Shown: positions 1-64,000 of the stretch, piece by piece
How positions within the stretch are numbered: the stretch's first letter is position 1
Layout of the letters: every line of letters starts with the position of its first letter
Assembly (NCBI GenBank): GCA_958296065.1
Contig: CATQHX010000025.1
Span: 124,001 to 188,000, forward strand
Source of the DNA: Vicinamibacterales bacterium
GTDB taxonomy: Bacteria; Acidobacteriota; Vicinamibacteria; Vicinamibacterales; UBA8438
Direction: 5' to 3'
Length of the DNA: 64,000 nucleotides
Notes under the pieces: generated by a model
Databases searched by the model: none
What the model saw: only the letters and a program-made list of their open reading frames with translations
What the model was told of the DNA's origin: nothing
Position numbers and translations under genes: made by a program

Positions 1-1746
1 GTCTGGAGCATCGCCAACGAGCTCGGATTGCCTTGCCTGGTAGTGCTCAACCTGCTCGATCGCGAACGCGCGAGCTTCGAGCGCGCGCTCGAATCGGTGC
101 AGGGAAGCCTGGGCCGGGAAGTGGTACCGATCCAGCTTCCGATCGGTTCGGAACGGGACTTCCGGGGCGCGGTCGATCTCGTCGGCATGCAGGGCATGAC
201 CTTCCCGGTCGACGGCAGCGGAACGGTCGCGACGGGAGACGTTGCCGGGGAGCTGGCCGGCCCGGCGGAAACCGCCCGCGAGGCGCTGATCGAGATGGTC
301 GCGGAAGCCGACGAGGCGCTCATGGAGCGCTTCTTCGAGGAGGGCACCCTCACGCAGGACGAGATCGAGGGCGGGCTGCGCGCGGCGACCCGGAATCGGC
401 AGATGTTCCCCCTCGTCTGCACGTCGGCACAGGCCAACATCGGCGTCGGGCCTCTGCTGGACACGATCCGCGCCTGTCTCCCGGCTGCCGCCGATCATCC
501 GCTCCCTGCGACCGATCCCGAGAGCGGAGAGCCGCAGACCTACGACGCTGGAGACGGAGCTCCGGCTGCCGCGTTCGTCTGGAAGACCATCGCCGACCCC
601 TTCGCCGGGCGCATCACGATGTTCCGGGTCGCGGCGGGCACGCTCAAGGCCGATACCAGCGTGCACAACGTCACCCGCGACGACGGCGAGCGTTTCGGGA
701 CCTTGGCCATCATGCAGGGCAAGACGCAGCATCCGGTGCCGGAACTGAAGGCGGGCGATCTCGGGGCCGTCGCCAAGCTGAAGGAGACGCACACGAGCGA
801 TACGCTCGGCGAGAAGGGCAGCCCGATACGCTTCGCCCCCATCGCCTTCGCCGACCCGGTCCTGTCCTATGCCATCGAGCCGAAGAGCCGCGGCGACGAG
901 GAGAAGATCAGCGGCGCGCTGCAGCGCCTGCGAGAAGAAGACCCCACCATCCAGTACACCCGCGATCCCCAGACCAGACAACTCCTGCTCTCCGGCCAGG
1001 GGCAACTGCACATCGAGGTCACCGTCGCCAAGCTGAAGCGGCGGTTCGGGGTCGGGGTCAACCTGAAGCTGCCACGAATCCCTTACCGGGAGACGATCAT
1101 GGCCGCGACCGAAGCGCACGGCCGGCACAAGAAGCAGTCCGGCGGCCACGGACAGTTCGGCGATTGCAAGATCCGGGTCGAGCCGCTCCCGCGGGGAGAA
1201 GACTTCGCGTTCGTGGACGAGATCTTCGGCGGGTCCATCCCTCGGCAGTTCATTCCTGCCGTCGAGAAGGGAATTCAGGAGGCCCGTACGAAGGGCTACC
1301 TCGCCGGGTATCCGATGGTCGACTTCAAGGTGACGCTGCACGACGGGCAGTTCCACTCGGTCGACTCGAACGAGATGTCGTTCAAGATGGCTGGGCGCCT
1401 CGCCTTCCGCGACGCGATGGAACGCGCCAGACCGACGCTGCTCGAACCGGTCATGAACGTCGAGGTCTACGCGCCGGGCGACTTCGCGGGCGACCTCATG
1501 GGCGACCTGAACGGGCGGCGCGGCCGGATCGGCGGCATGGAGCCGCGCGGTGCGTCGACGATCATCAAGGCACAGGTACCGATGTCGGAGATGCTGACCT
1601 ACGAGCAGCAGTTGACCTCCGCCACCGGCGGCAGAGGGTCGTACCACATGGAATTCTCGCACTACGAGGAAGTGCCGGCGCACCTCCACGCCAAGATCGT
1701 GGCCGATTCGAAATCCGAAGCAGGGGATGCCACGGACGACGAATAG
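1..1746 (+). CDS. EF-G-like translational GTPase, 5' end cut by window
   Basis: The frame is open from base 1, so the gene starts outside the window; 581 residues are visible. They match EF-G from the G4 region of the GTPase domain through domains II to V, including a domain IV stretch like HSVDSNEMSF that parallels canonical EF-G. G1 to G3 are not visible. The G4 motif, NKxD in canonical EF-G, reads NLLD (bases 49-60), so the base-specifying lysine is missing. A canonical fusA lies at 19.4-21.5 kb, so this is a second, divergent paralogue of the EF-G2/FusA2 type. Its role is not known from sequence. The stop is 7 bp from the convergent rplQ stop. Confidence 0.85.
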   Translation, partial: VWSIANELGLPCLVVLNLLDRERASFERALESVQGSLGREVVPIQLPIGSERDFRGAVDLVGMQGMTFPVDGSGTVATGDVAGELAGPAETAREALIEMVAEADEALMERFFEEGTLTQDEIEGGLRAATRNRQMFPLVCTSAQANIGVGPLLDTIRACLPAAADHPLPATDPESGEPQTYDAGDGAPAAAFVWKTIADPFAGRITMFRVAAGTLKADTSVHNVTRDDGERFGTLAIMQGKTQHPVPELKAGDLGAVAKLKETHTSDTLGEKGSPIRFAPIAFADPVLSYAIEPKSRGDEEKISGALQRLREEDPTIQYTRDPQTRQLLLSGQGQLHIEVTVAKLKRRFGVGVNLKLPRIPYRETIMAATEAHGRHKKQSGGHGQFGDCKIRVEPLPRGEDFAFVDEIFGGSIPRQFIPAVEKGIQEARTKGYLAGYPMVDFKVTLHDGQFHSVDSNEMSFKMAGRLAFRDAMERARPTLLEPVMNVEVYAPGDFAGDLMGDLNGRRGRIGGMEPRGASTIIKAQVPMSEMLTYEQQLTSATGGRGSYHMEFSHYEEVPAHLHAKIVADSKSEAGDATDDE

Positions 1747-1753
1747 CGCGGTC

Positions 1754-2263
1754 CTAGCGCTTCTTCCCGCGGCGGAACATCCGGCTCAGGCGTCCGCCTG
1801 TCTGCTGGTCCTGCTGCTGGCGTTCGGGAGTCTCCTCCGGCTTGCGATCGCCCTTGGGCTTCTCCAGAGCGGGGTTGTACTCGCTGCCGATCAGCTCCAC
1901 CTGGGCCATCTCGGCGGCGTCGCCGCGCCGGAATCCAATCCGCAGCAGGCGCGTGTAGCCACCGGGACGGTCAGCGAAACGTGGCGCGATAGTATCGAAC
2001 AGCTTGGACGCCACTGCCCGATCCGCCAGATCGCGGCGCACCGACCGGCGCGCGTTCACCGCACGGATGGTGTCGTCTCCGTCGACGATCCCCCGCTTGG
2101 CAACGGTAATGAGGTGCTCGACGAACGGCCTGAGCTCCTTGGCCTTGGCGACCGTCGTGCTGATGCGCTCGTGACGCAGCAGGGCCTGCGCCTGATTGCG
2201 AAGCAAGGACAGACGATGCTCGGTAACTCGACCAAGCTTCCGGTGTGCAACGCGATGACGCAT
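1754..2263 (-). CDS. rplQ: 50S ribosomal protein L17
   Basis: L17 lies near the peptide exit tunnel of the large subunit. The N-terminus ([12 protein letters not shown]) and the following [15 protein letters not shown] segment are diagnostic. At 169 residues it is longer than the usual 120-130. The extra part is a hydrophilic tail rich in Lys, Glu and Gln that ends in RRGKKR. It is the last gene of the alpha operon, with its start 7 bp after the rpoA stop. Its stop faces the stop of the EF-G paralogue across 7 bp, leaving no room for a terminator. Confidence 0.97.
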
Positions 2264-2270
2264 GGCTCGC

Positions 2271-3263
2271 TCACTCCGCCTGCGCGGGCACGTTGTCCGC
2301 CGGCTGGTCCAGCCGCATCCCGAGGCTCAGCCCCATGTCGAGCAGGATTTCCTTGATCTCGTTCAGCGACTTCCGTCCAAAGTTCTTCGTCTGGAGCATC
2401 TCCGGCTCACTCTTCTGAACCAGCTCTCGAATAGTCCGGATGTTGGCGTTCTTCAGGCAATTGTAGGAACGCACGGACAGTTCCAGCTCTTCGACGCTCT
2501 TGTCGAGATGCTCGTTCATCACCGCGGACGGGGGCTCCGGCTCCGGTTCCTCCGCATCCTCGGTCTCCTCATCTATGTCGATGAAGATGTTCAGGTGATC
2601 CCGTACCAGCTTCGCGCCCAGTGACACGGCGTCGCGGGCGCTTATCGTCCCGTCCGTCCACACGTCGATCGTGAGCTTGTCGTAGTCGGTCGTCTGGCCG
2701 AGCCGAGCCGCCTCGACGAGGTAGTTCACCTTCTTGATCGGCGAGTGAACCGAATCGACCGGAATCCAGCCGATGCCCAGATCCTCGTCGAGGTTCTTGT
2801 CGGCGGACACGTAGCCCCGGCCGCGCTTGACGCGCATCTCCATGTTGAGGGCACCGCCCTCCGACACGGTCGCGATGTGGACATCGGGATCCAGGATCTC
2901 GATGTCCGCATCGGTCTGAATGTCGCCCGCTTTGATTTCACCCGGCGCATCGGACCGTATGGACACGGCCTTCACGCCGTCCACGTGCATCTTGATCGGC
3001 ACCTGCTTGAGATTGAGGATGATGTCGGTCGCATCCTCGACCACACCCTGAATCGGCGAGAACTCGTGCAGCACGCCGTCGATCTTGACCGCCGTGACCG
3101 CCGCGCCCTCAATCGAGGAGAGCAGGACGCGCCGCAGAGCGTTCCCGATGGTCGTGCCGAAACCCCGCTCGAACGGCTGCGCGTGAAAGCGTCCGTAGTG
3201 GTCCGTGATCGTCCCGCGGTCGTACTCCAGGACCTTCGGTCGCTGGAAGCCTTTCCACAACAT
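2271..3263 (-). CDS. rpoA: DNA-directed RNA polymerase subunit alpha
   Basis: 330 residues, the usual length. The N-terminal domain (dimerisation and beta/beta' assembly) carries the [19 protein letters not shown] signature near residue 37. An acidic linker rich in Glu and Pro leads to the C-terminal domain (about 250-320), whose [11 protein letters not shown] helix contacts UP elements and activators. The ATG at 3263 is chosen by family alignment. In-frame codons continue upstream to 3431 but would overlap the end of rpsD. Position rpsM-rpsK-rpsD-rpoA-rplQ is the classical alpha operon. Confidence 0.98.
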
Positions 3264-3316
3264 CGAGTTCAGTCCTTTCCGCGCAGTAACGCGGGTAATC
3301 GCTGCTCCGCCGCGCC

Positions 3317-3946
3317 CTACTTCGAATAGAGCTCGACTATCAACTGCTCCTGCACGGGCAGATTCAACTGCTCCCGGGTCGGCAGGACCGTCAACCGTCC
3401 CTCTTGCCCGTCGGCACCCAATTCCAGCCACTCCGGGATGCCGCGCCCCTTGACCTCTTCGCGGGCGTACGCGATCACGGAGTTGCTCGCGCTCTTTCCC
3501 TTCACGCTCACCCGATCGCCGACTCGCAGGGAATAAGAGGGAATGTCGGCCCGCCGGCCGTTCACGAGAAAGTGCCCATGACGCACCAACTGGCGAGCCT
3601 GGGGCCGCGAGGTGGCGAACCCGAGCCGGTAAATGACGTTGTCGAGTCGACTCTCGAGCAACTGCAACAACGTCTCGCCCGTGATCCCCTTGCGACGGTC
3701 AGCCTCGTGGAAATAACGGCGGAACTGCCGTTCGAGAACACCGTACATCCGCTTCACGCGCTGCTTCTCGCGCAGCTGCAGCCCGTAGCCCTGCAACTTG
3801 GCCTTCCGGCCCTTGCCGTGATGCCCGGGCGGCACGTTGCGTCGCTCCACCGCGCACTTCTCGGCGTAGCAGCGCTCACCCTTGAGAAACAGCTTCATGC
3901 CTTCCCGTCGGCACAAGCGGCAGACCGCACCAGCGTACCGTGCCAT
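3317..3946 (-). CDS. rpsD: 30S ribosomal protein S4, zinc-binding form
   Basis: S4 is a primary binder of the 5' domain of 16S rRNA and, in many bacteria, the translational repressor of the alpha operon. The 209 residues begin [16 protein letters not shown]. Cysteines at 9, 12, 26 and 31 form the zinc site of the C+ type of S4. The S4 RNA-binding domain follows from about residue 99 ([14 protein letters not shown]). It sits 35 bp after rpsK and 53 bp before rpoA. Confidence 0.97.
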
Positions 3947-3981
3947 GCTTCCAGATCCCCCCTACTCAGCCACTGCTGACG

Positions 3982-4422
3982 TCACACCCGCCGCTTCTTG
4001 GGCGGCCGACATCCGTTGTGCGGAATCGGCGTCACGTCGCGAATCGACTTGATGTCCAGGCCGACGGACGTCTGTAGTGCTCGTATCGCAGATTCGCGAC
4101 CCGCCCCCGGCCCCTTGACCCTGACCTCGACGGTGCGCACGCCAAATCCCTTGGCTGCGTGCCCCGCCGCCACCGCTGCCTGGGTAGCCGCGAACGGGGT
4201 GCCCTTCCGTGACCCCTTGAAGCCGATGCCGCCCGCGCTCGACCACGACAGCACGGCACCCGCACTGTCCGTCACGGTGATGATGGTGTTGTTGAACGAA
4301 GCCTGGATGTGCACCACCCCGTGATGGACGACCCGCTTCTCGCCACGCTTCTTGAACGCCTTCTTGCGGCGCTTCGGCCGACCCGCCGGTTGCTTTCCCG
4401 ATTCGCTGTCGCTCTTGGCCAT
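3982..4422 (-). CDS. rpsK: 30S ribosomal protein S11
   Basis: S11 is a platform protein of the small subunit near the mRNA exit. It has 146 residues. The conserved core begins at [20 protein letters not shown] and includes [13 protein letters not shown] and the C-terminal [12 protein letters not shown]. The first 30 residues are a lysine- and arginine-rich extension somewhat longer than usual. It lies between rpsM (99 bp upstream) and rpsD. Confidence 0.97.
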
Positions 4423-4521
4423 AATCGCGTCTTCGATGCTGTCCCGCTAAGCCCGACAATCGTCGCCTGCTGCGACTCCGATTGCCTCCCAACCGGCCTG
4501 TCTGGCAAGTCGGACCGTCTG

Positions 4522-4896
4522 TCAACTGGTCTTCTTCTTGGCGACGGCTCCGCGGCGCGGGCCCTTTCGGGTCCGGGCGTTCGTATTCGTCCGCTGGCCG
4601 CGCACCGGCAGATTGCGCCTGTGGCGGAGACCGCGATAGCACCCGATCTCAATCAGGCGCTTGATGTTCAGCGAAATTTCCTTCCGCAGGTCGCCCTCGA
4701 CCCGCCCGTAATCCTCGATAGCGCGGCCGATCTGCCGGACTTCCTCCTCCGTCAGATCCTTGACGCGCGTATCCGAATTCACGCCGGCCGCGCCCAGGAT
4801 TTCGACCGACCGGGCCGGCCCGATACCGAAGATATAGGTCAGTCCGACCTCAACCCGCTTCGCGCGCGGCAAATCAACGCCAGCGATGCGTGCCAT
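4522..4896 (-). CDS. rpsM: 30S ribosomal protein S13
   Basis: S13 is a head protein that contacts the P-site tRNA and forms bridge B1 with the large subunit. 124 residues, a normal length, starting [19 protein letters not shown]. The helix-two-turns-helix segment ([10 protein letters not shown]) and the basic C-terminal tail with [17 protein letters not shown] are present. It starts 6 bp downstream of the rpmJ stop. Confidence 0.97.
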
Positions 4897-4902
4897 GAGC
4901 CG

Positions 4903-5016
4903 TTACCCCTGCCTCTGCTTGTGCTTCGGGTTGCTGCAGATAACGCGCACGACACCCCGTCGGCGCACTATCTTGCACTTGCTGCACATCCGTTTGACCG
5001 ACGCCCGCACTTTCAT
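4903..5016 (-). CDS. rpmJ: 50S ribosomal protein L36, zinc-binding form
   Basis: A 37-residue gene read directly from the sequence. The protein starts [17 protein letters not shown] and ends PKHKQRQG. Cys11, Cys14 and Cys27 with His32 form the C+ zinc knuckle. L36 sits near the base of the L7/L12 stalk. It lies between map and rpsM in the usual order. infA, which often separates map from rpmJ, is absent: only 42 bp lie between the L36 start and the map stop. Confidence 0.95.
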
Positions 5017-5058
5017 AACGCTCTCTCCTGGTAGATCGGCCAAGCTTGACGATATCTC

Positions 5059-5871
5059 TCAGGCGCCGTCACCCAGCGCCCACGTCATCGCGGCTGCGCC
5101 GTCACCGGCAGCCCCCGCCTCTTGCCGCGGGCGGCTCAATACGAGCGGTCCGTCCGCGGTAACCGCCACGGAATGCTCGAAATGCGCGGCCAGACTCCCG
5201 TCACGCGTGACCGCGGTCCACCCGTCCCCAAGCACCTGCACGGCCGGCTTGCCCATGCTGACCATCGGTTCAATGGCCAGGACCATGCCTTCGACGAGCC
5301 GCGGCCCCTGGCCCGGCTCGCCGTAGTTGGGCACCTGCGGCTCCTCGTGGAGGCTCGTACCGATGCCGTGTCCGACGAACTCCCGCACCACGGAGTAGCC
5401 GTGTGCCTCGACGTGGCGCTGTACCGCGTGCCCGAGATCCGACACGTGCGCGCCCAGCCGAACCTGCGAGATCGAACGGGCAAGGGCCTGCTCGGTCACG
5501 TGCAACAGCATCTCCGCGGGCTCGCTGATCGTGCCGACCGGCAGAGTAACCGCCGCATCGCCGTAGTAGTCCTCCAGCACGACCCCCAGGTCGATCGACA
5601 CGATGTCACCCTCGCGGAGACGACGGCCCGAAGGAATCCCGTGGACCACTTCCTCATTCACCGACGTGCAGAGCGTGGCGGGGTACCCATGATATCCCTT
5701 GAACGCCGGAATCGCGCCTGCCGCTCGCACACGGTCTTCCGCAATCGCATCCAGCTCCTGCGTCGTCACACCCTCGCCCACGACCCCTTGCAACTCCCCC
5801 AGCACCTCGGCTACGAGCGCATTGGCTGTGCGCATCCGCCGAAGTTCCGCGGGACTCTTGCAGGAGATCAT
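5059..5871 (-). CDS. map: Type I methionine aminopeptidase
   Basis: Removes the initiator methionine from nascent proteins in the cytoplasm. 270 residues, slightly long because of an Ala/Gly-rich C-terminal tail. The pita-bread metal ligands are visible as Asp94 (SIDLG), Asp105 (YYGDAA), His168 (VGHGIG), Glu201 (AIEPM) and Glu232 (HFEHS). His77 and His175 are the substrate-site histidines. The start MISCKSPAELRRMR fits the family. It lies 19 bp after adk, in the spc operon order secY-adk-map-rpmJ. Confidence 0.97.
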   Translation of the reverse strand: MISCKSPAELRRMRTANALVAEVLGELQGVVGEGVTTQELDAIAEDRVRAAGAIPAFKGYHGYPATLCTSVNEEVVHGIPSGRRLREGDIVSIDLGVVLEDYYGDAAVTLPVGTISEPAEMLLHVTEQALARSISQVRLGAHVSDLGHAVQRHVEAHGYSVVREFVGHGIGTSLHEEPQVPNYGEPGQGPRLVEGMVLAIEPMVSMGKPAVQVLGDGWTAVTRDGSLAAHFEHSVAVTADGPLVLSRPRQEAGAAGDGAAAMTWALGDGA

Positions 5872-5890
5872 CTGACGCGCTCTCTCGGCT

Positions 5891-6553
5891 CTACGCGGTC
5901 CGTCGCACGACCGACCCTCCGTGGGCCGCGTCCGCCACCGCGGCGGCCACCTCGTCCTCGGTCAGGCCGCCGTCGACAGACCGGAACGTTGGACGCTCTC
6001 GGTAGTAGTCGATCAAGGGTGCCGTTCGCTGCCGATACACCGTCAGCCGCTCCCGCACCACCGATTCGCGATCATCCCGGCGCTGAACGAGCGCGCCGTT
6101 GCAGTCGGGGCATGCGACCGGAGGGAGACCTTCCTTGGCACCGACAATCGTCCCGCAACCCGTGCACACGCGGCGCTTGGACAGGCGGCGAATGACGTCC
6201 TCGTCGTCCACGGCAACGTCGATCACGACGAGCGGGTTCCGCCGGTCGAGCATCGCGTCGAGCGCCTCGGCCTGCGGAACCGTGCGCGGAAAACCATCCA
6301 GCACGAAGCCGGTCGCCGCGTCGGGTCGTTGCAGCCGGTTCCGCACGATCCCGATGACGATGTCGTCGCCGACAAGTTGCCCGGCGTCCATGATCGCCGC
6401 CGCGGCCCGACCCAGAGGGGTGTTCGCTTCCACCGCCTCGCGCAGGATATCGCCCGTAGCGATATGCGGCACGTGGAATCCGCGGGCGAGACGACGCGCC
6501 TGCGTGCCCTTCCCGGCCCCCGGCGGCCCCATCAGCATCAGATTCAACGCCAT
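5891..6553 (-). CDS. adk: Adenylate kinase, zinc-LID type
   Basis: Catalyses ATP + AMP to 2 ADP. 220 residues starting MALNLMLMGPPGAGKGT, with the P-loop at about residues 8-15. The LID domain carries a zinc ribbon, Cys-x2-Cys (CTGC) and later Cys-x2-Cys (CPDC). The ATG at 6553 is chosen by alignment. A second in-frame ATG lies at 6655, preceded by GAGGAG only 2 bp away; using it would add 34 residues with no family counterpart. Between secY and map. Confidence 0.96.
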   Translation of the reverse strand: MALNLMLMGPPGAGKGTQARRLARGFHVPHIATGDILREAVEANTPLGRAAAAIMDAGQLVGDDIVIGIVRNRLQRPDAATGFVLDGFPRTVPQAEALDAMLDRRNPLVVIDVAVDDEDVIRRLSKRRVCTGCGTIVGAKEGLPPVACPDCNGALVQRRDDRESVVRERLTVYRQRTAPLIDYYRERPTFRSVDGGLTEDEVAAAVADAAHGGSVVRRTA

Positions 6554-6737
6554 CGGCCTCTGAATGCTCCTGGGCACAAGCTCCGTGACATTCGAATGGC
6601 ACCGCCTCTCGTCAAGTGCGGCGCCGTCCTCCCCTCGTTCGCGAACGTCCAACATGTCTCCTCGGTACTTTGCGCAGGTGCGGCCTCCGCATCGCCCACC
6701 TCCCCCGCGCGACGTTCTACCATCGGTCCGGCGCTCC

Positions 6738-8122
<1,385 letters not shown>

Positions 8123-8126
<4 letters not shown>

Positions 8127-8620
8127 TCCGCCGCTTCCTTGGCCTTCGGCCCCACGCGTGGCGCCACTTCCGTGCGACCGCCCGCGGCCGCGATGCGTTC
8201 ACTCGCCCTTGCGCTGAACCCGTGCGCCGTCACGGACAGCGCCTTGGTCAACTCGCCGCGCGCGAGAACCTTGACCAGGCCAGTACGGCTGATCAGCCCC
8301 CTCTCGCGCAGCACCTCCGGGGAAACCTCGGCGTCCGCATCGAAATACGCCTCGAGCGTGTCGAGGTTGATCACCTCGTACGAGGTCCGGAACGGGTTGT
8401 GGAATCCGCGCTTCGGCAGGCGCCGGTGAATCGGCATCTGCCCGCCTTCGAAGCCGCGTTTACGGGAGTAACCCGACCGGGACTGCTGGCCCTTGTGCCC
8501 GCGACCGGCGGTCACCCCGGTTCCGCTTCCCTCCCCGCGGCCGACGCGTTTCCGATTGCGCCGCGCCCCCTTCGGGGGCTGCAGCGTGCTGAGGTCCATC
8601 GGTCGCTTCCCCGTCGCCAT
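8123..8620 (-). CDS. rplO: 50S ribosomal protein L15
   Basis: L15 is an assembly protein of the large subunit. 165 residues from the ATG at 8620, which has a GGAG eight bases upstream and lies 2 bp after the rpmD stop. A second ATG at 8599 ([18 protein letters not shown]) is nearer the usual N-terminus and also possible. The glycine-rich signature [20 protein letters not shown] and the [18 protein letters not shown] segment are clear. The stop overlaps the secY start by 3 bases. Confidence 0.95.
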
Positions 8621-8622
8621 CG

Positions 8623-8832
8623 TCAGTGCTCCGCCGTCGTCACCAAGTGTCGCACGGCCCGAATCATTCCTCGGATCGAGGGATTGTCGACCACGTCTAC
8701 CGTATGACCGATCCGGCGCAGGCCAAGACCCCGGACAATCCGTTGCTGGCGCTTCTCGTACCCGATCCAACTCTTGACGAGAGTGACGCGAACACGCTTC
8801 GCCTCGTGGTTCCGTTTGGCTGGTGGTCTCAT
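8623..8832 (-). CDS. rpmD: 50S ribosomal protein L30
   Basis: 69 residues starting [20 protein letters not shown]. The family signature follows: [20 protein letters not shown] and then a [13 protein letters not shown] segment. L30 stabilises 23S rRNA domain II. The N-terminal eight residues are an extra basic extension. It lies 32 bp after rpsE and 2 bp before rplO, the standard spc order L18-S5-L30-L15. Confidence 0.95.
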
Positions 8833-8864
8833 TTCGTGGCTCCGCGCCGCGCATGCCGGCGCGT

Positions 8865-9377
8865 CTAGACGGAGAACTCCTCCAGTTCCCGCCCGCGCAG
8901 CCTCGCCACCTCGACCGGATCCTTGAGCCCCGCGAGGCCTGCGAACGTGGCGCGCACGACGTTCTGCGGATTGTCGGAGCCGAGGGACTTGGTCAGGATG
9001 TCGTGAATCCCGGCCAGTTCGACAACCGCCCGCACGGCGCCCCCGGCGATGATACCGGTTCCTTCCGGCGCTGGCTTCAACAGGACGCGCCCGGCCCCGA
9101 ATCGACCGAGGATCGGGTGTGGAATCGACGTAGCCTGCAACGGCACCCGGATCAGGGCCTTCTTGGCTGCCTCGATGCCCTTCTTGATGGCCGACGGGAC
9201 CTCCTTGGCCTTGCCGACCGCGAAGCCGCAGTGGCCTGCCCCGTCCCCGACGACCACCAGCGCACTGAAGCTGAGGTTCTTGCCACCCTTGACGACCTTG
9301 GTGACCCGGTTGATGGAAACGACCGCATCCTTCAGGTCGAGCACCGTCTGGTCGATCTTGGCTCGTGTTTCGCGCAT
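8865..9377 (-). CDS. rpsE: 30S ribosomal protein S5
   Basis: S5 is part of the decoding-fidelity and mRNA-entry region. 170 residues. The N-terminal double-stranded-RNA-binding-like domain contains [20 protein letters not shown] and [17 protein letters not shown]. The C-terminal domain contains [19 protein letters not shown]. The ATG at 9377 is separated from the rplR stop by 136 bp. That is unusually long for this operon and is occupied by the dispersed repeat at 9407-9513. Confidence 0.97.
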
Positions 9378-9406
9378 CGTCTTCTGCGACCTCGCTACCC
9401 GGGCTT

Positions 9407-9513
9407 CCTAGCGCCCCGAAACGCCTCGCTGGCTCGGCGTTTCGGCCCATCCCGTCCTCACCGCAACCTTGCGCCCCGGATCTCCGCTTCGCTCCGTTCT
9501 GCGGCGCAAGCTC
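9407..9513 (-). repeat. Dispersed palindromic element, full copy A (107 bp)
   Basis: Read on the minus strand, this starts GAGCTTGCGCCGCAGAACG directly after the rplR stop and ends at CTAGG, 29 bp before the rpsE start. It contains two inverted repeats. The first pairs CTTGCGCC with GGCGCAAG. The second is a perfect 10-bp pair, CCGAAACGCC (9416-9425) and GGCGTTTCGG (9436-9445), with a 10-nt loop. The same 107-bp arrangement recurs inverted at 49673-49779, and the second half recurs at 22188-22229. No coding capacity is apparent. Confidence 0.85.
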
Positions 9514-9888
9514 CTAGAACTCCAGCCCGCCCTTGCGGGCCGCCTCGGCGACCGAACGCACCCGCCCGTGGTACAGGAAGCCGCCGCGGTCGAACACGAC
9601 GCGGGTCACGCCTTCCTTCAATGCCCGTTCCGCCACGATGGCTCCGACGATCCGGGCGCCTGCCATGTTCCCACCTTGCGCCCCGTTGTCGAACCGTCCC
9701 TTGACAGCCGGCTCGGTGCTCGATGCCGAGGCTATGGTACGCCCCGCGCGGTCATCAATCACCTGCGCCGAGATATGCGCCAGACTTCGGCTCACGGCGA
9801 GCCGCGGGCGCTCCGGCGTCCCGCTGACGCGTTGACGCTGGCGCAGCCGCACCCGCGTGCGGCGGTCTTTCTTCGTCTTGACTCTCAT
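9514..9888 (-). CDS. rplR: 50S ribosomal protein L18
   Basis: L18 binds 5S rRNA in the central protuberance. 124 residues starting MRVKTKKDRRTRVRLRQRQR. The RPRLAVSRSLAHISAQVIDD segment and the C-terminal FDRGGFLYHGRVRSVAEAAR are diagnostic. It begins 3 bp after rplF and ends directly at the dispersed repeat. Confidence 0.97.
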   Translation of the reverse strand: MRVKTKKDRRTRVRLRQRQRVSGTPERPRLAVSRSLAHISAQVIDDRAGRTIASASSTEPAVKGRFDNGAQGGNMAGARIVGAIVAERALKEGVTRVVFDRGGFLYHGRVRSVAEAARKGGLEF

Positions 9889-9891
9889 TGC

Positions 9892-10428
9892 TTATGCGCC
9901 GGTCTTTCCGACCTTCTTCTTCAGCACCTCGCCGGTGTACCTCACACCCTTCTGCTTGTACGGGTCAGGCTTGCGGAGAGCGCGGATGTTCGCCGCCACC
10001 TGCCCCACCCGCTGGCGATCGATCCCGCTGACAGTAACGTGGGTCTGCTTCTCGACCGCGATCTCGATGCCGGCCGGAATGTCGAACTCGATCAGATGCG
10101 AGTAGCCCAGCGAGAAAACCACCTGCTTGCCGGTGTGCTCGGCGCGGTACCCGATGCCGACGATGTCCAGCTCCTTCTTGAAGCCCTCCGACACGCCGTG
10201 CACCGCGTTGGCCACCAGACTGCGGCCAAGCCCGTGGAACTTCCCCAGCGACGCGTCTTCCCGCACCAGATGGGCCAGCAAACGGTCGCCGGAAGCCTCG
10301 ATCCTCACACCCGGCGGCAGCGCCTGGATCAGCGTTCCCTTCGGTCCCTTGACCTCGACCGCGTCCGTCCTGATGTCGACCTTGACACCCGGTGGGACAG
10401 GAATCGGCTTCTTGCCTACGCGCGACAT
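9892..10428 (-). CDS. rplF: 50S ribosomal protein L6
   Basis: L6 lies near the GTPase-associated centre, close to the sarcin-ricin loop. 178 residues, the standard length, starting MSRVGKKPIPVPPGVKVDI. The two L6 repeats are present, and the C-terminal signature (RKPDPYKQKGVRYTGE) is intact. It starts 33 bp after rpsH and ends 3 bp before rplR. Confidence 0.97.
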   Translation of the reverse strand: MSRVGKKPIPVPPGVKVDIRTDAVEVKGPKGTLIQALPPGVRIEASGDRLLAHLVREDASLGKFHGLGRSLVANAVHGVSEGFKKELDIVGIGYRAEHTGKQVVFSLGYSHLIEFDIPAGIEIAVEKQTHVTVSGIDRQRVGQVAANIRALRKPDPYKQKGVRYTGEVLKKKVGKTGA

Positions 10429-10461
10429 CTCGTTCCTCTTGCTGCCGGCATGCCACTTCCC

Positions 10462-10872
10462 CTACCAGACATTGCACAGCACCTCGCCGCCAACGCCCGC
10501 CTTGGCGGCATCGCGGCCGGTCATCAGACCCCGCGACGTCGTGAGGATGCTGGTCCCGAGACCCGCCAGGACCGGGGGGACCTTCGCGTGGCCGTAATAC
10601 ACGCGGCGTCCCGGGCGACTGACGCGTTTGAGTCCCGAGATCACGCGCTCGCCGTGCGGTCCGTACTTCAGATACAACCTGAGGATCCGCAACGGGTGCT
10701 CGCCCCGCGGATTCCTCAACTCGAGCTGCCTGAAGCCGGCGATGTAGCCCTCGCTCTCCAGAATCCGCGCGATGTTCGCCTTGAGCTGCGAATCCGGCAC
10801 GTCCACGCGCGGGCGGCGCCCCATCGTCGCATTGCGAATCCTCGTCAGCATGTCGGCAATCTGATCAGCCAT
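10462..10872 (-). CDS. rpsH: 30S ribosomal protein S8
   Basis: S8 binds helix 21 of 16S rRNA and in enterobacteria also represses the spc operon. 136 residues from the ATG at 10872 (MADQIADMLTRIRNATMGRR). That start is chosen by alignment over in-frame codons reaching 10938. The C-terminal signature SRGLMTGRDAAKAGVGGE is intact. It lies between rpsN and rplF. Confidence 0.97.
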   Translation of the reverse strand: MADQIADMLTRIRNATMGRRPRVDVPDSQLKANIARILESEGYIAGFRQLELRNPRGEHPLRILRLYLKYGPHGERVISGLKRVSRPGRRVYYGHAKVPPVLAGLGTSILTTSRGLMTGRDAAKAGVGGEVLCNVW

Positions 10873-10965
10873 GCTTATCTTCGTTCCCGCCTTTTCGACC
10901 CTGTCAGGCCGCGCCGGGCGCGACCCGCGGCAACGCACGGTTGCGTCTCGCCACGCGCGGCGCCG

Positions 10966-11151
10966 CTACCAACTGCTCTTGATCACACCCGCGATCTCGC
11001 CTTCGAGCGCCAACTTCCGGAAGCAGAGGCGACAAAGCCCGAACTTCCGCAGGAAGCCGCGCGGTCGCCCGCACAGCCGGCAGCGATTCCGTAGCCGCAC
11101 CCGAAACTTCGGCGGCCTCTTTTCCTTGACGATCTTCGCGGTAGTGGCCAT
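10966..11151 (-). CDS. rpsN: 30S ribosomal protein S14, zinc-binding type Z
   Basis: The short 61-residue form of S14. Cys24, Cys27, Cys40 and Cys43 (CRLCG and CRLCF) give the zinc-dependent type. It lies in the head of the 30S subunit. It starts 16 bp after rplE. There is a 93-bp spacer before rpsH. Confidence 0.97.
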
Positions 11152-11167
11152 AGGCTGTTCGTCCGTC

Positions 11168-11710
11168 TCAGTTCTTGCGGAACGGCATCCCCATCAGTTG
11201 CAGCAGCTTGCGACCTTCCTCGTCCGTGTCCGCCGTGGTCACCATCGAGATGTTCATTCCACGAGCCTGATCGACCTGCATGTAGTCGATTTCGAGGAAG
11301 ATCAACTGGTCTTTCAGGCCGAGGGTGTAGTTCCCTCGGCCGTCGAACCCCTTCGGGGGCACGCCCCGGAAGTCGCGCACGCGCGGCAGCGCAATGGAAA
11401 CGAGCCGGTCCAGAAACTCGTACATGCGCGTACCGCGCAAGGTCACCATCACGCCGATGGGCATTCCCTGGCGCACCTTGAACTGCGCTACCGACTTGCG
11501 CGCGCGGCGCGTGACCGGCTGCTGCCCCGTTATGAGCGCCAGCTCCTTCGTTCCGACATCGATCAGCTTGGAGTTCTGCGTCGCCGCCCCCAACCCCATG
11601 TTGACGACAATGCGTTCTATCTTCGGCACCGCCATCACGTTCGTGTAGCCGAACTCCTTGCGGAGGGCCGGCACGACATCGTCGTAGTAGCGCTCGCGCA
11701 AACGGCTCAT
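11168..11710 (-). CDS. rplE: 50S ribosomal protein L5
   Basis: L5 binds 5S rRNA and contacts the P-site tRNA elbow. 180 residues from the ATG at 11710 ([20 protein letters not shown]). Its start overlaps the rplX stop by 3 bases (ATGA). [32 protein letters not shown] and the [17 protein letters not shown] segment are family signatures. Confidence 0.97.
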
Positions 11711-12039
11711 TTGTCCACAGCTCCGTCGCATTTCCGGCAGATGCGCACCTTGCGGCCGTCGCCGAGCAGCTGCCGGCCAATCCGCGTCGGCACACCGCAC
11801 TCCGGGCATACCATCTGCACGTTGGACGCGTGCACCGAGGCTTCCCGCTCGACGATGCCGCCCTTCACGTTCGCCCGCGGGTTCGGCCGCGTGTGCCGCT
11901 TGATGAAGTTCACGCCCTCGACCACTACGCGGTTGCGGTCGGGAAACACCTTGAGGACACGGCCGCGCTTGCCGCGGTCCCTGCCGGCCATGACGACCAC
12001 GTTGTCGTTCTTGCGCACCGGGGTGCGTAGTCGGGACAT
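11707..12039 (-). CDS. rplX: 50S ribosomal protein L24, with zinc-ribbon cysteines
   Basis: L24 is an early assembly protein next to the exit tunnel. 110 residues. The KOW segment ([18 protein letters not shown]) is at residues 14-31. The C-terminal half keeps Cys78, Cys81, Cys101 and Cys104, the ancestral Cys-x2-Cys pairs that many lineages have lost. The stop overlaps the rplE start. Confidence 0.96.
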
Positions 12040-12068
12040 GCTCCTGGGCTCTTTCCTGTCTCAGATCC

Positions 12069-12437
12069 TCACAGCACTTCAGGTGCAAGCGAGATGATCT
12101 TCATGAACTTCCGCTCCCGCAACTCGCGCGCCACGGGCCCGAACACGCGTGTGCCGACCGGTTCGTTCTGATCGTTGACGAGAACCGCCGCGTTGCGATC
12201 GAACCGGATGTAGCTGCCGTCCCGGCGGCGCTGCTCCTTGCGCGTTCGCACGATGACCGCCTTGACGACCTGGCCCTTCTTCACGGTGGCGTCGGGCGCG
12301 GCCTCCTTGACTGCGGCCGTCACCAGATCGCCGAGCCGCGCATAGCGGCCGGTGGCGCCACCCAGCGGGTTGATCACGGCAATCTTGCGCGCCCCGGAAT
12401 TGTCCGCGACGTCAAGGATCGATTGCATCTGGATCAT
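12069..12437 (-). CDS. rplN: 50S ribosomal protein L14
   Basis: L14 forms intersubunit bridge B8 and is the landing site for silencing factors. 122 residues, the invariant family length, starting [19 protein letters not shown]. The internal signature [20 protein letters not shown] is intact. It lies 15 bp after rpsQ and 29 bp before rplX. Confidence 0.97.
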
Positions 12438-12452
12438 GGGCCTGTCCTCTTC

Positions 12453-12707
12453 CTAAACCGCCTCGGCCCGATTGATCACCCGCATGACGACGAACCGCTT
12501 CCGCTTGCTGAGCGGCCGTGACTCCGCCATGGCGACGCGGTCGCCGACCCGGGCGGTGTTCTCTTCGTCATGCGCCATGAAGGTCCGTGTCCGTCGGCGT
12601 ATCTTGCGATAGACGTCGTGACGGACCCGGCGCTCGACCGCGACGATCACGCCCTTGTCCATCTTGTCCCGGACCACGATGCCCACGACCTCGCGTTGAT
12701 TCCCCAT
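12453..12707 (-). CDS. rpsQ: 30S ribosomal protein S17
   Basis: S17 is an OB-fold primary 16S-binding protein. 84 residues: MGNQREVVGIVVRDKMDKGV, then VAVERRVRHDVYRKIRRRT and the C-terminal GDRVAMAESRPLSKRKRF. It lies between rpmC (17 bp upstream) and rplN. Confidence 0.97.
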   Translation of the reverse strand: MGNQREVVGIVVRDKMDKGVIVAVERRVRHDVYRKIRRRTRTFMAHDEENTARVGDRVAMAESRPLSKRKRFVVMRVINRAEAV

Positions 12708-12724
12708 CGGTTTTACTCACGCCG

Positions 12725-12958
12725 TCAGTCGGCCGGCTCCGTCTCCACGGCGGCCCCGCGCTCCGCCTCCAGCTCGCGCTCCCGCAAGAGCGTCTTCACC
12801 CGCGCGCGGTCGCGGCGCAACCCGCGCATCTTGTACGCAGCGTCCGACTGCCCCATCGACTTCTGGAGCCGTAGCCGAAACACCTGGTCGTCCAGTTCAT
12901 GCACACGCTGCTCAAGCTGGTCCGTCCCCAGGTCTCGCAACTCGGACACCTTGGCCAT
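12725..12958 (-). CDS. rpmC: 50S ribosomal protein L29
   Basis: L29 is a two-helix protein at the tunnel exit where trigger factor and SRP dock. 77 residues. The N-terminus [19 protein letters not shown] and LFRLRLQK-like segment ([10 protein letters not shown]) are diagnostic. The start codon shares one base with the rplP stop (TAATG), which suggests coupled translation. Confidence 0.95.
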
Positions 12959-13380
12959 TACGCTCCCGCCTCACCGAATCGGGTCGCGAAACGGGCCTCA
13001 ATCGGCAGCTTCGCAGCAGCGAGCTCCATGGCCCGCTTCGCGTCCACCGCGCTCACGCCTTCCATTTCGAACAGGATGCGTCCGGGCCGCACGACGGCGA
13101 CCCACTGCTCCGGTGCACCCTTGCCCTTACCCATTCGCGTCTCTTGCGGCTTCTTGGTGATCGGCTTGTCCGGAAACACCCTCACCCAAATCTTGCCCCC
13201 GCGCTTGACAAACCGCGTCATCGCGACCCGCGCCGCTTCGATCTGCCGGTCGGTGATCCAGCACGGTTCCATCGCCCTCAACCCGTAGTCACCGAACGAC
13301 ACTGTCGAACCCCGCCACGCCTTGCCGGCCATCCGACCGCGGTGCTGCTTGCGGTACTTGACCTTCTTCGGCATCAACAT
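12958..13380 (-). CDS. rplP: 50S ribosomal protein L16
   Basis: L16 organises the A-site side of the peptidyl transferase region. 140 residues starting [17 protein letters not shown]. The central [20 protein letters not shown] and the [20 protein letters not shown] segment are intact. A second ATG two codons on (13374) is equally possible. The stop overlaps the rpmC start. Confidence 0.97.
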
Positions 13381-13415
13381 GGTGCGTCACTCCTCCCGCA
13401 TTCCCTTACCGCGGC

Positions 13416-14096
13416 CTATGCGCGGGCGCCCCGGCGGGGTGCGCGATACTCCTCCTCGCGACCTACCAGCGGCGTGAGGCGTTCCCCCTTGTAGAGCCAC
13501 ACCTTGATGCCGATCACCCCATAGGTCGTGCGCGCCTCGCCGAAACCGTAGTCGATGTTTGCCCGCAAGGTCTGGAGCGGCAACTGACCGTGCAGGTACC
13601 ACTCCGAACGCGCGATTTCCGCCCCGTTCAAGCGTCCACCGACCCGCACCTTGATGCCGCGTGCACCGAACCGCAAGGCCGCTTCCACCGCCTTGCGCAT
13701 CGCCCGGCGAAATGCGACCCGCTTCTCGAGCTGCAGCGCGACGTTTTCGCTGATGAGCTGCGCGTCGAGCTCCGGCTTCTGGATCTCCTGGATATTGATG
13801 AAGACCTCGCGGTTCGTGCGCTTCTGGATTTCGGTCTTGAGCTTGTCGACCTCGGTTCCCTTGCGGCCGATGATGATACCGGGACGGGAGGTGTAGATGT
13901 CGAGCTTCAGGTTGTTGGCGGCCCGTTCGATCTCGATCCGGGACACGCCGGCGTGCGAGAAGCGCTTCTTCAGATCGCGCTTCAGGGCGAGATCCTCGTG
14001 CAGCAGCTTCGCGTAGTCGCGGTCCGCGTACCAACGGGACCGCCACGTCTTGTTGAAACCCAGGCGGAAGCCGTACGGATGAACTTTCTGCCCCAT
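13416..14096 (-). CDS. rpsC: 30S ribosomal protein S3
   Basis: S3 lines the mRNA entry channel and contributes helicase activity. 226 residues from the ATG at 14096 ([18 protein letters not shown]). The KH domain contains [16 protein letters not shown]. The C-terminal domain contains [20 protein letters not shown]. The start is chosen by alignment; in-frame codons extend to 14129 but overlap the rplV end. Confidence 0.97.
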
Positions 14097-14125
14097 GCTC
14101 TCAGACTCTTCCCAGTCGCGCCGCG

Positions 14126-14848
14126 TCACCTGATGCCGAGGATGCCACCCGGCGGCAACTTGGGCGACTCATCGTCCGGTTCGTCCGGCGAATCCGGTTC
14201 CGGCTTCTCCTCCGGTTCCGGCTGATCCGACTGATCCTCCGGTTCCGGCGCGTCGTACGATTCCGGCTGCTCCTCCGGCTCCGGCTCCGCACCATCCGAC
14301 TCCCGGTCCAACTCGGGCGGCTCCGACTCGACCCGTTCGGACACCGTGTCCGTCTCCGGCACGTCCGGCTCCAGCACCTCGGGTTCCGAGTCCGACGCCG
14401 GCGACCGCAGCGCGGCCGTGGGGCGTCTGGTCCTTCCGCCCGGCCCACCCGAGCCGGTCCCGCCGGGCCCGCCTCGTCTCCGCCGGGTCCGGGGCGCCGG
14501 CCCCTCCGGGCGCTCCTCGACGACGACCGTCAGGTGCGACGTCCGCTTCAGAATCCGAAAGGCACGCCCCATGGGCGCGGCGCGGATTCGCTTCAGGCTC
14601 GGACCCTGATCGGCGTAGCATTCGCGGACGTACAGCCGCTCCACCTCGTCGCCAACTCCCTGCTTCTGCTGGGCGTTGGCAATAGCCGACCGCAGAACCT
14701 TCTCCACATCCTTTGCGACACCCTTGCGCGCGAAACGCAGGGTCGCCAGCGCGTTGTCTACGTCCTTGCCACGAATCAGATCAATGACGAGCTTCGCCTT
14801 CTGGGCAGAGGTGCGGACGTACCGTGCCGTAGCGCGCCCTTCGGTCAC
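14126..14848 (-). CDS. rplV: 50S ribosomal protein L22 with long low-complexity tail
   Basis: Residues 1 to about 112 are a complete L22 ([20 protein letters not shown], then the tunnel-loop end [18 protein letters not shown]). L22 lines the exit tunnel beside L4. The gene then continues for about 128 residues, more than doubling the usual length. A basic glycine-rich linker (about 118-145) is followed by an acidic Pro/Glu/Asp/Ser-rich tail with repeated PEPE units. Reading frame and codon style continue without a break. The start overlaps the rpsS stop by 4 bases. Confidence 0.95.
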
Positions 14849-15138
14849 CGCCCGCCTCCCCTCGACGCAGACTTCTCGCTCTTGGTCGGATGCCCCCGGA
14901 AGAGGCGTGTCGGCGCGAACTCACCGAACTTGTGGCCGACCATGTTCTCGGTGACGTACACCGGCACGAACTTCTTTCCGTTGTGAACCGCCACCGTGTG
15001 TCCCACCATCTCGGGAACTACCGTCGACCGGCGCGACCAGGTCTTGATGACCTTCTTGACACCGTTCCGGTTCATCTCCTCGATCTTCTCGAGGAGCGGC
15101 AAATCGACGAACGGGCCCTTCTTCAGCGAGCGGCTCAT
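14845..15138 (-). CDS. rpsS: 30S ribosomal protein S19
   Basis: S19 is a head protein that works with S13 at the A-site finger bridge. 97 residues starting [19 protein letters not shown]. The [19 protein letters not shown] signature is intact. It overlaps the rplV start (ATGA) and begins 15 bp after rplB. Confidence 0.97.
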
Positions 15139-15153
15139 GACCTCGATTCCTGA

Positions 15154-15981
15154 CTATCGCCTCTTCTTGCGCGAGATGATGAAGCGATCGGACGGTTTCT
15201 GCTTACGCGTCTTGTAGCCTTTGGCCGGGACGCCCCACGGCGACACCGGGTGCCGTCCGCCCGCCGCATGGCCTTCCCCGCCGCCCAGCGGATGATCCAC
15301 CGGATTCATCGCGTTTCCGCAGACGTGGGGACGGCGGCCACGCCAGCGCTGGCGCCCGGCCTTCCCGACCCGGACGTTCTCGTGGTCGACGTTGCCGACC
15401 TGACCAATCGTCGCCACGCACTTCGGCATCACGAGCCGCGTCTCGCCCGACGGCAGGCGAACCGTGACGTACTTCCCGTCCTTGGCTACGACCTGCACGG
15501 ACGCGCCGGCACTTCGGGCGAGCTGTCCACCCTTGCCGGGTCGCAGCTCGACGTTGTGAACCTGCGTGCCGAGCGGAATCCTGCTGAGGGGAAGAGTGTT
15601 GCCCGGCAGAATGTCGACGTCCGAACCGGCGACAACCGTGTCTCCCACTTTCACACCGAGCGGATGCAGAATATAGCGTTTCTCACCGTCGGCGTAGGTA
15701 ACCAGAGCGATGCGGGCCGAGCGGTTCGGGTCGTACTCGATGGTCGACACCTTGGCCGGCACCCCAACCTTGTCCCGCTTGAAGTCTATGACCCGGTAGG
15801 CCCGCTTGTGCCCGCCGCCGCGCCACCAGATCGTGATCGATCCCGTGTTGTTCCGGCCACCCGACTTCTTGAGCGGCTGCGTCAACGGCCGATAAGGCCG
15901 AGTCGCGGTGATCTCGTCGAACGTCTGCACGCTCTGAAACCGCCTACCGGCCGATGTCGGCTTGTGCTTGCGAATCGCCAT
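15154..15981 (-). CDS. rplB: 50S ribosomal protein L2
   Basis: L2 is required for subunit association and peptidyl transferase activity. 275 residues starting [16 protein letters not shown]. The C-terminal signature [15 protein letters not shown] contains the conserved histidine of the peptidyl transferase region. The [19 protein letters not shown] segment is also present. A 116-bp spacer separates it from rplW. Confidence 0.97.
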
Positions 15982-16097
15982 TGGCTCGCTTCCCGATTCC
16001 TGCCTGCTCCCAGCCCGTCAACCGCCGCCCGCGGCTCCGACTGCCGCCCCACCAACCCTCGCGGAGCAGTTCTGCACCGTCCTGCGGCACAGACTTG

Positions 16098-16385
16098 CTA
16101 CGCGCCTTCGAGAAACTCCGGGACCGGTTCGCCGGGGCTCAGACGAACGTAAGCCTTCTTCCAATCCGGTCGCTGACCGGCGAAACGTCCCTGACGCTTG
16201 ATCTTGCCGTGCACGATCGAGGTTCGCACCTCCGCCACCTTCGCCCCCAGAAGCTGCTGCACGGCGCGCTTGACGTCAACCTTGGTCGCACCCATCGCAA
16301 CTTCAAAGGCGACGATCTGGCCCTCGCGCATCACCGTGGTCTTCTCGGTCACCAGCGCCCGCCGGATCACGTCTGTCAGCTTCAT
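16098..16385 (-). CDS. rplW: 50S ribosomal protein L23
   Basis: L23 is the docking site for trigger factor, SRP and SecYEG at the tunnel exit. 95 residues: MKLTDVIRRALVTEKTTV, with VDVKRAVQQLLGAKVAEVRT in the middle. The start overlaps the rplD stop (ATGA). Order L3-L4-L23-L2 is the standard S10 operon. Confidence 0.96.
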   Translation of the reverse strand: MKLTDVIRRALVTEKTTVMREGQIVAFEVAMGATKVDVKRAVQQLLGAKVAEVRTSIVHGKIKRQGRFAGQRPDWKKAYVRLSPGEPVPEFLEGA

Positions 16386-17005
16386 GACGTCACCACCCGC
16401 GCCAGGTGCTCCGCCGCGTCCCGACTCACTACGAGCCGACCGGCATTCGCCACGTCACGCGCGGTCACTCGGCCCGACGCCGCCACCCGCACGTCCGGCA
16501 GGTTGCTCGCCGCGCGTTGCAGGTTGACATCCGGCGCCACGTCGATCAGCAAGGCCTTGCCGTGCACTCCCAGACCCTCGAGCAACTCCACCGCCAGCCG
16601 GGTCCTCGGCTCGGTTATGGTGAAAGCGGAAAGCACGAGGACGGCGTTCTCCTGAAACTTCGCGCGCAGGGCGGCGCGGAGGGCTCCCCGGGCCACCTTG
16701 CGCGGCAAACGATAGCCGTAGTCGCGCGGCTGAGGGCCGAAGACGGCTCCACCGGTACGCCACAGAGGATTGCGCGCTTCACCGACCCGGGCACGGCCCG
16801 AGCCCTTCTGGCGCCAGGGCTTTCGGCCGGTACCGCTGACCAGCCCGCGGGTCTTCGTCGCGTGCGTCCCGCGCCGGGCACCCGCCTGCTCGTGGACCAC
16901 CGACTCCCACACCAGCTTGGAGGCGATCGGGCCTTCGAACAGATCGTCGCTCAGCTCCAGCGCGCCAACCGTCTCGTTGTGCTCATTGACCACGTCACAC
17001 GTCAT
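16382..17005 (-). CDS. rplD: 50S ribosomal protein L4
   Basis: L4 reaches into the exit tunnel with its long loop and in enterobacteria also represses the S10 operon. 207 residues from the ATG at 17005 (MTCDVVNEHNETVGALELSD). The loop signature KPWRQKGSGRARVGEARNP is present, then GGAVFGPQPRDYGYRLPRKV. In-frame codons continue upstream to 17047 but have no family match. Confidence 0.96.
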   Translation of the reverse strand: MTCDVVNEHNETVGALELSDDLFEGPIASKLVWESVVHEQAGARRGTHATKTRGLVSGTGRKPWRQKGSGRARVGEARNPLWRTGGAVFGPQPRDYGYRLPRKVARGALRAALRAKFQENAVLVLSAFTITEPRTRLAVELLEGLGVHGKALLIDVAPDVNLQRAASNLPDVRVAASGRVTARDVANAGRLVVSRDAAEHLARVVTS

Positions 17006-17043
17006 TGTCTTCAACCAGGATTCGGTGCACGGCACCGGCACTC

Positions 17044-17721
17044 TCACCGCTTCTTCTTGCCGGCCACCACCGGGCTCACCGTCACCCGTTGCGGCGCCAC
17101 CGCCCGGCGAATGACCACGTACGTGCCTGCCGCGCCGGGCACCGCACCGGTAACGACCAGCTGGTTACTCTCGGCATCCACCGTAACGACACGCAGATTG
17201 CGCACCGTCACGCGGTCTCCGCCCATGTGCCCCGGAGCGCGCATCCCCTTGAGGACCCGCGACGGGTACGACGACTGGCCAATCGAACCCGGAGCGCGAT
17301 GAAACATCGAGCCGTGCGTCGCCCTTCCGCCGCCGAAGCCGTGACGTTTCATGACACCCTGGAAACCGCGCCCGCGGCTGACGCCGGTGACATCCACCTG
17401 ATCACCCTCGGAGAAAAGCGAAGCCGACACCTGGTCGCCCTCGGCGGGCTCGTCGCCCTGACCGTCGAGCGCCACTTCCCGGCGCAGTCGCGTCGGGGGC
17501 ACGTTCGCCCGCGCATACAAACCCGCCACCGGCTTCGTGACACGCGCTGGACGCTCCTCGACCAGTCCGAGCTGGACTGCATCGTAGCCATCCCGGTCAA
17601 CCTGCTTGCGCTGGATGACCACGCACGGCCCGGCCTTGAGAACCGTCACCGGTCGTGCCGCGCCGTCGGCCCCAAACACCTGGGTCATGCCGATCTTTTG
17701 CCCAATGATCCCGGTCACCAT
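17044..17721 (-). CDS. rplC: 50S ribosomal protein L3
   Basis: L3 is an assembly initiator near the peptidyl transferase centre. 225 residues from the ATG at 17721 ([20 protein letters not shown]). The signature [19 protein letters not shown] is followed by [20 protein letters not shown] and the W-finger region. The start is chosen by alignment over codons reaching 17769. Confidence 0.97.
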
Positions 17722-17775
17722 CGCTCGATTCCCGATCCGCTGGAACGCGGTGTTGCGCGTGCCCGGCACGCGGTT

Positions 17776-18108
17776 CTAAGCGTGCTCCTTACCGAATGCC
17801 TTGATCTCGACATCTACCCCGGCGGGCAGATCCAGCTTCATCAGCGCATCGACGGTCTGCGAGGTCGGCTCGAAAATGTCGATCAGGCGCTTGTGCGTAC
17901 GAATCTCGAACTGCTCCCGCGACTTCTTGTCGACGTGAGGCGAACGCAGCACGGTCCACTTGTTCTTGTCGGTCGGCAGCGGAATCGGTCCGGCAAGCCG
18001 CGCGCCCGTTCGCCGTGCGGTGTCGACGATCTCGCTCGTCGACTGATCGAGCAGGCGATGGTCGTACGCCTTCAGTCGGATCCGAATCTTGTCGCTGAAC
18101 GTTGCCAT
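17776..18108 (-). CDS. rpsJ: 30S ribosomal protein S10 / NusE
   Basis: S10 is a head protein and, with NusB, part of the antitermination complex. It also bridges to NusG. 110 residues; the signature [20 protein letters not shown] and the loop [20 protein letters not shown] are intact. It is the first gene of the S10 series, 49 bp after tuf. Confidence 0.97.
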
Positions 18109-18157
18109 GTCGCGCGCACCCTGCCTTCGATAGGGCCTCTCAACCGTGTCCGTTCGC

Positions 18158-19345
<1,188 letters not shown>

Positions 19346-19361
19346 CGATTCGAAATCCTTG

Positions 19362-21473
19362 CTACTTGCCCTGGATACGGGCCACTATCTGCTCGCTGAC
19401 GCTGTCCGGCACCGGCTCGTAGCGGTCGAAATGCATCGTGTACGTCGCACGCCCCTGCGTCCTCGAACGCAACTCGGTGGCGTAGCCGAACATCTCGGCC
19501 AGCGGAACGCGCGCGTTCACGACCTGACTCCCGCCCCGGGCCTCCATGGAGCGAACCTTTCCGCGCCGCGAGTTCAGGTCGCTGATGACGTCGCCCATGT
19601 ACTCCTCGGGCACGACCACCTCTATCCGCATCACCGGCTCGAGCAGCGTCGCGCCGGCCCTCTGCGCCGCGTTGCGGAACGCCATCACACCCGCGACCTG
19701 GAATGCGCCCTCCGACGAATCCACGTCGTGATACGAGCCGTCGTACAGCGACACCCGAACGTCCTCGATCGGGTAACCGGCGAGCACCCCGGTCGTCATG
19801 GCGTCCCGGACGCCCTGTTCGACCGGCCGGATGTACTCGCGCGGCACGGCGCCGCCGACGATCTCGTTGACGAACTCGAAACCGTCGCCCGGCTGGTTCG
19901 GAGTCACGCGAATCTTCACGTGCCCGTACTGCCCGCGGCCGCCGGTCTGCTTGACGTAACGCCCCTCGCCGTCCGCGGGGCGAGTGAGGGTCTCCTTGTA
20001 AGCGACCTGCGGGCGGCCGACGCTTGCGTCGACTCCAAACTCCCGCCGCAGCCGGTCCACGAGAATCTCGAGATGCAACTCGCCCATCCCCGAGATGACC
20101 ACCTGGCCGACCTCCTCGTCCGTCCGCACCTGGAACGTCGGGTCCTCGGCTGTGAGCTTCGTCAGTCCCTGCCCCAGCTTCTCCTGGTCCGCCTTGGTGC
20201 TCGGCTCGATGGCCAGACTGATCACCGGACTCGGGAAATCCATCGACTCCAGCAGCACCGTGTGCTGCGGGTCGCAAATCGTGTCCCCGGTCCCGACGCT
20301 CTTGAGGCCGACCGCCGCGGCGATGTCGCCGGCATAGACCTGCCGGATCTCCTCGCGCTTGTTGGCGTGCATCTTCAGGAGGCGCCCGATCCGTTCCTTG
20401 CGGCCCCTTCCCGTATTGAGCACCGTCGCGCCGGTCTTCATGATTCCCGAGTAAACCCGGATGAAGGTCAATTGACCGACATACGGGTCGGTCATCACCT
20501 TGAACGCCAGCGCCGAAAAGGGCGCGGCGTCGTCGGCCGAACGCTCGACCCGGTAGTCGTCGTCCTCCGTGGACCGCAGGGGATTGGAGCCGGTTATCGA
20601 GGGGACGTCCTCCGGTGAAGGCAAGTAGTCGACGATGGCGTCGAGCAACGGTTGCACGCCCTTGTTCTTGAAGGCGGAGCCGCACAGCACGGGTACGAAC
20701 GGCGCCTCCTCGCCGTGTAACGACTCGATGGCGCGCCGCCGCACCGTTTCCCGGATCTCAGCCTCCGGGAGCGGTTCGCCGTGGAGATACCGGTTCAGCA
20801 GATCGTCGTTGACCTCGCTCACCTTCTCTACCAACTGCTCCCGGTACTCCGTGGCCTTCTCGCGCAGCTCCGCCGGAATTTCTCCGAGCTCGGGCTCAGC
20901 CCCGAGCGCGCCGCTGTGCCGTACGGCCTTCATGCGCACCAGGTCGATCACGCCCTCGAACCCCTCCTCCGCTCCGATCGGAAGCTGAAGAGCCACCGGA
21001 TTCGCCCCGAGACGGGTCCGGATGTCATCGAGCGTGCGAACGAAGTCGGCGCCCACACGGTCCATCTTGTTGACGAAGCAGATGCGCGGGACACGGTACT
21101 TGTCTGCCTGCCGCCAGACCGTCTCCGTCTGCGGTTCCACACCCGCCACGGCGTCGAAAACCGCGACCGACCCGTCGAGCACCCGCAACGAGCGCTCGAC
21201 CTCCGCCGTGAAGTCGACGTGGCCGGGTGTGTCGATGATGTTGATTCGATGATCCCGCCAGACACACGTCGTCGCTGCCGACGTGATCGTGATTCCGCGC
21301 TCCTGCTCTTGTTCCATCCAGTCCATGACGGCAGTGCCGTCATGGACCTCGCCCACCTTGTACGTGATACCCGTATAGAAAAGGATGCGCTCGGTCGTGG
21401 TCGTCTTCCCGGCATCGATGTGCGCCATGATGCCGATGTTCCGGGTTCGATCGAGCGAAACCGCTCTGGACAT
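19362..21473 (-). CDS. fusA: Elongation factor G, canonical
   Basis: Translocase GTPase. 703 residues from the ATG at 21473 ([20 protein letters not shown]). All G motifs are present: [23 protein letters not shown] and NKMD. Domain IV contains [16 protein letters not shown]. The codons upstream to 21662 are in frame but not conserved. Compare the divergent paralogue at the left edge, which lacks the NKxD lysine. A 226-bp spacer separates it from rpsG. Confidence 0.98.
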
Positions 21474-21699
21474 GTCGTCTGTAGCCCGCCGCGGAGCGGG
21501 CCGCGACTTCACGTTCTTCGGCGTTGCGATAATCGAATGAGCCGTACTCACCGTCGTTCCGTTCCCGCGACTTCGGCCGTCACGCGAGCGCCTGTGCGCT
21601 CCAGACTCGCCATGGTCAGTGCGCGCACGCCCCCGAACCTGCGACCGGCAGGCCGCCCGCAAGAAGCGGCTCCCGCCTTGCCGGAGGCGAACGGCACCA

Positions 21700-22173
21700 T
21701 CACCATCGGTAATGCGCGAACGCCTTGTTCGCCTCCGCCATGCGGTGCGTGTCCTCGCGCTTCTTCACCGAGCCGCCCCTGAGGTTCGACGCATCGATCA
21801 GCTCGTTGGCCAGCTTCTCCCGCATCGTCTTGCCGTCGCCGCGACTCCGCGCGTACGAGGTCAGCCAGCGGATGCTCAACGACAGGCGCCGGTTCTGAGA
21901 CACCTCCACAGGCACCTGGTAGTTCGATCCGCCCACGCGCCGCGACTTCACCTCGAGGCTCGGCTTGGTGTTGTCGACCGCCCGCTTGAAGATCTTGACC
22001 GGATCGTCGCCGGTCCGATCCTTGATGATGTCGAGGCTGCCGTAGACGATGCCTTCCGCGACGCTACGCTTGCCGCTCTTCATGATCATGCGCACGAATT
22101 TCGTGAGCAGCGTGCTGTTGTACACGGGATCGGGCGGCACCTCGCGCTTCGGCACTTCTCGTCTGCGTGGCAT
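21700..22173 (-). CDS. rpsG: 30S ribosomal protein S7
   Basis: S7 nucleates assembly of the 30S head and lines the E site. 157 residues starting [40 protein letters not shown] and the C-terminal [14 protein letters not shown] are intact. It lies after rpsL; the spacer between them holds the half-copy repeat at 22188-22229. Confidence 0.97.
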
Positions 22174-22187
22174 CCCGTTTCGTCTCC

Positions 22188-22229
22188 CCTAGCGCCCCGA
22201 AACGCCGCGCTGGCTCGGCGTTTCGACCC
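22188..22229 (-). repeat. Dispersed palindromic element, half copy C (42 bp)
   Basis: Minus-strand sequence matching the second half of the 107-bp element. CGAAACGCC (22198-22206) pairs with GGCGTTTCG (22217-22225), and the loop and flanks are also alike. In this half it differs from copy A at only a few positions, including the loop-side base next to the stem. The first half (GAGCTTGCG region) is missing. It lies between the rpsL stop and the rpsG start. Confidence 0.8.
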
Positions 22230-22237
22230 GTTCCTTC

Positions 22238-22612
22238 CTACGACTTGGGGCGTTTCGCCCCGTACTTCGATCGACTCTGCTTGCGGCCGGCGACGCCTAC
22301 CGTATCCAGGGTCCCGCGCACGACGTGATACCGCACACCCGGCAGGTCCTTCACGCGACCCCCTCGGATGAGGGCCAGCGAGTGCTCCTGCAGGTTGTGT
22401 CCCTCGCCGGGAATGTAGCTCGTCACCTCGATGGCGTTCGTCAACCGGACCCGAGCCACCTTCCGGAGTGCCGAATTCGGCTTCTTGGGCGTCTGGGTGA
22501 ACACGCGGACACAGACACCCCGCTTCTGCGGACAACCCTGCAGGGCCGGGCTCTTCGTCTTGTTGACGGCCCGCGCGCGTCCCTTGCGGACAAGCTGGCT
22601 AATCGTCGGCAC
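22238..22612 (-). CDS. rpsL: 30S ribosomal protein S12
   Basis: S12 is the decoding-fidelity protein and streptomycin-resistance locus. 124 residues from a GTG at 22612 ([20 protein letters not shown] follows the start). AGGAAG lies 5 bases upstream of that GTG, and it aligns with the family start; in-frame codons to 22666 do not. [18 protein letters not shown] keeps the lysine of the streptomycin-sensitive form. First gene of the str group, 324 bp after rpoC. Confidence 0.97.
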
Positions 22613-22936
22613 CGGTACTTCCTCGCTTGACGCCACGCCCGCCACTAGCAGCGGAGCGTCCGACACCCGACAGTTGCGGCCGAGACCTTGAAGCGACCAC
22701 CATGGTCGCTTGGCACCTCGACCAGTTGACCCTAAGTCAGTTTACTCGCCGTGCAAGGCGCCCCGGAATGTCTCATCCACGGGGCGCCGAGCGCTGGAAA
22801 GAGGACCGTACTACGACCGCGCGCCTCTTTCGGACGCCTCGGGGGCCAGATAGGGCACATCGACCCCGACCAAACCTGCGGATCCTATCACCAAACCCGG
22901 GAACGAGACAAGGCTCCCGACATCTTCCGGGCGCTG
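22613..22936. other. Intergenic spacer between rpoC and rpsL with two hairpins
   Basis: 324 bp without a gene on either strand, the longest non-coding gap in the left 35 kb. It holds two perfect inverted repeats. One is AGCGACCA (22692-22699) with TGGTCGCT (22703-22710) around a 3-nt loop. The other is GGCGCCCCG (22757-22765) with CGGGGCGCC (22780-22788) around a 14-nt loop. Neither is followed by a U-run on the minus strand. I see no convincing -35/-10 pair here. The hairpins may mark processing or attenuation between rpoC and the str genes. Confidence 0.6.
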
Positions 22937-25900
22937 CTACCCGTCCTCCCGCGACGGAGCGGAAGCTTGGCGCGATCCGACCGCAGGACTCAGCGCATCG
23001 ATTGCCCCCACTGTGCTCCGGGCCTCGGGGTCGACGAAGTAGTCCATCTCGTGTTCCATCTCGAGATCCTCCGCAACCGGCGGCGGCGGCGGCTCGTCCG
23101 CCTCGATGCGTACCTGCCGGTAGTAGTCGAACCCTGTACCCGCCGGGATCAAGCGCCCCATGGTCACGTTCTCCTTCAGGCCTCGCAGATGATCCACCTT
23201 GCCGGAGATCGATGCCTCGGTCAGCACTCGTGTCGTTTCCTGGAACGAGGCGGCCGAGATGAACGACTCGGTCGACAGGGAGGCCTTGGTGATTCCGAGC
23301 AGGAGCGGACGGCCGGTCGCCGGCTGCCCGTCCTCGGTGAGAACGCGCTCGTTCTCGGACGCGAAGCGGAACTTGTCGACCTGCTCATCGACGAGAAGCT
23401 CGGTGTCTCCCACGTCCTCGATCTTCACCCACCGCATCATCTGCCGGACCATGACCTCGATGTGCTTGTCGTTGATCGCCACGCCCTGCAGTCGGTAGAC
23501 CTCCTGGATCTCGTTGACGAGATAGCGGTGAAGCGCCTTCTCGCCCAGCACCCTGAGGATGTCGTGGGGATCGCGCGGCCCGTCCATCAGCGCATCGCCC
23601 GCGAGGACACGGTCGCCTTCCTGCACGTTGACATGCACGCCGCGCGGGAGCGCGTACTCCTTCGGCTCGGCGTCGAGACCGTCCGCCACGATGATGATCT
23701 TCCGGCTCCCCTTGACGATTCCGCCATCCTTGACCATGCCGTCGATCTCGCTGATGATCGCCGGCTCCCGCGGCTTCCGCGCCTCGAACAGCTCGACGAC
23801 GCGCGGCAACCCGCCAGTGATGTCCTTGGTCTTGGTGGTCCCGCGGGGGATCTTCGCGAGCACGTCCGTGGCGTTGACCTCGTCGTCCTCACTCACCATG
23901 AGGTGCGCGCGGGACGGCAGCGGATACCGATGAGCGTCAATCGCGATCACGACGACCGGCGGCTTCTTCTCGTCCGGAGCGTCGACGATGACCCGTTGCT
24001 TTCCACCGGTGTCTTCATCCACTCGCGTCTCGATGTTCTTCTCGATGTTCTCGAAACGGATCTTCCCCGGTCCGGTCGCGATGATGGGCGCGCCGTCGGA
24101 GCCGACGGCCAGCACGGTGCCCGCAACCACCTCGTCGCCACTCTTGACCTGCAGCACCGCGCCAGGAGGCAGAGACCTGCTGCTGCTCACGATTCGAATG
24201 GCCGGCTGCTTCTCTTCCGGTCCGTCGATGATGATTCGCTCGGTCAGACCTGTCGCCTCGTCGAACTTCTCCTCGAAAGTGACATCTTTCTCGATGTCCT
24301 CGAACCGCACGGTTCCCGCCTGCTCCGTCAGGATCGAGCGCGTGTAGGGATCCCATTCGACGAGCGTCTCGCCGATCTCGGTCGTTTCCTCGTCGCGCAC
24401 CTTCAGAAGCGCGCCGTAGACCAGCTCGTAGTGCTCGCGGCCCCGGCCCTGGGCATCGCGGACAACGAGCTCTCCGGTGCGGTTCATCACGACGCCCTCG
24501 CGCGCCTCCGGACTGTCGACCGGCACCGGGTTGCCGCCAGCGTCGAACCAGACCGCCTGCACCCCGATCAGGTCCACCGTCCCCTCGTGCTTGCACACGT
24601 GCGTCGACTGCTCCGACCCGGAGGCGGTGCCGCCGATGTGGAAGGTGCGCATCGTGAGCTGCGTGCCCGGCTCGCCAATCGACTGCGCGGCGATGACGCC
24701 GACGGCCAGTCCCAGTTCCACCAGCTTCCCGGTTCCCAGGTCGCGTCCGTAGCAGCGCGCGCAGACACCGCGGCGGGACTCACAGGTCAGCACCGAACGG
24801 ATCTTCACCTTTTCGATGCCTGCTTCCTGAATGTCGGACGCCAACTCTTCACCGATTTCCGTATTGGCTTCGGCGATCACTTCGCCACTGACCGGATCGC
24901 GAAGTTGCTCCAGCGACACCCGGCCGTTGATCCGGTCCCGGAGCTGCTCGATGATCTCGCCGCTCTCGACAATCGCTTCCGCATCGATCCCGTCGAGGGT
25001 GCCGCAGTCGATCTCCGAGATGATGACATCCTGGGCCACGTCCACAAGTCGCCGCGTCAGGTAGCCCGAGTCGGCGGTCTTGAGTGCCGTGTCGGCCAAC
25101 CCCTTTCGCGCGCCGTGCGTGGAGATGAAGTACTGCAGCACGGTCAGACCTTCGCGGAAGTTGGAGGTGATCGGCGTCTCGATGATCTCCCCGGAAGGCT
25201 TCGCCATCAGCCCCCGCATCCCGGCGAGCTGGCGCATCTGCTGCTTGCTGCCGCGCGCGCCGGAGTCTGCCATGACGAAGACCGGATTGAACGCCTGCCC
25301 ATCGGAATCCAGCGTCTCCATCCCGACGAACATCTCGTCGGCGATCTTCTCCGTGACACCAGACCAGATGTCGATGATCTTGTTCTTCTTCTCGCGGTCG
25401 GTGATGGCGCCCTCGTTGTACTGCTTCTCGACCTCGATGACGTTCCGCCTCGCTCCATCGACCAGGCGCGCCTTCTCCTCCGGGATAACGAGATCGTTGA
25501 TGCCGATGGACATTCCGGACTTCGTCGCGTAGAGGAATCCGAGCTCCTTGAGGCGGTCGAGCATCTGTACCGTCAGCTCGAGCCCGCGCCGCAGGTAGCT
25601 GTACTCCACGAGCTGCTGCAGGCCCTTCTTCTTCAAGAGCCCGTTGACGAACGGGATCTCGTCCGGGAGCGCGTGGTTGAAGACGACGCGTCCGACCGTG
25701 GTCCTGACGATCTCCCGCTCGAGATTCCGGACGGGTGCGTGCAGCACGTCCTGATCGTCACGCCACGCCGTAAGATCCATGTACGGCCCACTCAGCCGGA
25801 AACGGATCGGTGTCAGCGTCTCGATATCGCCCGTCTCGAGCGCGAGCAGCACTTCGTCCTCACTGGAAAAGACGCGGAGACTGGCGTCGCTCGGCAGCGA

Positions 25901-27553
25901 GTCGGAGGCGGCGTCCTCTCCGCCCCCGCGCGGCGCGGCCTGCAAGGGCTTGACCTGCCCTCCCTCTCCCTCGCCGATCCCGTAGACCCTGCCGACACCG
26001 CGGGCGCCGGGCCTTTCCTTGGTCAGGTAATAGCACCCGAGCACGATGTCCTGCGACGGCACCGCGATGGGTCTGCCGCTCGACGGCGACATGATGTTGT
26101 TCGAGGACATCATGAGCACCGACGCCTCGATCTGCGCCTCGGGCGACAGCGGCACGTGCACCGCCATCTGGTCCCCATCGAAATCGGCGTTGAACGCCGT
26201 GCAGACCAGCGGGTGAATCCGGATCGCCTTGCCTTCGACCAGGACTGGCTCGAAAGCCTGGATGCCCAGCCGGTGCAGCGTCGGGGCACGATTCAGCAGC
26301 ACCGGATGCTCGCGAATGACTTCCTCGAGGATGTCCCAGACCTCCGGTTCGTGCTGCTCCACCATCTCGCGTGCCTGCTTGATGGTAGCCACCATGTCGC
26401 GCTGCTCGAGCTTGTTGTAGATGAAGGGCTTGAACAGCTCGAGGGCCATCTTCTTGGGCAACCCGCACTGGTGCAGCTTCAGTTCCGGGCCAACGACGAT
26501 TACCGAGCGGCCGGAGTAGTCGACGCGCTTGCCAAGCAGGTTCTGGCGGAAGCGTCCCTGCTTGCCCTTGAGGGTGTCCGACAGCGACTTCAGCGGGCGG
26601 TTGTTGGCGCCCCGGAGGACGCGCCCGCGCCGGCCGTTGTCGAACAGCGCGTCAACCGCCTCCTGCAACATCCGCTTCTCGTTGCGGATGATGACATCCG
26701 GAGCCTTGAGTTCGATCAGCTTCTTGAGCCGGTTGTTGCGATTGATGACCCGGCGGTAGAGATCGTTGAGATCCGAAGTGGCGAACCGCCCGCCGTCGAG
26801 CGGAACGAGAGGACGCAACTCGGGCGGAATCACCGGAATGACGTCGAGGATCATCCATTCCGGACGGTTCGTCGAACGCCGGAAGGAATCGACCACTTTC
26901 AGGCGCTTGGCGTACTTCAGCTTCTTCTGAACCGAGGTTTCCTCGCGCATCCTCTGGCGCAGCTCGACCGAGAGATCCTCGATCTCCACCGTGCGCAGGA
27001 GCTCCTTGATAGCCTCGGCGCCCATCTGCGCATGGAAGGTGCCCTGCTCCTCGAGCGCCCTGCGGTACTCCTCCTCCGTGAGAAGCTGGTTCTCCTTGAG
27101 GTCGCTGTCGCCGGGATCGATGACCACGTACGCCTCGAAGTAGAGCACGCGCTCCAGATCGCGGAGCGAGATGTCGAGCAGGTGACCGATTCGGCTCGGA
27201 AGTCCCTTGAAGAACCAGACGTGGCTGACCGGCGTGGCGAGCGTGATGTGCCCGAGCCGCTCACGGCGCACCTTCGCCTGGGTTACCTCCACACCGCACT
27301 TGTCGCAGATGACACCGCGGTGCTTCATCCGCTTGTACTTGCCGCACAGGCACTCCCAGTCGGTGACGGGACCGAAGATCTTGGCGCAGAACAGCCCGTC
27401 CCGCTCCGGCTTGAAGGTGCGGTAGTTGATCGTCTCCGGCTTGGTCACTTCGCCGTGCGACCAGGACATGATCTTCTCCGGAGACGCGAGCGTGATCCGA
27501 ATGGCGTCGAAATCGACGGTGAGGGAACTTCGGTCTGCAAAGCTGGGTCGCAT
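22937..27553 (-). CDS. rpoC: DNA-directed RNA polymerase subunit beta'
   Basis: 1538 residues from the ATG at 27553, which has AAGGA six bases upstream. An in-frame GTG at 27571 overlaps the rpoB stop and is less likely. The N-terminal zinc ribbon is CLCGKY...CDKCG near residues 69-86. The catalytic magnesium loop NADFDGD is near residues 455-461, and the second zinc site is [11 protein letters not shown] near residue 930. The central GEGEGGQ/GGGED stretch near residue 520 is a small lineage-specific insert. It follows rpoB by 14 bp. Confidence 0.98.
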
Positions 27554-27567
27554 GGAGTTCCTTCCCT

Positions 27568-30500
27568 TCACGCCTCGCCGTCGGTACCTTCGAGCATGGC
27601 AGCGGCGACATCGATCGCGGCGTCGCCCCCATCATCATCCTCGGTACCGGGCTCGACCTCGCTCGACGCGGCCTCGGCGGGAAGCACCCGCGTCTTGATC
27701 AGGTCCACGTCGAGACACAGCGCCTGCAATTCGCGAATCAGGACGTTGAACGACTCGGGCAAGCCGGGTGCGAACGATGCGTCCCCTTTCACGATCGCTT
27801 CGTAGATCTTGGCACGGCCGGTCACGTCGTCCGACTTCGCGGTCAGCAGCTCCTGCAGGATGTGCGCAGCGCCGTAGGCCTCGAGCGCCCACACCTCCAT
27901 CTCGCCGAAACGCTGTCCGCCGAACTGGGCCTTCCCGCCGAGCGGCTGCTGCGTGATTAGTGAGTACGGCCCGATCGACCGGGCGTGAATCTTGTCATCG
28001 ACCAGGTGCGACAGCTTCAGCATGTAGATGTAGCCGACGGTTACCTTCTGCTCGAACGGCTCGCCGCTGAGGCCATCGTAGAGGACCGTCTTGCCGCCGG
28101 TAGGCAGCCCCGTCTTGTCGAGCCACTGCTTGATCTCGGGCTCGCGCGCACCGTCAAAAACCGGGGAGGCGAAGTACAGGGATTTCGCATCGGCACCGAA
28201 CTTGTCCCGGTTGCCCGCCTCGTGAGCCGCCCAGCCGAGGTGCGTCTCGAGAATCTGCCCGACGTTCATACGCGAGGGCACGCCGAGTGGATTGAGGACG
28301 ATCTCCACCGGGGTCCCATCGGGAAGGTGAGGCATGTCCTCCTCCGGCAGAATCCGGGCGATAACGCCCTTGTTGCCGTGGCGGCCCGCCATCTTGTCGC
28401 CAACCGAAAGCTTGCGCTTCATGGCAACGTACACCTTGACCAACTTGATGACCCCGGGCGGCAGTTCGTCGCCCCTCCGGATCTTCTCCTTCTTCTCCTC
28501 GAACAACTGGCGGATCACCTCGACCTGCCGCTCGGTCCGCATTTCGAGTGCCTGCAGCTCGTCCTCGAGTGCCGTGTCTTCGGTCTCGATCCGCGCCCGC
28601 GCCAGGTCGCCGAACGGCAAACCGCGAATGACTTCCTCGGTGAGGACCGTGCCCTGTTCCAGCAGCCGCTCGCTCCCGTACTCGTCATGGAGGTCGGTGG
28701 CCAGCGTCTGTCCCTTCAGGAGAAGCAGAAGCCGCTTCTTGACCTCGTCGTGCAGGATACGAATCTCGTCCTGCAGGTTCTTCTCCATCATCTCCAGCTC
28801 TTCGGCCTCGATCGCCTTGGCGCGCTCGTCCTTCTCGATTCCCTTGCGGGAGAAGATCCGGACACCGACCACGATGCCTTCGATGCCGGGCGGGCAAAGC
28901 AACGACGCGTCGCGAACATCGCCAGCCTTTTCGCCGAAGATGGCCCGCAGCAGCTTCTCCTCCGGCGTAAGCTGGGTCTCACCCTTGGGAGTGACCTTGC
29001 CGACCAGGATGTCGGAGGGTTTCACGTACGCCCCGATTCGGATGATTCCGCTCTCGTCGAGATCCTTGAGGAATCCCTCCGACACGTTCGGAATGTCGCG
29101 GGTGATCTCCTCGGGGCCCAACTTGGTGTCGCGGGACTCGATCTCGAACTCCTCGATGTGAATGGAGGTGTAGTAGTCCTCCTTCACCAGGCGCTCCGAG
29201 ACGAGAATCGCATCCTCGAAGTTGTAGCCGCGCCAGGGCATGAACGCGACGAGCACGTTGCGGCCCAAGGCCAGCTCACCGAGCTCCGTGCACGGCCCGT
29301 CGGCCAGCACCTGCCCCTTCTCCACGCGCCGCCGGGCCCGCACGATGGGCTTCTGGTTTATGCAGGTGTTCTGGTTGGAACGCCGGAACTTCGTCAGGTT
29401 GTAGATGTCGGCGCCCATCTCGCCGGCCCCGTCGGTACCCGACTGCTCGCCCTCGACGCGCACGACGATCCGTTGCGAGTCGACGAAGTCGACCACGCCG
29501 CTGCGGCGCGCGGTCACGACTGCGCCGGAGTCGCGCGCCGTGATGTACTCCATGCCGGTCCCGACGTACGGAGCCCGCGCCCGGAGCAGCGGTACTGCCT
29601 GCCGCTGCATGTTCGAGCCCATCAGGGCACGGTTGGCGTCGTCGTTCTCCAGAAACGGGATCAGCGACGCCGCCACCGAAACCAACTGCTTCGGCGAAAC
29701 GTCGATGAAGTCGACGTTGTCGGGTTCCGCCAACACGAAGTTGCCGGCTTCACGCGAGTTGGTCCGCTCGTCGACGAGCTCTCCGTCTTCGTTGAGTCGT
29801 GCGTTGGCCTGCGCGATGACGTACTTGTCCTCCTCCCAGGCCGACAGATAGAAGGAGTGCGGTTCGTACTCCGCCGGACGCTTCTCGTGGCGCTTGGCGG
29901 CGGCGTTTGCGGACTCGGCTTCGACCACCTCGACGATGTCGCCCACCTTGTACGTGGTGCTCCCGGCGTTCGTGATCCTCACGAAGTCGATCGCGCGCCC
30001 TCCCTTGACCGTACGGTACGGCGACTCGATGAACCCGAACTCGTTGATGCGCGCGTAGCACGACAACGAAGAGATGAGACCGATGTTCGGCCCCTCGGGA
30101 GTCTCGATGGGGCAGATCCGACCGTAGTGCGTGGGATGCACGTCCCGGACCTCGAACCCTGCCCGCTCCCGCGACAGCCCGCCCGGACCGAGGGCCGACA
30201 ACCGCCGCTTGTGCGTGATCTCCGACAGCGGATTCGTCTGATCCATGAACTGCGACAACTGGGACGACCCGAAGAACTCGCGAATCGCGGCCATCACCGG
30301 CTTCGCGTTGATCAGATCGTGCGGCATCGCCGTGGCCATTTCCTGGTAGACGGACATCTTCTCCTTGATGGCCCGCTCCATCCGCACGAGACCAATCCGG
30401 AACTGGTTCTCGAGCAACTCGCCGACCGACCGCACTCGCCGGTTGCCCAGATGGTCGATATCGTCCACGTTGGACGGGTTCCGGCGCAGCGTCAGCAGGT

Positions 30501-31977
30501 ACCGAATGACCTCGTAGAAGTCCTGCGGCTGCAGAACGCGTTCGTCGAGTGAGGTGTCGAGGCCGAGCTTCGTATTGAGCTTCAGGCGCCCCACCCGCGA
30601 GAAGTCGTACTTCTGCGGGTTGAAGAACAGGCTCTCGAACAACGCCCGCGAGCTGTCGAGGGTCGGCGGATCACCGGGACGCAACCGGCGATAGATCTCG
30701 ATCAGCGCCTCCTCCTGCGTCTTGATCGGGTCCTTCTTCAGAGTGGCGGACAGCACAGGGCCGACCTCGTCGTACTCGGGGAAGAACACCTCGACGGCCC
30801 CGACCTCCTTCTCCTGCGCCATCGACACGATACGCGGAGTGATCTCCTCGTTCGCTTCGAGAATCACCTCGCCCGTTTCCGGGTCCACGATGTCGGCCAC
30901 CGCAAAGGCACCGGTGAGCTCGTCCTGAGCCAACTCGATGGAAGCGATGCCTGCCCGCTTGAGCGCGTCGATTCGGGTGCGCGTCAGCTTCTGCCCCTTC
31001 TTGGCCAGGATTTCGCCGCCGGCTCCCTCCACCTCGGTCGCGACCTTGCGCCCGACCAGCGTGTCGGCCACCGCCCATCCGAGCGTCGACCCCGTAGTGA
31101 CGATGCGATCCACCGTGTAGAACGCCCGGATGATGTCATCCGGTTCGGGCAACCCGAGAGCCCGCAGAAAAACCGTCGCCAGGAACTTGCGCTTCCTATC
31201 GATGCGCACGTACAGGAGGTTCTTCGCGTCGTATTCGAACTCCACCCAGGACCCGCGGTACGGAATGATCTGAGCGACGAAAGTGGCTTTGTCCTCGGAA
31301 TGGAAGAACGCCCCGGGGGAGCGGTGCAACTGCGAGACGATGACCCGCTCGGTGCCGTTTATGAAAAACGTCCCGTTGTCGGTCATCAACGGGATCTCGC
31401 CGAAGTAGACCTCCTGCTCCTTGATGTCCCGGATCGACTTGATCCCGGTGTCGGGATCCTTGTTCCAGACCCCGAGCTGAATCGTCACCTTGAGCGGCAC
31501 CGAATACGTCATGCCCCGCTCCTGGCACTCCTGCACGTCGTACTTCAGGCGCAGGCCGACGGTCTCGCCGCAGACATCGCACACGGTGCCGCGCACCTTG
31601 TTCTCGCTGCCGCAGGATCGACAGATGACCTCGTGCTCGCCGTAAGGATCCGCTTCGAGGATGGCGCCGCACTGCGAGCAGGGCTGACGCAGGTGCTGCA
31701 GCCCGCTCAAACGCTTGCACTTGCACTCCCAGTCGCCGATGGCGTAGTCGATGAACTCCAGCGAGGAGTTCTCCCGGAAGTCGCTGATCGGAAAGACGGA
31801 CTTGAAAACCGACTGCAGACCGGCATCCTCGCGCTCCGCCGGCATCCGGTTCATCTGCAGGAAGCGCTCGTACGATTTCTTCTGGATCTCGATGAGATTC
31901 GGAATGGGAACCGCCGCCCGGATCTTCGAGAAATCGATGCGCTCGCGGTACACGTTGTTGGGCAGGATGTGCTGCAC
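27568..31977 (-). CDS. rpoB: DNA-directed RNA polymerase subunit beta, with cysteine-rich insert
   Basis: 1469 residues from a GTG at 31977 with AAGGG eight bases upstream; the protein then reads [19 protein letters not shown]. Rifampicin-region and C-terminal clamp motifs are intact ([40 protein letters not shown]). Between YAIGDW and [10 protein letters not shown], which are nearly adjacent in E. coli RpoB, lies an insert at about residues 83-146. It has four cysteine pairs: 85/87, 100/103, 119/122 and 133/136. These look like two zinc ribbons. The spacer upstream to rplL is 172 bp. Confidence 0.98.
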
Positions 31978-32022
31978 GGTTGAAGCCCTTTCCGTCGATC
32001 GGGAAACGCGGCAGGCGCAATC

Positions 32023-32050
32023 GATGCGCGACCCGCGCGGGCCGCGCATC
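32023..32050 (-). promoter_or_regulatory. Strong hairpin in the rplL-rpoB spacer
   Basis: GATGCGCG (32023-32030) pairs with CGCGCATC (32043-32050). The enclosed CCCGCGCGGG can extend the stem after one mismatch. It lies 46 bp upstream of the rpoB GTG and 100 bp downstream of rplL. No U-run follows, so it is not a classical intrinsic terminator. In E. coli the same spacer carries an attenuator and an RNase III site; an equivalent role here is inference. Confidence 0.55.
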
Positions 32051-32149
32051 CTTGCACCCCGGGGCCCGGACCAGCCCTCCGGCGATGCGGGCGCACCGCC
32101 AGGAACGGCCAGCCGCCGACACCCGCCAAATCACGACGTGCGCCGGAAG

Positions 32150-32536
32150 CTACTTGATCTCGGCCTTCGCGCCGACTTCTTCGAACTTCTTCTGGAGAGC
32201 CTCGGCTTCGTCCTTCGGAATCGCTTCCTTGATCGCGCTCGGCGCACCCTCAACCAGATCCTTGGCTTCCTTGAGACCGAGGCTCGTGACCTCGCGGACG
32301 ACCTTGATCACGTTGATCTTCTTCGGCCCGATTTCGGTCAAGGTAACCGTGAACTCGGTCTGCTCCTCCTCGGCCGCCGCCGCGCCCGGCGCTGCGACAC
32401 CGGCCACCGCAATCGGCATGGCGGCCGCCGCCGATACGCCCAACTCCTCCTCGAGTCGCTTGACGAGCCCCGACAGCTCGAGTACGGACATTTCCTTGAT
32501 GTAATCGACCACCTGGTCCTGGGTAACGTCAGCCAT
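32150..32536 (-). CDS. rplL: 50S ribosomal protein L7/L12
   Basis: The multicopy stalk protein that recruits translational GTPases. 128 residues. The N-terminal dimerisation helix is followed by an Ala/Gly-rich hinge ([15 protein letters not shown]). The C-terminal domain contains [20 protein letters not shown] and [14 protein letters not shown]. It starts 2 bp after rplJ. Confidence 0.97.
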
Positions 32537-32538
32537 GC

Positions 32539-33075
<537 letters not shown>

Positions 33076-33780
33076 TTATGCCTTCGTGCCGGCCTCGACG
33101 CTGACAGTGTCAACCGGGACACCCGGCCCCATCGTCGACGACAGGTGCACGCCCTTGATGTAGCGGCCCTTGGCAGCCGCCGGTTTCGCCTTGATCACGC
33201 TCGCAGCCAGAGCGTTCGCGTTGTCGAGCAACTGCTGCACCTCGAACGAGACCTTGCCTATCGCCGCGTGCACGACGCCCGCCTTGTCGACGCGGTACTC
33301 GACCTTTCCGGCCTTGATCTCCTGGACCGCCTTCGCCACGTCGGGAGTAACCGTTCCGGTCTTCGGGTTCGGCATCAAGCCCCGCGGCCCGAGGATGCGG
33401 CCCAGCTTGCCGACCGAGCGCATCATGTCGGGCGTCGCCACGACCGCCTCGAAGTCCATCCAGCCACCCTGGATCTTCTCGACCATCTCTTCGCCGCCGA
33501 CGGTGTCCGCGCCCGCCTGCTCCGCTTCCTTCTGCTTCTCCCCGCCAGCAATCACGAGCACGTTCTTGCTGCGCCCCAGACCGTGCGGCAGCACCACCGT
33601 TCCGCGCACCATCTGATCCGCGTGCTTCGGATTCACACCGAGCCGCATCGCGATCTCGACCGTTTCGTTGAACTTGGCGAACTTGAGGCTCTGCACGAGA
33701 GGAATCGCTTCCTCTATCGGGTACGGCCCCTGACTGACCTTGGCCTTCGCCGCTTCGAACTGCTTTCCGTTCTTGCCCAT
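33076..33780 (-). CDS. rplA: 50S ribosomal protein L1
   Basis: L1 forms the mobile stalk at the E site. 234 residues from the ATG at 33780 ([20 protein letters not shown]). The signature [19 protein letters not shown] is intact. The start is chosen by alignment; codons reaching 33861 overlap rplK. It begins 4 bp after the rplK stop. Confidence 0.97.
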
Positions 33781-33784
33781 GACC

Positions 33785-34225
33785 TCACTCGCCCGTGGTT
33801 GCGCCCTCGACGTCGATGCCCATCGACCGCGCCGTTCCCGCCACGATGGCCACCGCCGCATCGAGAGTGTTCGCGTTCAGGTCCGGCATCTTGACGCCGG
33901 CGATTTCCTCTACCTGCTGCCGCGTCACCGTCGCGACCTTCGTCCGGTTCGGCTCACCCGACCCCTTGGCGATGTTGGCGGCTCGCTTCAGCAGCACCGC
34001 AGCCGGCGGCGTCTTGGTGATGAAGCTGTAGGACCGGTCCGCGTAAACGGTCACGACCGCTGGAATGATCAGTCCCTCCTGGGCGGCGGTCTTCGCGTTG
34101 AACGCCTTGCAGAAATCCATGATGTTGACGCCGTGCGGGCCGAGCGCGGTGCCCACCGGCGGAGCGGGGGTCGCCTTGCCGGCCGCAATCTGGAGCTTCA
34201 CCAGTCCGATGATCTTCTTCGCCAT
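33785..34225 (-). CDS. rplK: 50S ribosomal protein L11
   Basis: L11 is part of the GTPase-associated centre and needed for the stringent response via RelA. 146 residues starting [20 protein letters not shown]. The N-terminal [20 protein letters not shown] (thiostrepton-binding) and the C-terminal rRNA-binding domain ending [13 protein letters not shown] are intact. It starts 35 bp after nusG. Confidence 0.97.
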
Positions 34226-34260
34226 GCATGCCAGAGGCCGGCGACGCCGGCCTCCCTCGT

Positions 34261-34803
34261 CTAGAGCTTCTCTACCTGCAGAAAGTCGAGCTCCACGGGG
34301 GTGGAGCGGCCAAAGATCGTTACCATCACCTTGAGCGTGTTGCGATCGAGGTTCACCTCGTCAACTATCCCATTGAAGCTGGTGAACGGTCCCTCGTTGA
34401 TCCGCACCTGATCGCCCTTGTCGAACGTGTACTTGGGCTTCGGCTGCTCGGCCGCCACCGTGACCTGATGGAGAATCTGATCGACCTCCTCGCGCGTCAG
34501 GGGCGTCGGCTTCGCACCGGCTCCGACGAAGCCGGTGACTTTCGGCGTGTTCTTCACGACGTGCCACGCGCGATCGGACATGTTCATCTCGACCAGGATG
34601 TAGCCCGGGAAGAACCGCTTGGTGGTGACCACGCGACGGCCGCCGCGCATCTCCACCACGTCCTCCGTCGGCACGAGGACCTCGCCGATGTCCGTCTCCA
34701 TGCCGTACGCCTGCACGCGCTGCTGCAGCGACTCCGCCACCTTGTTCTCGAACCCCGAGTAGGTGTGGACGATGTACCACTGCTTGGTAATGACGTCGGT
34801 CAT
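34261..34803 (-). CDS. nusG: Transcription termination/antitermination protein NusG
   Basis: Couples RNA polymerase to the ribosome (through S10) or to Rho. 180 residues from the ATG at 34803. The NGN domain has [20 protein letters not shown] near the start and [20 protein letters not shown] in the middle. The C-terminal KOW domain includes [18 protein letters not shown]. The start shares one base with the secE stop (TGATG). Confidence 0.97.
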
Positions 34804-35057
34804 CACACACCAAACGCCTGGAACAGGGCCCGCGCAAGTCGGTCGAGCACCAAGTCGATGCCCCACAGATAGAGTCCGAACATTACCGATGTCAGGATCA
34901 CCACGAACGTCGTCGCCTGCACCTCTCTCCGCGTCGGCCAGGTCACGCGCGAGAGCTCATTGCGCACCTGCGCCAGGAACGTGCGCGATCTGCCCCACCA
35001 ACCGAACATGCCCCCCGCGGACGGGTCGCGTACGCTCTCCAGCTTGGTCGATGTCAC
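34803..35057 (-). CDS. secE: Preprotein translocase subunit SecE
   Basis: The clamp subunit of SecYEG. 84 residues from a GTG at 35057 with AAGGGA nine bases upstream. An earlier in-frame GTG at 35096 is only 7 bp from the tRNA-Trp 3' end and has no such site. The conserved amphipathic segment [20 protein letters not shown] precedes one membrane helix ([20 protein letters not shown]). It overlaps nusG by one base. Confidence 0.94.
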
Positions 35058-35102
35058 GATGTCGTGTCCCTTGCGACGGTCACGGGCCGTCGACACGGAT
35101 AA

Positions 35103-35178
35103 TGGCAGGCCAGGAGGGGCTCGAACCCCCAGCCCCCGGTTTTGGAGACCGGTGCTCTACCAATTGAGCTACTGGCCT
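35103..35178 (-). tRNA. tRNA-Trp (anticodon CCA)
   Basis: 76 nt including an encoded CCA end. The 5' end is AGGCCAGTAGCTC and the anticodon loop reads CTCCAAA. The acceptor stem pairs AGGCCAG with CTGGCCT. Its place between rpmG and secE matches the tRNA-Trp found before secE in many bacteria. Confidence 0.97.
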
Positions 35179-35193
35179 GCACTCGCGCACACG

Positions 35194-35343
35194 CTACTTC
35201 GTCTCCCGATGCGGCTTGTGCGCCCGGCACCAGCGGCAGTACTTCTTGAGCTGCAGCCGATCCGGGGTCTTCCGCTTGTTCTTGGTCGTCGTGTAGTTCC
35301 GCCGCTTGCACTCGGTGCACGCCAAAATGACGATGTCTCGCAT
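35194..35343 (-). CDS. rpmG: 50S ribosomal protein L33, zinc-binding form
   Basis: A 49-residue gene read directly from the sequence. It starts [20 protein letters not shown] and ends KPHRETK. Cys9, Cys12, Cys36 and Cys39 form the zinc site of the C+ type. It lies between tuf copy 2 and tRNA-Trp, the usual position upstream of secE. Confidence 0.95.
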
Positions 35344-35383
35344 GTCGTGACCTTCTTCGAGCTCGCTCCCGGGCCGACGGCAA

Positions 35384-36571
<1,188 letters not shown>

Positions 36572-36620
36572 GACAGTTCCTGTTCGAGATGCGAGTGCTC
36601 GCTGTCCTCCATCACCAGGG

Positions 36621-36695
<75 letters not shown>

Positions 36696-36816
36696 CCGAT
36701 CACGAATCCGGCAACCGGTCCGTCCAGACTCGCCCGGCGCATCCGGGCCACTGCGCGGGCCGCCGGAAACCCGCCGCCGCCGCGCACCGGGCGCCGGTGG
36801 CACCGCCGGCGCAGAC

Positions 36817-36891
36817 TGGAGCGGGAGACGGGGATCGAACCCGCGACCAACAGCTTGGAAGGCTGTGACTCTACCACTGAGTTACTCCCGC
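36817..36891 (-). tRNA. tRNA-Gly (anticodon TCC)
   Basis: 75 nt with encoded CCA. The acceptor stem pairs GCGGGAG with CTCCCGC. The anticodon loop CTTCCAA is closed by ACAGC/GCTGT. The T-arm contains GGTTCGATCC. It lies between tRNA-Tyr and tRNA-Thr(GGT). Confidence 0.97.
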
Positions 36892-36937
36892 GCATCCGTC
36901 GCCCGCACCGCCGCCCGACTACGCCTGCCGCTCAACG

Positions 36938-37024
36938 TGGTGGCGAGGGGAGGATTCGAACCTCCGAAGCCGCTTGGGCGACAGATTTACAGTCTGTTGC
37001 GTTTGACCGCTCCGCAACCTCGCC
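36938..37024 (-). tRNA. tRNA-Tyr (anticodon GTA)
   Basis: 87 nt with encoded CCA and the long variable arm expected of a class II bacterial tRNA-Tyr. The acceptor stem pairs GGCGAGG with CCTCGCC. The anticodon loop CTGTAAA is closed by CAGA/TCTG. The T-arm contains GGTTCGAATCC. Confidence 0.97.
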
Positions 37025-37120
37025 GATATTCGCTCCTCGTCCGGGGCCCGCCTCACCGGGCGCTCCCGTGCCCGGACTGCACGTCAACCGGGTTGAATGG
37101 GATCGCGTGTTCAATGCCTG

Positions 37121-37197
37121 TGGAGCTGGCGAAGGGATTCGAACCCCCGACCCGCTGATTACAAATCAGCTGCTCTACCGGACTGAGCTACGCCAGC
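37121..37197 (-). tRNA. tRNA-Thr (anticodon TGT)
   Basis: 77 nt with encoded CCA. The acceptor stem pairs GCTGGCG with CGCCAGC. The anticodon loop TTTGTAA is closed by GCTGA/TCAGC. It is the first gene of the Thr-Tyr-Gly-Thr-tuf series and lies 14 bp downstream of a consensus -10 element. Confidence 0.97.
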
Positions 37198-37211
37198 CGG
37201 ACGAATTGGAG

Positions 37212-37241
37212 ATTATACCAGAGTCTCCGGCGGCTCGACAA
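37212..37241 (-). promoter_or_regulatory. Sigma-70-type promoter of the tRNA-tuf-secE series
   Basis: On the minus strand a perfect TATAAT lies at 37212-37217. TTGTCG at 37236-37241 is a 4/6 match to the -35 consensus, with an 18-bp spacer. The predicted start point is about 7 bp upstream of tRNA-Thr(TGT). The element sits in the 58 bp between rlmB and the tRNA. It is the clearest promoter in the window and would drive tRNAs, tuf and probably the genes beyond. Confidence 0.75.
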
Positions 37242-37255
37242 GGGCTTAGCGAGCC

Positions 37256-37981
37256 TCAGGCGCTTGGCGCATCGATCGACCGCTGGCGCACCGCCTCGAA
37301 CAAGGCCACACCTACCGCGACCGACACGTTCAGACTCGCCACCTGCCCCTGCATCGGCAGCGCGACGCGCCAGTCGCACCGCTCTCCCACCAGCCGATGG
37401 AGGCCGCGGCCCTCGCGGCCGACCACGAACGCTGTCGGCAGACGCAGGTCTAGTGCGTACAGCGAGGCGTCCGCCTGCGCATCCAGACCGATCGTCCAGA
37501 CGCCGGCCGCCTTCAACTCCTCGAGCGCCCGCGCCAGGTTGACGACCGACGCGAGGGGAACGTGCACCAGCGCGCCGGCCGAGGCCTTTACCGCCGCGCC
37601 GGTCACCGGCGCGGCCCGGCGCTGCGGCACAATCAGGCCCGACGCGCCCGCAGCGTCAACCGTCCGGGCGATGGCGCCAAGATTCCGAGGGTCCTCGATG
37701 CCGTCGAGAGCGACTATCAGCGGTGGGGTGTGCACCGCAATCAGATCGGCCACGCCGTACGTGGCGAGCGGTCGTACCGTCGCGACCACCCCCTGGTGCA
37801 CGGCGCCGCCCGAACGACGATCCAGCTCCGCGCGCTCGACCCGCTGCAGGCGGACCCGCCGGCGTTCCGCCAGCTCGAGCAACTGTGCAAGACCACGCTG
37901 GCGGTCGGTACTCACCGCCAGCTCCGTCACCCTCCCGGCCCGCAGGGCCTCGACCGCCGGCCTGACGCCGAAGATCAACAC
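37256..37981 (-). CDS. rlmB: TrmH/SpoU-family 23S rRNA 2'-O-ribose methyltransferase (RlmB-like)
   Basis: 241 residues from a GTG at 37981 with AGGGG six bases upstream. An N-terminal substrate-binding domain (IFGVRPAVEALRAG) is followed by the SPOUT knot domain. Motif 1 is GIEDPRNLGAIARTVDAAG, motif 2 VVGREGRGLHRL and motif 3 LPMQGQVASLNVSVAVGVAL. These fit RlmB (Gm2251), although exact site specificity is family inference. The start overlaps the end of ispDF by 7 bases. Confidence 0.88.
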   Translation of the reverse strand: MLIFGVRPAVEALRAGRVTELAVSTDRQRGLAQLLELAERRRVRLQRVERAELDRRSGGAVHQGVVATVRPLATYGVADLIAVHTPPLIVALDGIEDPRNLGAIARTVDAAGASGLIVPQRRAAPVTGAAVKASAGALVHVPLASVVNLARALEELKAAGVWTIGLDAQADASLYALDLRLPTAFVVGREGRGLHRLVGERCDWRVALPMQGQVASLNVSVAVGVALFEAVRQRSIDAPSA

Positions 37982-39162
37982 CCAGGGCCCCTGGGAATCA
38001 GCGTGGCAACCGCATGCACCGCGATCGCCTCGCCGCGGCCAACCGCGTCGACTCCCTCGCCTGTCTTCGCCTTGACGCTGACCGCCCCCAACGGCACGTC
38101 GAGCGTCTCCGCCAGCCGTTGCCGCATCGCCGCCGCGTGGGGACCGATGCGCGGTCGTTCGGCCATCACCACGATGTCGGCGTTGCCGACCGCCCAACCG
38201 CGGTCACGTACGATGGCCACCGCCCGTCGCAGCAGGTCGATGCTCGACGCACCCTTCCAACGGGGATCGCGGTTCGAGAAATGCTGTCCGACGTCACCCT
38301 CTGCAGCGGCGCCGAGAATGGCGTCGATCAGCGCGTGACAGACCGCATCGGCGTCCGAATGGCCTTCGAGCCCCCGATCGTGGGGCACGGGCACGCCGCC
38401 GAGGATCAGCGCTCTCCCGGCGACAGTGCGATGCAGGTCGTACCCCAACCCTACCCTTGCGAACACGGGACCCGGAACAGGCTCACGTTTCACCTTGTCG
38501 GCGGCACGCCGCAGGTCCGCTGGCGTGGTTACCTTGAAGTTGTCCGGGTCGCCTTCCACCAGGCTCACGGTGTGCCCGCAGTGCTCCGCCAGCCACGCCT
38601 CGTCGGTCGCGTCGACTCCGCTCCGCCCCAGGGCAACGGCATCGCGCAGCACGTCGACCCTGAATGCCTGCGGGGTCTGGGCCAGATAGAGGTGGTCGCG
38701 CGGAAGGGTGGCACCGACCACGAGCCGTCCATCCCGGGTCGCGGCCCGCTTTACCGTATCCGTCGCGCGCAACGCGGGCACCGCGGCTCCCGTCTCGGTG
38801 GCCGCATCGAGCGTACGGTCGATGAGCGCCGGCGGGCAGAACGGGCGCGCCGCGTCGTGGACCAGTACCAGGTCCGTCTCGCCGGCGACGGCGTCCAAGC
38901 CGGCGGCTACCGAGTCCTGCCGGCGATCACCACCGGCGACGATGCGCAACGGAGTATCGATCACCCGCAGACCGGGCGGCGGCGACGACGCCAGGTCGGC
39001 CGGCAACGCGACCACGATCCGGTCGACCCGGGCGCTCGCGTCGAACGGCGCGAGAGCGTGCTCCAGAAGCGTACTGTCGCCCAGAGGCCGAAACTGCTTG
39101 GGAACGGCACCGCCAACGCGCACTCCGCGCCCGCCCGCCACGATGATCGCGGCTACCCGCAT
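37975..39162 (-). CDS. ispDF: Bifunctional IspD/IspF (MEP pathway)
   Basis: 395 residues joining two steps of isoprenoid synthesis. Residues 1 to about 228 are IspD (CDP-ME synthase), with AGGRGVRVGGAVPKQFRPLG, VHDAARPF and a KVTTPADL end. Residues about 234 to 395 are IspF (MECDP synthase), with zinc ligands Asp242, His244 and His276 and the GHSDADAV and KAKTGEGVDAVGRGEAIA segments. IspE, the step between them, is encoded at 47838-48722. The ATG at 39162 lies inside the plsC end (10-base overlap). Confidence 0.95.
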   Translation of the reverse strand: MRVAAIIVAGGRGVRVGGAVPKQFRPLGDSTLLEHALAPFDASARVDRIVVALPADLASSPPPGLRVIDTPLRIVAGGDRRQDSVAAGLDAVAGETDLVLVHDAARPFCPPALIDRTLDAATETGAAVPALRATDTVKRAATRDGRLVVGATLPRDHLYLAQTPQAFRVDVLRDAVALGRSGVDATDEAWLAEHCGHTVSLVEGDPDNFKVTTPADLRRAADKVKREPVPGPVFARVGLGYDLHRTVAGRALILGGVPVPHDRGLEGHSDADAVCHALIDAILGAAAEGDVGQHFSNRDPRWKGASSIDLLRRAVAIVRDRGWAVGNADIVVMAERPRIGPHAAAMRQRLAETLDVPLGAVSVKAKTGEGVDAVGRGEAIAVHAVATLIPRGPGC

Positions 39163-39893
39163 GCCGTCTCCCGTTCCGCAGCCGACACCGAAGCCGCGAT
39201 AATGCCGCGCACACGCTCGGCCAGAGCGGGAGCATCGGAGCGCGTCAAGTTGTCGGTCCGCAGCGGCTGGTGCACCACCAGCGCCACGGCGCCGGGTCGC
39301 GTCGTCAGCATCCCCTTGCACATGACGTGACGGGTTCCCGACACCGCCACCGGTACTACCGGCAACCCCGCTTCGATCGCCAGCAGGAACAGCCCGCGCC
39401 GGAATCGCCCCACCCGGCCGTCGCGGCTCCGCGTCCCCTCCGGAAACACGATGAGCGAATGACCGCGCTGCATCATGCGCGCGACCTGCTTCAAGGTGCT
39501 CACACCGGCCCGGGCGCGATCGACCAACAGGTGACCGGTCCAGCGCAGGTGCCATCCGAGCACGGGAAAGCGGCCGAGCGAGGCCTTCGCGATGATCCTG
39601 AGCTGCAGTGGCAACGACACGAACAGGACGGGTATGTCGTAGATGCTCTGGTGGTTGGAGACGAACACGTACGGCGCGCTCCGGTCAACTTGCTCGATGC
39701 CACGCGCCGACGTCCGGACCCCGGTGGTCACGAGAATCAGCCACGCCCAGGTTCGTGCGCACCAGTGCGCCCGGCGTCCGCTGCGGTCGACCGCCATCGA
39801 CGCCAGAGACAGCGCGCCGAGCACGACCGTGTAGACGGAGATCGCCGGAATCAGCCAGAACACGGTTCTCCACCAGTGGAAGGAAGGCATCAT
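39153..39893 (-). CDS. plsC: 1-acyl-sn-glycerol-3-phosphate acyltransferase
   Basis: Makes phosphatidic acid from lysophosphatidic acid at the membrane. 246 residues. One or two N-terminal hydrophobic segments (TVFWLIPAISVYTVVLGALS) precede the acyltransferase motifs NHQSIYD (His81, Asp86) and FPEGTRS (about 150-156). The start MMPSFHWW at 39893 lies 12 bp after the radA stop. A GTG at 39908 that overlaps that stop is an alternative. It overlaps ispDF. Confidence 0.92.
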   Translation of the reverse strand: MMPSFHWWRTVFWLIPAISVYTVVLGALSLASMAVDRSGRRAHWCARTWAWLILVTTGVRTSARGIEQVDRSAPYVFVSNHQSIYDIPVLFVSLPLQLRIIAKASLGRFPVLGWHLRWTGHLLVDRARAGVSTLKQVARMMQRGHSLIVFPEGTRSRDGRVGRFRRGLFLLAIEAGLPVVPVAVSGTRHVMCKGMLTTRPGAVALVVHQPLRTDNLTRSDAPALAERVRGIIAASVSAAERETACG

Positions 39894-39904
39894 TCCGACC
39901 CGCT

Positions 39905-41296
39905 TCACGAAGGGCCCAGCAACGCGTCGAGCGCGTCCTCGACCGTCTCGACGCCAACCGTCTCGCAACCGGCGGCCGCCGTCTCGCGGCTGTGGCTCGC
40001 AGCAGGCACCACACAGCGCGTGAACCCGAGCTGGGCGGCTTCCTTGACGCGCAGACCCGCCTGCGGGGTCCCCCGCACCTCCCCGCCCAATCCCACCTCG
40101 CCGAACACCGCGGTGCCGGATTGCACGCCGCGGCCGCGCAGGCTCGAGGCGACTGCCGCCACCACGCCGAGGTCGGCCGCCGGCTCATCAATCTCCAGCC
40201 CGCCGGCCACGTTGACGAAGACGTCCTCGCCCGCCAGTCCCAACCCTGCCCTCTTTTCCAGCACCGCCAGGAGCAGCGAGAGACGGTTGTGGTCTATACC
40301 GCTCGCCATGCGCCGCGCGGTCCCGTACGCGCCGGTGCTGACCAGGGCCTGCAACTCGACCAGGATCGGGCGTGTCCCCTCCAACGAGCAGAGCACGACC
40401 GAACCCGGCACGCCGGCCGCGCGATCCGACAGGAACAGCCGGGACGGGTTCGAGACCGGCAGCAACCCCGCACCGGTCATCTCGAACACGCCCAGCTCGC
40501 TGACCGCCCCGTAACGGTTCTTGACCGCCCGCACCACGCGATGCGAATGGTGCCGTTCCCCCTCGAAATAGAGCACCGTGTCGACCACGTGCTCCAGCAC
40601 CTTCGGACCGGCCAGGCTCCCGTCCTTCGTGACGTGGCCCACGAGTATCGTGGGCAGGTTGCTGCGCTTGGCGCTGAACAGCAGATGGGTCGCGGCTTCC
40701 CGGACCTGTCCCACGCTGCCGGGCGCGGAGGACAGATTGAGCGAGTAGATCGTCTGGATGGAGTCGACCACGAGCAGCGCCGGCCGCACCCGCTCGACCG
40801 CTTCGAGCAACCGCTCCAGGCAGGTTTCGGCGAGCAGGTAGAGCTCGGCGTCGCCGATGTCGAGACGCTCCCCACGCTCCTTCACCTGCTGTTCCGACTC
40901 CTCCCCCGACGCGTAGAGCACCGGCCCGGCCGTGGCCGCGACGCGGGCCGCGACCTGCAACAGCAGAGTCGACTTGCCGATACCCGGCTCGCCGCCGACC
41001 AGCACCATCGATCCGGGCACGATGCCGCCTCCGAGCACGCGGTCGAACTCTCCGAACCCGCTCGGCACGCGCGCGGCGGCAGCGACGTCGATCTCGTTGT
41101 AGCGGCGCACCTCGGCCCGCGCGGCCCGCGCGCCGTAGCGAGCGTCTCCGCCCGCCGCCGGCTCCGGACCCTCGGGTTCCTCGGCCATCGAGTTCCAGGC
41201 GTTGCAGTCGGAGCATCGTCCGACCCACTTCCGCGATCGGCCGCCGCACGCCTGGCAGACGAACACCGTGCGCGCGTCGGCCCTTGCCTTCGGCAT
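39905..41296 (-). CDS. radA: DNA repair protein RadA
   Basis: RecA-like branch-migration helicase. 463 residues from the ATG at 41296. The zinc finger uses Cys14, Cys17, Cys28 and Cys31. Walker A is GGEPGIGKST (101-110). The RadA-specific motif reads KNRYG at 259-263, where most members have KNRFG. The C-terminal Lon-like domain contains EDVFVNVAGGLEIDEPAADL. It lies between alr and plsC. Confidence 0.97.
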   Translation of the reverse strand: MPKARADARTVFVCQACGGRSRKWVGRCSDCNAWNSMAEEPEGPEPAAGGDARYGARAARAEVRRYNEIDVAAAARVPSGFGEFDRVLGGGIVPGSMVLVGGEPGIGKSTLLLQVAARVAATAGPVLYASGEESEQQVKERGERLDIGDAELYLLAETCLERLLEAVERVRPALLVVDSIQTIYSLNLSSAPGSVGQVREAATHLLFSAKRSNLPTILVGHVTKDGSLAGPKVLEHVVDTVLYFEGERHHSHRVVRAVKNRYGAVSELGVFEMTGAGLLPVSNPSRLFLSDRAAGVPGSVVLCSLEGTRPILVELQALVSTGAYGTARRMASGIDHNRLSLLLAVLEKRAGLGLAGEDVFVNVAGGLEIDEPAADLGVVAAVASSLRGRGVQSGTAVFGEVGLGGEVRGTPQAGLRVKEAAQLGFTRCVVPAASHSRETAAAGCETVGVETVEDALDALLGPS

Positions 41297-41312
41297 GGTG
41301 GAGGAGGGTAAG

Positions 41313-42452
41313 TCAGGAATTATAGGTCCGCTCGATCCGCGTCCCGATGCGGCACAGGATCTCGTGCGGCACGGTGCCGATGGCGACGGCCACGTCGCGC
41401 GCGGCGATGAGGTCCGCCTTCTGCGGTCCGAGCAGGACCACTTCGTCCCCCGGATCGGCGTCAACGCCGGTGACGTCGACGACCATGGAGTCCATCGACA
41501 CCGCCAGAATCGACGTGCGGACCCCACCGACCAGCACCGTCCCTCGCCCGGCCAGGCGGAGATCCAGACCATCGGCGTAGCCGGCCGGAACGAGGGCCAC
41601 CCGCAAAGGCCGATCCGCGACGAAGCACCCACCGTAGCCCGCCGTCTCCCCGGGCCGCATGCCCTTGACCGCCACGACGCGGCTGCGGAGCGACATCACG
41701 GGCCGCAAGCGCAGATCAGGATCGAGCGGCGGCGGCGCGACGCCGTACAGCAGCAGGCCCGGACGCACCGCGTCGTACCACGTCCGCCGGTCCCGCAGCA
41801 GTGCGGCACTGTTTGCCGCGTGCCACCAAACGCCTGCGAGACCGAGCTCCGCCGCTGCCGCCCGTACCGCCTCGAAGCGAGTCCGCTGGCGCTCGAAGAG
41901 CGGGTGAGCGCGATCCTCCGCAGTCCCGAAATGGGTATAGACGGCCTCCACAACCAGGTGCGGCGACCGCAACACTGCGGGCAGCGTCGCTCGCAGGTTG
42001 TCGTGGCGAAACCCGAAACGGTTCATGCCGGTGTCGATCTTCAAATGCACGCGAAGACGAACGTCGCGCGCGGCAGCCGCCTGATCGAGCGCCCGCGCCG
42101 CGAACGGCGACGAGACGGTCGGGGTCAGGTCGTGTGCGAACACGCCATCGAGATCACTGACGCTCAACGCGCCGAACACCAGGATCGGGGCCTTCACCCC
42201 GGCCGCGCGCAACTCGACCCCCTCCTCGATGTCCGCACAGGCGAGCATCGGTGGCAGCGCCGACCGTGCATCCGCCTCGCGCTCGAGCGCCCGCGCCACC
42301 CGAGCCGCGCCGTGGCCGTAGGCGTTGGCCTTGATGACCGCTATGATCCGCGGCGCCGATCCAACCGCTCCGGCTTCGAGCAGGGCTCGGATCGTCCGAT
42401 AGTTGACGGCCAGACCGTCCAGGTCCACGACCGCGTGGGTTGGGCGAACCAC
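41313..42452 (-). CDS. alr: Alanine racemase
   Basis: PLP enzyme that provides D-alanine for peptidoglycan. 379 residues. The PLP lysine is Lys41 in AVIKANAYGHGA. The second catalytic tyrosine is in the GETAGYGGCF segment of the C-terminal domain. LRVHLKIDTGMNRFGFR is the family signature in the barrel. It lies 21 bp after dnaB and 16 bp before radA. Confidence 0.97.
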   Translation of the reverse strand: MVRPTHAVVDLDGLAVNYRTIRALLEAGAVGSAPRIIAVIKANAYGHGAARVARALEREADARSALPPMLACADIEEGVELRAAGVKAPILVFGALSVSDLDGVFAHDLTPTVSSPFAARALDQAAAARDVRLRVHLKIDTGMNRFGFRHDNLRATLPAVLRSPHLVVEAVYTHFGTAEDRAHPLFERQRTRFEAVRAAAAELGLAGVWWHAANSAALLRDRRTWYDAVRPGLLLYGVAPPPLDPDLRLRPVMSLRSRVVAVKGMRPGETAGYGGCFVADRPLRVALVPAGYADGLDLRLAGRGTVLVGGVRTSILAVSMDSMVVDVTGVDADPGDEVVLLGPQKADLIAARDVAVAIGTVPHEILCRIGTRIERTYNS

Positions 42453-42473
42453 GGAATCTCACCGGCACGAAAG

Positions 42474-43820
42474 CTACTGGTAGTCGCGGCTCAGGTTCTC
42501 GAAGCGGGTCTGCTGCTTCAGGAAGGCCAGCTTGACCGTCCCGGTCGGCCCGTTTCGTTGCTTCCCGATGATGATCTCGGCGACGTTCGCGTTTTCCGGA
42601 GTCTCGTCGTACATGTCCTCCCGAAAGATGAACATGACGACATCGGCATCCTGCTCCAGCGCGCCGGACTCGCGCAGGTCCGACAACTGCGGACGCCTGT
42701 CGCCGCGCGACTCGGGAGCGCGGCTGAGCTGCGACAGCGCCATCACCGGCACGTCGATCTCCTTCGCCAGCGCCTTCAACGAACGCGAGATCGACGCGAT
42801 CTCCTGGTTGCGGTTCTCGAACCGGCCGCGCCCCTGCATCAACTGCAGGTAGTCGATGATCAGCAGGTCGAGCCCGTGCTCCGCCTGCAGGCGGCGCGAT
42901 TTCGCGCGCATCTCGAGCACCCCTATCGAAGGGGTATCGTCGATGTACACGCGCGCATTGGACAGCACGCTCATCGCGTCAGACAGCCGGCCATAGTCCG
43001 ACTCCGTAAGCAGACCGGTCCGAAAACGGTGCGAGTCGATCTGCGCTGCGCTGGTCAGCATCCGCATGAAGAGTTGCTCTTTCGACATCTCGAGGCTGAA
43101 CACGCCGACCGTCCGCTTGCTATTGGTCCCGACATGGGCGCCGATGTTCAGAGCGAACGCCGTCTTGCCCATCGAGGGGCGGGCGGCGACGATCACGAGA
43201 TCGGCCGGTTGCAGTCCCGCCGTCATCTCGTCTATATCGGCGAACCCGGTCGGCACACCGGTAACTGCACTCTGGACGCTCTGAAGACGCTCGATGGTGT
43301 TGAAGCCAGCCTCGGCCAGCTCGCCTAGGGGCACGAATCCGCTGTGGATGCGGCCCTCCGCGATCGAGAATATCTCCTGCTCGGCACGGTCGAGGATGAG
43401 CGACGCGTCCTCCCGCGCCGCGTAGGCCTCCGCCTCGATCCGGTTGGCCGCTGCTATCAAGTTGCGGAGGGTGGCACGCTCCTTCACGATCCGCGCATAG
43501 TGCTCGACGTTGGTCGAGCGCGGAACGCCGTCCGCGAGGGAAGCGATGTAGGCGGGGCCGCCCACCGGATCGAGATCGCCGGAGCGGCTCAGCTCGTCGC
43601 GCAGCGTGACCAGATCGATGGCCTGACCCCGCTCGTTGAGGTCGACCATCTTGTCGAAGACACGACGGTGAGCGTCACGGAAGAAGTCGTCGGCGTCGAT
43701 CAGCTCTGCCGCGACGTTGAACGCGTCGTTGCGGATCAGAATCGCGCCCAGGATCGACCGCTCCGCCTCCAGATTGTGGGGAAGCGCTGTCTCACCCGCC
43801 GAGACGACCGGCTGCGCCAT
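42474..43820 (-). CDS. dnaB: Replicative DNA helicase DnaB
   Basis: 448 residues. The N-terminal primase-interaction domain (LPHNLEAERSILGAILI) covers about 1-150. The RecA-like domain follows, with Walker A ARPSMGKT (213-220) and Walker B LLIIDYLQLM. The C-terminal end includes LRESGALEQDADVVMFI and IIIGKQRNGPTGTVKLAF. No intein is present. It follows rplI, a common pairing (rpsF-rpsR-rplI-dnaB). Confidence 0.97.
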   Translation of the reverse strand: MAQPVVSAGETALPHNLEAERSILGAILIRNDAFNVAAELIDADDFFRDAHRRVFDKMVDLNERGQAIDLVTLRDELSRSGDLDPVGGPAYIASLADGVPRSTNVEHYARIVKERATLRNLIAAANRIEAEAYAAREDASLILDRAEQEIFSIAEGRIHSGFVPLGELAEAGFNTIERLQSVQSAVTGVPTGFADIDEMTAGLQPADLVIVAARPSMGKTAFALNIGAHVGTNSKRTVGVFSLEMSKEQLFMRMLTSAAQIDSHRFRTGLLTESDYGRLSDAMSVLSNARVYIDDTPSIGVLEMRAKSRRLQAEHGLDLLIIDYLQLMQGRGRFENRNQEIASISRSLKALAKEIDVPVMALSQLSRAPESRGDRRPQLSDLRESGALEQDADVVMFIFREDMYDETPENANVAEIIIGKQRNGPTGTVKLAFLKQQTRFENLSRDYQ

Positions 43821-43853
43821 GTCTCGATGCCCGACCCGCCGCCGGCCGCGTCC

Positions 43854-44345
43854 CTACGAAGCCGCGTCCTCGTCCTCGGCCTCGGCCGCCTCTTCGCCCG
43901 TCGCTTCCTTGACCACCTGGACCGTCAGCTCCGTGCTCACGTCCCGGTGCAGCTTGACCGTCACGGGGAACTCACCCAGTTCCTTGAGCGGCTCCCCGAG
44001 CTGAATCTTGCGCTTGTCGAGCTCGATGTCACGCGTCGCGAGGTGGTCGGCGATGTCAGCCGACGTGACCGACCCGTACAGGGTTCCCGTCTCGCCCACT
44101 CGCCTCGCGATGACGCACTCGGTTCCCCGCAGCCGCTCGGCAAAGCTCTCGGCGCGCGCGCGCTCGTCCGCCTCGCGCGCATCCGCGACGACCCGCTCGC
44201 GCGCGACCTGCCGATGGTTCGCCGGCGTCACGAGCAGCGCAAGCTTCTGGGGCAACAGGTAGTTGCGCGCATAGCCGTTGGCCACGTTGACGATTTCGCC
44301 GCGGCGGCCAAGATTGTCGATGTGATCCCGCAGGATGACTTCCAT
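43854..44345 (-). CDS. rplI: 50S ribosomal protein L9
   Basis: L9 extends from the L1 side of the 50S and helps keep the reading frame. 163 residues. The N-terminal domain (MEVILRDHIDNLGRRGEIVN, then GYARNYLLPQKLA) leads through a long charged helix to the C-terminal domain. An acidic tail (EEAAEAEDEDAAS) is added. It starts 18 bp after rpsR. Confidence 0.96.
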   Translation of the reverse strand: MEVILRDHIDNLGRRGEIVNVANGYARNYLLPQKLALLVTPANHRQVARERVVADAREADERARAESFAERLRGTECVIARRVGETGTLYGSVTSADIADHLATRDIELDKRKIQLGEPLKELGEFPVTVKLHRDVSTELTVQVVKEATGEEAAEAEDEDAAS

Positions 44346-44363
44346 CGCTTTACTCCCAGACGC

Positions 44364-44648
44364 CTAGTCGAGCACGTACGGCACGAGCGCGAGCTGCCGG
44401 GCACGCTTGATGGCCGTCGTCAGCTTCCGCTGGCACTTCGCACACGTACCGGAGATGCGCCGTGGCTGGATCTTGCCGCGGTCGGCGATCGCCATCATGA
44501 GCAGGCGCACATCCTTGTAGTCGATGTAGTCGACCTTGTCCACGCAATAGCGGCAGACCTTGCGTCGGCGTCCGCCACCCCGCCGTCCCCCGCCACCCCG
44601 GCTGCTCCCGCCTCGCCCACCGCGTCGGTCATCTCGCTCTTCACTCAT
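44364..44648 (-). CDS. rpsR: 30S ribosomal protein S18, zinc-binding, RGG-rich N-terminus
   Basis: S18 pairs with S6 on the platform. 94 residues. Cys32, Cys35, Cys69 and Cys72 give the C+ zinc type. The core contains [18 protein letters not shown] and [19 protein letters not shown]. The first 30 residues are an Arg/Gly-rich segment with repeated RGG units. The start lies inside the end of rpsF (8-base overlap). Confidence 0.96.
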
Positions 44649-45366
44649 CGGTCACCTCCGCGGACTCCGCCGCCTCTTCCGTGCCGGCCGCCGGCGTGGG
44701 CTCCGATGCGGCAGTCGGCTCTTCGGTCGCCGACGCCGCCGGTGTTGCAGACTCGTCGGTCTCCGGCGCTGCTGGTGCAGGCTCCGACACAGCCGCTGCT
44801 GGTGCGGGCTCCGACGCAACCGCGGCTGGTGCAGGCTCCGACGCAGCCGGCTCCGGCGCAGCAGCCGCAGAATCCGACGCAGCCGCTTCGACCGCCGCTA
44901 CTCCAGCCGCCGCTACTCCAGCCGCCTCCGGCGTCTTGGCCGCCGCGGGGATATCCGTGGGCGCAGAATCCGACGCAGCCGGAACACCGAGGCCGGCCGG
45001 CGCCTTCTTCGCCAAGCGCCGCTGCTGCCTACTCTGCCGCCGCTCACGAGCTCGCTGCGCCTTCCGCAGATCCTCGTCCACTCGCACGACGAGGTAGCGG
45101 AGGAGCTGCTCCATGACCCGCAGGCGCCGCTCCAGCTCCGTCACCAGCGTGCCCGGACCGGTGATCAGCTCGATGACATAGCTTCCCTCGCGGTGGCGGT
45201 TGATCTCGTAGGCCAACCGTCGGCGGCCCCAGTTGTCGGTCTTGTCGATGGTTCCGCCCAACTGGCCGACGATTTCCGCAATCCGCTCGTGCAGCTCGGC
45301 GACCCCCTCGTCGGCGATCTCCGGACTCACCACGTACACCAACTCGTACTGTCGTGTTTCGCTCAT
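44641..45366 (-). CDS. rpsF: 30S ribosomal protein S6 with long Ala/Pro/Glu tail
   Basis: Residues 1 to about 100 are a normal S6 ([20 protein letters not shown], then [19 protein letters not shown]). A basic segment (about 101-121) follows, and then about 120 residues rich in Ala, Pro, Glu and Ser. This contains three SEPAPAA repeats at 44767-44841. The total of 241 residues is about twice the usual length. The frame is intact to the stop, which overlaps rpsR. Confidence 0.94.
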
Positions 45367-45423
45367 CGGTCTCCTTTCGGACTCGGCGGCCGCCGCGATG
45401 CGGCGACAAGGAGCCTCTCGGCC

Positions 45424-45981
45424 TCAATTGAACCGGTTCATCATCCCTTCGATGCCGTCCTCGACGAAGGTCTCCACGGCATCGGCGGCCCGTTCGACGG
45501 CCGCCTCCATCTCCTGTCGTTCATTCTCGTCGAACCCCGCAAGCACGTGCGCAGTCAGGGAACGTCGCGTGTCGCCCCGCCCCACTCCGACCCGCAGCCG
45601 GGCGAACTCGCCGGTGCCGAGCGAAGCGATGATGGAAGCAAAACCGTTGTGCCCGCCATCCGACCCGTGTTTCCGGCCGCGAAGCCGACCCACAGGCAAG
45701 TTCACGTCGTCCGCCACGACAAGCAGTGCATCCGGCGCGATGCGGAAGTAATGGCGCAACGCCTGAACCGCCCCCCCGCTGCGGTTCATGTAGGTGAGGG
45801 GCTTGGCGAGCATCACCCGGGCACCGGGCCCACGCTGCCTGGCCAGCAGTGCGTCGGCCGGCGCGCTCTCGAATGCCAGGTCGAGCCGCCTCGCCAGCAC
45901 GTCGACCACCTCGAAGCCGACATTGTGACGCGTTCCGCGGTACCGTGACCCCGGATTGCCGAGGCCGACGATGAGTCGCAC
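45424..45981 (-). CDS. pth: Peptidyl-tRNA hydrolase
   Basis: Releases tRNA from dropped-off peptidyl-tRNA. 185 residues from a GTG at 45981, then RLIVGLGNPGS. Asn9, His19 (RHNVGF), the YMNRSGG loop and DDVNLPVGRLR are the active-site features; GSDGGHNGFASI is also present. A GTG at 45999, directly after the rplY stop, would add six residues. The position next to rplY and prs is widely conserved. Confidence 0.95.
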   Translation of the reverse strand: MRLIVGLGNPGSRYRGTRHNVGFEVVDVLARRLDLAFESAPADALLARQRGPGARVMLAKPLTYMNRSGGAVQALRHYFRIAPDALLVVADDVNLPVGRLRGRKHGSDGGHNGFASIIASLGTGEFARLRVGVGRGDTRRSLTAHVLAGFDENERQEMEAAVERAADAVETFVEDGIEGMMNRFN

Positions 45982-45999
45982 GCGGCCCCCGCTCGGCAC

Positions 46000-46641
46000 C
46001 TACGAGGCGTCGGACTCCGCAGCGGCGTCACCTGCGCCTTCCGCCTCCTCCTCGCCGTCCTCATCCTCCTCGTCGGAACCGGTCTTTGCCGTCGTCACGT
46101 GAACGAGCAGCATGTCCAGATCGCTTACCGCGGTCCAACTCCTGCCCTCGGCTACGTCGCGGACCCGCACGCCGTCCCCGATCATCAACTCGCTGACATC
46201 GATGTCGACGTGCTCCGGGATGTCCGCCGGCATGCACTCGACCTGGATCTCGCGGGTCACGAAGTCGAGCAGCCCGCCCTGCTGCTTGACGCCGACCGCC
46301 TCTCCACCGAGCGTTACCGGCACGGTTACCGTGATCACCTTGTCCATGGCCAAACGGTAGAAGTCGACGTGCAACAGGCTGTCCGTAACCGGGTCGTGCT
46401 GTATGTTCTTGATCAACACCTGTCCCGACGCGCTACCGTCGACCTGCAGGTCCACCAGCGTGTTGATGCCGGATTCCGAACGGAGAATGCGCAGCAACTC
46501 CTTGGGATCCACCTCGACGGACCGGCTCTCCACCGGTGTCCCGCCGTACACCACCGCCGGCAACCGTCCCGCGCGACGCAGCCGACGGACCTCGTTCTTG
46601 CCGCGCGCGTTCCGGGCGGCGGCGGCCAAAGTGGCTTGCAT
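46000..46641 (-). CDS. rplY: 50S ribosomal protein L25, CTC type
   Basis: 5S rRNA-binding protein. 213 residues from the ATG at 46641, preceded by a purine-rich GGAAGAAGAGAAGAG tract. The N-terminal L25 domain covers about 1-95 (GKNEVRRLRRAGRLPAVVYG). The C-terminal CTC beta domain covers about 96-185. The acidic tail is typical of the long form. It lies between prs and pth, as in many bacteria. Confidence 0.95.
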   Translation of the reverse strand: MQATLAAAARNARGKNEVRRLRRAGRLPAVVYGGTPVESRSVEVDPKELLRILRSESGINTLVDLQVDGSASGQVLIKNIQHDPVTDSLLHVDFYRLAMDKVITVTVPVTLGGEAVGVKQQGGLLDFVTREIQVECMPADIPEHVDIDVSELMIGDGVRVRDVAEGRSWTAVSDLDMLLVHVTTAKTGSDEEDEDGEEEAEGAGDAAAESDAS

Positions 46642-46676
46642 CTCTTCTCTTCTTCCTTCCGGTACGGTACCGGGCC

Positions 46677-47630
46677 TCATACGAACAGCGACGACACCGA
46701 CGTCTCCTGGTGGATACTCTGAATGGCCCGGCCGAGCAGCCCGGCAACCGAAAGCACGGTGACCTTGGCGGACTCTTCGAACTCCTGGCGCAGCGGGATC
46801 GTGTTGGTCACGATCAGCTTCTCGAGCGGCGAGTCCTCGACCCGCTGCAAGGCGGGCCCGGACAGCACTCCATGAACCGCGCAGGCCATGATGCTCGCCG
46901 CGCCACTCTTCTCCAGTGCCCGCGACGACTGCTGCAGCGTGCCCGCCGTATCGACGATGTCGTCGAGCAGCACACAGACTCGATCTCTGACCTCGCCGAC
47001 GACATGCATCACCTCGGCGTGGCCATCCTCGGACCGGCGCTTGTCGATAATTGCCAGATCCGCGTCCAGACGCTTGGCGTAAGCCCTGGCTCGCTCCACG
47101 CCTCCCGCGTCCGGGGAGACGATGGTGATGTTGCCCCGATAGCCGGCACGAGACAGGTAGTCGATGAAAACCGGCGTGGCGAACAAGTGGTCGACCGGAA
47201 TATCGAAGAACCCCTGGATCTGCGCCTTGTGCAGGTCCATCGTCAACACGCGATTGGCGCCCGCCGCGCTCACCAGATTGGCGACCAGCTTCGCGGAGAT
47301 CGGTACCCGCGGTTTGTCCTTCCGGTCCTGCCGAGCATAACCGTAGTACGGCATGACCGCCGTGATGCGCGCGGCCGACGACCGGCGAAAAGCATCGATC
47401 ATCACGCACAACTCGACCAGATGCTCGTCGACCGGCTTGCAGGTCGGCTGCACCACGAACACGTCGGTGCCGCGAATGTTCTCGTCGATCTGAAACGATA
47501 CCTCGCTGTCGGAGAAGCGCCGCAACGCCGCGCGGCCCATCGGTACCCCGAGCACGCCGGCGATGTCCTCGGCCAGCGCCGGATGGGCGCTCCCCGAGAA
47601 CAGCTTGAGACCTCCGTTGTGAGTCGGCAC
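46677..47630 (-). CDS. prs: Ribose-phosphate pyrophosphokinase
   Basis: Makes PRPP from ribose 5-phosphate and ATP for nucleotide, His and Trp synthesis. 317 residues from a GTG at 47630 (then PTHNGGLKLFSGSAHP), matching the family length. GAGG lies just upstream. An ATG at 47666 is also in frame but lies 9 bp from the tRNA-Gln end. RFSDSEVSFQIDENIRG, YYGYARQDRKDKPRVPISAK and the PRPP loop VCVLLDDIVDTAGTL are intact. Confidence 0.96.
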   Translation of the reverse strand: MPTHNGGLKLFSGSAHPALAEDIAGVLGVPMGRAALRRFSDSEVSFQIDENIRGTDVFVVQPTCKPVDEHLVELCVMIDAFRRSSAARITAVMPYYGYARQDRKDKPRVPISAKLVANLVSAAGANRVLTMDLHKAQIQGFFDIPVDHLFATPVFIDYLSRAGYRGNITIVSPDAGGVERARAYAKRLDADLAIIDKRRSEDGHAEVMHVVGEVRDRVCVLLDDIVDTAGTLQQSSRALEKSGAASIMACAVHGVLSGPALQRVEDSPLEKLIVTNTIPLRQEFEESAKVTVLSVAGLLGRAIQSIHQETSVSSLFV

Positions 47631-47674
47631 GTTTCCTCGTTGCCGCCGCGTCTCCGGTGGCTTCATTGCGCGAG

Positions 47675-47749
47675 TGGCTGGGGCGGAAGGATTCGAACCT
47701 TCGAATACGGGATCCAAAGTCCCGCGCCTTACCGCTTGGCCACGCCCCA
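47675..47749 (-). tRNA. tRNA-Gln (anticodon TTG)
   Basis: 75 nt with encoded CCA. The acceptor stem pairs TGGGGCG with CGCCCCA. The anticodon loop CTTTGGA is closed by CGGGA/TCCCG. The T-arm contains GGTTCGAATCC. It lies between ispE and prs, a linkage also seen in other phyla. Confidence 0.97.
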
Positions 47750-47837
47750 TCGGTAGCAGCCCGCGGCGCTCGCCGCATGCGACCACGCACTGGCCGACGC
47801 ACGTCGACATCCTGCACGCGGTGCGCGAACGGGGAGT

Positions 47838-48722
47838 TTAGTCGATGCGCGCGACAGCCGCAAGACGTGCGCAGGAGACAGCGTCGATGGTCCACGTCAG
47901 GAGCGTCCGGGCGCCTGTCGCGTGCAGCGCACGGCGCGCCTCGACCGCGCGGGCCTGCGACCTGAAGAGTCCGAATACCACCGATCCGCTTCCGGTCAGT
48001 GCCGCGTGCAGTGCCCCCGCGGCCCGCAGGCGCGCGGCCAGCGCGCTGATCTCCGGGTACCGCCGGGCCACGGACGCCTCGAGGTCGTTCTTCAAGCGGC
48101 CCGGGTCGCGCCGCCAGCCCGACGGAGTCGGGACCGTCGCGCTGGAGCCCCCTTCCTGCCCATCCCGGTCCCACCAGCGATACGCGTCCGCCGTCGACAC
48201 ACCGAAGTCGGGAACGGCCAGCACGACCCAGTGGCGCGGCAGCGCCGGCAAACGCCGCAACCGCTCGCCACGTCCCGTCGCCCGGACCGTGCCGCCGCGC
48301 AGGAAGAACGGGACGTCGGAGCCGACCGCGGCGGCAACGTCCTCCAGCAAGCGCGGGCTCGTCGAGGGAGCCCAACGAAGTCGCAGCCCGCGCAGCGCGG
48401 AAGCCGCGTCGCTGCTCGCGCCACCCAGTCCGGCCGCGGCGGGTATTCGCTTGCGGATGACCACTGCAGCCCCGGCCGGGTCTCCGGTTCTCCCGAGAGC
48501 GCGCCAGAGGACCGCGCCGGCGGTCCAGACCAGATTGTCCCGATCGTCGGGAACCGCGGACGCCGCACAGCGTACGGTCAGCGGCCCACGTCGCTCGGCG
48601 ACCGACAGCGTGTCGTGCAGCGCTATCGATTGCATGACCGTGGCCACCTCATGGAACCCGTCCGGACGCCGGCACAGCACCCGCAGGTCGAGGTTGATCT
48701 TGGCCGGCGCACGCACCCGCAT
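47838..48722 (-). CDS. ispE: 4-diphosphocytidyl-2-C-methyl-D-erythritol kinase
   Basis: GHMP kinase of the MEP isoprenoid pathway, acting between IspD and IspF. 294 residues from the ATG at 48722 (MRVRAPAKINLDLRVLCRRP). The GHMP ATP-binding loop is PAAAGLGGASSDAA. Lys8 and Asn10 are in the usual N-terminal motif. The C-terminal GHMP motif is LTGSGSVVFGLF. It starts 23 bp after the LolB-like gene. Confidence 0.95.
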   Translation of the reverse strand: MRVRAPAKINLDLRVLCRRPDGFHEVATVMQSIALHDTLSVAERRGPLTVRCAASAVPDDRDNLVWTAGAVLWRALGRTGDPAGAAVVIRKRIPAAAGLGGASSDAASALRGLRLRWAPSTSPRLLEDVAAAVGSDVPFFLRGGTVRATGRGERLRRLPALPRHWVVLAVPDFGVSTADAYRWWDRDGQEGGSSATVPTPSGWRRDPGRLKNDLEASVARRYPEISALAARLRAAGALHAALTGSGSVVFGLFRSQARAVEARRALHATGARTLLTWTIDAVSCARLAAVARID

Positions 48723-48745
48723 GCGCCAGGATCCACCCCGCCCGC

Positions 48746-49672
48746 TCACGGTCTCGGAGCGGCCTCTCCCGCCGGGGTGGTCCGAGCCTCCAGGGGCGAC
48801 GCACCGCGCAGTCCCGCGAGGGTTACGGGCGCGTACTGCGCAGGCACCTCAACCGCGAAGGCGGCCGGATGGAGCACCGTGTTCATGTTGACCCGCGACA
48901 GGCTCGCGGCCAGATCGGTCCCTCCCCGGGGGCCGTCCACCCGGATCCGGAAACGGCGCGGCAGCCCGCGCATGTGCTCCGAATACTCGACGGTGAGGCC
49001 GCCGCGGCGACCCGCGACAATCACCTGCCCGCCTCCCGGGTCACGCACATAGGCCGTCGTGCCGCCCTGCAATTCCACCGCCACCGACCCGTCGGGGTAG
49101 CGCCGCGCCGCAGTGGCGACCGGGGACCGCTCGAGACACCCGGTCAGCAGAGCGTGCACGTCGCTCGGCCCGAGCGCCAGGCCCGCCAGCGCATGCAGCA
49201 CATCCGCCGGCCGTGCGTTGCGCACCACCTGTCGATCTCGCGGTAGCAGCAGAGTCGCCTGGTCGTCCCGCGCCACAAAGATGAATACGGGCGCGCCGAA
49301 CGGAGCAAGCGCCTCGATCCGGAGCGACGCGGGACGCTCCGCCGCGGCCCGCAAGCGGGTCCGGCGCAGATTCGTGTCGCCGGACCGGCCACCAAGCACG
49401 AGGAGGAACTCCATCGTGCGGACGCCGCGGCACGGCGCCGTGACGCGTTCCCAGAGCGCGGCGTAGTCGGAAAGCGGCGTCCCCGCACCATCCGGCAACT
49501 CGATGCCGCGCCGCGCCGGGGCGCATCCGGCCGCGATCAATGCAACGCCGAACACCAAGTTGCGGAATAGGCGAAGTCCGGCGGAGGCACGAGCCGGCGC
49601 ACGCCGCACGTCGTCGAAGGCCGGTGCGGGTTGCGCGACGATCGGAGCCACAGGCGACGATTGCCGGGCCAT
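48746..49672 (-). CDS. LolB-like outer-membrane lipoprotein
   Basis: 308 residues from the ATG at 49672. A hydrophobic segment ending LIAAGC (Cys50) looks like a lipobox. It would fit better as a signal peptide if the GTG at 49609 is the start, which puts the Cys at 29. The middle (RTRLRAAAERPASLRIEALA, then APFGAPVFIFVARDD) and the GLALGPSDVHALLTGC stretch resemble LolB and related carriers. The order lolB-ispE-prs also holds in E. coli, which supports the call. The assignment is by pattern and context. Confidence 0.65.
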   Translation of the reverse strand: MARQSSPVAPIVAQPAPAFDDVRRAPARASAGLRLFRNLVFGVALIAAGCAPARRGIELPDGAGTPLSDYAALWERVTAPCRGVRTMEFLLVLGGRSGDTNLRRTRLRAAAERPASLRIEALAPFGAPVFIFVARDDQATLLLPRDRQVVRNARPADVLHALAGLALGPSDVHALLTGCLERSPVATAARRYPDGSVAVELQGGTTAYVRDPGGGQVIVAGRRGGLTVEYSEHMRGLPRRFRIRVDGPRGGTDLAASLSRVNMNTVLHPAAFAVEVPAQYAPVTLAGLRGASPLEARTTPAGEAAPRP

Positions 49673-49779
49673 GAGCTTGCGCCGCAGAACGCCGCGAAGC
49701 GAAGTGCTGCGGCGCTGGGTCATGGAGCGGGGGGATGGGCCGAAACGCCCAGCCGGCGAGGCGTTTCGGGGCTCTATGG
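49673..49779 (+). repeat. Dispersed palindromic element, full copy B (107 bp)
   Basis: Plus-strand copy, inverted relative to copy A at 9407-9513, with the same length and order of parts. It starts GAGCTTGCGCCGCAGAACG. The first inverted repeat here is GCGCCGCA with TGCGGCGC. The second is the same perfect pair, CCGAAACGCC (49740-49749) and GGCGTTTCGG (49760-49769). It fills the space between the LolB-like start and the TPR gene, and contains the TPR stop codon (49774-49776). Confidence 0.85.
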
Positions 49780-51732
49780 GTCGAGACGGCGTTGCGCGTC
49801 GTCTATCTTCCGCTCGAGCACCGCGCGATCGATCTCCTCCCCGTCTCCTTCGAGCGCGCGCCGCCACGCCTCGATGGCCTCGGCATAGCGCTCGAGCCGG
49901 TTGAGCAGGTCGCCGAGATGGTCCTGAACCACGGAGTTGCGCTGCAACTGGTCGCCGGCCGCACGCAAGGGCGGTTCCGCCAGATCCAGGCGATCGAGCT
50001 TGAAATATGCCCAGCCGAGGCTGTCGAGGTAGGAGCCGTTGTGCGGATCCGTCTCGACCGCACGGGCGATGAGCTCCACCGATTCGTCCAGACGCTCCCC
50101 CCGGTCGGCAAGCATGTAGCCGAGGTAGTTGAGCGCCTGAGCGTGCTCCGGATCCCGGTCTATCACTCTCCGGAACGCCCGCTCGGCATCCGTGAAGCGG
50201 TCGCTCTGCTCAAGCACCGCGCCGAGCAGAAACAGTATCGACGTCTCCCCCGGAAACTGCTGCTGCGCCGACTCGAGCACCAGAATGGCTTCGAGAAGCC
50301 GCTCGTGCTCGCTGTAGAAGGAGGCCAACGCCAGGTGCGCCCGCGGCACATCGCGGTTGTCCGCGAGGATATCCAGCAGCAGCCCCTCGCCTCGGTCCAT
50401 GTCACCCTGCCGACCGTGCAGGTCGGCTTCGATGATGGCCAGAGTCAGGTTCCCCGGACTCGCGCTTCGAGCCCGTGCCAGCAACCGCTCGGCATCCTGG
50501 TGCCGCTCGGCATCGACATAGGCCTGTGCCAGCCGAGCCTGGAATCCGGGACTGGACGGCATCAGCGAGACGGCATCCTCGTACACCCGGGCCGCGCCCG
50601 CGGCGTCCTCCAGCCATTGGTAGGCGCGACCCAACTGATCGAGCATCTCGACCAGTATCCGATTCGGACGCATGCCGCGGGCCTGCTCGAGCACCGGAGC
50701 GAGCGCCCCGACCACGCGTTGGTACTCGTGCCGTCGTTCGAATACCTGCGCCAGCACGTGCGGTCCGCGCATCCCGTCCGGCTCCAGCTCCATCAGCCGG
50801 CGGGCCGCCGACTCGGCCGCGTCGAAGTTGCCGAGCGCGATCTCCGTCTCCGCCAGCATCTGATGGCCGACTGCGTCGCGAGGGCGCATCTCGAGAAGCC
50901 CTCCGAGCACGTCGCGCGCCAGGGTCGCCTCGCCGACCTCGAGCCACACCGCGGCCAGACGACGCCGGACTGCGGCGCTACGCGGGTTCAGGGCTACCGC
51001 GCCCCGGTAGGCCTCGGCGGCGTCGCGCCAGCGCCGGCTCTGCTCGTACAGCTCACCCAGACGGGCCAGCATGCGGTACGTCGGCCGGGTGCTCGCCACC
51101 GTTTCTTCCAACGTACGCACGGCGTCGTCGTGCCGGCCGGCCTGCTGGTAAGCCTCGGCCAGCAGCACGCTCGCCAGCGCGTAAGCGAGCTGGTCCTTGG
51201 ACAGGTCTTCGAGAAGGGCAATCGCCTCGTCGGTCGCCGCGGTCCGGAGATAGAAGCGCCCCAGCATCAACTCCACCTGCAGATCCGGCACCACGACACC
51301 GCGCGCCTGCTCCAGGTGCACGATCGCCTGCTCGACGTCGTCGCGCGTGCCCTCGCGCGTACCCGCCGTCGCCGCGTAGGCCAACCCGAGTACTCGATGG
51401 GCGGACCGGTTGTCCGGCTGGCGAGCCAGCGCCTCCTCCGCGGCGGCGACCGCGTCTTCCGCGCGGCCGGCCCGCGCGAACATCGCGGCCAGCTCCGCCA
51501 GCGGCTCTCCGGCCGTCGGATCGAGTCGGGCCGCATCCCGGAACGCCTGGATGGCGCCGTCCTGGTCGTCCATCCCTTCCAGGTGCCGGCCGATCATGAA
51601 GCGGGCGTACGCCTCTGCACGCGCCGACGAGTCCGATTCCGCGGGCGCCTGCGCGGCGGCAGGCCCGGCGATCATCGTGACGAGCACCGGCAGGGCGAGA
51701 GCCAATAGGACAACGCGGGCCGCATAACACAT
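49774..51732 (-). CDS. Exported tetratricopeptide-repeat protein
   Basis: 652 residues from the ATG at 51732; a GTG at 51750 is an alternative. A signal peptide (hydrophobic VVLLALALPVLVTMIAG, then AAAQ) covers about 1-28. The rest is a long array of TPR units, for example DAVAAAEEALARQPDNRSAH and YLDSLGWAYFKLDRLDLAEP. No catalytic domain is seen. It precedes a LolB-like lipoprotein, so a role in envelope assembly is plausible. Its stop codon lies in the dispersed repeat. Confidence 0.85.
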   Translation of the reverse strand: MCYAARVVLLALALPVLVTMIAGPAAAQAPAESDSSARAEAYARFMIGRHLEGMDDQDGAIQAFRDAARLDPTAGEPLAELAAMFARAGRAEDAVAAAEEALARQPDNRSAHRVLGLAYAATAGTREGTRDDVEQAIVHLEQARGVVVPDLQVELMLGRFYLRTAATDEAIALLEDLSKDQLAYALASVLLAEAYQQAGRHDDAVRTLEETVASTRPTYRMLARLGELYEQSRRWRDAAEAYRGAVALNPRSAAVRRRLAAVWLEVGEATLARDVLGGLLEMRPRDAVGHQMLAETEIALGNFDAAESAARRLMELEPDGMRGPHVLAQVFERRHEYQRVVGALAPVLEQARGMRPNRILVEMLDQLGRAYQWLEDAAGAARVYEDAVSLMPSSPGFQARLAQAYVDAERHQDAERLLARARSASPGNLTLAIIEADLHGRQGDMDRGEGLLLDILADNRDVPRAHLALASFYSEHERLLEAILVLESAQQQFPGETSILFLLGAVLEQSDRFTDAERAFRRVIDRDPEHAQALNYLGYMLADRGERLDESVELIARAVETDPHNGSYLDSLGWAYFKLDRLDLAEPPLRAAGDQLQRNSVVQDHLGDLLNRLERYAEAIEAWRRALEGDGEEIDRAVLERKIDDAQRRLDP

Positions 51733-51797
51733 AAGTCGCGATTCTTCCACAGGTCGGCCTTCACGACAAGATGAAGATTCTTCTTCCGGATCGCCGC

Positions 51798-51826
51798 GAA
51801 ACGTCGTTCGGGTGTTCTGCTATAGT
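51798..51826 (+). promoter_or_regulatory. Possible promoter for the Trm112-family gene
   Basis: TATAGT at 51821-51826 is a good -10 element. The -35 region at the usual distance (around GAAACG, 51798-51803) is poor. The ATG at 51840 lies 13 bp after the -10, so a transcript from here would have a leader of only about seven bases. The site is in the 107 bp between the divergent TPR and Trm112-type genes. Confidence 0.4.
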
Positions 51827-51839
51827 GAAAAACTGGACT

Positions 51840-52010
51840 ATGGCTATAGATTCGGAGCTGTTGGAGATTCTCGCCTGCCCCGCCTGCAAGACGCCGGTCA
51901 CGCTCGTGAACGAGGGAACCGGACTGCGGTGCGGCGACTGCCGTCGCGTCTTCCCCATCAAGGACGACATTCCGGTGATGCTGATTGACGAAGCCACCGT
52001 GGAGCCCTGA
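51840..52010 (+). CDS. Trm112-family zinc-ribbon protein
   Basis: 56 residues starting MAIDSELLEILACPACKTPV. Cys13, Cys16, Cys31 and Cys34 form a zinc ribbon. The C-terminus VFPIKDDIPVMLIDEA is the signature of the bacterial YcaR/Trm112-like family, small partners often encoded beside lipid-A or methyltransferase genes. The ATG at 51840 fits the family; in-frame codons back to 51771 do not. It is followed by an O-antigen ligase-like gene. Confidence 0.88.
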   Translation: MAIDSELLEILACPACKTPVTLVNEGTGLRCGDCRRVFPIKDDIPVMLIDEATVEP

Positions 52011-52032
52011 CCCACGCCCCGGCGCGCCGCCA

Positions 52033-53211
52033 ATGCCGCGCAGCAGGACGCCGGCCACCGCGGCGGCAGTATGGGGCATCGCCGGCTGGCCCCTGCTGCT
52101 GCTCTTCGTCTTCGCCCTGCCGCTCTCGATCGCGGTCGCGCAGATCTTCCTGACGGCCCTGGTCGTCCTCTGGCTGGCGGCTGGTGCGCCGTACGCCCTC
52201 GAGTCCCGGGCACCGGCATTCTTCCGTCCGCTGGTGGCCTATGCCGCGTGGACGCTGCTGGCAAGCGTGCCGTTCTCGCTCGCACCCGCCGCCAGCCTCG
52301 TCGAATCCAGGGAAGTCCTCCTCTTCCTGGTGGTACCGATCGTCCATGCGCTCGCACACCGCGAACGCGCCGGGACGGTCGTCACCGTGGCCCTCGCCGC
52401 AGGCATGACGGCTGCGGTCATCGGCATCGCACAGTACGCAGTCTTCGGGTACGACCATCTCGGCCAACGGCCGTCCGGGTCGCTGGGGCACTACATGACC
52501 TACGCCGGCCTGTTGATGCTACTGACCGGCGCGGCCCTCTCCCGACTCCTCTTCGAGAGGCGCGACCGGGTCTGGGCGATCGCGGCTCTCCCCACACTCG
52601 GCGCGGCACTCGTAGTCACGTTGACGCGCAGCGCGTGGATAGGGACCGCAATTGCGGCCGGCGTGGTCGTGGTCCTGCGCGACCGCCGCCTGCTCGCACT
52701 GGCGCCGGTGGCCATTGCGCTGTTCATGGCACTGGCGCCGGCCCAGGTCGTCGGTCGTGTCTACAGCATCTTCGACCTGAGCGATCCGTCCAATCGGGAT
52801 CGGCTGGCGATGGTCACCGTGGCCGCCGGCATGGTGCGCGATCACCCGCTGACCGGCGTCGGTCCCGGGCTGGTGGAGACCGCCTACGGCGACTACCGCC
52901 CCGAAGGCGCGGTGAACGTCACCAACCCGCACCTGCACAACGTCCCGTTGCAGATTGCAGCCGAGCGGGGACTGCCGGGACTCGCACTCTGGGGCTGGTT
53001 TCTCGTCGCCGCAACGATGGATCTGAGCCGACGGTTCCGGAATGCGGAGTCACGCACGCACACTGTTGCCGGCCTAGCCAGCCTCGCGGCCATGCTCACG
53101 GCGGGAATGTTCGAGTACAACTTCGGCGATTCGGAGTTCCTGATGCTGCTTCTCGTCCTCGTCACCCTGCCGGCATCGGCCACGGCCGGTGCCGCGCCGC
53201 GCACCGCCTGA
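52033..53211 (+). CDS. O-antigen ligase/polymerase-like membrane protein
   Basis: 392 residues from the ATG at 52033, with about ten hydrophobic segments. The large periplasmic loop contains the HNxxLQ-type motif HLHNVPLQIAAERGLPG, preceded by DHPLTGVGPG, as in the Wzy/WaaL family. It probably joins or polymerises surface glycans at the periplasmic face; the exact substrate cannot be read from sequence. It starts 22 bp after the Trm112-family gene. Confidence 0.82.
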   Translation: MPRSRTPATAAAVWGIAGWPLLLLFVFALPLSIAVAQIFLTALVVLWLAAGAPYALESRAPAFFRPLVAYAAWTLLASVPFSLAPAASLVESREVLLFLVVPIVHALAHRERAGTVVTVALAAGMTAAVIGIAQYAVFGYDHLGQRPSGSLGHYMTYAGLLMLLTGAALSRLLFERRDRVWAIAALPTLGAALVVTLTRSAWIGTAIAAGVVVVLRDRRLLALAPVAIALFMALAPAQVVGRVYSIFDLSDPSNRDRLAMVTVAAGMVRDHPLTGVGPGLVETAYGDYRPEGAVNVTNPHLHNVPLQIAAERGLPGLALWGWFLVAATMDLSRRFRNAESRTHTVAGLASLAAMLTAGMFEYNFGDSEFLMLLLVLVTLPASATAGAAPRTA

Positions 53212-53254
53212 TTCCAGGCGCGGCCGATCCGGCGCTACGCACGTCCTGTACATC

Positions 53255-55801
53255 ATGCGCACCCCGCTCAAGTACCCTCGTCGCCGCCCCGTTTGCCTGG
53301 CACGTCGTCTCCGTCGTGCACTCGTCGGACTCCTGTTGCTTGCGCCGCTCCTGGCCGGCAAGGCCTCCGCGCAGACCGCAATCGCCTCGAGCGAGGAATC
53401 CCGGGCGCCCCGGCTAGTCGTCGGCGTCGTGGTCGACGGCGCCAGCGGCACGCCCATCGCCGCCGCAACCGTCGCCAGCGGCGGGGAGACCGTGGCGACG
53501 GACGCGGCGGGAGGGTTCTCGGTAACGCTCGCCACGAACGACACGCAGTTGCGGATCGCGGCCGACGGCTACCTGGAAACCGTCATCGCGCTGGACTCCG
53601 CGGTCGGGGGACGCGGCGCGGCGCTGGAGATCCTGCTGTTCCGGAACACGTTCGCCGAGACCGTGCAGGTGGTGTCCGCGCCAACCACCGCGCCGGAGCG
53701 CCCCTCGGCCACACCCATCGCGGCCGAGGAGGTGTTCGAGGTCGCGGGCAGTCTCGACAATATCTTCCGTACGCTGGACACGCTGCCGGGCGTGGCGTCG
53801 ACCGGCGACTTCGCCAGCCGGCTCGCGGTCCGCGGGGGCACCCCGGACCAGAATCTCACGGTGATGGACGGGGTCGAGATCCACAATCCGTACCGGCTGT
53901 TCGGGCTGGTCGGCGCGTTCAATCCGGAGACCGTCGAGCGCTTCGAGCTGACCGCGGGCGGCTTCGGAGCACCGTACGGCGACCGCCTGTCGTCGCTGCT
54001 GATAGTGGACAACCGCTCCGGCGAAAGCGACTTCGGCGGATCGTCGTCGGCCAGCGTTACCGACGCCAACGTGGTGCTCGAGGGCGCGGCTGCCGGCGGA
54101 GGATCGTGGCTGCTGAGCGGGCGTCGGACCTACTACGATCTGGTCGCCGGCCTCGTCACCGACCAGAGCCTGCCCGCATTTGCGGACGTCCAGATCCAGG
54201 CGGGCTGGGAGTTCGGTCCCGGGCACCGACTGTCTCTGTTCGGCCTCACGAGCCGTGAGAACGCCGACTTCCGGTTCGACCCCGAGGACGAAGACGAGTC
54301 GGGCGACAGGGGGGCTCTCGTCTCGGAGGCGGGAAACGACCTCGGCTCGCTACGCCTCGACACGCTGCTCGGCGGGGCCGCGACGTCCCGCACCATCGTT
54401 TCGTGGTACCGGAACACCGACCTCCTGGGAGTGGATGCGACGTTCGAATCGTCGACGCGTCGGTCCAACGCGCCCGACGAGGCGACCGCGGCCGGGTCGA
54501 CCAACGTCGTCTTCGACCGGAACCTGTCGGTGCGCGACCTGTCGCTGCGCCAGGAGTTCGTGTTCCCCATCTCGGTCACGCACACGCTCGACACCGGCGT
54601 TGAATTGCACCGGCTCGCCTCGGCCGCCCGCCTCTCCATCACCGGGGACCGGAACGAGACGGTCGCCAATCCCACCAGCGCGCGGGGCGGAACGGGTCTG
54701 CCGGACAACCTCGACTCGTCGCTCGACGGCACGCGCGGCGGGGCCTGGATCCAGGACCGCTACACCATTACCCCACGACTGTCGGTCGAGCCGGGCCTGC
54801 GGCTCGACTGGAGCACCGTCAACGGCGATGCCCTCCTGTCGCCCCGCTTCGCGGCCACGCTGGCACTCGGATGGGAGAGCCGTCTGCGGGTCGCGGGCGG
54901 CCTCTACACGCAGAGCCCGGGCTACGAGAAGCTCATCCAGTCGGACTACTTCTTCGACCTCTCGCCGGCCGTCGTCGCCAATCTGCGCCACGAGCGCGCG
55001 ACGCACCTGGTCACCGGTTTCGAAAAGGACCTCGGCGCCGACACGCTGTTTCGCGTGGAGGGGTACTACAAGACCTTCGCGGGCCTCATCGTCGGTGGTC
55101 TCGAATCGGAGGCGGAACGGCGTGCCCGGGTGGAACGCTACGACTTTCCCGCGGAGCTGCGGGACAGCGTCCCGACGGCGGCGCGGATCACCAGTGCTCC
55201 GGTCAACGGCGGCAGCGGCACGGCGTACGGCGTCGACGCCTACCTCGTCCGCAGCGATCCGGCGGCACGGCTCGGGGGGTGGCTATCCTACGCCTGGGGC
55301 CGCGCGGACCGCGAGACCTACGGTCTGCGCTATCCGTTCGAGTACGACCGCCGCCACGCATTCAACGCGGTCGGCCGCTACCGGCTCGGCGACCGCTGGA
55401 GCATCGCGGCCACCGCGCAAGTGGCCACGGGTTTCCCCTATACCCCCGCCGTCGGCTTGCGGGTGGCAGCCGACGAGGACGCGCGCGGCCGGCGCGTGCC
55501 GGCCCGCGATGCGGCCGGCGCGCTCGTCTACTCCGTCGACCTCGGCGGTCTCGATAGCCTGCAGCGGGGACGCCTGCCCCACTACGCCCGCGTGGACCTC
55601 CGCATTGCCCATCAGCCCGGCGGTCCTTCCGGCCGCTGGTCCTGGTACATCGAGGTGATCAACCTGCTGAATCGCGACAACCCGGTGGAGCTGGAGAACA
55701 GCCTCGCTCACGACCCCGACCGCGCGATGCCGCGCATCGTCGAGAGCCCTACCGCCGGCTTCCCGATCATTCCGTCGTTCGGCGTCCGCGTGCGGTTCTG
55801 A
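53255..55801 (+). CDS. TonB-dependent receptor with carboxypeptidase-regulatory-like domain
   Basis: 848 residues from the ATG at 53255. A signal peptide (about 1-40, ending KASAQ) leads to a carboxypeptidase-regulatory-like domain at about 55-130 (VVGVVVDGASGTPIAAATVA). The plug domain spans about 150-260 (RLAVRGGTPDQNLTVMDGVE, GLVGAFNPETVERFE). The rest is a beta barrel that ends in Phe, as usual for outer-membrane barrels. The substrate is unknown. Such receptors are abundant in Acidobacteriota and Bacteroidota. It lies 43 bp after the ligase-like gene. Confidence 0.9.
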   Translation: MRTPLKYPRRRPVCLARRLRRALVGLLLLAPLLAGKASAQTAIASSEESRAPRLVVGVVVDGASGTPIAAATVASGGETVATDAAGGFSVTLATNDTQLRIAADGYLETVIALDSAVGGRGAALEILLFRNTFAETVQVVSAPTTAPERPSATPIAAEEVFEVAGSLDNIFRTLDTLPGVASTGDFASRLAVRGGTPDQNLTVMDGVEIHNPYRLFGLVGAFNPETVERFELTAGGFGAPYGDRLSSLLIVDNRSGESDFGGSSSASVTDANVVLEGAAAGGGSWLLSGRRTYYDLVAGLVTDQSLPAFADVQIQAGWEFGPGHRLSLFGLTSRENADFRFDPEDEDESGDRGALVSEAGNDLGSLRLDTLLGGAATSRTIVSWYRNTDLLGVDATFESSTRRSNAPDEATAAGSTNVVFDRNLSVRDLSLRQEFVFPISVTHTLDTGVELHRLASAARLSITGDRNETVANPTSARGGTGLPDNLDSSLDGTRGGAWIQDRYTITPRLSVEPGLRLDWSTVNGDALLSPRFAATLALGWESRLRVAGGLYTQSPGYEKLIQSDYFFDLSPAVVANLRHERATHLVTGFEKDLGADTLFRVEGYYKTFAGLIVGGLESEAERRARVERYDFPAELRDSVPTAARITSAPVNGGSGTAYGVDAYLVRSDPAARLGGWLSYAWGRADRETYGLRYPFEYDRRHAFNAVGRYRLGDRWSIAATAQVATGFPYTPAVGLRVAADEDARGRRVPARDAAGALVYSVDLGGLDSLQRGRLPHYARVDLRIAHQPGGPSGRWSWYIEVINLLNRDNPVELENSLAHDPDRAMPRIVESPTAGFPIIPSFGVRVRF

Positions 55802-55822
55802 ACGACCGACCGCGAGAACCGC
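55792..55822. terminator. Hairpin between convergent receptor and purH genes
   Basis: GCGGTTCT (55792-55799) pairs with AGAACCGC (55815-55822) around a 15-nt loop. It includes the receptor stop codon region and lies 9 bp from the purH stop. The 30-bp convergent gap makes a shared terminator function plausible. Neither strand has a clear U-run after the stem. Confidence 0.45.
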
Positions 55823-55831
55823 GAAGGACCG

Positions 55832-57427
55832 TCAGTGGCGGAAGTGACGGCGACCGGCGAAGACCATCGCCAGGCCGTGTTCGTCCGCGGCGGCGATGAC
55901 CTCCGCGTCTCGCTTCGAGCCGCCCGGCTGCACGATGGCTGTCGCGCCCGCCGCGGCGATCGCGTCGAGCCCGTCCCGGAACGGAAAGAAGGCGTCGGAC
56001 GCCACGACCGTGCCGGCCAGTCCGTCGCCGGCCTTCATCTTTGCCACGTTGACCGCGTCGACCCGGCTCATCTGCCCGGCCCCGACGGCCGCGATACGGT
56101 CGGCCCGCGCGAAGAGGATGGTGTTCGACTTGACGTGCGCGCATACCCTCCAGGCGAACCGCAGCGCCTTCCATTCGTCGTCCGTCGGCTGACGCCGGGT
56201 GACGACCTGGAGCACGGTGCCGGGAGCAGCCTCGGCCCCGGCCGCCCACGGCTCCGCGCACTCGACGACCCGGTCGCGCTCCTGCACGAGCCACGCGCCC
56301 AGAATGGAACGAACGTCGCGCCGCGCCGCGTCTCCGCCCCCGGCGAAGTCGGCCACCACGAGACGCAGGTTCTTCTTGGCGGCCAGAATCTCGCGGGCCT
56401 CGTCCTCGACGCCGGGCGCCACTACACACTCGATGAACGTCTCCGCGATCGCGCCGGCGGTCCCGGCGTCGAGCGCTCGATTCAGCCCGACGATGCCGCC
56501 GAACGCCGACAGCGGATCCACCTCGCGGGCCTTCACGTAGGCCTCGCGCGTCGCGGGCGCGGTCGCGACGCCGCACGGATTGGTGTGCTTGATGACGGCG
56601 GCCGCCGGCTCGTCGAACTCCAGCACCAGCCGCGCCGCGGCATCGAGATCCAGCAGGTTGGTGAACGACAGGGCCTTACCCTGCAGGACACGTGCCCGCC
56701 CGAAGCCCCAGGCGCCGTCCGAGTACAGCGCCGCGGGCTGGTGGGGGTTCTCGCCGTAACGCAGGTCCCGCACCTTTGCAGCCTCCACCGAGAGGTGGTC
56801 GGGTGCGATTCCCGTCAGGGCAAACGGCGTGCGCGTGAAGTCGGAAGCGGAGGTATCGACGGCGTCCAGGGCCGCGGCGATGGTTGCATCGTACTCCGCC
56901 GTGTGCGCGAACGCCTTGCGCGCGAGCTCGAAGCGCAATCGCCGATCCGGACCGCCGCTCGCATCGAGCGCCGCGAGGACGCGGTCGTAATCCGCCGGGT
57001 CCACCACCACCAGGACGTCACTGAAGCTCTTCGCGGCGGCGCGCACCATGCTCGGGCCGCCGATATCGATCTGCTCGATCAGCTCGTCGAAGGTCGCCTG
57101 CGACGCCGCCGTCCGCGCGAACGGATACAGATTCACGACAACGAGATCTATGGGGCGGATGCCCTGCGTGCGAATCGCCTCCAGGTCGTCCGGCCGGGAG
57201 CGGCGGGCGAGTATTCCGCCGTGCACGGCCGGATGCAGGGTCTTGACCCGTCCGTCCATCATCTCGGGAAACCCGGTCACGTCCGACACCGCCGCAACGG
57301 GCAGTCCGGCCTCTGCCAGCGCCCGCGCGGTACCGCCGGTGGACACCAGCTCGACGCCGCGCGCCACCAGGGCGCGGCCGAGGTCGACGAGATTCGTCTT
57401 GTCCGAAACACTCAGCAGAGCACGCAT
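55832..57427 (-). CDS. purH: Bifunctional AICAR transformylase / IMP cyclohydrolase
   Basis: Last two steps of IMP synthesis. 531 residues from the ATG at 57427 (MRALLSVSDKTNLVDLGRAL). The MGS-like IMP cyclohydrolase domain covers about 1-195 (STGGTARALAEAG, RVKTLHPAVHGGIL). The transformylase domain follows, with the KHTNPCG active-site motif. The C-terminal VQPGGSKRDAEVIAAAD is typical. The start shares one base with the stop of the upstream 153-residue gene (TGATG). Confidence 0.97.
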   Translation of the reverse strand: MRALLSVSDKTNLVDLGRALVARGVELVSTGGTARALAEAGLPVAAVSDVTGFPEMMDGRVKTLHPAVHGGILARRSRPDDLEAIRTQGIRPIDLVVVNLYPFARTAASQATFDELIEQIDIGGPSMVRAAAKSFSDVLVVVDPADYDRVLAALDASGGPDRRLRFELARKAFAHTAEYDATIAAALDAVDTSASDFTRTPFALTGIAPDHLSVEAAKVRDLRYGENPHQPAALYSDGAWGFGRARVLQGKALSFTNLLDLDAAARLVLEFDEPAAAVIKHTNPCGVATAPATREAYVKAREVDPLSAFGGIVGLNRALDAGTAGAIAETFIECVVAPGVEDEAREILAAKKNLRLVVADFAGGGDAARRDVRSILGAWLVQERDRVVECAEPWAAGAEAAPGTVLQVVTRRQPTDDEWKALRFAWRVCAHVKSNTILFARADRIAAVGAGQMSRVDAVNVAKMKAGDGLAGTVVASDAFFPFRDGLDAIAAAGATAIVQPGGSKRDAEVIAAADEHGLAMVFAGRRHFRH

Positions 57428-57888
57428 CAATCCGACGTTTTCCCGGCCACCGCAAGCACGCACCACACGAGCGGCAGCCAGAGCTCGCGGGCAAAGGGAA
57501 ACGGCCGATCGTCTATCAGCACCTCGCACTCGCCGGCACGATCCACGAGTTGGAACAGCGCATGGAGCCGCGCGGCATCATCCGGATGGAACCGGGCGCG
57601 GTGCCGAAGGGTCTCACCGGAGCCGGTGGTGCGGTACTCCGCCGCCGCGCGTGCGAGCTCCAGCGCCCGTTCGCCCGCGGGTCCGTCGAAAGGCCGAAAA
57701 CTGAGCGTGATCGAAAAGGGCCGCTCCTCGGGTCCGAAAAGCGCGTCCCGCAGGTCGGGATCGAGCGCCGCCAACTCCTCGGGCGTCGGCTCCTCGGGCA
57801 CATCGGCATATGGCCAGAACGAATCGCTCGGCCGATGTTGCGGTGGCTCGCCGGGAGTGTGCCCGGTGGGAATCCGACTGTCGCTCAT
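57427..57888 (-). CDS. Protein of unknown function, coupled to purH
   Basis: 153 residues from the ATG at 57888. I do not recognise a family. The first 40 residues are Pro/Glu-rich (GEPPQHRPSDSFWPYADVPE). The rest is predicted soluble, with FGPEERPFSITLSFRPFDGP and a single hydrophobic stretch near the C-terminus (LWLPLVWCVLAVAG) that may be a membrane anchor or core strand. It overlaps purH by one base, so the two are probably cotranslated. Confidence 0.7.
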   Translation of the reverse strand: MSDSRIPTGHTPGEPPQHRPSDSFWPYADVPEEPTPEELAALDPDLRDALFGPEERPFSITLSFRPFDGPAGERALELARAAAEYRTTGSGETLRHRARFHPDDAARLHALFQLVDRAGECEVLIDDRPFPFARELWLPLVWCVLAVAGKTSD

Positions 57889-57973
57889 GGCGGGAGTGGC
57901 CGCGATGGTATGCTGAACTGCCGGGCTCCGGCAAGCCGCACGGATCGTGCGCGGGCTGCGCGCCCCTTCCCCG

Positions 57974-59374
57974 ATGCCGTCCCATCCGCGCCTCATTCCG
58001 TCCATCGAGCAGTTGCGACAGCGCCCGGTGGTGCAGCGCCTCGAGGCCCGGTACGGCCGCGAGACCACCGTGCAGGGGCTGCGCGACGAGGCAGCGGCGC
58101 TCCGGCAGCGGCTCGCCAACGACACGGCGGAGGTGCGCGACGCCGCGGATGCGGCCGAGCGAATCGAAGCGGGACTGGCCGCGCGGCTCGCCGCCGCGCT
58201 TTCTCCCTCGCTCAGGTCGGTAATCAACGCCACGGGCGTCATCGTCCACACCAATCTCGGTCGGGCTCCGCTCGGCCCAACCGCCATCCACCGGGTCGCA
58301 GCGTTGGCCGGCGGCTACACGAATCTCGAGTACGACCTGTCGGAAGGACGTCGCGGCTCGCGGGCGGTGCACGCATCCACGCTCGTTACGCGCCTGACCG
58401 GCGCCGAGGCCGCCGTGGTGGTCAACAACAACGCGGCCGCCGTGCTGCTGACGCTGGCCGCGCTGGCGGCGGGACGCGAGGTGATCATCTCGCGCGGCGA
58501 GCTGGTCGAGATTGGGGGCGGTTTCCGTGTGCCGGACGTGCTGAGGCAGTCCGGCGCGATTCTCCGCGAGGTCGGCACCACCAACCGGACCCGGGCCGCC
58601 GACTATGCCGCGGCCATCGGCGACCGCACGGCGATCCTGTTGCGCGTCCACCCTTCGAACTTCCGGATCGAAGGCTTCACGGAACGGCCGTCCCTGGCGG
58701 AGATCGTCCGTGTCGGCGAGGGCCCCCACATCCCGGTGGTGGAGGATCTCGGCAGCGGCTGCCTGAAGGCCGTGAATGGGATCGAAGGTGAGCCGACAGT
58801 GGGCGAGAGCATCGCGGCCGGCGTCGCGGTCTGCACTTTCAGCGGCGACAAGCTGCTGGGCGGGCCGCAGGCCGGCGTCATAGCCGGCCGGCGCGCGGAG
58901 CTCGACCGCATCCGGACGCATCCGCTCATGCGCGCCCTGCGGGTGGACAAGCTGGCCTACGCGGCGCTCGAGGCGACGCTGCACGATCACGCCACTGGGC
59001 GCGCGGGCGAGGCCGTCCCCGTGCTGCGGATGATCGAGACGCCGGTGGCGCGCATCGAGGCGCGCGCTGCGGCCCTGCGGTCGCGTCTCGCGGACACCAA
59101 CGGCGTGACCGTCTCGGTGACGGCCACCGAGGCGACGATCGGCGGAGGGAGCACGCCCGGTGTCACGCTGCCGAGCCGAGCCCTCGCCATCGAAGCGGCG
59201 GGCCGTTCCGCCACCGCGTTCGCCACGGTTCTGCGCGCCGGCTCCCCGCCCGTAATCGGGCGCATCACCGAAAACCGATTCCTGCTGGATCTGCGGACGG
59301 TGGATCCGACCGAGGACGACGAACTCGCGGAAGCCATCGTCGGCGCCTCGCGTGCGCCGCAAGCTCCCGAGTGA
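57974..59374 (+). CDS. selA: L-seryl-tRNA(Sec) selenium transferase
   Basis: Converts Ser-tRNA(Sec) to Sec-tRNA(Sec) using selenophosphate; a PLP enzyme that forms a decamer. 466 residues from the ATG at 57974 (MPSHPRLIPSIEQLRQRPVV). VINATGVIVHTNLGRAPL and the PLP lysine Lys293 in FSGDKLLGGPQAG are canonical. A GTG at 57947 is an alternative start. selB, selC and selD are not in the window. It is divergent from the purH pair (85 bp). Confidence 0.95.
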   Translation: MPSHPRLIPSIEQLRQRPVVQRLEARYGRETTVQGLRDEAAALRQRLANDTAEVRDAADAAERIEAGLAARLAAALSPSLRSVINATGVIVHTNLGRAPLGPTAIHRVAALAGGYTNLEYDLSEGRRGSRAVHASTLVTRLTGAEAAVVVNNNAAAVLLTLAALAAGREVIISRGELVEIGGGFRVPDVLRQSGAILREVGTTNRTRAADYAAAIGDRTAILLRVHPSNFRIEGFTERPSLAEIVRVGEGPHIPVVEDLGSGCLKAVNGIEGEPTVGESIAAGVAVCTFSGDKLLGGPQAGVIAGRRAELDRIRTHPLMRALRVDKLAYAALEATLHDHATGRAGEAVPVLRMIETPVARIEARAAALRSRLADTNGVTVSVTATEATIGGGSTPGVTLPSRALAIEAAGRSATAFATVLRAGSPPVIGRITENRFLLDLRTVDPTEDDELAEAIVGASRAPQAPE

Positions 59375-59417
59375 CATCGGGGTCTCGCGTGCGGTCGATT
59401 CACACCGGCGATGGCCG

Positions 59418-59612
59418 TCAGGACCGCACGGGAGCATCCGGTCCGACGGCACGCCGCGGGCAGGCGTCGCAGCGCAACGACCGACCCTCGGAATCGACCA
59501 CGTCCGGACCGCCGCACGAACCCCGCAGGCAGGGGTACTTGAACAGCAGCCCGACCGCCATGATGAGCATGACGCCCGCGATCAGCCCCGCGCTCAGGAG
59601 AAACAGGGCCAT
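59418..59612 (-). CDS. nqrM: NqrM-like Na+-NQR maturation protein
   Basis: 64 residues from the ATG at 59612. One membrane helix (LLSAGLIAGVMLIMAVGLLF) is followed by a cysteine-bearing tail with Cys28, Cys33, Cys48 and Cys51. The GSCGG motif after the helix is characteristic of NqrM (DUF539), which is needed to assemble Na+-NQR, probably at the iron site. The order nqrF-apbE-nqrM matches Vibrio-type operons. In-frame codons back to 59726 would overlap apbE. Confidence 0.82.
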   Translation of the reverse strand: MALFLLSAGLIAGVMLIMAVGLLFKYPCLRGSCGGPDVVDSEGRSLRCDACPRRAVGPDAPVRS

Positions 59613-59715
59613 CTCGTCCTCCCAACGTTCAACGGATCGCGCTCCACTGCAATTCGTCCGGCGCCGCCGCGCGAATCGCCTCGTCGTATCATCGTGCCGC
59701 GCGTCGGCGGCCATG

Positions 59716-60867
59716 TCAATCGCCACTCCCCCGTGCGCGTAGCGCGACGGTGAACGCAGCCGTCTCGCGCTCGACGAGCCGGCCCGTGCCGTCGTCGGTG
59801 ACGAACAGCGCGGCCCAGTCCTGCGCTACCGCCAAAGCGTAGCCTTCCTCGGGACCGAGCACGTTCAGCGCGGTGGAGCGGGCGTCGGCGAGGCTGCACC
59901 GTTCCGCAATGACGCTCACCGCCCGCAGCCCGTGCGTCACCGGACGGCCGGTGCGCGGATCGATGGTGTGAGACACGCGGGCGCCGTCCAGATCGTAGAA
60001 GTTGCGGTAGTCGCCGGACGTGGCCAGCGCGGCATCCGTCAGGGGCACGATGCGCTGGACCGTAGCGAGGTCCGGGGCCGGGCGCTCGATGGCCACGCGC
60101 CACGGCTCCCCAAGCTCGTTCGTGCCGCCAGCGCGGAGCTCGCCGCCAATCTCCACCAGATAGTCGCCGAATCCACGCTCGGCCAGCAGCGTTGCCACCG
60201 CGTCGACGGCGTAGCCCTTGGCGATGGCCGACAGGTCCACCGTCACGTTCACGCGCCTCTTCCGCAGTGTCGAGGCGACGAGATCCACCTCCAGCAGGTC
60301 GGCGCCGACCCGCGCACGGAGTGCAGCAAGCGACGCCTGGTCCGGGGCCTCCGGCGCTCGCCCCGGAGAGCCGAACCCCCACGCGTCCACCAGCGGCCCG
60401 ACTGTCACGTCGAACCCGCCCCCGCTGGCCCAACTGACGGACAGGGCGTCGGCGACGACCCCGAGCGTCTCCCGGGACATCGGTTGCGGCTCGGTCGTGT
60501 CGGCCCGATTGAAACGCGAGAGCTCCGACTCGGGACGGTAGTGGGACATCCGGCCCTCGATCCGCTCGAGAACCCCCTGTACCTCCGCCTCGACGGCGGC
60601 CTGGTCGCGCCGAGGTTCGGGCGGTGCGGCGGCCGGGGGCACGTGCGCCTCCGGACGTGCGCGCACCTCGACTAGACCGCGGCCGGAGACGACGGTGACG
60701 GTAAACGTCGTCCCCATCGTCGTGCCGGTGAAGGCCCAACGGTAAGGACCCGCAGACTCCGGCGGCGCCGGTTCCGCGCAACCGACCGCGACGAGCGCAA
60801 CCAGGACCGACGCTCCCAGCGCCGGGCCGCGCCGTCGCCACGAACGGCGGCTCACAGTCCTTTGCAC
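59716..60867 (-). CDS. apbE: FAD:protein FMN transferase (ApbE), lipoprotein
   Basis: Attaches FMN covalently to threonines of NqrB and NqrC. 383 residues from a GTG at 60867; a second GTG four codons on is equally possible. A lipobox ending VAVGC (Cys30) suggests an outward-facing lipoprotein. The ApbE core has ALATSGDYRNF, HTIDPRTGRPV and the ADARSTALNVLG metal region. It contains a Pro/Ala/Glu-rich insert at about 70-90. It lies 79 bp after nqrF. Confidence 0.94.
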   Translation of the reverse strand: MQRTVSRRSWRRRGPALGASVLVALVAVGCAEPAPPESAGPYRWAFTGTTMGTTFTVTVVSGRGLVEVRARPEAHVPPAAAPPEPRRDQAAVEAEVQGVLERIEGRMSHYRPESELSRFNRADTTEPQPMSRETLGVVADALSVSWASGGGFDVTVGPLVDAWGFGSPGRAPEAPDQASLAALRARVGADLLEVDLVASTLRKRRVNVTVDLSAIAKGYAVDAVATLLAERGFGDYLVEIGGELRAGGTNELGEPWRVAIERPAPDLATVQRIVPLTDAALATSGDYRNFYDLDGARVSHTIDPRTGRPVTHGLRAVSVIAERCSLADARSTALNVLGPEEGYALAVAQDWAALFVTDDGTGRLVERETAAFTVALRARGSGD

Positions 60868-60946
60868 CGTCCTTCGCCGTGCAAGGTCGACTCCGACGCG
60901 GGGCGCACCCAGCGCGCACCAGGCTCGGTGAGACGTTGCCCAGGAA

Positions 60947-62173
60947 CTACCCGAAATCGTCGAACAGGATGTTGTCGCGCTCGACGCCGAGGCCGTCGAG
61001 CATGTCCATGCACGCCTTGAGCATCATGGGCGGGCCGCACAGGTAGTATTCCACGTCCTCCGGCGCCGGGTGGTCCTTCAGGTAATTGTCGTAGAGAACC
61101 TGGTGAATGAACCCGGTCATTCCCGTCCACTCGTCCTCCGGCAGCGGCTCCGACAGCGCAAGATGCCACTCGAAGTTCGAATGGGCAGCCGCGATGCCGT
61201 CGAAGTCCTCGATGTAGAACGCCTCGCGCAGGCTGCGGGCGCCGTACCAGAAGCTGACCTTGCGGTCGGTCCCCACGCGGCGGAACTGGTCGAAGATGTG
61301 CGAGCGCATCGGCGCCATTCCCGCCCCGCCGCCGACGAATACCATCTCGGCCGGGGTCTCCTTCGCGAAGAACTCGCCGAACGGGCCGGAGATGGTCACC
61401 TCGTTGCCCGGCTTCAGGCTGAAGATGTAGCTGGTCATCTTGCCCGGAGGCGTTCCCTCGGGCGCCCGGGGCGGCGGCGAGGCAATCCGTACGTTGAGCA
61501 GGATGACGCCCTTCTCCTCCGGGTAGTTCGCCATCGAGTAGGCGCGCGTCACCGGCTCGTCGAGCACCGCCGTGTAGCGCCAGAGGTTGAACTTGTCCCA
61601 GTCCGCACGGTAATCCTCCTCGACGTCGAAGAGGTCGTAATCGTAGGTGCCCGGCGGCGCCTCGATCTGGATGTAGCCGCCAGCCCGGAAAGGCACCTCC
61701 TCGCCCTCCGGCAGCTCCAGGATCAGCTCCTTGATGAACGTGGCGACGTTGTGGTTCGAGCGCACCCGGCAGCGCCACTGGCGGATGTCGAACACCTCCG
61801 CCGGCAACTCGATGGCCATGTCCTGCTTCACCTTGACCTGGCAGGACAGGCGCACCCCCTCGCGTTCCTCACCGCGGCTCAGGTGGCTCCGCTCGGTCGG
61901 CAGCACTGCGCCGCCACCGTCGCACACCGTCACCTTGCAGACGCCGCAGCTCCCCTTGCCTCCGCAGGCCGACGGTATGAACAGCCGGCTGTCGGCCAGG
62001 GTGCCCAGCAGAGTCCCGCCGGCGGCGGTGCGCAGCGACTTGTCCGGGTCGCCGTTGACCGCGATCGTCACCTCGCCGGTGGCGACGAGTTGCCGGCGGG
62101 TAGCCATCAGCAGACCGACCAGCGACACGATCACGAACGTGAACATCGCGACGCCGAGGGTGACGGTGACCAT
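60947..62173 (-). CDS. nqrF: Na+-translocating NADH:quinone reductase subunit F
   Basis: NADH-oxidising subunit. 408 residues from the ATG at 62173. An N-terminal membrane helix (about 4-23) is followed by a [2Fe-2S] ferredoxin domain with Cys70, Cys76, Cys79 and Cys111. The ferredoxin-reductase part binds FAD ([11 protein letters not shown] at about 210-220) and NADH ([13 protein letters not shown] at about 280-292, then YYLCGPPMM). It starts 14 bp after nqrE. Confidence 0.97.
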
Positions 62174-62187
62174 CTGAAACTGCCCCT

Positions 62188-62805
62188 CTAGAGCTGCACC
62201 CCGGCGAAGGCCATGAAGCCGAGCGCCATCAGCCCCACCAGCATGAACGTCAGCCCGAGCCCCCGCAACCCCTCCGGCGGATTCGAGTAGCGCAGCCGTT
62301 CGCGGATCCCGGCCAGGGCAATCACCGCCAGCGCCCACCCGATGCCCGAGCCGAGACCGAACACCGCGCTCTCGGCCAGCGTGTAGCTGCGCTCCACCAT
62401 GAAGAGCGAGGCGCCCAGGATGGCGCAGTTGACGGCGATGAGCGGCAGAAAGATCCCCAGGGCGGCGTGCAGCGGCGGCGCGAACCGGTCGAGCACCATC
62501 TCGACGATCTGCACCATCGCCGCAATGGTGCCGATGTAGGAGAGGAAGCCGAGAAACGACAGGTCGTAGGCCGCCAGCGATGGATGGAGCCACCCCATCG
62601 CGCCCGGGCTCAGCAGGTGCGCGTAAATCAGGTTGTTCATCGGCACCGTGATCGTCAGCACGAAGATGACGGCGCCGCCGAGGCCGATGGCGGTGCTCAC
62701 CTGCCGTGAGACGGCCAGGAACGAGCACATGCCGAGAAAGAACGCGAGGGCCATGTTCTCGACGAAGATGGCCTTGACCGCCAAGCTCAGGTAGTGCTCC
62801 AGCAT
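62188..62805 (-). CDS. nqrE: Na+-translocating NADH:quinone reductase subunit E
   Basis: Integral membrane subunit that with NqrD forms the iron-binding core. 205 residues, about six membrane helices. [20 protein letters not shown] contains the conserved cysteine after helix 1, and the inverted-repeat partner is near [15 protein letters not shown]. The start shares one base with the nqrD stop (TGATG). Confidence 0.97.
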
Positions 62806-63425
62806 CAGTCGGCCTCCACCTGATCGGTCTTCCAGCTCCGCAGCGCCCAGATCAGGAACCCGATGATGAAGAAGGCGGCCGGCGACAGCACCATCAAACC
62901 GTTCGGGGCGTACCAGCCTGCCTCGCTCGCGAGCGGGAGCACGGTCGTCCCGAACACGGTCCCCGAGCCGAGCAGCTCCCGCACGAACGCCGTGATCATC
63001 AGGATGGCGCCGTAGCCCAGTCCGTTGCCGAGCCCGTCGATCAGGCTCATGCCGGGCGGGTTCTGCATCGCATAGGCCTCGGCCCGCCCCATGATGATGC
63101 AGTTGGTGATGATCAGGCCGACGAAGACGGTGAGCTGCTTCGACAGCTCGAACAGGTACGCCTTCAGGACCTGGTCGACCACGATCACCAGCGAGGCGAT
63201 GATCGTCAGTTGCACGATGATGCGGATGCTCGTCGGGATCTGGTTCCGGAGGGCGCTGACGAAGAAATTCGACGACATGGTCACGACAACCACCGCCGCG
63301 CTCATCACCAGGGCCGTGTCCATGCGGGTGGTCACGGCCAGGGCCGAGCAGATGCCGAGTACCTGCAGGGCGATCGGGTTGTTGTTGAACAGCGGATCGA
63401 TCAGCGCGTCGCGCGTCTTCGCCAT
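62805..63425 (-). CDS. nqrD: Na+-translocating NADH:quinone reductase subunit D
   Basis: Membrane partner of NqrE. 206 residues from the ATG at 63425, with about six helices. [20 protein letters not shown] holds the first conserved cysteine and [20 protein letters not shown] the second. It overlaps nqrC upstream and nqrE downstream by single bases, so the operon is tightly coupled. Confidence 0.97.
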
Positions 63426-64000
63426 CAGCCGTCCCTCCGCGTCCGGAGCGCCTCCAGATAAGGACCGAAGCCCTGCTCGTCGAGCCAGAAACGCAGCATG
63501 TTGGTCACGCCGCGGCTGGTCATCGTGGCGCCGGCGAGGCCGTCCACCCGGTACGGGTCGTCCGCGGGCGGCCCGGCCAGCCCCTTGATCACCTCGATGG
63601 CCGGCGCGCCGTCGGGGCCGAACGCCTTGCGGCCGTCCCACAGGCTCTTCCAGCGCGGGTTGTCCACCTCGCCCCCGAGGCCCGGCGTCTCCTTGTGCTC
63701 GTAGTAGGTCAGTCCGCGGATGGTGTCCAGGTCGGCGTCCAGGGCCACGAAGCCGTAGAGGATGCCCCACAGGCCGAGCCCGTGGACCGGCAGCACCACC
63801 AGGTCGAGCTCGCCGCCGTCGTCGCGCAGCTCGTAGACGAGTGCCTGGTCCGCCACCCGCTGCAGCCCGGCGTTGTTGGGCGGGGCCGCCTCGCTCCTGT
63901 CCGGATCCGCCGCCGCGGCGCGGGGGTCGAAGCCTGCCGGATCGACTTCGGTGGCGGCGCCGGTCTCCCGGTCGATGACCACCTGCCGGATGGGTGCGAA
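63425..64000 (-). CDS. nqrC: Na+-translocating NADH:quinone reductase subunit C, 5' end cut by window
   Basis: 191 residues are visible; the N-terminal membrane helix lies beyond the right edge. The periplasmic FMN domain is clear ([39 protein letters not shown]). The FMN attachment site reads [10 protein letters not shown]; in Vibrio NqrC this motif has Ser where Ala occurs here, while the flavinylated Thr is kept. nqrA and nqrB would be expected upstream, outside the window. Confidence 0.95.

Follow-up and report, generated by a model that had tools for sequence, protein, structure and literature searches.

RIME1 of Rhizobium and Bru-RS of Brucella are elements of about 105-110 bp that contain two palindromes. 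The RUP element of Streptococcus pneumoniae, about 107 bp long and present in about 100 copies, is an IS630-Spn1-derived MITE (PMC2229807). Within the IS630 family, ISY100 duplicates TA (PMC2170065), and IS630 prefers the TA in 5'-CTAG-3', that is, as Tenzen and Ohtsubo (1991) are cited in PMC2170065. GTAG REPs and BIMEs, which are associated with RAYT, are palindromic and high-copy, with paired hairpins and tandem arrays, and they often supply a TAG stop codon (PMC3733652).

The element described here lies between rplR and rpsE in the window, i.e., the whole 64-kb stretch of DNA that was analysed. Its likeness to RIME1 and Bru-RS is one of description; its consensus was unmatched in 72,556 plasmid records. 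With RUP it shares a length of about 107 bp, an intergenic, multicopy and non-coding character, and probably a TA target, an IS630-family mover having been proposed for RUP. The terminal repeats of RUP match a resident IS630, however, whereas for this element no matching IS was found in 2.36 Mb, and the element differs also in being GC-rich, in possessing two hairpins and in its strict CTAG target. The Shigella sonnei IS630, of the IS630/Tc1-mariner family, likewise inserts at TA with CTAG preferred, at least as it is portrayed in the citing paper; the element, though, is non-coding and its ends differ from those of the resident IS630 (GTGGTCCGTCAC). The above-listed traits of GTAG REPs and BIMEs are seen as well, but here with CTAG at both ends, a 106-bp unit, an empty site with duplicated CTAG/TA, and hosts which mostly lack RAYT. 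The element found no match in Rfam, nor among the plasmids, phages and IMG/VR viral contigs searched, and no description of it turned up in the literature searched. It appears to form a new family within a known class, the IS630-type miniature transposons.

The first-pass annotation had claimed a 136-bp rplR-rpsE spacer, which the gene coordinates bear out (Table 1), and within it a repeat at 9407-9513. The repeat is real, but those limits are off by a few bases, as the element spans 110 bp with the CTAG at either end included. Read on the minus strand, CTAG-GAG is followed by hairpin 1, a linker rich in G, hairpin 2 and finally GGCG-CTAG, with the left CTAG incorporating rplR's own TAG stop codon. 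Both of the claimed inverted repeats are present as hairpins, and the consensus folds of types I and II beat 200 shuffles (DNA z of -4.8 and -5.4, respectively, with 0/200 as good). A lack of coding capacity, also claimed, agrees with the analysis; a simple gene caller placed a spurious ORF over this copy.

Table 1. Coordinates, in the window, of the element, its parts, its neighbouring genes and its relatives.
Feature	Position	Strand	Remarks
rplR (ribosomal protein L18; PF00861)	9514-9888	minus	stop codon overlaps left CTAG
Type I element, full copy	9408-9517	minus	both CTAGs counted; inserted length 106 bp; empty site in congener G001 (L037)
TA within left CTAG	9515-9516	minus	rplR stop codon TAG = 9516-9514
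Hairpin 1 (CTTGCGCCGCAG ... GGCGCAAG)	9468-9510	minus	partly degenerate in this copy
Hairpin 2 (CCGAAACGCC-GAGCCAGCGA-GGCGTTTCGG)	9416-9445	minus	10-bp stem, perfect
TA within right CTAG	9409-9410	minus	
rpsE (ribosomal protein S5; PF00333/PF03719)	8865-9377	minus	start 30 bp downstream of element
Second full type I copy	49669-49777	plus	ends CCAT/CTAT
Half copy	22189-22247	minus	retains only hairpin 2, the right CTAG and a remnant of the linker
Family B single-hairpin repeat	49634-49669	plus	abuts second type I copy
Family B single-hairpin repeat	4450-4491	minus	
Family B single-hairpin repeat, degenerate	16012-16049	minus	

A distant copy in opposite orientation had been reported as well, and is found where the table gives it. 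The two copies are not nearly identical over their whole length (80% identity, 110 columns), though that description does hold for the conserved blocks (93% over 45 nt). The right end of this second copy falls on the TAG stop codon (49776-49774) of a minus-strand gene for a TPR protein. The half copy, the three family B repeats, the CTAG boundaries and the position of the rplR TAG within the left CTAG all are additions to the earlier account. Family B, CTAG-TCAGGCCCGGTTGGGCGGCAATCG-GAGCCGCAGGCGA-CGATTGTCGGGCTAG, is a single hairpin that occurs in many tiles and often is joined to hairpin 1. The window also contains two 1187-bp copies at 18159-19345 and 35385-36571 which are 99% identical and hold one 395-aa gene, probably a duplicated tuf.

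The element enters CTAG and leaves one CTAG per side. In congener G001 the rplR end is empty, reading TTCTAGGAGTCCGGG / GGAGTTCTAGGAGTCCGGGTAGCG with a single CTAG, located where rplR has its stop codon, while the filled site reads TTCTAG / GGAGTTCTAG, then 106 bp ending in CTAG, and then GAAGCCCGGG / GAAGCCCGGGTAGCG. The filled site is therefore longer by 106 bp, with a CTAG on either side. Two further filled/empty pairs (L027/L250 and L126/L192) likewise display a single CTAG in each empty site. As the rplR site is empty in G001, the element is transposable and not an RNA module fixed in the spc operon.

The contrary reading, which we consider very improbable, would be that spc and similar operons conserve the hairpins for a function as RNA or in cis-regulation. 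Folding that is far better than that of shuffles fits with it, as does stem covariation between subfamilies. So too does the genomic context, with depletion in divergent, i.e., promoter gaps and enrichment between convergent genes: among 76 copies between two called genes, 27 lie in convergent gaps (p 0.001) and 6 in divergent ones (p 5e-5), both relative to intergenic length, these counts resting on a simple gene caller whose 25 'overlaps' include spurious ORFs. That same pattern fits survival where harm is least. The first-pass suggestion of a conserved RNA module is not supported as the reason for the element's place in the spc operon, on three counts: the element is in 0/17 of the other genomes whose rplR-rpsE spacer was read, its orientation relative to genes is unbiased (26 same, 17 opposite, p 0.22), and Rfam yielded no match to it, with only tRNAs found in the window. 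Insertion sites furthermore are simply available CTAGs. Though 28 of 81 isolated elements have their CTAG in common with a TAG stop, stop codons are not preferred over other non-coding CTAGs among those 81 (p 0.58), and therefore it would be the enzyme that picks CTAG and selection that purges coding insertions. We see no evidence of a host function. An intrinsic terminator, which the earlier annotation had rejected, is rejected here also, there being no T-run.

Copies of this transposable element are numerous, dispersed, in part tandem, and patchy across genera. The search for further copies that had been proposed was run on the element-bearing genome (6.47 Mb in 83 contigs, with a completeness of 94.9%) and, at three or fewer mismatches, gave 204 left-end and 157 right-end matches, versus 0 (left) and 3 (right) for reversed-pattern controls. 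The DNA that was read came to 2.36 Mb, about 37% of the genome, consisting of 1.56 Mb of tiles picked for elements, with the window included, and 0.80 Mb of tiles not so picked. Matches in the former set number 104 for type I, 58 for type II and 28 for family B, and those in the latter 14 altogether, both roughly fitting a genome total of about 200 copies. Tandem copies show a period of about 106, with one CTAG common to neighbours.

The target itself is rare. In the 1.56-Mb set CTAG occurs 427 times versus 1482 expected from trinucleotides, with 160 of the 427 at element ends, a share that is inflated since those tiles had been picked for elements; the unselected tiles contain 233 CTAGs, 8 of them at elements. 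Over the window alone, CTAG is strongly avoided (14 versus 68 expected from shuffles), and 3 of those 14 are at element ends.

What is duplicated upon insertion may be judged from 153 isolated copies from several genomes. Their left four bases read C in 142, T in 120, A in 140 and G in 147, and their right four C in 138, T in 128, A in 120 and G in 124. The fourth-base G is thus retained more often on the left than on the right (147/153 vs 124/153, p 4.5e-5), and of the 27 copies that have lost G from the fourth position on the right, 24 still have it on the left. These counts favour a duplication of TA alone, in which case the outer C and G come from the target, whereas G and C on the inside are the element's own. 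All empty sites that were read are CTAG, where a TA and a 4-bp duplication look alike.

Our likeliest reading, which we hold to be probable, is that the element is a MITE moved in trans by an IS630/Tc1-mariner-type transposase. Insertion would be into CTAG, with only the central TA being duplicated, and the terminal G and C of the element would recreate CTAG inside the duplicated TA. As the inner bases recreate CTAG, every copy would be a fresh target, which would explain both tandem and mixed arrays. At rplR, the insertion would have struck the CTAG made by a Phe codon plus stop (TTC TAG), and the duplication of TA restores the stop codon, leaving the gene intact. Survival of a copy would require a CTAG that is non-coding or at a stop codon, and also distance from promoter regions. 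The mobilising enzyme presumably belongs to the IS630 group of DDE transposases and has the terminal sequence GGAGCTTGCGCCGCAGAA as its binding site.

Several observations speak for this IS630 reading. A resident IS630 (PF13358; L243:5893-7108) sits exactly in CTAG, with one CTAG common to it and a copy of the element, and the IS630 ends in L243 and L360 all read CTA|G, that in L360 being CTA|GTGGTCC. Related elements of 117 and 157 bp (L196 and L172, respectively) possess CTAG ends along with true inverted repeats, GAG(C/T)(T/C)TGCGCCG(C/T)AG, that have the terminal sequence in common with the element. The 157-bp element (L172:3873-4029; 15/16 inverted repeats), on a contig (58% GC) from the MAG of a gammaproteobacterium, splits an Eco57I/TaqI-like restriction-methylase gene, the frame of which, in our reading, is continuous across one CTAG. 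Terminal inverted repeats are clear in these two elements and in solo hairpin 1; a point against the reading is that in the 110-bp unit they are poor for a DDE element, since its right end (TAGCGCCCCGAAAC, read inward) matches its left end (TAGGAGCTTGCGCCGCAGAAC) only given a 6-base offset.

The mobiliser is inferred, as the search for an autonomous element whose ends match came up empty: an autonomous IS with GGAGCTTGCGCCG ends was absent from the 2.36 Mb (about 37%) of the genome, from the other loci that were read, and from the viral contigs, plasmids and phages searched. An all-against-all repeat comparison of the tiles gave no multicopy IS bearing the element's ends, and a search for genes repeatedly adjoining copies turned up only ordinary paralogous families. 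Other CTAG-associated elements are present besides. A 146-148 bp MITE (L230:15905-16052, L324:9937-10082 and L340 near 778) has CTAG ends and inverted repeats GTGGTGTGTC, which are close to the resident IS630 ends, and a further CTAG-flanked inverted-repeat element with ends CAG(C/T)CCGTGG is at L354:11034-11199, as well as in L075 and L090, of another genus.

An unlikely though conceivable substitute is that the MITE owes its movement to some other family of DDE transposases, one making a true 4-bp YTAR duplication. The model for it would be a resident 1.96-kb PF01609 IS, with inverted repeats ACGGAAGTTTCA, which is flanked by CTAG/CTAG at L213:2949-4919 and by CTAA/CTAA at L348:3395-5366; it is because this IS, along with two or three copies of the element (CTAT/CTAT, TTAG/TTAG), resembles or displays 4-bp duplications that such a family is to be entertained at all. 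The terminal repeats of the PF01609 IS nevertheless are unlike those of the element, nor does a 4-bp duplication predict the above-noted keeping of the left G by copies lacking the right one.

The first-pass annotation had compared the element to REP/MITE-type non-autonomous elements. Its non-autonomous character stands, given intergenic copies, an empty site and covariation between subfamilies, but a REP associated with TnpA-Y1 does not. Movement of a REP/BIME-like element by a single-strand Y1 transposase (RAYT or IS200/IS605-like) recognising the hairpins and cleaving at CTAG, with the enzyme since lost, is in our estimation distinctly improbable, even though it would account for the two subterminal hairpins, the poor terminal repeats, the compensatory changes in the stems and the tandem units, and even though the element supplies TAG stops as do GTAG REPs (PMC3733652). 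Y1_Tnp is absent in 9 of 12 element-bearing genomes (G001, G002, G003, G011, G018, G123, G124, G125 and G126), while element-free relatives do carry Y1 genes. In the other three, G121 and G127 have one weak Y1 match each and the check for a REP-associated gene found, in G000, only an IS200-type fragment. The tag, moreover, is CTAG at both ends of a 106-bp unit rather than an unpaired GTAG/CGTC at one end of a 20-40 bp palindrome. Y1 elements also are not known to duplicate target bases. The IS200-type TnpA fragment (L034:65-1809; G000:C10 near 178 kb) lies beside an IS110-like transposase gene and apparently is interrupted by it. An IS91/Helitron-like (Y2 HUH) mover was rejected: Y2_Tnp is found in G000 but in none of the element-bearing G002, G003 and G011.

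The conserved loop of hairpin 2 and its compensatory stem changes are not accounted for by a DDE mechanism alone. Second hairpins are of at least three kinds (I, II and B), all keeping the loop GAGCC..GCGA, and across 43 aligned copies four pairs of hairpin 2 are altered on both sides with pairing kept. As these changes are mainly one subfamily switch, they indicate a maintained palindrome but few independent events; the covariation that was named as a check at first pass is present between subfamilies, in the form of a few such switches. With type I alone RNAalifold proposed a pairing of the element's two ends, with no compensatory change; with subfamilies added and the two-hairpin structure specified, compensatory changes appear. 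Pairs changed on both sides are not in excess (7 vs 6.3 in shuffles), while percentage paired, cells changed on both sides and covariation score all are above shuffles. Hairpin 1 occurs solo too, as a palindrome of terminal sequence with CTAG-like ends (L251, L276 and L277), and may represent a collapsed pair of terminal repeats, and the 110-bp unit may have arisen when hairpin 1 became fused to another hairpin bounded by CTAG. It is possible, though doubtful, that these instead form a modular hairpin class, with a shared hairpin 1 and interchangeable second hairpins whose stems change in compensation around a constant GAGCC..GCGA loop, a class which is recognised structurally by an undescribed CTAG-specific, non-Y1 enzyme and which travels between distantly related, co-living bacteria.

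Within its own family the element is dense in genera g1 and g9, while a few further genera have scattered or weak matches; among 120 genomes covering the order, the others yielded none. Congeners and a sister genus are thus filled with copies too. Across a phylum sample of 297 genomes it is in 2 of 167 genera, g1 and g129, the latter of a distant family. Named carriers are Acidobacteria MAGs, Thermoanaerobaculia, Holophagales, Vicinamibacteraceae and Candidatus Multivorans, hosts which we take to be largely sponge-associated. Two contigs of Gammaproteobacteria MAGs match as well, of which L168 (67.5% GC) may be mis-binned, while L172 looks like a genuine gammaproteobacterial contig. An abundant, apparently undescribed MITE family is added to Acidobacteriota MAGs. 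Its patchiness in distant genera, along with a gammaproteobacterial relative, suggests exchange among bacteria sharing a habitat, probably sponges, and essential operons such as spc can tolerate its insertion because the target, CTAG/TAG stop, is rebuilt. Elsewhere in the tiles, L241:11347-16033 and L269:6794-11478 are 99.96% identical over 4.7 kb and reach contig ends, i.e., they likely are an unmerged assembly overlap.
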